64,000 nucleotides of DNA from Phorcus lineatus (lineage: Eukaryota > Mollusca > Gastropoda > Trochida > Trochidae), in NCBI GenBank assembly GCA_921293015.1, contig OV121081.1, forward strand, positions 68,093,022 to 68,157,021. Direction: 5' to 3'. Made by a program: the position numbers and the translations under genes. Positions 1-64,000 of the stretch are shown here, in pieces; the first letter of the stretch is position 1; each line of letters starts with the position of its first letter. Below the pieces are notes generated by a model. That model had not been told where the DNA came from and searched no databases. It was given only the letters and a program-made list of their open reading frames with translations.

Positions 1-1185
1 CAAAAAACACTTACCTGAAACTTAATGTAATTCCATAATAACAGCATTAGAATGTTTAAGAAATCATCTCGAACACTGAGGCCGGTAGCAAAGTACCGAT
101 GTCTACAAAATGGAGTGATGAGTTTTTAATGCTTTGGAAAAGCGTCAGTGTTTCCTTAGGTCTACACTACAAATAGCGTCATTCCAGGTGAAAGTGATGA
201 TTCGCTCATAGCCTTATATTTGGTTGCTCATCTATGGTCTGACAGAATCCTGTAGAGATTTTGTGTCCAGTTGAAGTTATGATATTGCCTATCACTGTTG
301 TGCTTCCAAATTTCTGAAAGTTTCTCGCTTTTCTGAGTAACACTGCAAAGAGTATATCATAATGGAAAGTGCCGAAGTTTTCCAAAGATTGATAAATGCA
401 GGGGGGAAATTACGTGGAAAGCAATCTTTATTGATAGATTGAAGAGCCAAAGAATGCTGAAAACTGATTGGTTGAGTAATGGCCATCCCCTACAAAATGA
501 TCTATTTCAGGGTCATTTTCTTGATCAAAGTTCACATGGACACGGACGTCTCCAGGATTCTGTCAGATTATAGATAAATGACAAGTAACAACCCAACTAA
601 GGGGCTAATCAAGGATTTGATTTCAATGAGATAGATACGTGACCAAACATTCTGCTGATGTTTTAGTTAACATCCTTTCATACTGGCTGGAGGACAGAAG
701 GAAACAGAATTTCACAAAGAGAAATTGTTTAATACAAGTCATAGCAGTATCAAAGGTACAAAATAGCAATAAATAGATGAGCTTCTGTACATCGTGTGGG
801 GAAACATGAACTTGTTTAGACATACAAATGATATGCAAATTATTAAAACTTTTCCCTAACATCTATATTGGTCTTCTAGAAATTTTTAGCCTCTCTTTCA
901 AAAGTCAACCTTTAGAAATAAGTAATAAAACCATTATGATCTGAATGGAAATGTTTTTTAAAAAGGTAATCCTTTCAATATAAAGGATTTTGAGTTAAAC
1001 CATGTCCATAATTATTGATTACACACACAAGGCATGAACAATGACTCACACCACTGACATGAACATTATTTCGCCATGTAAGATTTATCACAAAACGTTA
1101 AAAATAAAAACTTGAGTCATTTGGTGGGTTGTGCAGAAAACACTGCTGAATACTGTTACTCTATGAAAATGGGATACGATGAGAG
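1..1185. other. 3' flank of DCP2, no gene seen
   Basis: This stretch lies downstream of the DCP2 stop codon. On the minus strand it should contain the DCP2 3' untranslated region. It is AT-rich, and the short open frames in it resemble nothing I know. I see no RNA gene or clear repeat. Confidence 0.5.
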
Positions 1186-4100
1186 TCAGGGGAGACAAGC
1201 CATTATGGAATTAACATCAAACTTGAAATTAAGCCATGTTTTGGAGCCAAATTCTCCCTTAGCAACCGCGTCACGTTTCTTCTGCAGTTCGTCTTGCTGG
1301 GAGAATTTTCCTGCAACGTAACAAGGAATGTTTTAAGTGAATCTTGAAGTTAGAATTAATAATTTGAATTACTTTGTATGTATGTGTTTAAAAGAAATCT
1401 AAAACGATTATAAAATAACAAACCATAAAATATATTATCCGTCAAGTATTTAGCTTCATGTGAAACAATGTTATACTTGGTAGTTCTCAGTTCGAAAATC
1501 TCTAATTGTTTTTTGTTTGTTTTTTCTTCTGAATCAAATTTAGTTAGTAGCAAACAGAATCAACAGCTGAACATGACAAACTTAAGTAGATTTGCAAGAG
1601 CTACCCTGAGGCTTGTCAAACTGGCTGGCCAGGTTTCTCCTGGTGGCTCCTGATACAATACCGTCACGTGCCTGCAGATAAAGAAACTTAAGTAATGTTT
1701 GTCAAAATATTGTTATGTAATATGGTCTTAGACTGATAATGTACATCAATGTGTGAAACAAGAGTTTTCAGAACTTTTTTACTCTATGCTGACTGTGAAC
1801 TTGAACACCTTGCAAATAAGAAAATCTTCAAAAACATTAAGAAGTTTGAGTAGTAATAAAAGACCAAATTCTGGAGGACACCTTCTCAGATGGATAATGT
1901 TTTGGGTTAAAGTATATGTTGCAAACAAGCAGAGACAGAAATTAATCAGATCAATTGAGAAACTGAAATCCTTTCTTTGAATACTTTTCCTATATCTTCA
2001 TAAAGTCAATTGAGGATAAATATTTGGTTCCACACCTTCAAGGTTTCCAACAACAGTCCACTCACCAGTATCTGGTACTGCTTGCCCTGACTGCGTGGTG
2101 ACGGTTGCAGTCGATGTTGACCTCCCGACTGGGCCCCGCGACCTTTGAGAGGAGACTCAGATCGATGCTTTCCATCCTTCACCTTTTTGACCGACTCTCT
2201 GATCTGGAGATATTCCTGGTAGTCCGCCTGAAGCTGCTGGCCAAATGGTTGCAACTGGCGTTGTTTCTGTCTGCCTGCAGACTGGCGCCCGTCTATGTCG
2301 CGATGTTTGGTGGACTTCTGCTGAGCAGACGAGTTCTTATGTTCACTATCAGACTGGGGATCCTGCTTGAATCCTAACCACTTTTTCAGGGATCTGTAGA
2401 AGTAAAACATCCATTATCTTTTATCTCTTGTCACATTTAAATAAGTGGTTATTATTATCTCAATATAATAGTTCATCATGATTTTGACATTTCATTTATT
2501 GGCTCTCCATCTCATTCATCAAACCTTTAAGTCTTAATACATTTGCATGCCATTTCACTTGATCTTGTCAAATAAATGACAGATATCCCTAAATGTGAAC
2601 ATCCTCAAAATCATAAGGTCGATTATATCATTATACAGAAAAGATATAAATTATGAATACTTTTACCTTGAACAGACCAAAACATCAGAAATAAACTGCA
2701 GCTGGACTAAAGAGTGATTTTGAATGATCTATTGACACAAACCAGGGAAAAATAATTGTTAAACATGGTGATGAAATTGGGACTCACTTGACAAATGGTA
2801 TAACCATGAAGAAGTTATTAGGATTCATCCCCAGTCTCGTTTTGCACACCAGATCTTTCTTGTGAGATGGGAGAGAGTCAATCGGGAACCACTGTAGACT
2901 CTGAAAAGTGTGTCAATTAAATTGATCATGTTAATATTACACCTAATGAAATAACAGTTAGATTTATAGAGTTTTCTCACATACAAGCTGAATGAACTAA
3001 TGCCCAACAGAAAGCACTACAAGTTGACAAAGTTTATAATCTAGGATCAGGTGAAATTTTTGTTGGGTATCTTTAGGAAGAGGACACTACTTGCGTAACA
3101 TGATGTGTTCATACAGTCCACTGTCCGAACATGTAAAGAAGATTTCAGGCTAAGTTGAGTACACTTTAATCTCAAAATAACAAGAAGAAGCCATACAAGT
3201 GCAAATGCTACACTTAGACATTTTTTCAATTGATTTTCTTAGATTTCTTGACGACAACGTGTCTTTGAAATCCTAAAAAACATTGATCACAAGATGACTG
3301 ACTTGAAATCTAGACAGATGGATTTGGACAGATGAATAGAAGAATGGGTGGAGATCAATACATGCAGACAGGGTGAGAGAAAGATTAGATCGACAGATGA
3401 TTAATCTATGTGCACTCTGACCTTGATCTCTTTGCGAGTTTTGGGCTGGAAGTGTGTATCAAGAGGGACGCCAGAGACGATGTAGAGACGGGTCAGCTGG
3501 TCGTTCATTTGGTTCTCCAGGTAGTCATTCTTACGGATCAAATTGGAAATGTCAAAGCCAGTCTCCTCCTCCACCTGAGTCAGAAACATAAAAACTCTGG
3601 TCTGATTATATTATATGTATTATGATATAGATGAATAAACTTGTTTATTGAACATAAGAGCAATCATCTTCTAGAAGCCTGTTATTCATGAATATCAAAT
3701 GTCATTAGTCCTGTTCAAAACCAATTTTTAAAGATTTTATATACCAAACTGTTCATCGACATGTTTATCTTAAAATAAGCATTAAAGCAAGACTGCATCC
3801 ACAATAGAAATGAAACTTTTCATTATTAAACTGGGGTAATTAGTTGCTGGGCTTGTCTGCAAACGTTGGGCTGATTTACCCCAGTCGTTAACGACCTCTT
3901 TTAAAATTCAAATGATTACTTTAGAAACCATGTCGGTTTACAATTAAGAATAACAATTAACAATTTCTGTGTAAAACTGTGGAAAAAAACCCATTCCAAT
4001 AACAGTGATTTAGTTACAATTGTAAACAAACTATGAATTCACAGAGTGAAAAAAGTGCAAACACTTTTAAGGTCATAATTAGTGGTGTAACGATTCATCG

Positions 4101-6160
4101 ATAGTATCAATGTTTGCATCGTCTACAATGATGAGTGAAACCCTCCCTTACTGATTGCATCAAATCAAGCTTCGATATTACTATCCTTAAAGTACCCACA
4201 TAAGAATAGGATTCGCATAGGATGATATTATTCGCTCTACCGTTGTGGAGGGAAAATGGACTAACTCAGACAACGTAACTCAACAAATATAGGCAGTGAT
4301 TCTCTTTAACAATCTCAACACTCTATTTAACCAAAACATTCACATCAATAAAAGATACATTTAAAATAGAGACACATCCTCAGAGAAGATGGATGCACTC
4401 ACTTTGCCCATGCAACACACCCTCATACGGAGACACAATTCTCCTCATTGTTAACACATCAAACCTGCAAACATCCACATCAAAGCATGCAACAGCAAAC
4501 CCATTCGCCTTACCTAGACAGTCATACAACAAATCACTCATGTTAGAATACAGACCCAACATCCATATGCTTAGACACATTCATGTTACAATGCAACATA
4601 CTAACATGTACTGTTGTTAAACCCACTCAATAAGACACTCTGAAATCTAGGACGTATGCTACAAACTAGACACATGTACAAAGCTGGACACCAAAGAGCA
4701 CACGACACACCAACCTCCCTGACCGCACAGTTGAGCGGGGTCTCTTCAGCATTCACTTTCCCTTTGGGGAACCCCCAGCTTGACTTAGTCCAGAATCCTT
4801 GAACTAGAAGGCACTTGAAAAGAAGATAGAGATTACAGATTGAATCATTTGTAATAGTTTATGTCATCCATTAAATGTACCAATAAAAAAAGTAAAATAA
4901 ATCTTTAGCATTTCTTTACAACATATATATATATATATATTATTCCTTCCTCATTGGACAGTCATGTATACTCACAAATTTCTTCTCTCTGTCCAGGATA
5001 ATAGCTCCATATGTTGGAACACTCATCTTGTAAGCACGCCATTCCTCCAGTCGCTTATCTACATGGTTTGCATGTTCAGACAGGAAAGGACAATGTCGGA
5101 AAACTTACAAAAGATAAGGAAATTTTTTGTAGTGATAGTGATTATTGAAAAAAACATGATAAACAAAGCATTTTTAAGTTAGCTCAATGATCAAATTTGC
5201 AACAAAATATTGAACCTACATATCCCAAAGATACACAGTTCTCAAGTCATGTCAAGTTTTACTGATCAATTCACTATGAAAGCTTTTAAACAAGGATACT
5301 GTGAGAAGAGAAATCTTTTATTCCACAAGTTTTCAGGTCAAGGTCCTCTGCACAGTAGAAATCCAGATAGAACCAGTGGGCAAGCTCAATCTGGAAGAAG
5401 ATGCGAATCAGGTCCTGTCTCTCCTCCTCGGGGATGTTGATAATGAAGCGACTGGCAGGGTAGATAAGTAGGAAACATATTAAAGACCATGGGAGTATTT
5501 CACTTTTACCAAATACTAGTGATTATAAACTGAAACATGTTTCTAACCCTAAAACATCACAAACAGGAATAAGGGTTCAAAACAATACTCTACAAATATC
5601 TTACTTAAGAAAACTCTATCGGGAACTTAATGTCTACAAAGAGAATACAAAATGAACATGATTGACATGTGACAAATGGAACACAGTCTAGACATGCACA
5701 GATACGTTTAAAGATATGGTCGAATAGCGCAAGTTCGTTAGTGTTGTAAGTTCGTGACGTCACTTTAGCATGTGCTATTTCGCACACCGTTTAGGTCTCA
5801 TATAATTAAATATAAGGTAAGCATTCAAGAGATCAAAGCCGATCTGATAAGCATAATTCATGTTACAATGTGTTTTACTTTCAACTCCTGATCAAATGAA
5901 AGCTTAAAAGTAATAGCTACCTATGATTTTTTTTTAAATTGATCAATTAAGAAATCATTGGAATCTAAGAAGATAATGTCAGACATTTTGTTTATCTAAC
6001 TAAAATATCCCCCTGGAGAGGAGGAAACAATGCTTCCCTCTAGCTATTCTGTTCAAAATAAAACAGGTGCATCTTACCTGCATAAGTCATCTAGAACATA
6101 AACCGGTATGTGAAATGTCAATGTTGGTGTGGACTGAACAATTGTAGTTAAGTTATCCAT
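1186..6160 (-). CDS. DCP2: mRNA-decapping enzyme 2 (Nudix hydrolase), 9 exons
   Basis: DCP2 removes the m7GDP cap from mRNA and commits it to 5'-3' decay in cytoplasm and P-bodies. Coding exons in order are 6160-6078, 5451-5300, 5058-4976, 4813-4715, 3574-3422, 2900-2788, 2393-2066, 1671-1605 and 1310-1186. They total 1203 nt and encode 400 aa; human is about 420. All joins keep phase at GT-AG borders. The N-terminal regulatory domain ([14 protein letters not shown], residues 22-35) is followed by a complete Nudix box, G124-x5-E130-x7-R138-E139-V-x-E142-E143-x-G145, split between exons 4 and 5. E142 and E143 are the expected metal-binding glutamates. Box B ends in [17 protein letters not shown] charged low-complexity region follows. 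The last exon ends [16 protein letters not shown], like the conserved vertebrate C terminus. Exon 3 has a weak acceptor tract and is the least certain border. Confidence 0.95.
4083..4180. repeat. hAT-like terminus fragment in a DCP2 intron
   Basis: The sequence GTGGTGTAACGATTCATCGA resembles the ends of the hAT-like element at 15256-17127 (GGGGTGTAACGATAC in reverse). Only one end is evident, so this is probably a decayed solo piece. Confidence 0.4.
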
Positions 6161-6217
6161 AGTCACATCATAATTTAATTCATTAATAAACTGTCAGAGG
6201 AAAAAAGTTTTTCACAA

Positions 6218-6241
6218 TCGCCGCCATAATACCGGAAGTAC
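6218..6241. promoter_or_regulatory. DCP2 promoter: YY1-like and ETS-like sites
   Basis: GCCGCCAT at 6220-6227 is the reverse of a YY1 core (ATGGCGGC). ACCGGAAGT at 6231-6239 is a strong ETS/GABP core. Both lie 60-80 bp upstream of the DCP2 start codon, an arrangement typical of TATA-less housekeeping promoters. The sites are seen; their use is inferred. Confidence 0.5.
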
Positions 6242-6614
6242 ACAGTTCAGTGTTTACCCCTAATGAAATAAAATGTACTTGCAAACCTTATTCGAATGAC
6301 GGATTACGTCCCTTAGACCAAAGTGGTAAAACGAGGACGTGCCGTACGAGGTTGTTACGGATAACACCAATAAAAGATAAACAAAAGTTCCTTGTTTTTG
6401 AGTTATTCTGAAATAAGTCGGTGTTTTAACCCTTAAGATATCCGAAAATGATTTGTATACATGTTTTCGTGTCACTATTTCTACCGTATGAATTCATTCA
6501 TTCATACATCAGAATGATTCACTGCACTTTGTCCGACAATATGAACATGTTACCTGCACTAACCGCCAGAGAGAAACAAAAAATAAACAATCAAAACTTA
6601 CAAGATTGTGTCAG

Positions 6615-7080
6615 TGATAAAAGAGCCTTTAAAGGGGAACAGATTATTTAGTTAGGATCAAATATGTCCAATTTCATAAATGGTGTTATTTGATCAAGAA
6701 GTACTAATTTTAAAAAAATTTAACATATCAGTGGTTATCAATTCAGTAGTGTGACAGTTAACAGGTTAAAGTCGATATTTGTGATCGAAAACCTGACAGT
6801 AGTGGAGCACGCCAATAACTCAAACGCAATTTTGAAAACTTATTTACTGCCGACGCAACGACAGATATTAGGTTGGTGGTGCTTATTAGATAATTTAACT
6901 AATATGCATGTAAAAGGATCGCATAATTTCGACTTCTTCACGTCTTTTTGGGCAATTTTCATTTGCAATCGAAAAAAAATACCATCATTTTTACATCTTA
7001 GAGAAAGAGATTTAACTTTATAAGGCGATTTGAACTAAAGTCGATCATAAAGTATTTTGACGCCTATTTAAGCCACATAC
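6615..7080. repeat. Diverged copy of the AAAGAGCC TTAA-flanked MITE family
   Basis: Blocks such as GATCGAAAACCTGACAGT, followed by a pyrimidine-poor stretch ending near GTTGGTGG, align in order with the family members at 11120 and 40458. The left edge reads AAAGAGCC at 6621. The right end is not clear. No gene is seen between the DCP2 promoter and this repeat. Confidence 0.4.
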
Positions 7081-7139
7081 AAAATTTATGAACATACTCT
7101 GTGTCAGTTTGATAATCAACCCCAGCTAACACACGACGT

Positions 7140-7880
7140 ACATACGACGTTGTGAGAAGGTCGTATTTTGGTAACGTAATTTCCTGACGTACCTGCGACG
7201 TACTAAGTACGAAAAAAATAACGTAATTTCTCAACGTTGTTACGACGTTGTGTTTTACGTATTTTTTACGTTAATGTAACGTAGTTATGTCACGTCCAGT
7301 GGTACGTCCTCACAACGTCCTGATTACGTGCCTTTTACGGGATATAATAGTAGAAAAGTTATCCAGTAACATGAAAAAAAAATGTACATTTAATCTGGTA
7401 ATACACAAACAAAGCAGCAAAAACAATATCTGATGGTCAAATATTCAAAGAGAGCCTTTTACTGGTAACGTTATTTCCTGACGTATCTGCGACGTACTAA
7501 ATACGAAGAAAATAACGTAATTTCTCAACGTTGTAACGACGTTGTGTTATACGTATTTTTTACGTAAATGTAACGTAGTTATGTCACGTCCAGTGGTACG
7601 TCCTCACAACGTCCTGATTACGTACCTTTTACGGGATGTAATAGTAGAAAAGTTATCCAGTAACATGAAAGAAATATATACATTTAATCTTAGAATTCAC
7701 AAACGAAGCAGTAAAAACAATATACGATGTTCCAATACTCAAAAAGAGCCTTTTACTGGTAATGTTATTTCCTGACGTATCTGCGACGTACTGAATACGA
7801 AAAATATAACCTTATATCTCAAGTTGTAAGTATTACGTATTTAACGTAGTTATGTGATGCCCAGTCTTACAGCGTCACAA
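7140..7880. repeat. 294-bp tandem repeat, about 2.5 copies
   Basis: The phrase TTCCTGACGTA recurs at 7181, 7475 and 7769, giving a unit of exactly 294 bp. Each unit is rich in ACGTA and ACGTTGT words. The third copy is degenerate and truncated. Confidence 0.85.
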
Positions 7881-8135
7881 AGTCTTCATCACGCATCTTT
7901 CACCAAACATATAGGCCTAAACGAAAGAAAGTTATTCTGTGATATCAAAAATATATCCACATTAATTCATCAGTTCTATAAATTGAAAACGGAAACAGTA
8001 GTAACAGTAAGTTAAAACCATAATAGGATATCTTGGCGTCGATGCGATGTACTTGTTATCTATCATACATCATAATTTCTCAACTTTGATACGAAATTGT
8101 ACAAGGCGTACGTTTTGCGCCATTACAAATGCTCA

Positions 8136-8193
8136 TGACGTCATATAAAACATGACGTCTAACGATTACGTCACAAACGAGTACTTGGCCGCC
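8136..8193 (+). promoter_or_regulatory. Cluster of CRE-like sites with a YY1-like site
   Basis: A full CRE palindrome TGACGTCA lies at 8136-8143, TGACGTCT at 8153 and TTACGTCA at 8166. GCCGCCATGTT at about 8191 matches the reverse YY1 core and is also an ideal translation-start context. The group looks like a TATA-less promoter reading to the right. It could instead be chance enrichment inside an ACGT-rich repeat. Confidence 0.4.
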
Positions 8194-8279
8194 ATGTTTG
8201 ACGTCGCCGTAGGGAATCAATGTTTACTTTGCGAGTTTAATGGCACTGGCGTCTCTTCGATCCTTCCCAAAGCTCTGAG
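8194..8279 (+). CDS. Possible orphan first exon (29 codons)
   Basis: An ATG in perfect context (GCCGCCATG) opens a frame MFDVAVGNQCLLCEFNGTGV and so on. It runs 86 nt to a consensus donor (CTGAG followed by GTAAGT at 8280). The codons are GC-richer than the surroundings. I could not find a matching downstream exon before NGRN, and I do not recognise the peptide. It may be the first exon of an unseen gene, an alternative leader, or transposon-derived. Confidence 0.3.
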
Positions 8280-8975
8280 GTAAGTTTTTTTAGAACTTTT
8301 ATGCATACTTTGTATCATTGGAGTTTAACACAATCTACGCACCTTTGATTTATGATCGTCGTTACGATAAATAGCCTAGGCCTAGATCTCCTCTTACAGA
8401 GGAGGATGTGATACAAAATTAGAAGTAAATAGACTACTGCTCTATGTCCTATAGCATTATATAACAGCCAAATTACTATCTAAGTTTTCCATGGTATAGG
8501 TATTTTTTGTTATTTCATATCAATTTGACCAACATTATGATTGCTAGGCAGTTTTGTTGTCGCCGGCTCGGCTCCGAAAACACGATCAAACTCCTTACAG
8601 TGTTACGGCATAGCATTTCGTGCTTGATGACGCATCGTCTGTCACAAGTGTTGCACGGAGTTTGAAAAGTATTTCAATCAGCTGTTTGGGAGTTCACCGA
8701 GTGCAGGCTTTGTGTTCGACATTCAGTTCCATTGTTTATTAGATGGATGCAGTACGTCCTTTACATCTAATTATTTATCTCGCGGGTACGTAGTTTTACC
8801 CGCGATCACTGTGATAACATTACAGAATATATTTAATTTGTGTTTCATATAAACAATGCAAACATGTTGATGAAGTTAAAATCATTTAGTAGAAAACCAG
8901 CAGAAAGTGAAGGTGAATAATAAATCTAAATGAATAAACGTTAGGAAACGTCGATAATTGTCAAGATATTTCAAA

Positions 8976-10180
8976 TATATACAGCCGTGACGGGTAAAGA
9001 TACGCGGAGGGTAAGGATACGCACTCGCACAAAACTTAACTTAGTAGGCCTAAATCAGATGAGTGTAAGCTTGTAATAAATTTATGTCTATGAATCTTTA
9101 GGCAATTAAGATGATATCATGAACTTTTTGAAAAGGTAGAAAAGATTTTATGTTGATTTTTGGCACAAAACTGGGAAAAACTTACAAAATTCCTAGCTAA
9201 CATGTAGTCATAAACCAGTTTGCCTTCCCATATACCAAATGTCATTGGAAACCAAAATATTGTTTTAACTTTCGGTTTGTCCTTACCTTGACTTAAGGAA
9301 ACAGTTTTAAAATCTATCAAAATAATTTAATTGGAAATGTTAGGTGTATTCAAAACCTGCGTGCGTATCTTTAGCCGACACATGCCGACTTACGGGAATT
9401 AGGGGAGTAGTCGTTGGCAAACTTTTATTGTCACTGACAAACACATTTCAACATGTATATTTTACATTAATGTTATCAGTGAAGCTCTAAACTTTAACAG
9501 TGACATGGTTTTTATCTCATATACTGTCTTTTTTTCTGAAGCATGAACATGTATATCTCTTAGGTGCGTAGCTTTACCCGACAACAGGGTAGTGTACAGT
9601 GATAAATTGTAGGCCGAATGTACAGCCGTGTCGGGTAAAGATACGCAGAGGGTAAAGATACGCACTTGCACAAACTTATCAACCTAGTAAATCAGATGAG
9701 TGTTAGCTTGTAATACATTGATGTCTTTGCATCTTTAAGCAATTTAAAAGATATCATGAAGTTTTTGAAATGGTTTAAAAAGGATAAATGGTAATTAGAC
9801 CGACATTTCTGTTGCCGAATGCTCTATTCTCGCAATGGGGCCGCATGCTAACTATCTAATGGGGTTGCAGGTAGAGCATCTCGACCTCAATGGTGATAAG
9901 AGGCAAACAAGACCTAGAAATTGGTAACAACTGACAAAATTCATAGGAAACATATCGTCTTTAAACATTTTTCTTCTCACATAACAACTGTCAATGGAAA
10001 CCAAAATATTGAACCAAATATCGGCTTGTCCTTGCCTAAACTTCAGAAATCAATTTCAAAATCTATGAAAATCATGATGATGGAAATGTTTGGTGTATTC
10101 AAACAGTGTCTGTATATCTTTAGGCTACATATACCAACCAATGAAATAATTAGTAGGGTAGTCGTTTTATTTTACAGAAC
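8976..10180. repeat. Two diverged direct copies of a ~450-600 bp repeat
   Basis: The block beginning GGGTAAAGATACGC at about 8990 recurs at about 9630. The following roughly 400 bp stays collinear (shared AAATCAGATGAGTGT, GGAAACCAAAATATTG, TTTGGTGTATTCAAA or close variants). The second copy has an extra 100-plus bp near 9800-9900. GTGCGTAGCTTTACCCGAC at about 9563 is the inverted form of the start, so each copy may be a MITE with short inverted ends. Confidence 0.6.
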
Positions 10181-10706
10181 GTTCCTGGGCTTCTGAACAG
10201 TGCTGTGAAGAAACATGTACAGTGAAGCGAGAACAATGAAGAAACGCGTTTTCCCTTATACATTCTAAGGCTGAATAAACAATTTTGTATAGTTTATCCC
10301 TGTCTGTTTTTTACCTTGTAATGGTATCGCTAATCCGAATATTTCATCACTATATTTGTTATAATAGAAACTCGACGCCTTTAATTCGCAATCTTGTTCA
10401 ATAATTAGAAAATGTGCATATTAAACTACCCACCATTCGTTTTTATTAGTGGCCACCGTTTATAGAAACAAATATGGTACGTGTAGCCTAACAAAGTATT
10501 CCTTTAAACTTCCAGTGTTATTTGGAAGTCGCGTGCGTTGTGGCAACGTTATTGTTAGGTCGCGTGAAAGTCCAAAATTTCGTTGTTGGGACTTATCGAC
10601 TCCACAAGAGGGACGTTCCGAGGATGTTTCATGCTGATGTCCCTGGGACGTAAACGTAACGTTGTAACAATGTCCTCACATCGTAATTTTGTTATCTAGG
10701 GAAATG

Positions 10707-11062
10707 CCACGTTGTGACAACGTGTTTGGGAGTCTACAAAATAACGTTGTGACAACGTTAGGAATTAACGTTAGGACAACGTAAATAAGAACGTCGTTAC
10801 AACGTCGCCACGACGTCTTACTTAGGTAGAAATACCACGTTGTGACAACGTGAACGGGAGTCTACAAAATCACGTTGTGACAACGTCAGGAATCAACCTT
10901 AGGACAACGTAAATAAGAACGTCGTTACAACGTCGCCACGACGTCTTATTTAGGTAGAAATACCACGTTGTGACAACGTGAACGGGAGTCTACAAAATCA
11001 CGTTGTGACAACGTCATGAATGTACGTTATGACAACGTAAAGTGGACGTTGTGACAACGTCA
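10707..11062. repeat. 128-bp tandem repeat made of ACGTTGTGACAACGT palindromes
   Basis: CCACGTTGTGACAACGTG recurs at 10707, 10835 and 10963, giving a 128-bp unit in about 2.8 copies. Each unit contains two or more near-perfect 15-bp palindromes centred on G, plus inverted ACGTCG words. Single strands would fold into many short hairpins. Confidence 0.85.
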
Positions 11063-11880
11063 TCACAACGTAGATTTGTTAGTACCCTACCACTGACCGT
11101 ATGATACAGTAAGCTTTAAAGAGCCACTCCGTGAGTTGTTGTAGCCATATATGCCAAACTTAATCAGTGATGTCATTAGATCGCGAAGTATCGACTGTTA
11201 CCAAAAAGACACATTTTAAAGCTTACTGGGTTTTTTTTACAGTGACGATATGAAGGTAGAACGTCGCAATTATGATCGAAAACCGGACAGCGGCGCGCGT
11301 CAAATAGTCTAACGTAATTTTGGAGACTTATCTAAAACAGCCAGGATGGCAGTTCGGAGTCGATAGCGTTTGTTAGGTTATATAACTAGTATCCATGTAT
11401 ATTGGACGTGATAACTACATCTTTGTGCATTTATAAGATTGTTTTTAGATTTTCATGGAAAACCAGTATTTGTCATATATATGTCTTGTGGACATGAAAA
11501 GTTAAGATGTTTTGATTTTACATCACCACATATGACATTTAGGTTCATATCTATGGAAGGGGATGTGTGCCAAAAATGAAATCATGTAAACTCGTAATTC
11601 GCAAGTTGTAACATGTTGTTCTCAACCATGCACTTCTCGAAAAGACAAGTCCAAGTCTGCAAACCTAACATTTCATTCCTGTAAAACTCAACTTTCTGTT
11701 CTCAACTTTACAAAGTTTAAATGTAATTTTAGAAATGTTAAAGTCGAAACTCATTTTTGTATTTCAAATACGAGGGATATACACATTTAGCAATGCTACA
11801 AATTACGTTTTACAATTGGTGAATGAAAAATGAAGAGTTGTAAAATCACCCTTTGGAAGCAGACTTTTGCATCTGGAGTT

Positions 11881-12102
11881 TTACATGAGTTGCATGGTTA
11901 TGATTGCAATGTTCCGAAATACATCTGTACACGATTTCGCATTGACCATATTTGGAAGTTTAACGAAGTCTGCCGATGATTTCCGAAGATGATCGGTATT
12001 TGACAACAACGAGACCTCCCTGATCCAAGCTCCATGCAACGCTGTGCAAGCTTTCCGGATAGTGTTGAGTTGAGTCCACCTCAATGCGCGGAGCTTGGGC
12101 AT
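11881..12102 (-). CDS. Open frame in the left arm (73 aa), function unknown
   Basis: The frame reads MPKLRALRWTQLNTIRKACT, then through NTDHLRKSSADF to IAIITMQLM and a stop. A near-identical frame sits in the right arm, in mirror orientation. It has no motif I recognise. It may be a captured host exon or the remains of an element-encoded protein. Its persistence in both arms could also follow simply from arm homogenisation. Confidence 0.3.
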   Translation of the reverse strand: MPKLRALRWTQLNTIRKACTALHGAWIREVSLLSNTDHLRKSSADFVKLPNMVNAKSCTDVFRNIAIITMQLM

Positions 12103-12736
12103 GCCGTCACCTTTTGTAAAAGTTCTCAGTAACTCGCGTACGGTGTTTTTGGACCCTCAAGGCAAATAGCAACAATTGTAATAGAACAAATATCATTTGC
12201 AATTAATTCTTATCTGACCATTATCCCAAAAAAATTTCGTGAATACGTCATTCTCTAAAATATACCCGTGTTTATTGTAAGAAAATTTCCGAACTCTTTT
12301 CGAGCCCCTCAGATGTTGTGACGTAGTCAACGCATATTAACTTTTCGAGGGCCGATTTCAATAGTTCAAAATACTTAATCAATTTCGTAGCATAACAAAT
12401 TTTTACAAAACTGAAAAGTATCATTTTTTCAAAGTACATGTTTATTGTTTAGTAATTGGTATAACAATGGAATATGAGCGTTTCCGACGCATTTGGAAAA
12501 GCATGATTACTTTGTAGACAATCTTTCAACACCATACTTTTGTGTCGTCTTGGCAATCAATTTTAAATGATTATTATTTTATGACATCACCTAATTATGA
12601 TTTATCACTAGGAGAATAATGGTTTACATTAATTAACTGATGTGAAGTTTGATTTTATGCATGTACTCCTCAAGCCGCACTTGCGTAATAATACCTTCAG
12701 TTGATGAACACAGTTGGTAAGATTTGTAATTATACA

Positions 12737-12764
12737 CAGGCCCGTAGCACCAATTTCGAGAGTA

Positions 12765-12796
<32 letters not shown>

Positions 12797-13006
12797 CTGA
12801 AATTAGGGATTTAAATTGCTATGTTTATTTAAGAAAAACTCCCGCTTACAACGTCGTAGAGACCAAATACAGGCAGTTAATGTTCACGTCACTCACTAAG
12901 TCATTAGTGCCTTTTGTCAGATGGCGCATGAAACTTATGATATTCTATTTTTCACACAAACATTGAAATAAAGAGCAAAAAAGTTTTTTTTTACCCTACG
13001 GGCCTG
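12737..13006. mobile_element. 270-bp MITE with CAGGCCCGTAG ends and a poly-G tract
   Basis: Left end CAGGCCCGTAG and right end CTACGGGCCTG are perfect inverted repeats. A run of about 30 G lies at 12766-12797. The CAGG-type ends suggest a hAT-like non-autonomous element nested in the core of the 3.0-kb element. No convincing 8-bp target duplication is seen. Confidence 0.6.
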
Positions 13007-14019
13007 AAACACACTGGATAAAATTCAAGATATACACTACGTGAATCGATAATTAACTATCAATTACGATACAATAGTCGTGTTTTTGTTGCTGTGCCAC
13101 TTGTCTTGATGCGAGAAATCTAAGTTGTACACCCCTAAGTTATACGTATGGAAATGTATAATCTTGTATTTCAAATAATTGTTAGAATTTTAACATCTTG
13201 ATGATAACAAAGGTATTTTGATTTAAATTGTATCTGATATCTGAATTTGCAAGAGCTTTTCGACTTAAAAATGGGCAAAATAGCCTATGTATCGAACAAT
13301 GACCTAGCTGATGTTCTCTGGCGGCCTGCCAGACCAGGCAAAAATTGATAGACCGTTCGCTTATAAGAAGACCCTATAATAACTGTTGATCGGGCGGAGA
13401 GTTAAAAATAACATGTCACATGAAATGTCAGTCATTTGATTTTGACATGTTCTTCAATTAAATTTGTTCAAACTGTTAAAAAAACGTCTGGTTTAGAACG
13501 TTCATAGCTTTAAAACATGACTTTAAACGGTATTAAATAAATGTTTCTTTTAACGAAATAATATTCATTGGTTAAACGACCGAATGAAAGACTAACAAAA
13601 GAAAAAAATATTCTTTTCAATGATTTTGGAACTTTTCCCTTACTTTACGTTGCGTAGTTATTTTTCTAACTATTAATTTGAAAGAATAACATGCCCGTGT
13701 TTTAAGGGTAACGTGGGTGTACAATATAGATATATTTTTTCTACCGCTATTTGTCTTTCCGAGACAAGTATGCCGTTGTTTCATTATTCTAAATCCAGTC
13801 TCGTAATTTGGTGAGTTTTTATAAACCCAACCTAAATATCTAAAACGATATTTTTTTATAGTGAATCATCTCGATGCAGTAAGTTGTGCAGAGATTTAGT
13901 GTCCAGTAAAGTCTAACCCAGAATTAAAGTTCATAATATTCTTTCGTGAGATAAACCTCGTGTTACCCTTACGAAAACAGTAGAAACAAATTATCTAGAT
14001 CAATAATTGACTAAGAACT

Positions 14020-14262
14020 TTGACAAAAGGTGAAGGTCGCATGCCCAAGCTCCGCGCATTGTGGCGGACTCAGCTCAACACTATCCGGAAAGCTTGCACA
14101 GCGTTGCATGGAGCTTGGATCAGGGAGGTCTCGTTGTTGTCAAATACCGATCATCTTCGGAAATCATCGGCAGACTTCGTTAAACTTCCAAATATGGTCA
14201 ATGCGAAATCGTGTACAGATGTATTTCGGAACATTGCAATCATAACCATGCAACTCATGTAA
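14020..14262 (+). CDS. Open frame in the right arm (80 aa), mirror copy
   Basis: This is the counterpart of the left-arm frame: MTKGEGRMPKLRALWRTQLN and onward, ending in the same IAIITMQLM. Apart from a two-residue swap (RW/WR) and an N-terminal extension it is the same peptide. It reads outward, toward the right terminus. Function unknown. Confidence 0.3.
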   Translation: MTKGEGRMPKLRALWRTQLNTIRKACTALHGAWIREVSLLSNTDHLRKSSADFVKLPNMVNAKSCTDVFRNIAIITMQLM

Positions 14263-14882
14263 AACTCCAGATGCAAAAGTCTGTTTCCAAAGGGTGATTT
14301 TACAACTCTTCATTTTTCATTCACCAATTGTAAAACGTAATTTGTAGCATTGCTAAATGTGTATATCCCTCGTATTTGAAATACAAAAATGAATATCGAC
14401 TTAACATTTCTAGAATTACATTTGAACTTTGTAAAGTTGAGAACAGAAAGTTGAGTTTTACAGGAATGAAATGTTAGGTTTGCAGACTTGGACTTGTCTT
14501 TTCGAGAAGTGCATGGTTGAGAACAACATGTTACAACTTGCGAATTACGAGTTTACATGATTTCATTTTTGGCACACATCCCCTTCCATACATATCAAAG
14601 GTAAATAATATGTTATGAAAATCACGGAGTGGCTCTTTAACTCCCAAATGTGATTGTATAATAAGAAGTTGATTAAGTGCATAAAGATCTATTGGTTGTA
14701 ATGAAGAAGGTATATTTGGATTATTTGCCTACAATATTGAATTCTTACCCGAAAAATTCAAAATAGATTTAAAAATTAAAATTCAAGTACAATCTCTTTA
14801 GTCCTATCTATTTCAGGACCTCTTACCGTTCTGTTAACGCTTGCTTGTAATAACAATTTTTGTCTTGAGAAAAAGTTTAACC

Positions 14883-14953
14883 ACTTCCGGTATACAGGCA
14901 AGATGGCTGAAAAACAACATGTGCAGAAACAATGGTTCATTCATTTCGAATAA
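14883..14953 (+). promoter_or_regulatory. NGRN promoter/leader: ETS and YY1 sites and a uORF
   Basis: ACTTCCGGT (ETS core) lies at 14883-14891, and AAGATGGCTG (YY1 core) at about 14900-14909. The ATG inside the YY1 site opens a 16-codon upstream frame (14903-14953) that stops 35 bp before the NGRN start. YY1 plus ETS is common at genes for mitochondrial proteins. Confidence 0.45.
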
Positions 14954-14988
14954 TATAGTCTTTAGTAGTATTATAGAGTATAATTATA

Positions 14989-17900
14989 ATGTTAAGAAGA
15001 ATTTTCAACCCTCATATCACGATTGCGGTTAGCAACTGGTGTCAGACATCCGTTCCTGTCCGTTGTTATCCAAGGCGGAGTTTTCCCCTACCTCCAGAGG
15101 CCCAAGACCCTGATTTTCAAACTGTTGATGCTTATGATGAATCGGATATAACAACAGAGCTTGAGAGAATGGAAGATGAAATTCGCTTTGAAAATAAAAA
15201 AATGTAAGCACTTGAAAATGATAAACCGATACACATATTTTGAAATTAGAATTTATTAAGGGTGAAACGATTCACCGATGTTCCGATGCATCTCGATACA
15301 TCCACTACGATACGATTCACGATATAGAAATGTTAAAAATCGATTTGTCACGATTCGTTTAACCATGCATGTCATTTTCAAGATAATTACAATGAAACTA
15401 ATAAAAAAAAAATATCTGATTGTGGTTACGTGCTCTAAATCTAAAACCTTTAGTTAAAGACGTTTGGTCTCGCTCGTGGTTTTTGGACCGGTGTTGACCG
15501 AAATTAGTTGCAGTTTATCTTTGACCATGTTAAACGTTTTGAAGGGCGACAAATTTAAAGCATAAAAATGTGAATTTGAAAAAGAAGCTAATAATTAGAA
15601 AAGAATAGATCATGGATGTTATGTCGATATTCTTAAGAATGTGTGACCGAAATGAATTCACCTGATATAAAGGTATTAAATAAGGATAGTTTTTAACATA
15701 AGACGCTTTGAATTGCGAACACCGTTTGGAGTTGTCAGATATCGGCAATTCAAAACAATTGAAGATATCTTGTTTTGAGGTTGAGAAAGAAGATGTAATA
15801 CTATTTATTATTATCATAATTTATATTAAAAATTCCACAGTTGAATTTAAAAGTGAATAAAAAAAATCAAATTGCCCCTCGGCCTCATAAAAAAGTCAGT
15901 GTGCGATCTGTCGCGCACAGTTATTTTGACTCATATTTCATAAATAGAGATATAATCCCTGCAAAAAAGCTTTATTTTTCCAAGAGTATTGTTGTAATGT
16001 TAAAAAATGTTTTTACGGCCTATAATTAACTTATAAACAATCGTAAAATCATATCTCGCGGCGAGTAGTTAACGTAGTCTAACAATTAGACTCTGAAATG
16101 AAAAATGCATCAGTCAATCGAAAAATTTAAAAACTTATTATAAATGAAATGAAAAGGAGACTGAAAATCAAGCTTTAAAGTCTTTTTATAGACTTGCTCA
16201 GGCTTCTACCTTATTTCAGGGTCTGGCCTACAGACTATAGTTACCGATGCATTTCATGTCTAAAAATAGCATCAGAATGAAACACCATCTGTGATTGGCC
16301 CTCCTGTGAAGATCACGTTATCTAAGCCTATCATAATGCTTGATACAAACATCTACCAAATCGCTGTACATTTTATTTCTCGTGTTTTGATCTTCTAGCT
16401 TTCAAATTTTAATTCTTAACACATGAAGGTAGGACCGTAGGTTTCATTTGAGAATATGTTATAATAATTGGTTCCATCAATACTGTTCTCATCAATGCTA
16501 TCGTCAGTGATATTTTGTTTTGGTTCTTATTTTGTTGATCATATTTACGGGACCGAATTGATTATTGAAGAATTCATATTCAGACTCAGAAACGTGATAT
16601 CTAGGCTAACAGGACCACGTGCGATCAGCATTAATTTCTGTATAAGAGAATTATTATTCCAAAATTAATCTTGAGATGTAATCTGTTGAGTCGACTTGAA
16701 TGTTGAGGTGCAATTTTATTTATTTTAGATATTGTTTGAAGTCTTTGGGTAATATATATACAAACATATATATGTAGTATATATTAGTTTTGATTTGACA
16801 GGTTTAAAGTCTATTATCTAATTTTATACAATTATCTCTTGATAATGTTGTATATTAAATAGTGTTTTGTAAAGTGACAGAGAGTCAGAGACTAGCAGTC
16901 ATTTCGTTTGAAGTTCTTTTCTTTGGATTTAAACTTAAAACTAGAAAACAATAAAGACAATTAGACTTTTTAAATGCTCTGTTCTTTTATTGAGATCTTC
17001 AAGCCAAGTTCAAGAATAACCATCATGCATTATGTTGACTGCTGAGTGTATCGAGATACATATCGTATCGTGAGCCAAATATTGAGATACGTATCGTATC
17101 GTGACTTTCCTGTATCGTTACACCCCTAGAATTTATGGCCATTCTCAGATTTTCAGTTTTCAGGAAAGATAATCACAACGTCGGGTAATTAACTGTTTTT
17201 AGTCCTTACGGTTTTGTAACTTTGTGATACTGTTTGGCAGGTCAGTCAAGAAACTAATTTTTTTTTACAGATATTGTCACCTTATGCCGTTATGGCATAC
17301 TCTCTATAATTAGAGGTGTAAATATTCGAGAAAAGTATTGTATCCTGTAAAAGAGTATTAAAAGCAGTTCCCTAAATTCTAGATGCTCCAAACTGATAAT
17401 TATTCAAAAGAAATGTGAAGTTTACAAGAAGTTCTCCCAAAACCACAAGTTTTAAGATCTGTAAAGAGTACTACATCAAAAACAAACTTGTTCAAATTGG
17501 GAATTTGTAACAAATTAAAGTCCTTCATAACTGTCATGTTTGCTATTCATTCGTACAAGTAGTTCCCAAATATTCTGGTAATTTGGAACTGGGTGAATAG
17601 CATTTCCTAGTTTTTTCTCCATGATTATCTTAGATTCAAAATTTAATTTAGTTGTAAATTATGAATGAAATGATTTTGGATGCATCACATTCAACATTTT
17701 AGCTGATAGCATTTTTTTAGACTGTCTGATCCAGATGAGTAAGGTTTTTCTTGCTTTCTGAAGACAATATATCATGGTGAAAGGTGTCCTTTTTAATAGG
17801 TGCCCAAGTTACGGAAGCTTATTAGGGCCATGTAAAAAAATTATTTGTGTCTCTAGTAACTGGAATTTTCAACATACCAACTGGAAATAACCAGTTATTA

Positions 17901-20761
17901 TTCGGAATTTACCATTTAACGTCTGGAAATAACCAGTAAGTATCTGGAAATAACTACTTTTCATCTGGAAATAACCACTTATCATCTGGAAATAGCCACT
18001 TATCATCTGGAAATAACCAGTTACTATCTGAAAAATTCCACTTAGCATCTAGAAAATTCCACTTAGCATCTAGAAATTTCCATTTAGTAACTGGAAATTT
18101 CCAATTACTATCCGGAACTAACCACATAGTATTTGGAATATTCCACCTACACGCTTTAAATAGAGCTCATTGAGCAACATCTTGGAATGCAGAGGTAGCA
18201 CTAAGGCTTTTCAAGACATCTACTCACAAATCATATCTGACCAAGAATACATCAATCATCCCCAGCCCCTCTCCTCTAAAACAGAAGCCCTTAATATCAA
18301 ATACATCAATTCATCTAAAAACGTAATTAGTTGAGAACAAGTTAAGTGGATTTACAACTTCTTTATTGCAATAATGCGACGTTTCAGTGTAGATAAACCT
18401 ATTTCATTCATGTAACAATATCACATTTTGGGGGCAACACTAAAGAAAGAGACCATTCGTATGCAAAACAAATCCTATGCAAACTATTTTTAATCAAACT
18501 ATTTTATACACATAATGAGCTGTCATGATCTTGATTTATTCCTACTCCTGTGGGTATTGTTCCTATTACCTGCATAGTTTGTTTATTCTCAACCCTTATA
18601 CTCGGATTCTGTTTCCTTTCTGTCTCCTCACTGTTTTGCCACTACAATTTTGCAATGTTTTTTCCTTAGTGTTGGGCCCACGAATTAAATATATTCCATT
18701 ACATTTTTGGATGAATTGATATAATGGACGAAAGGTTCATTAAGAGTTTTAATTATGACTTATGTTTTGAAATTGTAACTGAGGGGCGGTGGATGATTGA
18801 TGCATTGTTGGTCAAGTAGGATTTGTGAAGTCACAGACTTCTTGAGGAGCCTCAGTGCTGCCTCTGCAGTCGACGTTATCATTGATGTTGATCAGTTGGG
18901 CTTTATTTAAAGCATGTAAGTGGAATATTCCAATAAATATGTGGTTAGTTCCGGATAGTAATCGGAAGTTTCCAGATACTAACTGGTAATTTCCATAAGC
19001 TAAGTGGAATTTTCTAGATACTAATTGGTAATTTCAATATACTAAGTGGAAATTTCTAGATACTAAATGGTAATTTCCAGATGCTAAGTTGAAATTTCTA
19101 AATACTAAATGGTAATTTCCGAATATCAACTGGTAATTACCAAACATCAACTGGTTATTTCCAGTTGTTAACTGGAAATTTCCAGTTACTGGAGATACAC
19201 ATATTTTTTTTACATGACCCTAATAAGCTTCCGTACCAAGTTGATATCTGGTTGACGTGAAGAAAATATATGTCGCATAAAAGAATAATGAAAAAGCTTT
19301 GAAATAAAATGACTAAAAAACACTAAAAATACCACAAGTAATAGTTTTCAATGACAATGTGTTCACAACAACATACACATAGTGCCAGTCCCAATACAAG
19401 TTGTGTAACCCATCAAACACCATTAACTTCAATGGCCTGTCTGCTATGGTTAAGTTTACAAATTTAAATTGCCAGCAGTGGCATATTGTCCAGTTTTTTT
19501 TTTATCACTGTACACATCTAAACTGTCACTAATTGACTAAACCAATTTGAATAAATGTGACTCCAAACTCTTTAGTCTTTAGGTCTTTGCAGTTGAAAGA
19601 AAGTTTATTTCAAACCTGCTTTACTAAACACAGGGTTTTTGAATGATCTCTTATTCTCTCTCTATATATATATATATATATATTTATCTCATTTTCAGAG
19701 AAAAGGAAAGGCAAAGGCAATGGTTGAAAAAAAAGATTCTACAGAGAAAGTACTACAAGGAACCGCAATCCCTAAATCTTCTCTCTTGGACTGCAAAGGA
19801 GCAGATACGTTATCTGCACGCAGAGTACCCAGAGGAGTGGACCGTTCAGAAGTTGGCACAGAGTTTCCCAGTATCAGAGAAGGGAATCATCAAAATCCTT
19901 AAGTCTGACATCATCGTTTATTCTCAGAAAGACATTGACAAGCACGATCAGAGGGTGAGGAAGAATTGGAAACAGATCCAACAACAACTGAATCAAGGAA
20001 ATGGTCCCTCGTCACTCCCTGATGGAAGTCCTATTGCTGAAACTGTGAAACATCTTGCTGATGCAAACAAGCTGGCATTGATGATCAACGCAGGAGGAAT
20101 GGAAGATATAAAGCTTCCTTTAAAGGAGATGAAAAGAAAACAAATTGGTCTATTTGAAGGTCTTGTGAAAGATTATGTTGAATCTAGTGAAAGAATGGAG
20201 AAAGACACTGCTGATTTGAATTCAAGGGAACTGTTGAACAGTATCTCAAACTTCCAACCATCAAAAATAAAATTATCAGATGAACATGATGTGGATGATG
20301 TTAAATATGGAACAGAGAACAAAAATGTTCATTCCCAAACACAATTTTCACGTCACCAAAGGCGCTTGATGCAAGAAGTTCCAGAAGCTTTTAGATACAA
20401 AGACTCGCAAATTGACAACATGGCGCTTCATGGAACTGGCAGGGTCGCTGATTCACCTAAGACCAGAAGGGTCCACTCTGACTCCCAATACTCAGAGCAG
20501 CTACGCCATCAGAAACTGAGAGAGCAACAGGAAATCTTGTCGAAAATCAAGTTTGACAAACCTCAGAGCAGACACGGAGAGAGGGAGAGTTCCGAGGGAT
20601 ATATGTATGATTCAGTGTCGGGATATCAGCACCCACTGGGGAAGGTGGATGAGAACTTGAACAAGATTGAGGTGCCTAAATCAGGAAATAAAGGAGACTT
20701 GTACTTGCAGGGAAAATATGTGTATGATGAAGATGGTGAATTTCTCTACAAAATTCCCTAA
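14989..20761 (+). CDS. NGRN: Neugrin, mitochondrial rRNA-associated protein, 2 exons
   Basis: Exons are 14989-15203 and 19699-20761 (1278 nt, 425 aa). The join is in phase with a GTAAGC donor and TTTTCAG acceptor. The N terminus, MLRRIFNPHITIAV, is basic and hydrophobic like a mitochondrial targeting peptide. The conserved neugrin/Rrg9 domain lies at about residues 98-142: LSWTAKEQIRYLHAEYPEEW, then VQKLAQSFPVSEKGIIKILK. A long acidic/basic tail ends in YVYDEDGEFLYKIP. In human cells neugrin belongs to a module with RPUSD4, TRUB2, RCC1L and FASTKD2 that matures 16S mt-rRNA; the same role is inferred here. The tail is longer than in the roughly 290-residue human protein. The intron is packed with transposons. 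Confidence 0.9.
15256..17127. mobile_element. 1.87-kb hAT-like non-autonomous transposon in the NGRN intron
   Basis: The left end reads AAGGGTGAAACGATTCACCG. The right end in reverse reads AGGGGTGTAACGATACAGG. An 8-bp duplication, AGAATTTA, flanks it at 15248-15255 and 17128-17135; 8 bp is characteristic of hAT elements. Repeated CGATACGAT-type words lie near both ends. No transposase domain is visible. Confidence 0.8.
17810..19235. mobile_element. 1.4-kb foldback element with tandem repeats in its arms
   Basis: Termini TACGGAAGCTTATTAGGG and its reverse complement are flanked by a 6-bp duplication CCAAGT (17804-17809, 19236-19241). Each arm of about 450 bp begins with a shared stretch. It then consists of about 12-16 degenerate copies of a 17-25 bp unit built on CTGGAAATAACCAGTTA. 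The arms continue to about 18260 and 18795. The core of about 500 bp has no recognisable coding sequence. It lies 460 bp upstream of NGRN exon 2. Confidence 0.85.
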
Positions 20762-21254
20762 AATATCAACTTTGGAATCTAGGAATATTCCCGACAGTCC
20801 TAAACAAAAAATTAATTTATTGATTTTTGAACATATGTCAAATTTTTCAACTTCTATAAATAGAGTTTTTTTGTTGCATGAATCAACATTAGTAGAACTT
20901 AAAGATCTGTTTTCTTTTGCTCAATTAGTTCCTTTAAAATATATTAGTTGACATTTTTGTTTTTTTATCCTACCTAGAACTGCCTATCCTCCTTTCCATG
21001 AATGTGTATAAAATACTTTATGATTATTTTGCAATTTCTACATGTTTAAGAACAAAGATTTGACAAAGGGTTTATTTTAAACATTGTTCTCACTTTATAA
21101 AGTAGGAATTTCCCTTGAATTAGCAGTTCAAATTAAAACCTGTAGCAGTTTAATACTCAAATAACCAAAACATACATGAAATGTAGAATTTGTTTTTCAT
21201 AGAATAGGTGTACATATATATATTAATGTGTGTGTGTATGTGTGTACAGATATG
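20762..21254. other. NGRN 3' flank
   Basis: AT-rich sequence after the NGRN stop codon, presumably its 3' untranslated region. No other gene is seen. Confidence 0.5.
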
Positions 21255-21352
21255 TATGGCCTGAAGAGGCTCGTTGAGCTGAAAGCGCTAGCCATTAAAA
21301 TGGATTGTTTTTACTTCTAACTTCATATTTATTTATATATATATATATATAT
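21255..21352 (+). repeat. Possible Penelope-like tail with a hammerhead-like core, then (TA)n
   Basis: CTGAAGAGGCTCGTTGAGCT is followed by GAAAGCG. This has the layout CUGAnGA, then stem II (GGCUC/GAGCU with GUU loop), then GAAA. It is one base away from the hammerhead ribozyme core CUGAUGA. Similar motifs occur at ends of Penelope-like retroelements. The flanks are TG and TA microsatellites. No reverse-transcriptase sequence is seen nearby. Confidence 0.35.
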
Positions 21353-22592
21353 GTTACAGTCAAAGTCTACAATCAGGCAATGTGTACAGTGACTGAAATA
21401 ATCAGTCAATGTGTACATTGCCTAACGAGCCTAGTCATTGTGTACATTGCCTAAAAATTCCAGGCATTATGTACATTGCCTGATTAATTAACCCAATTAT
21501 TGTAGAGATTGACTGATTGTTAAACAGCGATCATTTAGAAGAAAGGATGAGCACGTGAGTCATTCAAATGTAGTTGTGTTTCACAGATTACACTAAGCCA
21601 ATTATCATTCGAGAACTTCTTTGATTGCTTTTATGTATATAGTTTAGAGTAATCCAATTATCAGTAGAGTTCAGGCTTTATTGGAGAACTTTTCAATGTG
21701 ATTACTTTTATAGATTACATTAATCCAATTATCATGGGGTACAGGCTTCACTTTGAATAATTAAATATAAGTCAAATGTTTTCTGGTTATGGATTCAGTC
21801 TTGATTTCGATATGGAGTCTCTATTTTGTGAACAGCTCCTGAGCAGGAAACAGTCTGATGCATAATCATTCTTGTTGACTAAAGAGGAGTACTTTAGCTT
21901 GATTGAAGAAGTAAAGTTTGCACCAGAAGCTAAGAAGAAGATTTTCAGGCAGATTATGTTCTTGGGTGATATGAGATCTTGCAGTGTGGTGACATTGAGA
22001 AGTTAATCAAAAAAAGAAAACCGGAATCAAATTCAACAGTGAGTTTGGACTGAGACAAGCAGTTCAAACTGAATCCAAATGCGGTGGCCAGGGTTATACT
22101 AGGTGTAACTCTACTAAAAGTGTAAAGCAGTGTGGCACAAATAAATGTAAATGTCACAAGTTGGATTTATTGTGTAACAGTGTCAACTTCCAAATCCAAA
22201 ATTGTTGATGTTCAGTCATCACATTTTTTCAAATAAAGTCAATATATTCAATAATTTTAGTTTTTGTTTTATATTTAGCACACTTTGAGACAATTAAAGA
22301 AACTCTCTGATGATAATGATAATTGGCTTAGTGTAATCTGTGAAACACAACTACATTAGAAGAAGTAAAGGATATCACAGAATGAATCCCGTGCTCATCC
22401 TTTCTTCTAAATGATCGCTGTTTAATAATCAGCCAATCTCTACAATAATTTGGTTAAATAATCAGGCAATGTACATAATGCCTGGAAGTTTTAGGCAATG
22501 TACACAATGACTAGGCTCGTTAGGCAATGTACACATTGACTGATCATTTCAGTCACTGTACACATTGCCTGATTGTAGACTTTGACTGTAAC
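21353..22592. mobile_element. 1.24-kb long-inverted-repeat element
   Basis: Termini GTTACAGTCAAAGTCTACAA and its reverse complement lie within (TA)n on both sides. The arms (about 21353-21566 and 22385-22592) contain four to five diverged copies of a CAGGCAATGTGTACA-type unit. Within the core, about 22060-22190 on the plus strand reads as a Cys-rich stretch (CGGQGYTRCN, then CGTNKCKCHKLDLLCNS). It resembles the Cys-rich tails of some transposon-derived proteins, so the core may retain a piece of a coding ancestor. Confidence 0.8.
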
Positions 22593-24117
22593 ATATATAT
22601 ATTCAAAGACAAAAAATGACACATAGCCAACATTACTCCAACATGTTTCATTGATATCTTCAATGCAGGGAGTCTTACAAAATAAAAGTTATGACGTTAT
22701 GATGTCACAATACAATTGACATAACAATGAAGTTATCAATGAAACATCCAATGTATCACAATATCAAAGAGTGATACGATTCCATTAACACATACTAACA
22801 CAGTGATCTGCTGTCTTTTGGGTTTTTTTGTACAAAAACATCATTGACAGACACCACGATTCCTTTAGTATACTAATTAATAAAAACTGATACTGCAGCA
22901 GGTTTGTTATTTGAATAACTGATTACGGCTTAATACAGACAAACATTAACTTCCATACTGACTAGATACTTCAAGGACTGATAACTGTTTCACACTAACA
23001 GTCAACACTTACCAGAAATTTGAAAAACTGTTAAGTACTTAAGTATTAATTTAAACAGACACTTGTCTTCTTTATTAATAGATACTCAAATAACTGATAG
23101 TGTATGTTTGAATGTATGTGTAAATCAGTTATCAGTTTTCCTGTGTTAATTGCCAAGAATCTCTGTTGATTTCACACAGAATTGTTTTGCAATAATTAAT
23201 CAAGCAGATGAACCAGGTAGAGAACAACACACAAGGTTACAAGGATCAGTCCCTTTTATTGTCTGTAAATACTTTTCCGGGTTACATTTCTTTATCAGGT
23301 AATCCTACATATAATGGCTCCAAAATTCTCACAATATGAAAGGATTTTTTTAATGACTTTTTGTACAAAAAAGATTCATTTGTATGGAAAATATGACAAT
23401 CAATTGACTTCAACATGAAGCTATTCCTCATATGCCAGCTGACAAGGGTAAAATGTCTTCGTATAACCTTGAATCTATTGCAAAATTATTATTACTGCCT
23501 ATTTACTGCTAAAGTGACAAGAAAACAGTTGATATTAAAAAAATCTTGTATTTCGGCAGCCAAGGGTAATTCTTTATTATTATTTGAATTGTAGGACTTC
23601 TTGTCTAATACTTTTATCATCCTGACTAGCATAATCTTGTCAACATTCAATCTGGTTGCATATCCCTTCCAGATACTTGTAAAATAACATGAAAAACATT
23701 ACACATGCTGCAAAACAAGATGGCACTATGAATTTGAAGTGATGCAGATCTTCCTCTTCATTCACACATTGAATGAGGTGATTAAACGGAATACTGACTA
23801 TTTTCAATGATGAAAAGTTGATGACAAGAGTGTAACAATATATAAAACATTAACAAATGTATAATAAGCACTTACAGGTTGAAAATGTTGGTTTAACGGT
23901 CATGTTATTACACAGCCTTAAAACATGATGTACAAGTCTCTAGTATAATCTGTGTTCATACTGCTCATAGCACCCAAATATGAGTTCCGTCTTGGAGGCT
24001 GTCAATAATAAGTGAGTTGTTGTTGAGCGCCACTTGGGCTATATTTCAGCCATAAGCAAGCATGTCCAATGATGAGTATAAAAGTAAACAAAGCATGAAT
24101 ACAGGAGGTTACTGTGG
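22593..24117. other. Intergenic, no gene seen
   Basis: AT-rich sequence between the convergent NGRN and PIGO genes. Short loosely repeated phrases (ACTGATA, AACTGATTAC) occur at about 22780-23120. I support no gene or defined transposon here. Confidence 0.5.
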
Positions 24118-24383
24118 AGCTTCCGTCCCCATACAAGTTGCTTGAATCTATCTTCCGTCCCCATACAAGTTGCTTGAATCTATCTTCCCTTCCCATAAAA
24201 GTTGCTTGAATCTATCTTCCCACCCCATACAAGTTGCTTGAATCTATCTTCCCTTCCCATAGAAGTTGCTTGAATCTATCTTCCCTTCCCATAGAAGTTG
24301 CTTGAATCTATCTTCCCTTCCCATACAAGTTGCTTGAATCTATCTTCCCCTCCCATAGAAGTTGCTAGAATCTATCTTCCATC
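24118..24383. repeat. 32-bp minisatellite, about 8 copies
   Basis: The unit contains CCATACAAGTTGCTTGAATC and then TATCTTCC with small variants, at a regular 32-bp spacing. Units abut without spacers, so this is a minisatellite and not a CRISPR-like array. It lies about 500 bp beyond the PIGO stop codon. Confidence 0.9.
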
Positions 24384-24870
24384 TTAACCTATGTTACAAA
24401 TGGACCAAAATTTCTCAGTTTTCCCCTTATTTTTGAAAATTTGCAACTCTGTTACCAACCCTCAATATCTTGATCCATTTACAATATGTGTTAAGTCCCT
24501 GACTGACTTTTCTCAAGATGTGCAAATGGCATACTTCCCAACTGCTACAGGATTGTTTAAATGCTTGATTTGATACATCATTTATCTCCAAACTAATTAT
24601 GACTGCAGCCAATCAGGATTTAGTATTTCTATCTGAGGAGGTATTCCACTTGTAACAGAGGTGACAAATGTCTTGAGAAGCTCTTTAGGGAGAGAACGAC
24701 TACATAAAAGAGTTCCAAATAATCTCTGGTCCGACAGTCTATCACTTTAGTGAACTTGAGCATATTGTCTTGAACTTTTGTCAATTGACCTTAACTCCTG
24801 CGGTTGTTGTGCAGTAATGGTAGCACTCAACTGATCTTTGGTTAACTAAAGGTTACAATCCCTGAGCTGG

Positions 24871-27800
24871 TCATCTGTTTTTACTCAGCGACTTGACGAA
24901 TGAATCAACTGCTTGATCTAGTCTGACAAGGAAAAAATAAACCAGCCCTAGGACAGCAATTGTGACAAACATAGCAGCTCCCTCAAACACAAATCGTGGA
25001 GCAAATATTTTCCAAACCATCAAATGTCTGCGATGTAACCCAGCAGCACACATGGCGCCAAACACCTGAAACGGGGGAAAGTGGTAAATGATTTTATCAG
25101 AAATTAAATTTCCTAGTTGCAAATTAAATTCATTTAATAATGATGAATTTATCATCTCTTTTTCTAATTGATGACGAATTTGGCATTCTTTTCACTTGTA
25201 TCTCCTTCAATCTGAAATAGATTCATAAGTAAAATGTAAGTGTAAAGAGAAATGACATACTTTACAGCATTTAAATTATCTTTCAATAATTTAAAGATAT
25301 TTTCCAAACACTTTATGTAATGTTATTAGTCAGTTGAAGTAAGTGAGGAACATTTGGGCATTTGTTTAAGGATAGACCACTTCTAGACACATTTTGAGAC
25401 GATATATTCCTTTGATAACCACCAGGTCAGCTGAAAGTTATGAGGGTAACCCTGATACACTAAAGTAGTTTTTGTGCATTGCACAAGGATTGAACTAAGG
25501 TTAACCTTAGTTTTAAGGTTTATTACAACTAAAGCCTGGAATCTAATCTCATACTACATCACTTTTTGTTATAAATCTAAATTGCTTTCATTCTTTATTT
25601 AAAAAAAACAAAACAAATTGTCAGTCCTACCTTTAGAGCTGAAAAGAGCAGTATACCACACACTACACGCATGGTTGTTTTCTTGAACACCTCCCGGTCA
25701 TCGTAAGCAACAAAGTCTCCTCTCCACTCCCCCTCAGACTTTGGGACAAATCGCATCAGTTGAGAGAGAACGCCCTCTAGCTGTGGCCAGAAAATCAGCA
25801 AAGGGGAGACAACTAGGAAGAACACATGGGAGGCAAATGTGTTCAGTGTTATAAGCAGTGCTGGTATGACGTTCCAATTAAAATCTCCATGGAAACCAGT
25901 GAATGCTGATTCAAATCTGATGGCAGGGACGGTTGCTTGGTGACCGGTGGAGAAGAAGAGAGAGGACATGAAGAGGCCGAGAGTGACGAGAATGGACCAG
26001 GGTACGGAGAGAAGGCGGTCTGCAACAGAGACAGGCACTGAATAGAAGTTTAGATACATTAATTGCTTAAACACTAGCACATCAGTCACCAAAGGTCTTA
26101 CAAACAGTGATAACATGTTCATATCTCACTAGCTCCTCAGATCTCTATTTAATGTATTACAGCAAAACTCAAATTTCTTCAAATGACTTCAATGTAGTGA
26201 CCAGAAAGGTATTAAGATTTCATGACTGAGAATGAAATTTTCAATTTTATTCTGAAGGTCAACTATGTCACAATTAGAAATATTCTAAAAGAGACTTCAC
26301 TTTAACTTATTACATGTAAAACAGAGTTTTTTGTCTCACCCGAAGCCTCATCCTGACAGTGGAGAGTTGCTGAGTGGATCTCAAGGAGGAGGAAGAGTGC
26401 TGCCCCTCCACAGACCAGACCCGGGGTCATTCCATCCCCGAGGAGGAGGGACAGCACCAGCCCCACCCCCAACCCAAGGTGCATCAACCCAGCGCTGTAC
26501 ACCGACCCTAGCCCATACACCACTGGGGGTTTCTCCTCCCCTTCGTCGTTGGGCCGCGAATAGTTCTGCTGCAGCTGCCGGTAGAGGCGTGGAATGACCT
26601 GGGACCCTTGGAGGCCTTGGTAGGCGCTGGGGACTGGACGGTCGGATGGTGTGGGGAGCTTGTACACGCAGAGTGGTTGGAGTATTAGGGAGAGGAGAGA
26701 AAGGCCGACTGAGACGTAGACAAGCTGGGCAAGCAGGATCTGCTGCCACCAGGGCAAGGCGTCAAGGACCCTAACTGGCAGACCCTGTGCCGCCCAGTGC
26801 AGACCACAACTGATCCCTGCCAATGGGTAGGCAAACTTGGCACACATCACTGTCGGAGAGAAGCCGTTCAGGTTCCCATAGATCTTCATCCATTGCCGGC
26901 CACAGAACACTAAGAGAGCAAGGCATGAGACACTGAAAAAGTAGCGAGTGTTTCTGTAGCTGATGTTGTCTACAGCCAGGTTAGAGAGAGACTGGGAAAA
27001 GATTGAGTTGTTACACAACGACTGCTCTTCACGACAGACCCAAAATGAGGCGGAAAGACGGAGTAATGAGCTGCAGGTCATGGTGACAATAAGAGTTATG
27101 GTAGCAGGATGCACAAGCAAGAAGAGTGGGTTCCAACTGAACTTGGACTTGGATTGCCTGCTCACAGCGGCTTCCTTGTGAGACTTCTGTTGGTGCCTCG
27201 AGAAATTCTGTTTGATAAGTTTTAAACCAAATATCCAGACCATGGTTTGTGTAAAAAAGAGAGTCACACTATCTTCCTGCACCACAAAACTGTTTGAGAA
27301 GTAAACGAGCACATAAAAGAGGCATATTACGCTTGCCAATAAGTCATCTAATGTGCCAGTTCTTTTAACAGAATAATCAGATTTCTCCTTTGTCTTGAAT
27401 GAGTTTTTGATAACAAGGCACAAGAGCAGAAAGAGAGTTCCACCATACACATACAACATCAAGGGACCAACATACTCTGCCAGATATCCCGTCTGCAGGA
27501 CAGCACACACCACATACACTGCAGAGGCTGATGTAGCTACATACACTGGAGTCAAGGAAACAGATCCAGGGTCGCACAAGATCTGATACATCAGCACATT
27601 CAGGACTATCCCCAGCGCCATTGTAAGGATGCCGGTAAACATGGACAGCAGGTCAAACTTGGCCCAGATTCCCTGGCACGTCTCTCGCACCTCTGAGATG
27701 AACTCGGTGTAGTGCTCCTCAAGGCGGTAAAATCGTGACAGGATGTTTGGGGTTTCACCTTCCTTCACCATGGAGGTCAACAGCGCCTGGAGGTCACTTT

Positions 27801-30146
27801 CAGCATGGTCAAGGAGAGCAGTGAGACGACGCATCTTGTTTGTTGGGAAATCAGAGGAGAGAGTTGAATAGGACTTGACATATGTGTTGATCTGCTGGGC
27901 ATTGAGTCGGAGGGACTTGATCGCATGGTACACTTGCTTGATTTCACTGGTGCCTGTTTTCCACCAGGAGCAGAACGTGAACAGATCCTTGATGACCATG
28001 CCCAGGTTGGAGAACGGAATAGGAACACCCAGCAGCAGCGCCAGTGTCGGAACAAGATCTGTCTGAGCCACACTCATCACTTGCTCCTGCAAACAGAGAC
28101 ATGGTAGGTTGTCAATTTACATTGTATTTACCATTTTTACAAGCATTATTATATAATAAACTTCACACACTGTTCTCCCTAGTTAATTATATAAATCTGC
28201 ATATGAGTCATTGCTTTTCTCAAGCTAAAATCTGAGATTCTGTGAAATTTGCTCAGTCTGATATATTCAATGATTACAACAGGCCTTGTTTTGATAAAAT
28301 CTTGTATAAACAGAACTACCAATTTAGGTCATGTCCTGCTGACTATAACAAACGTTGAACAATTAATGATACGAGGAAGATATAGAGGAAGCCTGCTTTA
28401 AAAGATGATCCTCCTCTTTTTCTCAGCTGCATTAACAGTCGCTAGACCGTTGTTAATTCGTACTAATCACGTGAATAATTCCCCAGTTTTCACTTGATAT
28501 ACTGTATTTAAACTAGGATATACCTCCATTCCAAAGAATTGAAATAAAATATCGATATTCAACAATATTCCTTAAAGAAACACTTTGGCATATATATGTG
28601 ACCCAAACAGCTCAGTCTCTTTTAGACTATGACACAGAAGGATAACCCTTGCAATTAAAGGCAACAATGATTACAAAGGATCAACTCAATCATCTCAATA
28701 TCTGGAGGAACATAAGTAAAATGTGTTGATATTTGATTCATAATGTACATCTGAGGACAGGTTGTTATACCGGATTGGAGGCAGTGGCAGTCAGCTGAGC
28801 AGGACTATACACGAACAACCCCGCCTCAAGTTCATCGTCACTGTCACCGCCGTGGTCACCTGACCGGGTCATCCCGTGGTCCCCAAACACAAACAAAATC
28901 GTGTCTTCCTTCATGACACGTGTCACATTCCTGTGTTCAGTGCAAAATAACAAAACTTGATTGAAACATTGAAGTTACTGAGATTTTTTAAACACACGTA
29001 ATATATAATTTTGATGGGTTCATTCCTTGAAAATCAGAATAACAAAATTTTTTAAATAATGAAAAATCAACATCACCAGAAGATTTAAAAGTTTTATCCT
29101 ATACAAGTATATGTCATATTTTACATTTCATTGCAATTGAAAGTTCACACAGATTAGTTTGCTACATGAACATTTGGGATTTTCAATTCAACCTGACAAT
29201 AACTTTGCTTTTTCTTTCAAAGCATTTTGTATTTTCAAGCTGTTCACTGAACTTTCGTCTTTGGAAACATACTCACTGACAAGAGGGATAGTAAAAATAT
29301 TCCCATAGCCAAAAATATGTTTTTTATAAGAAACAAGATTGTCATTTACATTGCCAAACTAAGAAACAAATAAAGTATTAAGTACCTCAGCATCTGATCC
29401 ATCTGAGTGAGTTTTTCTCCCATTGCAGGATGGTTTGGCCCAAATCTGTGACCACAATGATCAACACCAAGAAAATGTGCAATGATGACATTCCAGTCAA
29501 ATTTTCTAATTTCTGGTAAAAGATGTTTCAAAATTCCATTGTCAACAGTGTGAAGATCTTTCACATTAAAAGAGGGATATGAAAAGGATTTAGAAAATCT
29601 ATTTGGAAACAGGCCCATCCATGTGTCATCTCCAAGAAACTTTATATCTTTATTCTGTTTGATCAACTGGTCAATAATGTTGTCCTCTGTTATCTCTGAA
29701 CTTGCAAAATTGGCCCCTGCATCAACAAATGTTGGCAAGCTGCCAGTTGTCAGGCCTTTCAGCCGTTGTAAAGTGGTAGTTGGCGGGTCTGCTATAAATT
29801 TATACAACCTCGCATGCTTCGGTTGCCGAGTCAGGATGTTGTTTATGATTGGCAACTTGTTCAAATAAGGTATTTCTGATTTTAAATCTCGATCATATTT
29901 CATAAATTCATATTTCAGAGCGTCAATAACAATTATAATTGCTCTTTTAAAGCGGGAATGCTGCCAGCAACCGTCATCACCGTGATCATCACTCTTGACA
30001 GAGAAATCGACACTGCACGAACTGTTTTCATTGACAACGAAACGTTTCAACAGAAACCCTTTTGTAAAAATGAGACATCCAGCTGAATAAAGGCTAATCA
30101 AAACCAAAAATATAAGACTAATCTTTAAGGCTTCCTTCATCTTCAA
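24871..30146 (-). CDS. PIGO: GPI ethanolamine phosphate transferase 3, 5 exons
   Basis: PIGO adds ethanolamine phosphate to the third mannose of the GPI anchor in the ER membrane. Exons are 30146-29386, 28930-28771, 28086-26340, 26019-25631 and 25065-24871. They total 3252 nt and give 1083 aa; human has 1089. All joins are GT-AG and in phase. An N-terminal membrane segment (ISLIFLVLISLYSAGCLIF) precedes a lumenal alkaline-phosphatase-like domain: metal site IIIVIDALKYEF, nucleophile region PPTTTLQRLKGLTTGSLPTF, GVDHCGHRFGP, and FGDHGMT in exon 2. Exons 3-5 encode many hydrophobic helices, including the family phrase FSTGHQATVPAIRFESAFTG. The second in-frame Met (MKMKEA) is an alternative start. 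It ends convergently with NGRN. Confidence 0.95.
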
Positions 30147-30607
30147 TGGGTAATAAATTATCGTATTATATAATTGTATATTTAGTTATATCTTCTAACC
30201 AACGCGGGTTGTCAAATTTCATGCCCGCTTCAAGGAAGCAGACATGTTGAAGAGCAGAGGCAAATGATGATATGAATCCGATTGGTTGTTATTATCAGGC
30301 GCAAAAGTGATATGCTATTACAGTAAAACTATCTTACATACCCTTTTAAAGCGAGACATCGTTACCATTTTATGCTCCTTTGTGTGTCATTATGTCTATG
30401 AACAATTGGTAATCAGACGTATACTTTTAAAACTGTAGTTTTACATCTACAATAGTGAAAACACCAACCACTTTTGAACTACAAAGAATGGAATGGAAAT
30501 GTGTTGTCTCGAAAATAGTATTGCCCATTTTCGTTTGACGTCAGACTCGCCATTTTCGTTAAGAAAAGTGATCAGGCTGTGTTGATAGGAGAAGAAGCTT
30601 GCAGACA
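30147..30607. promoter_or_regulatory. Divergent PIGO/ENSA promoter
   Basis: Only 461 bp separate the start codons of PIGO (leftward) and ENSA (rightward). A full CRE palindrome TGACGTCA lies at 30536-30543, 65 bp upstream of the ENSA start. No TATA box is evident at either side. Shared control is inferred from the spacing. Confidence 0.6.
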
Positions 30608-33600
30608 ATGTCGGACGTAGAGGAACCAAGTCAGGTGGTAACTCCAACGGTAAATAACCAAATACATGATCTGTACATTTTATTTCTGCAAGAGTTTATT
30701 CTAAACATATCATTACATGAATAATATTTTGTGAACTCTTGCCAACCACCAGTTCCAGTGTCGTGTTTACCTTTCACTGAGTTTCCGACCACAGTCAGTC
30801 ATACATTTCATCATCGTCTTTGTGCTTTTTTAAATTGGAAATATCTGACTCATATTAATTTATAACCAGTAAATAAAGAGAAGCTATATTGAAGTTTGTG
30901 TCACATAAATAAGTATAAATTTGATAGTGACGAAAATGTTGCATAGATTGTACATAAATAGTAGGATTGTTTTAAGTTCTGGAGTACTTTACCTCGAGGG
31001 GAAAAACTGTCAACAGTAACAACTTGACAAGAACCTTTAAGCCAAAACTAACTCAAAGTCATACTCTTGCGAAAAGATGAGTTCTTTGAAACTACAAGAT
31101 GAATCAACCTGTTTGATACAATCTACGAGTGTGTTGTTATTTCTTTCAAAATAATCTTCAATTTGACTATTTCTTTTTGATTGGCTTTCAAGAAGTTGAG
31201 TAAATAAGACTATCTTTATGGTTGAACAGCTTTCATTTTGTAAGTGACGCGTTGATGTAGATTCTAATGTTGTCAAGCAAGTGACACATAGATGGGAACT
31301 TTGAGATTTTACCCAAAATCTAAGAACCTGTCAAATCCTAGCAGGAATATGATAATGTTTGTGAAGAAGACAACATACAAGAATCAGTGTCATGAAAACA
31401 TGAAACATTCGGAAATGTTTGTTTGCCTTGAATGTGCTTTTGAGGGTTAGGCCTTAATATGATTTATGCATATTTTCTTTGGTTTTGATTTTGACAACTA
31501 CTTGAGCTGGGTCACATGAGTGAGCCATGCTCTCCATTTTACTTTTGGTTATACCCACAAAATGTAACATTGTCTTTTAGGACCTGGTCATTTTCACTGG
31601 AAGTGTGAGAATCAACTGTCCAAACTATAATGGAGATTGTACGAGTCATGCTTGAAAAATTACATATGTAAAATTAGTCAAGTGCATTAGGAATAACAAA
31701 AGCCTAAGGATCTAGAGAGTGAATAGCTCTTTTTACTAGTATCAGACTAATGGAATATCAGAAATTTCAAGCCCTGTGCAGGGATTTGGAAAGACACCTT
31801 TAACAATGGGCCATTTGTACCGCTTTTGTCATTTTCAGAATTTTAAATGGGCCATTCTCCCTTATAGCAATGGTAAAATTTCAAATTAGAATGGGACATT
31901 TTTTCATCCAATGTGCGAAATGGCCCACGGCCCCTGCCTTTCCCAATCCCTGCCTGTGAGTATATTCATGTAGAGTAGAATAGTATCTGTAAGTGATCAT
32001 GGGATAGTGAACAAACGCATACACTGACAGTGACAGATTACATGACATTCCTGGAAGGTTTATACAAGCTGATTATTGTGTGTACCCAGCCACAGCCAGA
32101 CAAGAAGGAGCTGGAGAAGAGGGAGTCCGAGAAGCTCAAGGCCAAGTACCCTTCGCTCGGCAACTCAGGTGGAGGTTCCGCTCTGCTGCACAAGAGACTT
32201 GCCAAGGGGGTTAGTAGCCATAGTTGCTTCGCTTTGACCATATCATGTGATGGTAGACTCATAGCTAGCCAGGGGTGTAAATTAACCTAAATCCTTAATA
32301 AAAAAAACCACATGACCTTCTGTTTTTCACAACACATTTTCAACCTTTGCTTCTCACAAAATTAAGTAAAAAATGTCCAACTCTGACAGCTCCAATTTCG
32401 ATCTGCAACTGGTATGTCATAGCATTTTGTAAAAAGAACTGCTTTTCTTAGGAAATGTTTGTCTTTGTCTTAGAGGCACATAAGCAGTGTAAGGAATAAG
32501 CACGATTTTGCGAAATATTGGGCAGTGTTAGAGAAAAAGCTCAAAGTCTGTCCCAAAGAACCAGGTTGTAGGCCGACTGATTGGCCTTATTTTATACAAA
32601 GAATATATGAAGTATGTGTATGTTGAAGTTGGCTATTTAAGGGTATATGAGGACAAAAACTCTCACTTTAGCTTTCTATCAATGCAATAAGATGATTTTT
32701 GTTTTTTGCAGTTGACCTGTATTCAAAAGTGGAAAACTAATGACGGTCAAAGTCAATAAGGGAGAAAAAAATCTACAATAAGTCAGGGATTGGGAAAGAC
32801 ACCTTTGACAACGGGCCATTTTTTAGAGCTTTTAGTCATTTCCAGGATTTTTCAGCTTCATTCCTCATTGGCGTAGGAACGATTTTAAGGGTGGGGGGGC
32901 CAAAAAACTTTTTTTTGTGAGTGGGGGTGAGTCCTCAAAAGATATTGACTGAGGTCCACCAAGGTGGGGGGGCCCAATTTTTTTGGAGGAGGGGGGGGGG
33001 GGGGGGGGGAGAAAGGGGCTTAAAAATTTACTGAGTGGGGTTTTTTTTATATGGGGGAGGGTGCGCGCGGAGGATGCATTCATTCTGTCCGTGTGTGAGT
33101 CATAGAAATAACGCATTTTGAAGCTTTTGTTTTAAAGCTTTAATTGTTGAACTATAGTTTTTATTCAGTAAACGGTCTTAAAGCACTTAGCTTCAAGTAA
33201 TCATACATAACATATAAACATTCATCACGTTGTATCTCGTAACATATCAGACAATGGCCTTTTAAAAAGCTTTCTTTACGTAACATTAGGTTGCAGCTAC
33301 ATCACAAAGTGCATCCATCTTAAGAATAATATTTCTCATGTTTTACTCTAAAATAGTGCCAATAAATGCAAGATAACATGTGCCATCATAGAACAAAGAA
33401 TGGAACGGAATGATGCTTAGTTGTCAATGAAACACATATTGTCATCTATTCTAAGATACAACATTTACAATGAACACTTAAATCTTTTTAAATGTTTCTC
33501 TCAGAGCTAGAAATTCCGTTAATGACATTCTAAAATCCAGCAAAATCCATTCCTCACTGCATATCAGTGTTCGACTTTAATCAAAGGTCCCAAAGAATCA

Positions 33601-35941
33601 GTGATCAGTGCATCCCAGCTAACAGGCTTTAAAGTTTACATAACCACAAACATATTTCTCTATTTTCTTTGGAAACACATGAATGTCTGATTACAATATT
33701 GTATAGCGCGTCAAAGGTCGCTACTCAAATATGTTCAGTTTGGTAATGAAAGCCGTTTTTGAATGCCCTTTTGATGGGCCGGTTAGATCTATCTGGCCAC
33801 AAACCAGTGAATGCATGACTGGTCACACGCCCTTTTAGTGACGTCATAAACAGAATCATTGCCTCGTGATCTATACATCTATCGTAACAATATCACATGA
33901 AAAAAACAATAATTAACGATTTTATGAGAATGTTTTTCACTCAGTTAGATAAATCATTTGACGATGTAATACTATTAAGCATTTGGTGTAAGAAAGATAT
34001 CCACATCAATGGTAATTAAACAATTATTTAAAGCGGTATTTCAGTTGAAATAATGATGCACCACTCTGTACAGTCTGTTTATTATGTCACAGCTGCATGA
34101 AGTTTATGGCCCCTAGCTCAGGTGGGTTTTTCACAGCCGATAAATTCGCTGTCTACAAGAAAGGCTAATTAAAGTTGTTTATTGGACAAATCTAAAAAAA
34201 TCAAGCCCAGTTCTTATTTTGTTGAAAAATCTTTGAACGAAAATTGAAAAGTGACAAAGTCGAGGTTAGCGGTTGTTTAATGAGTTTCTCTTGGAGGTTT
34301 TGTTATAAGCTTTTATTCTCTGTAGGTCCACCATTTTGAAATGTCACTTTCGGGAACTGAAAAAGACATTACCCGTTTATTTATATTCAGCAATGGACAA
34401 TTCATTTTAAAAAAACAAGTTAAAGATCAATAGCTCCAAAACGCTTTGAATGTCTTTGTTAAATACCAAAAATAGACTTATAAAGCCAAACACATTTTAA
34501 TAAGAATTAGCATTAGATGGTCGTAGTGTTTCAATTTTTGGAACGCCTTATTTCTCGCCCCGATATGCACACTAGGTTCAAATTACCAGTTGCACACTTA
34601 AATAGCTCCAGATAGTGATTCTAAAGTATCACAGGCGCAGATATACTGAATAAATAATAATTCGATTGATAATGTTAGTTATGTATCCGTTATAGGGAAC
34701 CATGGAAAGCATCAACAGAATAATAGTAACTTAAAATAATTTCGTACAGCTCTAAAGTTCCAAATTTAGAATGACCCAATTCCTACTTTCGGTTTGAACA
34801 TGCACATGAAAGTAATTGTTGCCTAATTAACCTGCAATGGGTTTCTCTATTTGGATGATAAATAGACATACTAGTTCATACACAAAGCCTTTGCTTAATT
34901 TTATAATTCACTTTCATTTTCAGTCATTATTATGCTTACCTTTGAAATGGCATGCCACTGTCATCTGCTTGGTTACCCCTGAACATGGGTTTTGAAGATA
35001 TTTTTTCTCGATAAAATCGTGTCAAAAGTAGGGGGGCCGTGCCCCCCCACTTTTTAAGATGGAGGGGCACGGCCCCCCCGGGCCCCCCCTGTTCCTACGC
35101 CTATGTTCCTCTGTGTAGCAATGGTAAAATTTCTAATTTTAATGTGCCATGTTTTCATCCAGTTTGCTGATTTGGCCCTTGGCCCCTACCTTGCAAATCC
35201 CTGAATCACTTAAGCTCAAAATGGGTAAACATTTGATTGTTACAAAGACTGAACTAGGAATCTGTGCAGCTTTTGAGAATATCGTAGTCTCTTAACTAAG
35301 AATAAAGGATGGACGGGGCTACAGATAAGGGGTGAACATACCGTACAACTGCCATATTTGGTTTCAGTTTATGGCAATTTGCAAAATTTTGATGTGTTGG
35401 AAACTGTAGTGTAGTTCATGCAGATTTATACAACATAGTATTAAATCCGTCCAGTATGTTTTAGAATAGATTTAATGGCTTGAATATTTACATATTTTTG
35501 AGAGAACTTCTATAGAAGATTGCCTTAGTGTAGTGTAAGGAATATTGAGAGATATGGTTTATCTGCACGCATACAAAGTACTGATGTGAGTTAGTGCCTT
35601 TAAAAGAACCAATTATTACACAACTTACTTATTATTAATATGCAATTGTAGAATGTTTAAATTTGAATTAATATTCGATAAATGTTTTATGCAATAGATT
35701 GTATAATATAAACATGCACTGTATGCACTTGTCAATTTCCGACTTTCAGCAAAAATACTTTGACTCTGGTGACTACAACATGGCCAAGGCGAAGATGAAT
35801 AATCCAAAGCGTCCACTGGCGCCAAATGAAAAGCTCTTCCTCCAGGAATCCATTGGAGAGACGATTCCCACCCCAGAAAGCCTTCCACCTCGCAAACCAT
35901 CAATAGTCACAAGCAAACTGGCATCGGGCGCACTCTCCTGA
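30608..35941 (+). CDS. ENSA: Endosulfine/ARPP19, PP2A-B55 inhibitor, 3 exons
   Basis: When phosphorylated by Greatwall kinase, this small protein inhibits PP2A-B55 and permits mitotic entry. Exons are 30608-30649, 32090-32209 and 35750-35941. They total 354 nt and give 117 aa, close to the usual 112-121. Each exon ends on a codon boundary. Exon 2 carries [10 protein letters not shown]. Exon 3 opens with [16 protein letters not shown], the invariant core. Ser60 in FDSGDY is the Greatwall site, and RKPS105 near the C terminus is the conserved PKA site. ENSA and ARPP19 are vertebrate paralogues, so the single invertebrate gene is co-orthologous to both. Intron 2 holds a 2.24-kb transposon nested in a MITE. 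Confidence 0.95.
31779..31952. mobile_element. 174-bp MITE, CAGGGATT ends, in ENSA intron 1
   Basis: Left end CAGGGATTTGGAAAG and right end CTTTCCCAATCCCTG are inverted repeats. A 6-bp direct repeat CCTGTG flanks it (31773-31778, 31953-31958). A second copy lies in intron 2. CAGGG ends are hAT-like, though only 6 bp of flank match. Confidence 0.75.
32784..35203. mobile_element. Second CAGGGATT MITE, split by a larger element
   Basis: The left half is 32784-32865 and the right half 35111-35203. Together they reproduce the 174-bp member at 31779 in the same order. They are separated by the element at 32866-35105 and its 5-bp duplication TTCCT. Confidence 0.8.
32866..35105 (+). mobile_element. 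2.24-kb GGCGTAGGAAC element, copy 1
   Basis: The left end CATTGGCGTAGGAAC and right end GTTCCTACGCCTATG are near-perfect inverted repeats. They are followed inward by poly-G and poly-C tracts. Direct repeats TTCCT flank it (32861-32865, 35106-35110). The 2.2-kb interior is collinear with the copy at 61586-63664, with scattered small indels. No open frame resembles a transposase, so it appears non-autonomous. Superfamily not assigned; 5-bp targets are seen at both copies. Confidence 0.85.
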
Positions 35942-38900
35942 TCTTAGCAGGACTGTGTCACTTTCAAACAGACAATTTGGCAGCAAGTCTGGGATCTATG
36001 TGGGGCTGCCAGGAGGCTTAGACTGAGCAATTTTATCAGCTGACGCTGTTGTGGCCGTTGCTGTCAGCGTGAGAACAGCAGGGTTGAGAATCTTGTATAT
36101 AAGGACTTGTTTCACACTGTAAAGCATCAACATTGGTGTTCTTTTGTTTTCAGTTATCAAATATATATTGTTACTTCATATGTAACCAGTTGCAGTCACA
36201 TACCGAAAATATTAATGTTTAGTTTTCCTATTGTATAAGTTACAAAATTCAAGTTGTGGATGTGTTTGAGAAGATTATATTTAGCTACCATTCTTACATA
36301 ATCAAAGCTAGAGCAGTGTATCTTATTTTCTAATTACCAATGGTTCCCATATCAGTAGTGTCACTATAGACATATCATAATTATAAGCTTACCTACTGGG
36401 ATGCTGTTACTGTCTGAAGCGCCCCGGGACTAGAACAGATAGCGGCCAAAAGGCCCGTACCTCAAGTAAATACTTCAGTAGTTCCAGTGAAGTAAAGTTG
36501 TTCACACAAAATACTGCATGTTCATGAAACTTTTCCAGTCGCATTTAGATTGTCTTTGAAGTGCAAGATGATTAAAAGGTTGAATGAGAATGCTTGGCAT
36601 AATATGAGGATTAAGAGTGAAAGCTGTATACCATTTGATTGATATTATTGGTTTTAGTGGTTTCAGTTGTAGTTTAGAGATGTTAAGAAAGGAAATGATA
36701 CAAATTGAGGACAGCTGCAGCACAAAGTATGTTAATTAACATGTTACTTCAAAGCAGCCATCATCACTACGATCAAGTTGGATCATCACTCCCGAGATGT
36801 ACATGATTCTATGTGTGGGAGTTCCCTCACTCACCGTTATTATCACCTGTGAAGCAGTCAGTGGGTGTTCTTCTCCTGACTTAACAACTTAAAGGAGCCC
36901 TAAGTCTTACAGAAGTCCCATAGTTCAGTCTGGCTATATTCAGAGATATTCCTCGATGTTTATGTACATTAAGTCCTGAGGGCTTTATTTGAACAATTCA
37001 AATTGTATGTATGTTTAACGTTCAATTTAAATTACAATAATCTCCAGATATTCTTATCATGAACAATTATCTGAGTCACAGTTTGATTCAGTTCCGATTC
37101 AGACTTACATCATGCTTTCAAATGACTGACAATTGTTGAATCCATAGCAAGGTAACACAGGTTATATTTCAGGACCCAGACAAATGAAAGTTTGGACTGT
37201 ACAGTGAAGTATTATTATTACACATGCTTCTAGCAATATGTCTCCTCCCCAACTGTATCAGGAGGGTGGGGGAGAGTCGTTACCGTGGTAACCTAGAAGA
37301 CTAGACGGTGCTCCAATCAGAAGTGTTGTTGCTCACGCTCAAGTGGTAATCACTTCGCTTAGTTACGGATATTTGTCTTGTTTGTAACCAGCAGATGTAA
37401 ATATAGCATTGTTTGTCAATTATTGTTACTCATGTTGGGAATCCTTGCATGCAGACACTGTTAATTGGTCTATGAGAAAAAGATACGTTTACGTTCATTC
37501 TTCCCCCAGCAGTTCTTGTGCTATCATAATCTCTGCTGCTCAGATCACTCCAGTCAAAATATGTGGAAAATCAAAAAGGTTGAAAGATTTCAGAAAAAAC
37601 GCCAAAAGTCAGTTATTTTAAAATCTGTAATTAAATTGGCTTGGGTTTTGTTAGATATTTATTATTTAGAAAAGTCTATAACATTTTGAAAATATACTCT
37701 AGTACTTCTAATTCTTCTGCATAAACTATCAGTGATTACCCTGTAGCTACAATAAAAAAAACCACTTATTTTTTTGTATCTTGATTAGATGTGAAAGAAG
37801 TAGTTGAGATTCCTATAATTATTTGTTCTATTGTTGCCATGGTGTTTTCTCTGTATATTGTCTTGAAGGTAGGTAAGCAGTAGCACAAACTGTAACGTTG
37901 TTTTAAACTGAACAATCAGGCTTCATGGATTCCACGTATGTTATCATGAATAAAGTTTGATGTTCACCTTTTACGACCAAGCTGTTTTTTAAGATGTTAA
38001 AAGTACAAGATCTCAAGTGGCATCACAGTGTTGCCGATAACATCTTGTAAATCCATTGCATCAACAATCTCAAATGTAATTAAAGAACACTGACAAGTTA
38101 TGATTTATATTTAAGTACTGTTTGGCGGGAGTAATATCTCCATGCCATTATGATATCCCACCTAACAGCATAAGTATGGGTAAAGTGTTCATTCTGTCGT
38201 CGGTCACAAAACTTTGTACAGACATATCCCATGAACCCTACTCCTTAGATTTTCTAAAGGATTGGAACCACAAATATTTTTGTTTTCCATGGAAATTTGT
38301 CTGAAAGAGACTACATGACAGTCATTTTTTCTGAAGGACATCCCCCAAATCTTACATCATATCTACACCAAACTTGATACACGTCAAATGTCATCACTTG
38401 ATGCTCCTTTTGAGGAATTATGAATTAATGAACACTAATATCAACAGATACCAATATAAAGTGACTCTGAAACCGTAAACTCCACTGTTGTACAATTTTA
38501 CCAACTGTTACACAATTCACTTGGATGTATTTTTTCCTTTTTTGAAATTCTCTGACCAAGGCAGGATCAGAGTATGTGAGCTCTGCTAGCTTCTAGACTT
38601 GTTGGATGTGTAACCATAATGGTATCCCTATAACCTTTGTTGGTCGAATTTATCATTTAATCATTTTATATTTATGAACTGTTGTCAGCATAACTCGAGC
38701 AAAACCAACCAAATGTTATAGTTGAAAATTAATGGGTCTAACACCCAATGTCATTAAAATGAAATCTAAAATCCCTACATAACGCATATAAAACTCACCA
38801 GGCTCTGTGAGGCTCTGACGTTATTGAAATGAGCCAATCAGAGCGTATGCCCTGTATTCCAGGGTGCAAGCCAATTCACTTAAGCTTGTACGTTGGTGCT

Positions 38901-40453
38901 TTGCAGCACTCGGAAACTGAAAATTTTTGCTTGTTTTCTGAGTGTCGAACTTCCTAAATATCCAAATTAATGTATTTTACATTGCTTTCAATTTACATAT
39001 ATGTGTTTTGTTGGACGAAAAAGTCAAATCGAAAGCTATTGAGTTATCTTTTGTAAGCAATTTCTGCATACCTCAATGTAATGCTTTAGGACCAATCCAA
39101 AATGCTATTTCTGGGAATGTACGTTGAGTAAACGTTTCGTCTGTTAGAATGTATTAATTGTTGAATATTTTTTAAATTTGTTGAAAGAAATAACCATAAG
39201 CATCATGTTGAGAAAAGAAAACCACCAAAGCAGGTATAAAAACCAACAAGAGGTTTCTTATTTATTAGTCATGTGATATACAGATGCTAAAGAGATTGAC
39301 CCTTGTTTTGTCAAGGACTGGGATGTTTTACCAAAATGGTTGACACAAATCATGCCCGAACTTACTGAACAAGACGCTGAGCTGCTGTGAGGCTGTTGGT
39401 GCCATTCTGTTTCAGCAATGTATTAGTCGGGAGACCCCTCATACTACTTGGAAACCCCATGTGTTTGGGGGGGTTACAAAACATGAGGAAATTTAGAAAA
39501 AAATGGTGTTGCAATACTTTCTTCAAGGTGTATATGTCATAGGACAGGGAATTCTCCCCATAAGTTTCTTACAATTCATCAAAGGTTTTTCGTGTGTGAC
39601 CTTTTGAGTACAAAATTTTGATCAATGATAGGTATTCAACTGGCTCTTTTGTGACCATTTAGTTCAATCAAACACTTGTCACAGAGGTAGGTGTCAATAA
39701 AGTTTCAGCCACATGCTGAGAATAGAAATAGGCCACGGGATATCTTTAATGAATGCCCCTCTTGTAAGTTATTTGGAAGATATGTTCATGTTCAGGTCAT
39801 GAAATCATTTCTGAAAGACTGGAAGAAATTGTTCAACATAATGTTAAAATTTGAGTTACTTCCTGCTCCGATCCTTTACAATCTGATAACATTTTGCTTG
39901 CTTTTCACATTATGTATAGACTTGCGAACCATGTTTGTGTTCTTTTTATGAAAATTTTCGTTAAAATGTTGTGACTGTTACAAACTTTATACAAGTCCTA
40001 TTTTGTTCATAACAACAAGACATCTGATTTTGATCACATTTTGTATGAAGATGCTAAATACATGAAGGCGTTTCATTATCATCAAGTTTGAAAATAATTT
40101 GAAGAAAGTGCTCAGAATATTTTTGATTTTTATAATGTAAAGTAGTTCTTTGGAAGAAAATGAAAGCAAGTTATGTCCGGATAATAAATTGTTCTCTTTT
40201 TGGGTTTGTTAAAGATCAAATTCATTGCAAAAATCCAGATATCAGGAGTGTTGGTTTGAAAAAAAAGAAGCTTTTTTTCTTTTTGGTTTTAAATGTCTAA
40301 CATAAGAAAATATTCCTTTAAATTTGGCGAGTTTGACAAAATTATATTGATTTCATTTAGTTTTTGATTAAACAGTTTCTTTCTTTTTTCTTTACAATGG
40401 TTTTCAAAATAAAAGTAAGGAAAAGTTAATTATAATTTGGTCGTAGAAAAATC
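35942..40453. other. Long ENSA 3' flank, no further gene recognised
   Basis: ENSA may have a long 3' untranslated region here; AATAAA-type signals occur at several points, for example near 37950. Open frames at 37409-37689 and 39691-39951 lack recognisable motifs and context. Two CCAAT-bearing, promoter-like patches are seen near 37279-37330 and 38850. Confidence 0.4.
37279..37325. promoter_or_regulatory. X-box-like palindrome next to a CCAAT box
   Basis: GTTACCGTGGTAAC at 37279-37292 is a perfect 14-bp palindrome apart from its centre. It fits the RFX X-box pattern (GTTRCC N2 GGYAAC). CTCCAATCAG, an NF-Y-type CCAAT box, follows 20 bp later. RFX plus NF-Y sites mark ciliary gene promoters, but no start exon is identified next to it. 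Confidence 0.4.
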
Positions 40454-40457
40454 TTAA

Positions 40458-40922
40458 AGAGCCACTCCATGATTTTCATAACATATTATTTACCTTTGAT
40501 AGGAACCTAAATGTCATATGTGGTGATATAAAATCAAAACATCTCAACTTTTCATGTCCAAAAGACATATATATGACAAATGATGTTTTTTCATGAAAAT
40601 CTAAAAACAGCCTAATAAATGCACAAAGGTGTTGATATCGCGTCCAATATACATGGATACTAGTTACATAACCTAACAAACGCTCTCAACTATCTGCCCT
40701 CCTGGCTGTTTTAGATAAATCTCCAAATTACGTTTGACTATTTGACGCGCGCCACAGTCCGTTTTTTTATCATAATGGAGACGTTCTACCTTCATATTGT
40801 CACTGTAAAAATCCAATAAGCTTTAAAATGTGTCTTTTTGGTAACAGTTGATACTTCGCGATCAAATGACACCATTGATTGAGTTTGGCATATATGACTC
40901 CAACAACTCACGGAGTGGCTCT
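40458..40922. mobile_element. Intact 465-bp TTAA MITE (AGAGCCACTCC family)
   Basis: Flanked by TTAA at 40454-40457 and 40923-40926. It starts AGAGCCACTCCATGA and ends TCACGGAGTGGCTCT. The whole length aligns, in inverted orientation, with the two halves of the copy at 11120-14636. The family is non-coding and Kolobok/T2-like by its TTAA target. Confidence 0.85.
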
Positions 40923-40926
40923 TTAA

Positions 40927-42117
40927 ATTTATAATAAATCTAAAACCTAAAAAAAATGTGCCAGTTGCCGCTTGTTACACCTAACAGTAGTTTCTGAGAA
41001 AAGATGTCCCTATTAGTTCTGACGGATGGAGTTCAAACCTGGTTATCCCTCTTCCACTTCTTCATGGTGGGGAATGATAATACTGTAACTGTTTTGCAAT
41101 TAAATTTTATTGAGCAAATACATTGTGTATCACTAGGGCAACTGGAATGTGAGAAAAAGTTCTCTCTATAGATACAAACAAAAACAAATGTCAGGAGGAC
41201 TTATTTACAAATGTAGAAGTACAATATCAACAAATGAAAATATATAGTAACATGTTAAACTATTTTGATTTTCAATCATTATTCATGTTATGGATTTTTT
41301 GCACACACAAAAATGTTCACATTGATTCTAAATTGAAGATCTTTCACATAAATGATACACAGATTCTTAAACAATTATTTTGTATACATACCTAAAAAAA
41401 CCATTTTCTTCTTACCTGTATAAATATCCTTTTTATGCTTTTGCCCGAATTTAAATCAAAACAGTACATGAAACTGGCATATTATAATTTATAACTACTT
41501 GCTTCCCTTTTGTAAGAACTTCACTTATGAAAAACTACCCCCCCCCCCCCCCCCCCCCCCAAATTCTACGGTAAAAAAACATTACAATCAATTTGAATAA
41601 GAGCATGCCAATCATTGTATTTTCATCAAACTTTTTCAAAAGTGTATCCATTATTCCCTTTCAAGGAATTTCAGAGAAAAATTACAAATGTTGACACATG
41701 AATCGAGAATGACTAAAGTTGGAAATTTGATGAATCAATCACCCTATGCTTTCATTAGTCAGTCACTGATGTTTTCACTTGTTGAGGATAGAAACCATGG
41801 AGACAATATACAGTGAAAAATGTTCTTTCAGTCATCATTTGGAGTCATCACATTCTTTTTACTCCCAAAGGACAACATTTTGTCACAACATAAAAATTAT
41901 CTTCTGGTACAAAATTATGAGTTACTATTAGCACATCTCATTTAACTTAAAGAATCGGATCACCATTCTTAAACCCTAATGATATATGAAAAGGAGACAT
42001 TTTCAAATAATGACCAATAAAATGTAAAACCCACAATTTTTAACATGTACTTTGTTCATAACTCTATGACACAGCTTAATACTGTCAAGTATCAACACAC
42101 AAGATTGTGCATTATGT
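40927..42117. other. 3' flank of the 42118 gene, with poly-C tract
   Basis: AT-rich DNA with a run of about 23 C at 41538-41560. It contains the 3' untranslated region of the minus-strand gene that stops at 42118. No other gene is seen. Confidence 0.45.
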
Positions 42118-44512
42118 TCAACTGTACGAGAAGCGATCATCCCATGCAGGTTTCTCTCGGCTGCTTTTACTTGTCATGCTCCGTCGAGGTCTGTGTGATT
42201 CGTCACTTCCCTTCTGTAAAATCAAATACCAGAGTAAGACACAAAAAACATAATCCATAATAAAAAACGTTCAGACTTTTCTTCAGTTTATTTTTTTCCA
42301 AAAAAAATATCTGTCTTAGACCTGTATATTGTGGCCTAAATGCCGAGGCAATACATCCAGATATCAGAATTATGAGGCGAGACGATATATCATGCAAATA
42401 TTGCCAAAACAATTGCTTGACGATTATCATCACAGTACCTAGGTTGCAATACAATACATTTCCAAATACTCCACAGTTTAAGAAAGCATTTTAGATGGGA
42501 CATGAAAAATTTATGTTATTTCTTAGATACCAATTTGTCATTTAAATGTTACATGAATTGAAATTTTGTAAATAATATCGCTATATATTGACTGTAGTCA
42601 GTGGCAATACATCGATGTATCATTGAACCTAGTGATACAAATGTCCCGATATATTGTCTAAATTTGTCAGGGAGTGCCTCTGCTCATTGGTCAGAGTACA
42701 GCCTTACATTCACATATTCTTTTGTAAGTTCTGTTAAGCATAATAAGGCCTTCAGTTTCAGAAGGTAGGGGCAAATAACTTCAATGAAATATTCATTCTG
42801 CATGATTAGCTTCATTATGCTATTCCAGCGCAATGATTGAATTTGTTCACTAATAAACAACTTCTGTCTGCAGTAAACTGGTTACAAAACATGAATCTAC
42901 AAGAACGGCTGTCATGCCATTTGGAGAGGAAATATTACCTAACGAGTTTGTATCTAGTAGAGTCAATATTTTGAAACTTATGCATCTGGACACTGTCAAT
43001 TCTAATCAGACTCTTGAATGTAGGGCATATTGACTGAGGCTCGGACACCACCCAAACTTTGGACACTTTTGACTAAGAGTAAAGAGTTGACCCAATAATA
43101 AGTGCAATGTCAGTGATATATTTGTTATAAAATATTAATTTTCAGTATGATACATATTCATTTCATTAGTTTTAACATTTGAGTATAGGTAGTATATATA
43201 TATCTAATCGAACTTTTGCTACAAATACTATATCCATGTGAGAAATTAGCAAAATATTTGTTTCATTGTAAATGTTTACTCTCAGGTTTGATAGGAAATA
43301 TAGGAAGCGGCAAAATGTCTTAAACTCTATTGAAAAACAAAGAAAACAACGAAACAGTTGAATTTTGCTCAATATTGGTATATTTAAAGTGGATATTTTC
43401 TTCATAGGGACTTGTATTGTAATACTTAAATTTAAACAAAAGTTCAGGAAACACGAAATAACATATGACTATAATACTTTTAACAAAGTGATTAATTTCT
43501 AACCCATACGGAGCTTTTGCGTCAAATGCCTATAAATGTGTCTGTGACGTCATAAATCTGTAATGACACATGCAGTAGTGTTGAAGAATTTAATACCAGA
43601 TAGCATGTTTGTATAGATGCCAAATTAATTCATGTTTCTGTAAAACTTTGATATTATTGTACATAGACCACTCACCGCTTGTTTTGGATCTATGAAACCA
43701 TTTTGATAAATATATTAAGCATGAGATACATGCAATAAGATTAGGTGGAACTGTCCAAGGCAATTTTATATAGGCAATAAAAAACATTATTTTCGGATAA
43801 CTTTCAAAACATTTTGCATTTTAAGATGGAAATAAATAAAAAATTCAATTTATGAAAGTTTAGTCTGCTGAAATTTACTTTCTTCCGATTATTTGTTTAT
43901 ATTACTATATTACAGTGTTTCAAAATATTTGAATATATACCCTGTCCGAACCTCTGTTAGTTTTCCCTAGATAAAGTAATCTAACTCATAATTAGAACAG
44001 AGTTGTTTTTTTATAATAAAGCACTAGTAATTTCATTCATGCGACTTTGGTTAAAAAAAGAAGAAAATGAAAATGCTCGTGAAACTTACTGTGGGTGACA
44101 TATGATTTGTAGAGCTTTTGCCTGACCCTTTTCTCTTAATTGGTGGTAGGACAGCTGATCCAGATTTACTTGGTTTCCCGGAACTGTATGCCGATTTTGC
44201 ACTAGACAGTCTATCACGTTTTTTAGCCTCTTGTCTTCGAAGTATTTCTTTTAATTTCATGTTTACCTTGTACGCTTCGTGTAAAAGTTCTTCAGTGTCT
44301 TCTTCTGTTAAATCAATTTTTTCAAGCTGATTAATCAACGTTTCTGGATTTGTGAAATCAAACGCTTCACCACTGGTTTCACTTTCTTTGTTTTCACCTT
44401 GTTGTTGGGCAGAATTATGGCCGTTACAGTTAGTGTTGGTCATTTCGTCGCCTTTTCCAACTTCCTTCTCAAGATACGTACTTTCAGGTTCGTCCGAAAC
44501 TCCAGATGCCAT
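42118..44512 (-). CDS. Two-exon coiled-coil protein of unknown function, 172 aa
   Basis: Exon 1 is 44512-44090 and exon 2 is 42213-42118. Donor GTAAGT and acceptor TTTTACAG join exactly in phase 0. The acidic N terminus (MASGVSDEPESTYLEKE) is followed by a predicted helical segment at about residues 50-95: FDFTNPETLINQLEKIDLTE, then LHEAYKVNMKLKEILRRQEA. A Ser/Lys-rich basic tail has LPPIKRKGSGKSS and ends EKPAWDDRFSYS. I do not recognise the family. The pattern of one short coiled coil, a basic linker and an aromatic end recalls small ciliary or centrosomal proteins, but that is impression only. Additional internal exons cannot be excluded. Confidence 0.65.
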
Positions 44513-44599
44513 TATTACTTCTAGAATCCACTTGTATTAAATCGCATCGTGTTGTACCTGTCTAACCTAACTTCCTTTTTACTGTTTGACAAATTCTGT

Positions 44600-44680
44600 A
44601 TCGTTGAGCGTCGTTCGAAACGGAAGTTGATTTATTAAGAACGATAACTCCAGCAACTTCCGTTTTGGAAGCGAGATTTG
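44600..44680. promoter_or_regulatory. Inverted pair of ETS-like sites upstream of the 172-aa gene
   Basis: AACGGAAGTTG (44619-44629) and its exact reverse complement CAACTTCCGTT (44654-44664) sit about 110-150 bp upstream of the start codon. Each contains a GGAAGT ETS core. The symmetry would suit a bidirectional promoter, but no rightward gene is seen. Confidence 0.4.
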
Positions 44681-44788
44681 AAGCGTACGTACAAGTGAAG
44701 CTAATCGTTTGTTAAAAAGGAAAGGAAACTATTTAGAAAATATCATGAACTATGTTTAGGGGCCGCTCATATTTTAACAGTGGGGAAA

Positions 44789-44811
44789 GGGGGGGGGGGG
44801 GGGGGGGGGGG
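44789..44811. repeat. Poly-G tract
   Basis: An uninterrupted run of about 23 G in otherwise AT-rich intergenic DNA. Confidence 0.9.
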
Positions 44812-44996
44812 TTGGTTGAATACACAATGTTGCAAGACAATTTAGAGACATTTAGAGTAATCTATTCAGTAGGAAATAATATTTTTGAATCAAAAGTAGG
44901 GTTATCAGACACATGCGCCAGTCTCTGAATGTACAATATCACAAGTATATATACATGTAGCTATATATCATAAAAAGGTGTGACACAGTCGTGTCT

Positions 44997-45092
44997 GCAA
45001 GGGGACCGGAAATGATTATACTAGTTCCCTGGCTCGATTACCCTGTGTAAGCTTCGTAGATAGATCCTAGTTCTCAATTTCGGTCCCCTTGC
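44997..45092. repeat. 96-bp hairpin element, possible small MITE
   Basis: GCAAGGGGACCGGAAAT (44997-45013) and ATTTCGGTCCCCTTGC (45077-45092) are inverted repeats with one base difference and a loop of about 63 bp. No clear target duplication is seen, and no gene lies between here and the LINE at 45378. Confidence 0.55.
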
Positions 45093-45377
45093 AAGGCCAA
45101 CTCTTCATTCGCATGCGTTTTAGTATTCTATGGGCCACAAAGGCCAACTTATGCATTAAAGTGGATGTTTCATTTTGATATTTTAAAATGGTTAGTGTTG
45201 AATTTTCGAAAACACTTTTATGTCCGAAACTGATTTAAATTATCAGAAAAAACCCTGTTAAAGTCATTTTTCAGCATTCATCTAGTTTCACATAATCTTA
45301 TCTATAATGTTTTCGAATCGATTAGTTGCTAAACAAGAACTGACCAATGGTTGTGTACAACAAGATGCTAAACTAGA

Positions 45378-46277
45378 TTCCAAATTCAAATTCATTTATT
45401 CTCAAAAACGCCACCGACGGTGGTACATGAGCATAGACATATATAACAAAGAAATATACATAGTTTCCAAGATGAACAGGTGAAATTTTCATTTAACGAG
45501 TAACAAGAGACTGAAGATGGGTGTAAGCATTGAATAAAACATTCATGGTCACAGTTATTGTACAAGCAATTTAAATCAGGATTTAGTTAAGATGATCTAA
45601 ATTTCGATAGTTTTTTCAATTTTTTGGTATCCTTATTGGACATTAGTTGTTTGAATTTGAAAAGGTCTGCCAAAATGAAATAGTAATTGTCAATGAGCTG
45701 TACCCGATGGTGGGGAAGAGCCTCACACCTCAGTAGGAAGTGAAACTCATCACCAATAGCGGGCGACGTACGTTCTGTTTTAGGAATTGCTTGCCATCTG
45801 CCTGTTTCAATTGGTAGTTTGTGGTTGCTGGTTCTGAATTGTAATAACGGCATGTATATCGATTTATCAAGATAGAGATATTCCTCAAAAGCAGGGTTTT
45901 CCTTAAATAATTTGTAGTAAAAACCTTTTGAGCTGGTAGTTATTTCTGATCTCCATTATTTGGGTGAATTGATCTTTTAGGATTGATATACCATCGAAAC
46001 AAGCCACGATGTCGAGCAACTAGATGGGTTATAAAAATATATGAAAGCCCGCAGTTATCGAGGATATATTTTATAGAGGATAGAACTCTAGGGAATCTCT
46101 TAGGTTCAGTGCCATAAAAGAATGTATAATCTCCGAGACCTTCGATTCGAGGAAGTTGAGGCTAATTTATGCCTAAAAGATAACATTCTCTTGTAGATGG
46201 TTATATACAGTGAAAACCTTCCGAACTCGCCATATAGCATAAATGAAGGCGTAGACACTCTAAGACCTGCTGCTAAC
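45378..46277 (-). mobile_element. LINE, C-terminal ORF2 part and 3' tail
   Basis: Minus-strand sequence has pieces of a non-LTR reverse-transcriptase C terminus in more than one frame: LRVSTPSFMLYGEFGRFSLY at the upstream end, then FRTSNHKLPIETGRWQAIPK with DEFHFLLRCEAL. The latter is the Cys-containing tail common in invertebrate CR1/L2-like LINEs. It ends near a short repeated tail (AATAAATGAATTTGAATTTG). It continues the fragment at 50087-50664; the two are separated by an insertion at TTAA. It is inactive, with several frame breaks. Confidence 0.8.
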
Positions 46278-46281
46278 TTAA

Positions 46282-49200
46282 AGATCGACTGAAATGACCC
46301 ATGGCAACTTTCGTGATTCATAAGATATGTATTCTAATTTGCCAGTAACTTGAGTTTAAATTTTCGAAATCGTCCGAAAAACAACTTTAATACGGCTTTT
46401 TCGAATCACCAGCTAATTAGTACCAGTGAACAGAACTGAACTGGCCCGTGGTCACTGAGGCGTGTCCTGCCGCGTGACGTGCTAGTCGGCGGAAGTATAA
46501 TCTCCTTAATGAAAAAACAACAGGAAATCTCACAGTCTTAAAGAGGTTCCTACCAATTAACAAAATAAATGAAAAATTGCTGTAAATTTGCAAGGTGAAA
46601 GCTGAATATGTATTCTTTGATATTCAAAAATAAAAATTGCATGTCACGGACCTTCTTTTTCAGATAAATGATGATTTTGACGGGTTTATTTTAAAAAATT
46701 GGGAAAAGTCCAATTTTGCTAATTTAATCTTAAAAACAAAAAAATAAAAACATTTAGAGTTCAGTCTACTTTTTTCCAATAAATGAGATGATAATGTAAT
46801 AAAAAATATTATTTCTTGTATTTCTTTTTTTGAGTTTTGTAAATAATCTGCAAATATTAAGATACAAGTTCAATGATGATCGCTCAAAAATAGCTTCAAA
46901 AGACGCGTTCAGTAATAAAAATAAATGAAAAATATTTCAAAAATGTTTTAAATAGAAGAAAACATATTGCAAAGAAATAATTTGAAAGAAAAAAGATATG
47001 TCACGGGCCTATTTTCCGACATAATTGAAGCTCGAGTTAAAATTACTTATGAAAAAACTCATAAGGGGAGGTAACTCTTTATTTCCCTTGAATGGTAATT
47101 CATGATAATGGTTTGAAGTACACATTTTATCCCTTTTCAAAGTATTTCATGAACTTCTAAGGTCAGTGTTATGAAATATTTGAAGTGCAAAAGACATTTA
47201 TGGCCTCTTGGTCAAATCGACGTGTTAACAAAGTATTAGTATCCACAAGCAATTTTTTAAAACACACCTTTTAAATATGACAAATGTTTTCTATTTGTGA
47301 ATGATTTGAGTTGTTCAAACTGCGTTTGAGTGTACAGGGGCTAGATGAATGTAGCAGATGATGGGATAATTAGGTTGATTGAAGGCACGTAAAAAAACAT
47401 CACAAAATATTAAGAATTAATTAACCTCAAAACTTCCTCTCAAAGAAAGATCTATTTATTGCGCGATAAAGAACACCGCATCCAAGCGCCGCAAGTTGGC
47501 GAAGCTAATACGATGAGGACCTCAATCAAGTCGGCCCGGTTCGGGAAGCATTTGGTGCTTACGTTCATATTTAAGTCATACTCTTGAGTTGATAACAAAT
47601 AACTTTGTTATCTCCAAGATGAATGTAAAATCTTATCAATTTGAACTTCATGAACCGAGCAGATCACGGACATATTTTTAATTTCTTTTTGACATTTTAC
47701 TTCGGTCTAATATATTTTTACCAAATACTTAATTTCACTTGATTGGTAAATGTTACAGTGAATGATATGTTTATAAATGTTTCCCCACAATTGTAAGTGT
47801 GTACATGATTGAAAATTACCGCTTATATAATTAATTTGCAAAATAAATGCAGCCAAACCGAAATGTAAAAATTCCGCGATACATTCCCGATTTTTCAAAT
47901 ACTCATTTTGTCTCAACGGCCGTTTTGACTTTTCATTTAAACATCTATCTAGAACTTTTCCAAAACAGATTGCTTATGAGTTCTATTTCTATTCTTTATT
48001 ATGAATTTCTATTCATTGTTTGAGATGACAATGCAACGGTTTATTTACATTTGTTTATGTTCCAGCAAAAAAGCTATTCGAAATGAGATTTCACTTACCG
48101 AAACCGCTACTGCTTACGGCCTAACTTAATATTCCGTTCTAATTATTCTACAAGTTTCATCATTTTCAAGATGGATGAATATCTTTCAAAGAATAAAAGT
48201 TCCGTTACTAGTCATATATTGTGAAAAATGACGAGGACTATTCAATGCACAGTGTATTTTCCACACATTGCGTGTCAATGACGTCACTGCAACAATGTTC
48301 AACAAAGTGATTGCAACGGATAACTTGTATAAGTTCATCAACAATCGGTTTTATGCAGAATGTAAACACACAAATGTTATCAGTGACATTTTCTCTGTTT
48401 CAAAAATAATAATTGGAGAACATTTTGGAAAACCGCAATCTAATTATAACCTATGAAACAACGGATTGCGAATTCACGTTCAGTGAACATTTGTGTCAGA
48501 ACATCTCTGCCGATTATGACCAATGCATATGATTCTTAAAATATATGACTAATATGTACATTGATCATATAATAGACAACTAAGCAGTCCACAGTAAAAA
48601 TTTCCTTATTTTCCGAACATCGATAACGCGTCAGTGACATTTTTTCTACAATGTTTACGCAACTTTAGTTTTCTCAAAATGTTAGCGGCACTATTTCGGA
48701 TGCGCGAAAAGATGCGCACTGACAAACGTTCGGAACGTCTTTAACAACTGTTTAAACATATCTAAAGTCATCCAAGCAACTCAAACCTCCGATAAATTGA
48801 TGTTGAATATATCTTTAATTATTTGTATTGTACCAAGCGAAAGACAGTGTTTTAATATGATGCTATGCGCACTATCCCATGGCATGTGTACATCAATTAC
48901 GACGTCTGCCAAATGTTGTCACAACAATCAGACTGGATAACTAATCTTATTTTTTATGACACACAAGTGGCCATTATGTAATCCTATCGCATTCAATTTC
49001 AATTCTTGATTTTATGGTCTCTAATTATACCTTTTGAATTTTGACGCCTTGGACCCATGGCCCACCAAGCGGAATATATATGTCCTGTCATAATGGCGTA
49101 ACTCTTGGCATTCGACTGCTACTTAGTTTATTGTCACGGCGTCCAGTCATTTTGAACCAATGAACTTGTAGAATATATATTCAACCAATAAATTAAGAGA

Positions 49201-50082
49201 AGGAGATTTGGCTCATGCACTTCTAAGGACGATGATACACATTTAAAAAAGTACATCGTGAATAACGGGTACCAACATTCTTTAGGATGACATAGGATGT
49301 TTCTAACGCTTGCGCCAGGTATGTTTTCATGTCATTGATTGTTAGATTCAAAGACAGAGATATTGCAACACGGTGTGAGATGTTATACTAGATAAGAATA
49401 TAATATGTGTTATATGTGTTAGTAAAATACAAACGAATCACCCACTAAGTACTAAGTTGTCATGAAAGTGGAGTGAAATAAAATTATTTTTTCTATAGTA
49501 AACATTAAAAAGGTTTCTACATTCTCTCCCGTTTATTACAAAAACCTTCATTTTTTCGAGACAATTTAGAACTTCATATCGATAAATACATGTTGTAACA
49601 CTACGTGATATCCCATAGTAATGGATCTCTCACCGACCAAGTTCTTAACCTTTTTGATATAAACCCACCCAAGAAAACCGCGTCCAAGGATTGTCACAGT
49701 AAAATCAAGATGGATTTGACGACTGAGAGGGAAAGTTGAAATCATGAAGCAGTTACATATAGCATTTTGGAATTCTTTCGGTCATGCTATTGCCTCTATT
49801 TTGCTGTTGAATTAGCTTAAAAATACAGAGAAAATCAAAGGGCTGGACTTTCAGCTGACAACTAGCACGTCACACACTGGGCGTGGCTTCGAGTCATGCT
49901 TCGGTGAGTTTGTCTAAGCGTTCGCCAGTCTCGCCGGTTATCCAAAACAGGGGTATAAAAGGTCTCCTAGTAGTCGAATTAAAGCGTATATTTTCTCATT
50001 TTTTGGCTCTATTGATTCTTATAAGTGAAACGAATACAGATACTAATTTGTAATAATCAAATTTATGCGTTACTTCTCCTCT
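46282..50082. mobile_element. 3.8-kb TTAA-flanked element inserted in the LINE
   Basis: TTAA flanks it at 46278-46281 and 50083-50086. The ends start AGATCGACTG and, in reverse, AGAGGAGAAG: weak inverted repeats, both beginning AGA as in other TTAA families. About 190-210 bp inside each end, TGACGTGCTAGT occurs in mirror orientation. CTTTAATNCG lies further out on both sides, so the subterminal regions are also inverted and decayed. The interior is very AT-rich and has no recognisable transposase. It may be an old or non-autonomous Kolobok- or piggyBac-like element. Confidence 0.65.
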
Positions 50083-50086
50083 TTAA

Positions 50087-50664
50087 GAAATTTTAAATGA
50101 ACCTTTTCAGTAATATTCAGTTTTTCATAGCCCCACACCTCGCAACCGTACATCATGATAGGAACAACCATAATGTCGAAAGCAGTTAGAAGGCAATCTA
50201 AAGGGATACTCATATCTCGAGCTTTCTTAAGTAATACAAACATGGCTTTTGTTGCACTTTCCGATAAATTTTTTTTATGGCTTTTACAAGTCGCCTATTT
50301 CTATGAAAAATGATACCAAGGTATGTGTAATCATCAATTACAGTAATAGGATTGTCTCCGATTGTAAAAGAAGACTTTGATCTGTTTGCAGGACCACTTC
50401 CAAATATGACAATTTTTGTTTTCGAGATATTGATATTTAGTTTCCATTTTCTGCAGTATTCATGAAAATTGTTTAATGAAGATTGTACATTAGCTGGGTT
50501 ATCATTTACTTGGACAGTGTCATCAGCATAAAGAAGCGATATAAACTTAATTATAAACGACAAATTTTCACTAGTGATTGACTCAATACTCAACCCTTTT
50601 GAACCTCGCTCTTCTAAGAAAGTATCAAGATCATTTATGAATAAAGAAAACAACAATAAAGACA
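50087..50664 (-). mobile_element. LINE reverse-transcriptase palm fragment
   Basis: The minus strand encodes LLFSLFINDLDTF, then FISLLYADDTVQV (catalytic YADD box), then WKLNINISKTKIVIFG and IDDYTYLGIIFH. After a frame change comes a piece reading VVPIMMYGCEVWGYEKLNIT. These are successive motifs of a CR1/L2-type reverse transcriptase. The fragment is 5' truncated at about 50664 and runs directly, across the TTAA insertion, into the piece at 46277. Confidence 0.85.
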
Positions 50665-50997
50665 CATTTTATGCAGTTTGAATGTGTCAACAACACAAGG
50701 AAATTGAAATTAAGCATTTTATTGCATTGCATTTTTACAGAAAAGGTTAATACATCAAAGTAGACATACATTTCAACAAAAATACTTCTTTCAATATTTA
50801 TACATACGGCTCATGTGCTTTTTATAAAAATATGATTCTTCGTGTCATCTCTTAAACACAGTCATGGCATCAGATCGGGGAGCAGACACAATATAAAACA
50901 ATCATCGCGGAGTCTTCTCTTTTGTCAAGAGTGAACAAAGACGTATATCCGCATACAATTTCATCACGATAAGCAAACTTTTGTGGAAACTATTTTC
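50663..50997. repeat. Direct repeat copy A (335 bp)
   Basis: From CACATTTTATGCAGTTTGAA to ACTATTTTC it matches 51710-52053 at roughly 95 percent or better by eye. Its left edge coincides with the 5' truncation point of the LINE. Confidence 0.9.
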
Positions 50998-51038
50998 CAG
51001 TAGCTTAATGTCAATACTAACGAAAGACGAATACTGCA

Positions 51039-51300
51039 TTTTAGCTCATCTGGTCTAATGGTTAGATGGGTTTATGGCATGACCCGTTGTCCCGAGTCTG
51101 TCGTCCGTATACTTTTCACATTTTCGACTTCTCCAAAACTGCTGCACCTCCAAAGCTGAATTATTTTGGGTATGTACCTGTACATTTTGGACTGGCCCCG
51201 CCTAAAATATAGGTATGACAGGCATTTTTCCTAAAATTTTTAAAACTCTTCTTCTCTTAAACCAATTGACATTATCCTGTCTCAGGGTAAATGTATACGT
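51039..51300. repeat. Dispersed repeat resembling a common mollusc family
   Basis: TTTTAGCTCATCTGGTCTAA, then TTATGGCATGACCCGTTGTC, then TTTTCACATTTTCGACTTCT resembles a repeat I recall as frequent in mollusc genomes (TTTTAGCTCACCTG-type). No coding sequence. Recalled similarity only. Confidence 0.45.
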
Positions 51301-51709
51301 TCCCGCTCCACTTGCATACCCTGAAATATAATCCCACTAAAAGCTACGTTGAACAAAAACAGGGCAACACGTACGGGTGGATATATCGCTTCATTTAAGA
51401 TTGTATCCTTATCTCTGATCGTAAATCACGTACGATTCAAAGTGATTGAATACATTGATTAGAAACGTAGTACTTGTACTTTTTGTTTATGACAATTGAA
51501 GATTTTACCTATTTAGAGGAATAGAGGAATACGCTGAGGCAGGTATCAGGGAAGCCCAGGGAATCCTTGACGGTTGAAACTTTGAGAACACCTCGTCATT
51601 TAAATAGTGTCATTTAACTGGAAAGGCTATCATTATCATTTTACCTATAGCCTAAAATATATATTAGTAAAAGGGAAAATACATTTGATATATTTGAAAA
51701 GAACTTCAC

Positions 51710-52053
51710 CACATTTTATGCAGTTTAAATGTGTCAACAACACAAGGAAATTGAAATTAAGCATTTTATTGCATTGCATTTTGTTTATTTTTACAGAAAA
51801 AGTTAATACATCAAAATAGACATACATTTCAACAAAAATACTTCTTTCAATATTGATACATACGGCTCATGTGCTTTTTATAAAAATATGATTCTTCGTG
51901 TCATCTCTTAAACACAGTCATGGCATCAGATCGGGGAGCAGACACAATATAAAACAATCATCGCGGAGTCTTCTCTTTTGTCAAGAGTGAACAAAAACGT
52001 ATATCCGCATACAATTTCATCACGATAAGCAAACTTTTGTGGAAACTATTTTC
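51710..52053. repeat. Direct repeat copy B (344 bp)
   Basis: Same sequence and orientation as 50663-50997. The main difference is about 9-10 extra bases (GTTTATTTT) near 51780. About 712 bp separate the copies. Confidence 0.9.
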
Positions 52054-53044
52054 TATGTTTATAGTGAATAATGTTAAAGGAATAAATCCTTATCAAGTAT
52101 ATATATAAGCGGTTTTTGCCCTAGCGTTTTATCGTAACGACTAGACGTGTTTACCATCAGTTCTGAAATCAGGGTAGGGTGCCAGACTTAACGTTGTTAA
52201 ATGAAAATGTAGGAAGAGAATGTCCATATGAGATGATGCTAGAATCTACAGCCTCTGTGACTTATCAATGTCCCTTTGGACTTGCTAGGATGTCAGGATG
52301 ACTTTCTGGGTTAAGTTTGATACACGGGTCTGTAAGCTACACTATGAACCATGTGTAGGACGGATGGTCAGCTTTACACAGGTACTGCTGTGTTAGCATC
52401 GAGCATACAAAATACTGGATAAACATGAGTAGTTTACCAGGTTAAGCGTATCACACATTGACTTAATTCGAACATGGAAGGGTTTTGTTTGCATTGTTAT
52501 GCTATAACAATATACTGGATCAGATCTTGAGAAGTGAGGGATATATGTATGCAGAAACAAAAAGTTTGCAGAAACAACTTTTTGTTTCTGTGAATACGTC
52601 GTTTCGACATAAATTCTAATGTCTTTACGTAGAAGTTGCTTCTTGCTAATTGTCCCCATTCGTTATCACATCATTTATATAATGCCAATCAAATAGAACA
52701 AGGTAAATTGAGAATCAAAATTGTAATCAAATATGAAAAATAAAATGAAAAACTCCACTTTTTCGTTTAACGTAGAACACATTTTGGTTGAAATGCTTAG
52801 GTTTTCTAGCAAGACATTACCTATATACAAGTGTGGACATAGGTATATATACATGGAAGTATCATATACAGGAAAATAACTTTATAATTCTCTTATGAAC
52901 TGACATATTTAGAATAAACCTGTAAAAACTGTACAAAAAATATTGTACAAATTCATCAAAAATAATATAACAATAAACTGCAGGGCTATATGAGAAACTT
53001 TTCACTCCTTGCATAAAGGAAAATATTTCAGGCTAATCGCATAC
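52054..53044. other. 3' flank of the ankyrin gene
   Basis: AT-rich, no gene recognised. On the minus strand it should include the 3' untranslated region of the ankyrin-repeat gene. Confidence 0.45.
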
Positions 53045-56000
53045 TTAATTTATTTCGGATCTGAGGTGGTGAACTATGAGTTCTAATCCAACGTAATCAA
53101 GTTTATAGCAAAGCGAAAAGTGATTCTGTGGTCTCATGCACCATGCAATAACGTGGTCTAGTAGACAAGACAGTGACGTTCTCAGTTTAATCTCATGAGG
53201 GAGTTCCGGTGCCAGTTCACTGAAGGACGCCATAGTGTCTTGGTGTGAATGCGTGTCAGTCAGTTTTAGCGGTTGCCTGTTCTGTAGTTCTGTAGTGAAC
53301 CAAGAGACACCCGCGAAAACACAAGCAGTTGTATAAGTCCATCGAAAGGCCTACCTTTGCAAAACAAAAGAAATCTACGACAACACTTAAATTCGTGGGC
53401 AGACTTCAGATTCTGTCCAAGTTCACCAATAGAAGTCTTAAAATCACACCATTGCTTGTATCAGTGCACCGATCTACTGGAAACATACCAGTAGCTGAAC
53501 AAGTGCGCAATTTAGCTGGATTTCCATTGGTACGCATTCGTGCGCTTTGCGTGTAACTTGATACGGGATACATGATGCCTGGTTCTTAATGTCGTTTTCC
53601 ATGAGTGCGGTAGAATTGAGTGGTCAATGAAATGGTGATACACATTTCTACCTTATATGGAAAACCACGTGATCGGTAGATTGGAAAAGCTTGGGGACTC
53701 TCTGCTATTGATCTCCGATTCAGGAATAAACTTCTACTATTTTCGTGCAAAGTGTTAAAGACGCATCACGTATTGCGAATCACGACCTGATCACTATTTA
53801 AACGTGGAATCCCTTCCCTAGACGTCCTCGGAACATAACATTGGCTGTACCAGAAAACCAATGGACTTAAAAACACAACTTCTGGTAGAGAAAATATATG
53901 TATTCGTTTGTGGTTCCTCAAAGTCGCTTGGAGATGTATCTGTAGGGCGGCGGGACACTGACCGTCACCAGGGGTGCCTGTAAAGCGTGAGATAAGTCAA
54001 TTTTCATAAATTAGATACGTAAATGGTGTCAGTGAATAATTGAAGTTTGATGAACTTATGCTTGAGGGTATTATTATTTTTGTTTCATTATTCACAATCA
54101 ATATTAAAATGGATGTAGGCCTAAATCTATTATAAAATGAAAACATGACTTCGGTGAAACAGAGCACAGGTCATTGTCTTATTTGCCATTAGACACTTTC
54201 TTCAACATTTAAGGCTTCACAGATTAATCAAACGTACCAGTCCCCCGTTCCTCATGTCGTCTATAGCACGCACCACTGATGTACACTGCTTCTCTATAGC
54301 GCGGTCCCGCAGTGACGTCATCGAGTGATTACATTCCATCATGGCGCACATTGGGTCGTTAGGGTTGCACTGCATAAACTGGGAGAGAGAACACATATCA
54401 GTTAAACACGAAACTATAAGGTTCTAGCAAAATATTCACGAAAATATAATATTCATTTAAACAACAAACAATCTAATGAAACCAAATCTCCCAAGAGAAA
54501 TTAAGACACCATTGTGACATCAAAACTCTTAATACGTACAACATCATACGTGCCGTGGTGTTACTCTAGTTTGATTACACAGCAGTAGGCTATACCACAA
54601 GGTACGTATGCTTATGAGTTACTTGTTCGACTAGTGAACTTTTAAAAATAAATATCACGTATAAAGTAAGGGGTTGAAATATTTACCACCCACCTGTTTA
54701 TATATATCGCACTCGAAGCCATTGCGCAGGAGATAAATGGCAATATCCTCCCGTCTCTGATCAACGCAGTCGAAAATCATGTTGTTGTAACGTGTGACGT
54801 CACCGTGCTCGCGTAGACCGAGCACTAGCCTCTCCACGGTCGCCATGTCACCCTTCTGTAGACCAGAAATATTGAGCACTTACAGAGAAATTGTACTGGA
54901 CATCGACTTAAGTTGTGATATCTGCCAGTCATTGATGGTTTACATCTTAAGTAATGCCTCGGACAGGATTTTGACGAGGATGTGAACGTAAACATCTGTC
55001 ATTTGTCCATCTAATGTCATCATTATTTTTCTTACAATAATGCAGCAATGGTAAACATTCGTACACTGAGTGAAACATAATGGCTTTCTAAATGAAGCAA
55101 ATTGTTCCCTGAGATAAGGTTAAATAAGGACTGTAATAGGAGTTGATTGACAACGTTTCGAATGTCATCTCGATCTAGTCATTATCAGTTTTATTTGATT
55201 CATACTGATTTGATTCATAAGAGACTCGTTTTATCCTTTACAGTATAAAGCTTGTGAATATTCTTGAGATGTCCATTGATGAGGAGCGAAATAGCAACGA
55301 TCGAAAGAAGATGTAATGGTGAAGGTAAAGCAAGTCTAGACCAGGAATAGGTGTTTTTCAAATGTCTGCTTACCACTATGGCAGCTCGAAGAGTCTTCTC
55401 GAAGTTATTTTCGTAAATGTAGATCTCCATGTCTAAGTCCCGCAACTCTTTCTGAAGGTTAGAGAACTCCTGCTTGCTGCAGCTCTTCCGGCTATACTGG
55501 AATGGCTTCCGGCCTCGCTACAGGGAAACACGCAGTGATTTCATAATGGCATTATCAACCTCGACCAATGTGATGGCGATATTTTTAGCAGACTGTCAAG
55601 CCCTGATTTAGGGTTTTGCAGGGAGCATTAGGCTCGAATCAATAGAATAACAACAATATGCTAATGTTGCGAAAATATCATCATTAACATTATCAGGTTA
55701 TGAGCTTGCTTTACATCAGACATGCCAATATGATCTGTCAATGTCAAACTTCCCTACGATGCGCACACAATGAAATATATGTTTTCCCCTCACGTTGACA
55801 GATACATACCACGTCAGTAGCATCGGTACTGGCGCCCTGCCTCTCCAGCACGTCAATCACTTCCGGGTCATCCATGAACAGGTAGGCGTAATGGAGTGGA
55901 GCTCTGTTCAGCTGCAAAACATGTGAAATTATTGCGTGAAAAGGATAAAACAGGTGGCTGATGGTGGAATCTATTCCCATTTCCAAGCAATTTTATCAAT

Positions 56001-59000
56001 AAAACGCGATATTTAGACAGTGATTAAACAATTTTTTTAAAGTTATAACTATTATAATGATAAAAAGATACATGGAGACTTTTATATCATTTTTCAACGG
56101 ACTTGATTCTACGTGACCAGTATAGATATGAGATAATGCCCTTCCTTGGAAGAAACATGCTTCACTGCAATGTCTCTAAACACAATCCTCTGACCATACT
56201 CTTTTTCAATGCAATGCCTCTTCATACGAGATCTTTTTGTGAAAAACTATTCAAAGAATCCTAACTCACGTTGTCGGCGGTGTTGACGGTGAAGCCGAAT
56301 TCCCCAGCCAGTAACAAGACAGCTTCCTTCTGTCCACGAAGCAGCGCGCGCAGCAGGGGTGTCCGCCCACTCTTGTCTCGTGCATTGGCGTACTTCTGGC
56401 AAGAGAGAAGCTTCCTCAGATCATCCAGGGCGTCGTGCTCGACCGCCGTGAACACCCGTCGAACGTAGGTCTGGAAAGGAAGAGTGTTGGATAAACGATG
56501 TTTGAAGCACGAAATGGCGCTTCTCAGATTATCTGGGTTGTTTTGCCTCATTACATGGGTAACCGATGAATATTTATCTTAATTACTGAATTTATCAACG
56601 CCTGAAACTGATGCCACCTGGCAGAAAAGGGAAGTAAATCAAACCCTTACTGTAATCTTGGAAAAAAGTTATAAAACCTCGACACAGATATACACATCAC
56701 AATCACTCGGCTTTGGTCAAAAGGATGAAGGCTTGATGTCAATATAGTATCTCATAAGGGGGACGGGGCTGCAGTTAGAGAAGCTTCCCTCTCATGGCAT
56801 TAATTCGCAGTTAGGTTTCAATCACTTGCTGCAGCACCCTCTTCGACGAAATTTTTTATTCCTCTTTAATATTTCATTGGGCTATCGAGCTCCGTTGAAA
56901 TAGCCTTGAAAGCAAGCACAGGCAGGTTGGAGAAAGACTGCAAGGCTTGATCCAGCCAGTCAACAGGGCTGGCGCAAGTTACGCTTTGTGGGGGATGTTG
57001 TAGAGCTATTACAACTTCATTTCATTTAACGCAAGCGATATACTAGGAAGGGATGTTCCAACATATTTCAATGTATTTAAACTATTTCTATTTCAAGATA
57101 TTGTCATTTGAAGTACCTGTATTGCATCCGCCAACTTGACTATCTCGAATATCTGTCTGGAGGAATTCTTCCTGGAAAACTCAGCTGCTGTCTTACCAGA
57201 ACTGTCTTTAATGTCTGACAGGTGATCGTAATTGTCCAGAATTAGCTTTTCAACCTGATCAAATTGTTTGTTTTTGATTATTTTGAACACGTGCTCATCT
57301 ATGAGCTTGATATACCGTTGCTGGTTTAATCTTTCTGCAAAACCTCGCGCAGTCTCGCCGTGCTTGTCACGAGACGAGATTGATACTCCAGCATTGAGCA
57401 CAGCGCGCACAATAGAGTCCGACTCCCTTCTGGCTATGATCTCGTAGAGTATCGTCTGTCCGTTCAAGTTGCGCGCGTTAAGGTCCGAACCCTGGAACAA
57501 TCTCTCGATGACTTTCTCATCCCGGGGCCGGAACTGACTAGATAGGACCTGCAAATATCAAAAGCGTCAATAGGGGATAAAACATTCCAAAGAGTATAGG
57601 CATTCTCTCCCAAAAGAGGTAGCTCCGTCATAAATTCCTTTGCAACCTCTGTCGTAATACGAAGGTTTCCCGGGCACGAAATGTAGAACGCTGATTAGAT
57701 GCAATAAAAGTGAGTTGTGCAATCAGCGACGCCGTTTCAAAAGTTATGATTCAAATCAAAAGTTATTTCCGGAAGCTTTACAAAAGCTAATCATTATCGG
57801 AATATGCACCTTGCAATTTGAGTCATCTTACAGAACACATACGCATCATTTTGCGACTGCATCATATTGCATAAGCCTATGTGACTACAAATATGTTATC
57901 CATGTATCGATGTTTTCATTGGCTGAAATATTGCCAGGTAATTTAAGTTGCAATATATCGCCGGTAGGGTTAATTGCATGAAACCCGAGAAACCTTCGTA
58001 TTAAGACAGAGGTTGTATAGGAATTAATGACGGAGCTTCTTCTGTTGGGTGAAAATGAGTACAGGAGGACACTTAAAAGCTTGCATGACTTTCAAAGCTA
58101 TTTAGACCTGCATTTATTAGCAAACACGAGCTTCAATATTACCGAAGCCTGCACTTGATATCAAGGGTCTTCCCCACAAGTATTTGTCGTTTTTCATTTC
58201 TCTTGCTTTAACATAGACTCTTGAAACCATTAATCCACTGGGTTCAATTAAAAATCATGAAAGATTCTGTGTTTCCAACTCACGTGGAAGAAAAGCGGTT
58301 TGGCAGTTGCAGGGTTAGATTGTTCACTCCATAACATGGCTGTGTCGGGCTTCAGCTCCATTATCATCTCCATGGCGTCTAGGCTGTTAGTTTCCCACGT
58401 CGCCGCTAGAAGGGGCTGAGGGGATTCTGGGTAATCGGGGTGGTTCCGCTGGTAAGCATGGTCACGCGTGTTGACGTCGTGGTTCGTTAAAATACCTTTG
58501 GAAATGGTATGTGATGACCCGTCATGAATAATGTCAAAATCCAACCCCTTAAATATCTGAATTCGACATTGATACATCTACATGGATACGGTAATCAACG
58601 AGATTTATCAGGGCTGCTGCCACGCTGACCTTCCGTCCATAACCTGATCCCACCATACCACTATTACAATACTTGCAATTTTTATGGAATACTTTCATAC
58701 AGATATAATACTAACTGTGAGTCGCTTATCGCGAATCATGTGGACCAGCTCTTTAAATGCCACATCCTAATATTTGTACCTATCCTGTTTGTGCCGCATT
58801 TTGCAGCTATACTCACCCTGTTTGTGCCACATCCTGACGATGAAGCCGAGGCCCCCGACGAAGGCCAGAGCGAGCTCGATGGTGTTCTCGTGCTTGTCAA
58901 ACATCTGAATTAGGTCCGCCTTCTTGACATCTCCCTCAACTAGGGTGCGCATGCTCACTACCTTTCCCCCTTTAACAGTCGTCAGACGACACCAAGCATT

Positions 59001-59439
59001 TAGCAAACGTCCCACCAACTTCCGGTCTGGGTTTGGTTCATGAAGCAAAGCCCATAGACCTGCAGAGAAGAATGTCGTACATAATGTCGCCCTTATCCAT
59101 ACGGGCTTCGATGAATGCAAACAGTGAATGGAAATGGTTAATACTGTGGCCCTAGACTTGCAGTCAAAATCAAGCCTTGCTCTGAACCGAACTTGGTCGG
59201 AAATAAATGGAAAAGCAGTCACAAACTAATTGTTGTTTTAACACCGCTCTCGTATAAAACAGTAAGTTTTGTTTAAGATTAGAATTATTGTTATCGACAT
59301 TGGACTGAACCAGGACTTACCAGGATGGTACTTATTGTACCAGTGGAGCGTGTTCTGCCATCCGTCTGGTTTCTCGTTTTGCAGTATGTCTAGCGCTGTC
59401 TGGCCCTGGTGGTTCGTTATTCGCGTGTCACAACCGCAT
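53045..59439 (-). CDS. Ankyrin-repeat protein, 10 exons, 5' end not found
   Basis: Exons: 59439-59321, 59059-58817, 58495-58284, 57548-57117, 56470-56270, 55911-55810, 55517-55374, 54855-54694, 54378-54238, 53281-53045. All joins are GT-AG and in phase, giving 663 codons plus stop. Ankyrin-type helices include TRITNHQGQTALDILQNE, LNARNLNGQTILYEIIARRE, ARDKSGRTPLLRALLRGQKE and LNRAPLHYAYLFMDDPEVID. The C-terminal exons are less regular and Cys-rich (FMQCNPNDPMCAMMECNHSM). The last exon ends in HHLRSEIN. No membrane segment or enzymatic domain is visible. The first exon found begins with one base of a split codon, so upstream exons must exist. I could not find them before the mariner region or the window edge. 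The last exon's acceptor is the least certain. Likely a protein-interaction scaffold; function unknown. Confidence 0.8.
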
Positions 59440-61139
59440 CTACAACATAGACATGGACAACATAGAAATATTATCTACCAGGGAAAACAAACCGTAGATC
59501 TTATTTTTCAGACGCTGACCTAGGGCAACACGCACTTTGTCATGGTCCTGTGACGTCATGAACAATGCTATGGCGCTACGGTTCCTCACTGACATCCTCT
59601 TCTAACTTTGGAGATTGCTGATTGTGGCGAAATGTAATTATTTGAAATGATTTCAATAAATAGCAGAGGAAAATTTATTAAAACCGCTTAATTAAAAAAA
59701 TAATTGCAAGAGCAAGATAAAAACGGCACGAAGGCAGTGAAACGTTAGTGGAAGATTGAATTGAAAGATTGAAGGATGATTATTCATAAATGTGGGTGGA
59801 GATCTTTGCGAAACCAACACTTGAGGGTAAAAACTGTTCTTTATTTCTTCAGTGTCACATCAGTTATACATGATATGTGTCACATACTGACATTGTGTAT
59901 TGGAGAGGCATTGTTTCATTTCTTTGTTTTCAAGTGTATACTGTGGAGTATTGTAGAAGGCTAATTGTCTATGCTAGTCAAGGGATTAAAGGGACCTTTG
60001 GTTAATTATCTGACGTAGAAAGTTCAGTTAAGTCTTAATGAATCTCTACGTTACCGTTTATACCAAAATCAATTTCAATTCTCATTATTTAAAAGTCTGT
60101 TTTGATTCCTGGAAAGGTTACCTTGAAAGCATAACACAAGTGCATAGCTTTTGTAAACCAGAGAATTGTCATGCATGGCAGCTCATTCAAACGGCTTTAC
60201 AAAACATGCACACAACATAATAAATTCAATCTAAGTTTTGCAAACATTTTGTGCAGTTCTGAGTTGATTCAATAGAGTCACAATTTTAATTTACTTGGCT
60301 GCTTACGTCTAACGTAACAAGAAAATTACAGACAATGTACAGAAATAGGTGTATATAGTTGAAATCTACCCAAATCTGTCACGCTTGGATGATCGTACTT
60401 CAAGACGAATCCCTCACTTGCAGCAGCGAGGCGGAATAACCAGCCCCCGTTTCCTATCGGAGTGGTAGGGAGTCTAGTAGTCTCCGTACTGGGAGTCCTG
60501 TTCTCAGTCTATACCCAACAGAATCTTCTCATTCCAACTCTACTGTAGTGTAACAAAAGTTAGCCCATTATACTTACATCAACAAAGACCCCATTATAAG
60601 TCCCGCATCAATAGGATTAAGTGTTAATTTCCAGGTATAGAGTTCTCTCGAAGGTCAGAAATAATTCGCCCTCCAGTCAACTCGCTGCTGACAAACATGC
60701 ATATTCAACATGGTCGAACTGCCTCAAATACCACTCATAACTCCCGTAAAAATTTTCATTGTAAACAACACTTTAAATGAGTATAATTAAAGTGACATAG
60801 AATATCTTTCATACATTTTCATTTGGCTTACATACGTGCCAAAATATCATGATCCGATTTAAGTTGAAATCAACCTACTCAGATTGCACATTCAACTCAA
60901 AATGCAAAATAAAAGTCATTTTTGTTTTAATAGTTAATTGAGAAAATGCCTTGCGTTATGCTAAGAAGCCAAAATTATTCATTTCATGTACACTGAAATA
61001 TCCAACCAAGTTAAGTTTTAGATTTGTAGAGATTTGCTAGAGACGTAAATTACGTTTGACTCTACGTTTGGCTATTTGGCTCGCGCCAGTCATTATAAAA
61101 TGTCCGGTTTTGATAAAAAAAATCCAAATCAGAATTACG
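59440..61139. other. Upstream intron or flank of the ankyrin gene
   Basis: No convincing coding exon is seen. At about 61044-61110, AATTACGTTTGACTCTACG and following words resemble part of the AGAGCCACTCC MITE family, so a small fragment may lie there. Confidence 0.4.
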
Positions 61140-61585
61140 GGAGTGAAAAGTTCGAAATATGACAGAACAAACGAAAGCATCGTATTTTGCATTTTGTTTT
61201 TCAACACTGTCTCAATTGACATCAATACATTTAGACCAGCTATGTTCCAGCTTCAGTATGCTATTCTTGTAGAATTCTGCATCCTGGGTCTCAAAAAATC
61301 TCTCAATGACAGCAACCAGGCTGTCGTTGTGCACGTAAAGGGTTCTTCATATTGGGGAAGAGGAAGAAGTCCTAGTGTAGGTTGGATGTGGAAGAATTTC
61401 AAAGCCACATTCGGCAGTGATGGCAACATATGCTGTGTGGACGGTAGCATTGTCCTGAATTAGCAGCATTCCCGCCTTTTACTTCCCTCGCCGCTTGTTC
61501 TTCATTGCTGTCTTTAATTGCCTCAAATCATTAGCATAATATGCTCAGTTGATAATCTGGCCCTTCTCTTAATAATCTACCATGA
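61140..61585 (-). mobile_element. Mariner transposase, C-terminal part (decayed)
   Basis: The minus strand reads, with frame breaks: MVDY at the insertion edge, then ANDLRQLKTAMKNKRRGK, LLIQDNATVHTAYVAITAEC, GFEILPHPTY, and near the end EFYKNSILKLEHSWSKCIDV. These match the mariner order, with the second catalytic Asp in QDNATVH. The third-Asp region is not intact. It joins the piece at 63665-64000 once the intervening element is removed. Confidence 0.8.
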
Positions 61586-63664
61586 CATTGGCGTAGGAAC
61601 GATTTGAAGGGTGGGGGGGCCCAAAAACTTTTTTTTGTGAGGGGGGGTGAGTCCTCAAAAGATATAGACTGAGGTTCACATGGACTCCAAAGGGGGGGGG
61701 GGGCTTAAATTTACTGAGTGGGTTTTTTATAGGGGGGAGGGTGCGGGCGGAGGATGCATTCATTCTATCCGTGTGTGAGTCATAGAAATAACGCATTTTG
61801 AAGCTTTTGTTTTAAAGCCTAATTGTTGAATCATAGTTTGTATTCAGTAAACGGGTTTTAAGCACTTAGCTTCAAGTAATCATACAAAACATAAACATTC
61901 ATCACATTGTATCTCGTAACATATCAGACAATGGCCTTTTAAAAAGCTTTCTTTACGTAACATTAGGTTGCAGCTTAATCACAAAGTGCATCCATCTTAA
62001 GAATAATATTTCTCATGTTTTAATGAATAATGCTTAGCTGTCAATGGAACATATATTGTCATCTATTCTAAGTTACAACATTTACAATGAACACTTAAAT
62101 CTTTTTAAATGTTTCTCACAGAGCTAGAAATTCCGTTATTGTCATTCTAAAATCCAGCAAAAAACTAATCCAATCGTCACTGCATATCAGAGTTCGACTT
62201 TAATCAAAGGTCCCAAAGAACCAGTGATCAGTGCATCCCAGCTAACATGTGATGCCTTAAAGTTACATAACCACAAACATATTTCTCTGTTTTCTGTGGA
62301 ATATATGAATGTCTGATTACAACATTGTATAGTGCGCCAAAGGTCGCTACTCAAATATGTTCAGTTTGGTAATGAAAGCCGTTTTTGAATGCCACTTTTG
62401 ATGGGCCGGTTAGATGTACCTGGCCAAAAAACAGTGAATGCCAGTGATGTCATAAACAGAATCATTGCCTCGTGATCTATACATCTATCGTAACAATATC
62501 ACATGAAAAAAACAATAATCAACGATTTTATGAGAATTAGATAAATCATTTGACGATGTAACACTATTAAGCGTTTGGTGTAAGAAAGATATCCACATCA
62601 GTGGTATTTAAACAATTATTTAAGGCGGTATTTAAGTTGAAATAATGATGCACACTTCCGTACAGTCACTTGATTACGTCACAGCTGCGTGAAGTTTATG
62701 GCCCCTAGCTCAGGTGGGTTTTTCACAGCCGATAAATTTGTTGTCTAAAATAAAGGCTAATTAAAGTTGTTTATTGGACACATTTAAAAAATCAAGCCCA
62801 GTTCTTATTTTGTTGAAAAATCTTTGAATGAAAATTGAAAAGTGACAAAGTCGAGGTTAGGGGTTGTATAATGAGTTTCTCTTGGAGGTTGTTATAAGCT
62901 TTTATTCTCTGTAGGTCCACCATTTTGAAATGTTAACTGAAAAAGACATTACACGTTTATTTATATTCAGCAATGGACAATTCATAAAAAAACAAGTTAA
63001 AGATCAATAGCTCCAGAACGCTTTGAATGTCTTTGTTAAATACCAAAAATAGACTTATAAAGCCAAACACATTTTAATAAGTGTTAAATTAGCATTAGAT
63101 GGTCGTAGTGTTTCAATTTTTGGAACGCCTTATTTCTCGCCCCGGTATGCACACTAGGTTCAAATTACCAGTTGCACACAGATAGTAATTCTAAAGTATC
63201 ACAAGCGCGGATATACTGAATAAATAATAATTTGATTGATAATCTTAGTTATGTATCCGTTATAGGGAACCATGGAATAATAGTAACTTAAAATAATTTC
63301 GTACCGCTCTAAAGTTCCAAATTTAGAATGAGCTAATTCCTACTTCCGGTTTGAACATGCAAATGAAAGTCATTGTAGCCTAATTAACCTTGGTTTCTCT
63401 ATTTGGATGATGAATAGACATACTTGTTCATACACAAGCCTTTGCTTAATTCTATAATTTACTTTCATTTTCTGTCATTATTATGCTTACTTTTGAAATG
63501 GCATGCCACTGTCATCTGTTTGGTTACCCCTGAAATTGGGTTTAGAAGATATTCTTTCTCTATAAAATCGTGTCAAAAGTAGGGGGGCCGTGCCCCCCCC
63601 CACTTTTTTAGATGGAGGGGCACGGCCCCCCCCCCCCGGGCCCCCCCTGTTCCTACGCCTATGT
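61586..63664 (+). mobile_element. 2.08-kb GGCGTAGGAAC element, copy 2
   Basis: Same ends and orientation as 32866-35105: CATTGGCGTAGGAAC on the left and GTTCCTACGCCTATGT on the right. CATGA duplications flank it (61581-61585, 63665-63669). It is about 160 bp shorter than copy 1, with scattered deletions. Near the right end GGGGGGCCGTGCCCCCC and its complement can form a strong hairpin. It interrupts a mariner transposase. Confidence 0.85.
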
Positions 63665-64000
63665 CATGATGATATCCTTGCTATCCCAAAGAACCGAGGC
63701 CATCACCTTCCCAGCAGATGGAGCTTGCTTGAACTTTTTTTGGGGTTTGGAATTGGCATGCTTTAACTGTTTGCTTTGGTTTTTGGTTCCAGGGTCAAAG
63801 AGATGTACCGACATATCCTCCTGGGTCACTAATCGTTTATGAAAATTATTCCTCTCTCCCCTGAATCGAGCCAAATTTCCCTTGAAATGTCCAGGCGTTT
63901 CTGTTTCTGATCGCCAGTTAACATTCTTGGCACCCATCTTTCATTGAGCTTGCATCTGTCAGTATTGTGTACATCGACACAAAATTCATGCCTACTGTCT
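63665..64000 (-). mobile_element. Mariner transposase, middle part, runs to window edge
   Basis: The minus strand encodes LVTQEDMSVHLFDPGTKNQS, then LKHANSKPQKKFKQAPSAGK and VMASVLWDSKDIIM. This is the mariner block around the first catalytic Asp, and the frame then enters the inserted element. A more N-terminal part presumably lies beyond 64000. The sequence is degenerate. Confidence 0.8.

Follow-up and report, generated by a model that had tools for sequence, protein, structure and literature searches.

A guest element inside a TTAA MITE

The window, by which we mean the whole 64,000-nucleotide stretch of Phorcus lineatus DNA analyzed here, contains a MITE with TTAA at both ends (11116-11119 and 14637-14640) that is split by a second element into a left part at 11116-11551 and a right part at 14597-14640, both on the plus strand. 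This second element, here called the guest and considered below as a putative non-autonomous IS3EU-type element, occupies 11552-14590 of the plus strand (3039 bp, ends TATGGAAGGGG...CCCCTTCCATA) and is composed of a left arm, or terminal inverted repeat (TIR), of 579 bp at 11552-12130 (plus), a core at 12131-14009 (plus), where 32 consecutive G occupy 12765-12796, and a right arm of 581 bp at 14010-14590 (minus). In an alignment of the two arms 567 of 578 bases were identical, with 11 mismatches and 4 gap bases, and the outermost 166 bases did not differ at all. The guest is flanked on both sides by the 6-bp target duplication CATATC (11546-11551 and 14591-14596), so that its junctions read ...TTCATATC/TATGG on the left and CCATA/CATATCAAAGG on the right. 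These measurements agree with the original prediction, made from the sequence alone, of a guest of about 3.0 kb with exact inverted ends, arms of about 580 bp and a CATATC duplication, lodged in a MITE with TTAA at both ends. A frame with a Neugrin domain (PF06413) is also present in the window.

The host MITE including the guest spans 11116-14640, and removal of the guest together with one CATATC restores an element of 480 bp. As had been predicted, the restored host matches a second, uninterrupted copy on the minus strand at 40454-40926 which measures 473 bp when both TTAA are counted and 465 bp when they are not; with this copy reverse-complemented, a global alignment showed identity at 433 of 473 aligned bases and 7 gap bases. 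The host also resembles other TTAA MITEs in its TTAA termini and short TIR, and we take such elements to be of the piggyBac or Kolobok type. Exact 20-bp ends of the host MITE occur 5620 times in the genome, and four copies elsewhere whose ends match exactly are 466-481 bp long. Seven copies outside the window, the best-scoring of 40 matches, were 90.8-96.7% identical to the host, the match covering positions 1-480 in six of them and 7-480 in the seventh (L007). One of these seven, L002 (96.7%), retains the undisturbed site ...GGTTCATATCAAAGG with a single CATATC.

The longest stop-free stretch in the whole guest measures 91 codons, and the 91-codon frame inside the arms had no Pfam match. When the core was compared with transposase by tblastn only chance-level matches were obtained; the idea that the core is a decayed transposase was dropped on this ground, and the core is listed here as having no transposase similarity.

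A large and young family in the genome

The exact 20-bp end of the guest was found 776 times in the genome (381 forward and 395 reverse), and the same 20 bp read backwards as a control were not found in it at all. Eighty of the first 100 listed places form 40 convergent pairs less than 6 kb apart (316-5459 bp long, median 2808), and among these 100 places no adjacent ones less than 6 kb apart had any other orientation. Target duplications were tallied in 45 copies for which both flanks were read, namely 35 of the 40 listed pairs and 10 others. An exact 6-bp duplication was present in 40 of the 45; the remaining five comprise one with a 5-bp duplication, two with one mismatch in 6, and L100/L101 and L043, in which there is no duplication, the right end of L043 being mutated and its flanks differing (CGTACC and ATAGTT). 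Mismatched combinations of left and right flanks from the first 44 copies, which served as a control, agreed over 6 bp in 0 of 1892 cases. The original prediction had named repeated 6-bp duplications and identical ends as the features that would define a family, and both were thus recovered at other copies. Base composition across the 40 exact duplications shows a rough symmetry with an A/T-rich middle, and the third base outside the duplication is G or C in 33 of 40 sites on one side and 30 of 40 on the other, compared with 36% G+C in the window.

Could the locus be an artefact of assembly or tandem duplication, with no insertion having taken place? We found no point in support of such a reading and regard its probability as negligible, given the 776 exact ends, the 40 convergent pairs with none otherwise oriented among the 100 listed places, target duplications that differ from site to site, and an empty host copy that keeps the target site.

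Thirteen other exact-ended copies differed from the guest by 0.3-2.7%, and the guest differed from the majority of all 14 by 0.13%, figures that apply to copies picked as close matches; having been drawn from the best arm matches, these copies lean towards young ones. The most divergent of the 13 is L045 (C7:15402956-15406485), a family member with an inverted core segment and with intact ends and 6-bp duplication, and its divergence is probably inflated by the inversion. The left and right arms of one and the same copy differ at 9-14 positions in 13 of the 14 copies, and the left arm differs from that of the guest at 0-4 positions in 11 of 14 (the guest itself counted), at 8 in L048, at 10 in L046 and at 78 in L051, in which the arm is truncated. 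Since the left-right differences are common to the whole family, arm divergence is unfit as a clock and was rejected for this use.

The host MITE is older than the guest family, since even its seven best-matching outside copies are only 91-97% like it, and the far lower divergence of the guest family indicates that the guest is much younger than its host, in agreement with the nesting. The predicted order of arrival, host before guest, is upheld. The guest is a recent insertion into an older, smaller mobile element, and the structure is real and defined to the base. Nesting as such is ordinary in a transposon-rich genome; what this locus offers is an insertion resolved to the single base, for which the empty site is known, and access to a large and young family.

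Two copies shortened by deletion, 316 and 633 bp long, retain some 60 bp of one arm together with about 271 and 575 bp, respectively, of the other; the 6-bp duplications of both are intact. At the other extreme, the 40 listed pairs include three of 4123, 4646 and 5459 bp, the longest ones, which carry about 1.5-2.8 kb of other DNA inside; none of the three has a stop-free stretch above 108 codons, and tblastn of these three against two transposases and a HECT-domain frame returned only chance-level matches. The longer, transposase-encoding copy with the guest's own ends that the original prediction had proposed to look for was accordingly not found among these three.

Transposase-bearing elements of the same genome

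Transposase loci were searched for in the genome with PF24764 (rva_4 integrase core), a domain that, on our assumption, may mark IS3EU. There were 18 matches in this genome and 0 in 14 control genomes. Open transposase frames of 324 codons are present at three loci and one of 305 codons at a fourth; in the two frames that were scanned, one of 324 codons and the 305-codon one, rva_4 scored above and rve below the cut-off, and the NCBIfam models for IS481 (E 4e-6 and 2e-7) and IS3 (E 1e-4 and 2e-6) matched far below their cut-offs. A comparison of the transposase with the PDB gave only two matches (E 0.12 and 0.64), which are uninformative. The three elements with 324-codon frames, all apparently of IS3EU type, lie at C1:62585191-62592816 (L053), C16:6160234-6167906 (L054) and C29:35430076-35438841 (L056); they are 7626, 7673 and 8766 bp long, are bounded by TACGGAAGCCAAATAGGGCC, and have the duplications GGATGAT (7 bp, read by eye), CATTTG and GTATAG (6 bp). 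A broken transposase locus with two TGA codons, within C9:56449282-56458351, has the ends TATGGAAGCGCATTGCTGCCA and the duplication GTTACC, and sits between TATGGAAGCGCATTGCTGCC ends. At a transposase locus on C7 the outer TACGGTGG pair that was tried has non-matching flanks (GTGACA and GCCACC), and a nested 383-bp pair there has ATAAAG on both sides. The genome thus contains transposase elements that have 6- to 7-bp duplications and ends related to those of the guest. The guest's own end was absent from the ten transposase loci inspected (four regions of 9 kb and six upstream stretches of about 0.7 kb, out of 89 transposase matches in the genome).

To compare the ends, a 21-position profile was built from the two verified transposase-linked end types and scored at 127,960 positions, covering the two strands of the window. 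The two ends of the guest came joint third, and the only higher scores belonged to the ends of a second, different element, putatively also of IS3EU type, at 17810-19235 on the plus strand (1426 bp, TACGGAAGCTTATTAGGGYC ends), which is flanked by the 6-bp duplication CCAAGT (17804-17809 and 19236-19241); the arms of this element are inverted and repeat-rich. With the C9 end alone as profile no position scored above the guest, and with the end shared by the C16, C1 and C29 elements (the L054 type) alone 6 positions scored above it and 33 tied. A profile of four hand-picked ends and one of all seven TAYGG sites each placed 2 positions above the guest. The four ends had been picked by eye at TAYGG sites upstream of transposases, leaving one such site in L122 and two in L125 outside that profile, with none present in L121 and L124; one of the four, from L120, bounds a nested 383-bp element and not the transposase element. 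Since the profile ends were themselves found via TAYGG, positions 1-5 are not independent, and with the two-type profile limited to positions 6-21 the guest was outscored at 13 positions and equalled at 14, numbers that rose to 260 and 247 for positions 9-21. The end sequence that the guest has in common with the elements encoding an IS3/IS481-like transposase is thus less distinctive once the TAYGG positions are left out. Position by position, the end of the guest is identical to the two verified transposase-linked ends at 13/21 and 16/21 positions (the latter for the C9 type), and all five end types compared share TAYGG at positions 1-5, G at 8 and GCCA at 18-21. Beyond the terminal 21 bp or so, no clear similarity between the guest arms and the transposase elements was detected, the best match being 30 bp of a repetitive stretch (E 0.008).

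Superfamily placement

IS3EU is described through sequence features in two publications (PMC10045372; PMC12730594). Its ends are stated to be always TA..TA and its target duplications usually 6 bp (PMC10045372), and for fungal IS3EU 6-bp duplications, TIRs above 30 bp and TAYGG..CCRTA ends are given (PMC12730594). The guest family shows these features together, with exact 6-bp duplications in 40 of 45 copies, TATGG..CCATA ends that fit both the general and the fungal description, and TIRs of 579/581 bp, which are above the fungal lower limit. The name IS3EU is that of Repbase, and PMC10045372 groups it with GingerRoot, which was described from a clubmoss and which, by its published description, likewise has a 6-bp duplication and mostly TA..TA ends. 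Related elements of this genome encode an IS481/IS3-like transposase. What sets the guest apart from IS3EU is that no coding sequence was found in it and that its TIRs measure about 580 bp. The earlier view that the guest fits no nameable superfamily has consequently to be abandoned, since IS3EU fits by its TA..TA ends, 6-bp duplication, TIR length and TAYGG..CCRTA motif. On these features membership of the guest in the IS3EU superfamily is well supported, and the guest family, which is young, long-armed and non-autonomous, would be a probably new addition to a superfamily that is known but has been little studied.

Polintons (Mavericks) have TIRs of several hundred bp and AG..CT ends, and autonomous ones carry polB, integrase and capsid genes. 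The guest could be seen as a deletion derivative of such an element because of its long arms (579/581 bp) and because a 6-bp duplication is stated for Polinton too (PMC10045372). The TATGG..CCATA ends of the guest differ from AG..CT, however, and with stop-free stretches of at most 91 codons no polymerase or capsid frame was seen in it; moreover, the terminal profile groups the guest with the IS3EU-type elements of the same genome, and we consider a Polinton remnant very improbable. Somewhat less remote, and still improbable, is that the guest belongs to a superfamily without a name, one that combines long arms with 6-bp targets and resembles IS3EU in its ends alone, by convergence. In line with this reading, neither the ten transposase loci inspected nor the three longest copies contained a transposase between the guest's ends, and past the end the arms have nothing clear in common with the transposase elements; against it stand the joint occurrence of the published end, TIR and duplication features and the identity of 13/21 and 16/21 terminal positions with the two verified transposase-linked types.

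Proposed mechanism and accessory observations

We therefore favor, with a probability of roughly 0.86, the interpretation that the guest is a non-autonomous IS3EU/GingerRoot DNA transposon that was moved in trans by the transposase of other elements in the same genome. This enzyme, predicted to be an integrase-like protein of the DDE type related to IS3/IS481, would recognize the end by its sequence (TAYGG at positions 1-5, G at position 8 and GCCA at positions 18-21), cut at the element ends and carry out two strand transfers 6 bp apart in the target, preferably at a symmetric site with an A/T center flanked by G/C, and repair of the gaps would yield the 6-bp duplication. In the present case the guest would have landed in the CATATC of the older TTAA MITE. 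The ends, the duplication, the pre-insertion site, the size of the family and the order of arrival are matters of observation; that one of the transposase lineages found here moves the guest, as well as the steps of cutting and repair, we infer from them. The arms beyond the short end may well be dispensable for movement, and the 316- and 633-bp copies agree with recognition of a short end if their deletions preceded movement.

A further-reaching version, which we consider unlikely, is that the long-armed family has no surviving autonomous sibling and is cross-mobilized by the transposase of a different IS3EU family, with which it has only some 21 terminal bases in common. In that case IS3EU would recognize this short end as its unit, the 580-bp arms would be dispensable passengers, and a single transposase would serve several otherwise unrelated non-autonomous families. 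With transposase frames of this superfamily open in the genome, it becomes possible to test which ends IS3EU requires and which targets it prefers.

The elements L053, L054 and L056 also carry, inside their ends and opposite to the transposase, a frame with a HECT domain (PF00632, ubiquitin ligase), and a literature search for HECT in IS3EU elements found nothing. In fungal IS3EU with TET genes an alpha-kinase gene is located opposite the transposase (PMC12730594), and together the two cases suggest that accessory genes at such a position may recur. Beside the IS3EU-type element L053, a 306-codon frame at L053:6936-7853 matches DDE_Tnp_1_7 (piggyBac-type); TTAA MITEs like the host may, among other origins, derive from piggyBac.

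In a genome-wide search, the N-terminal 55 or so residues of the transposase (query residues 5-62) gave dozens of short matches, most of them at 42-50% identity, that lack the catalytic core; these perhaps represent a separate family of DNA-binding genes or non-autonomous carriers. The right end of the broken C9 element occurs twice together with its flank (C9:56458351 and C9:56462730, separated by 4.4 kb), the 12 flanking bases being identical at the two places, likely as a result of local duplication. Finally, at C9:23798264-23810889 (G000) TACGGTGGCATATTAGGGCC ends on the minus strand and TACGGAAGCCTTTTAGGGCC ends on the plus strand alternate in steps of about 1.9 kb, which suggests that IS3EU-type elements make up a tandem array there.
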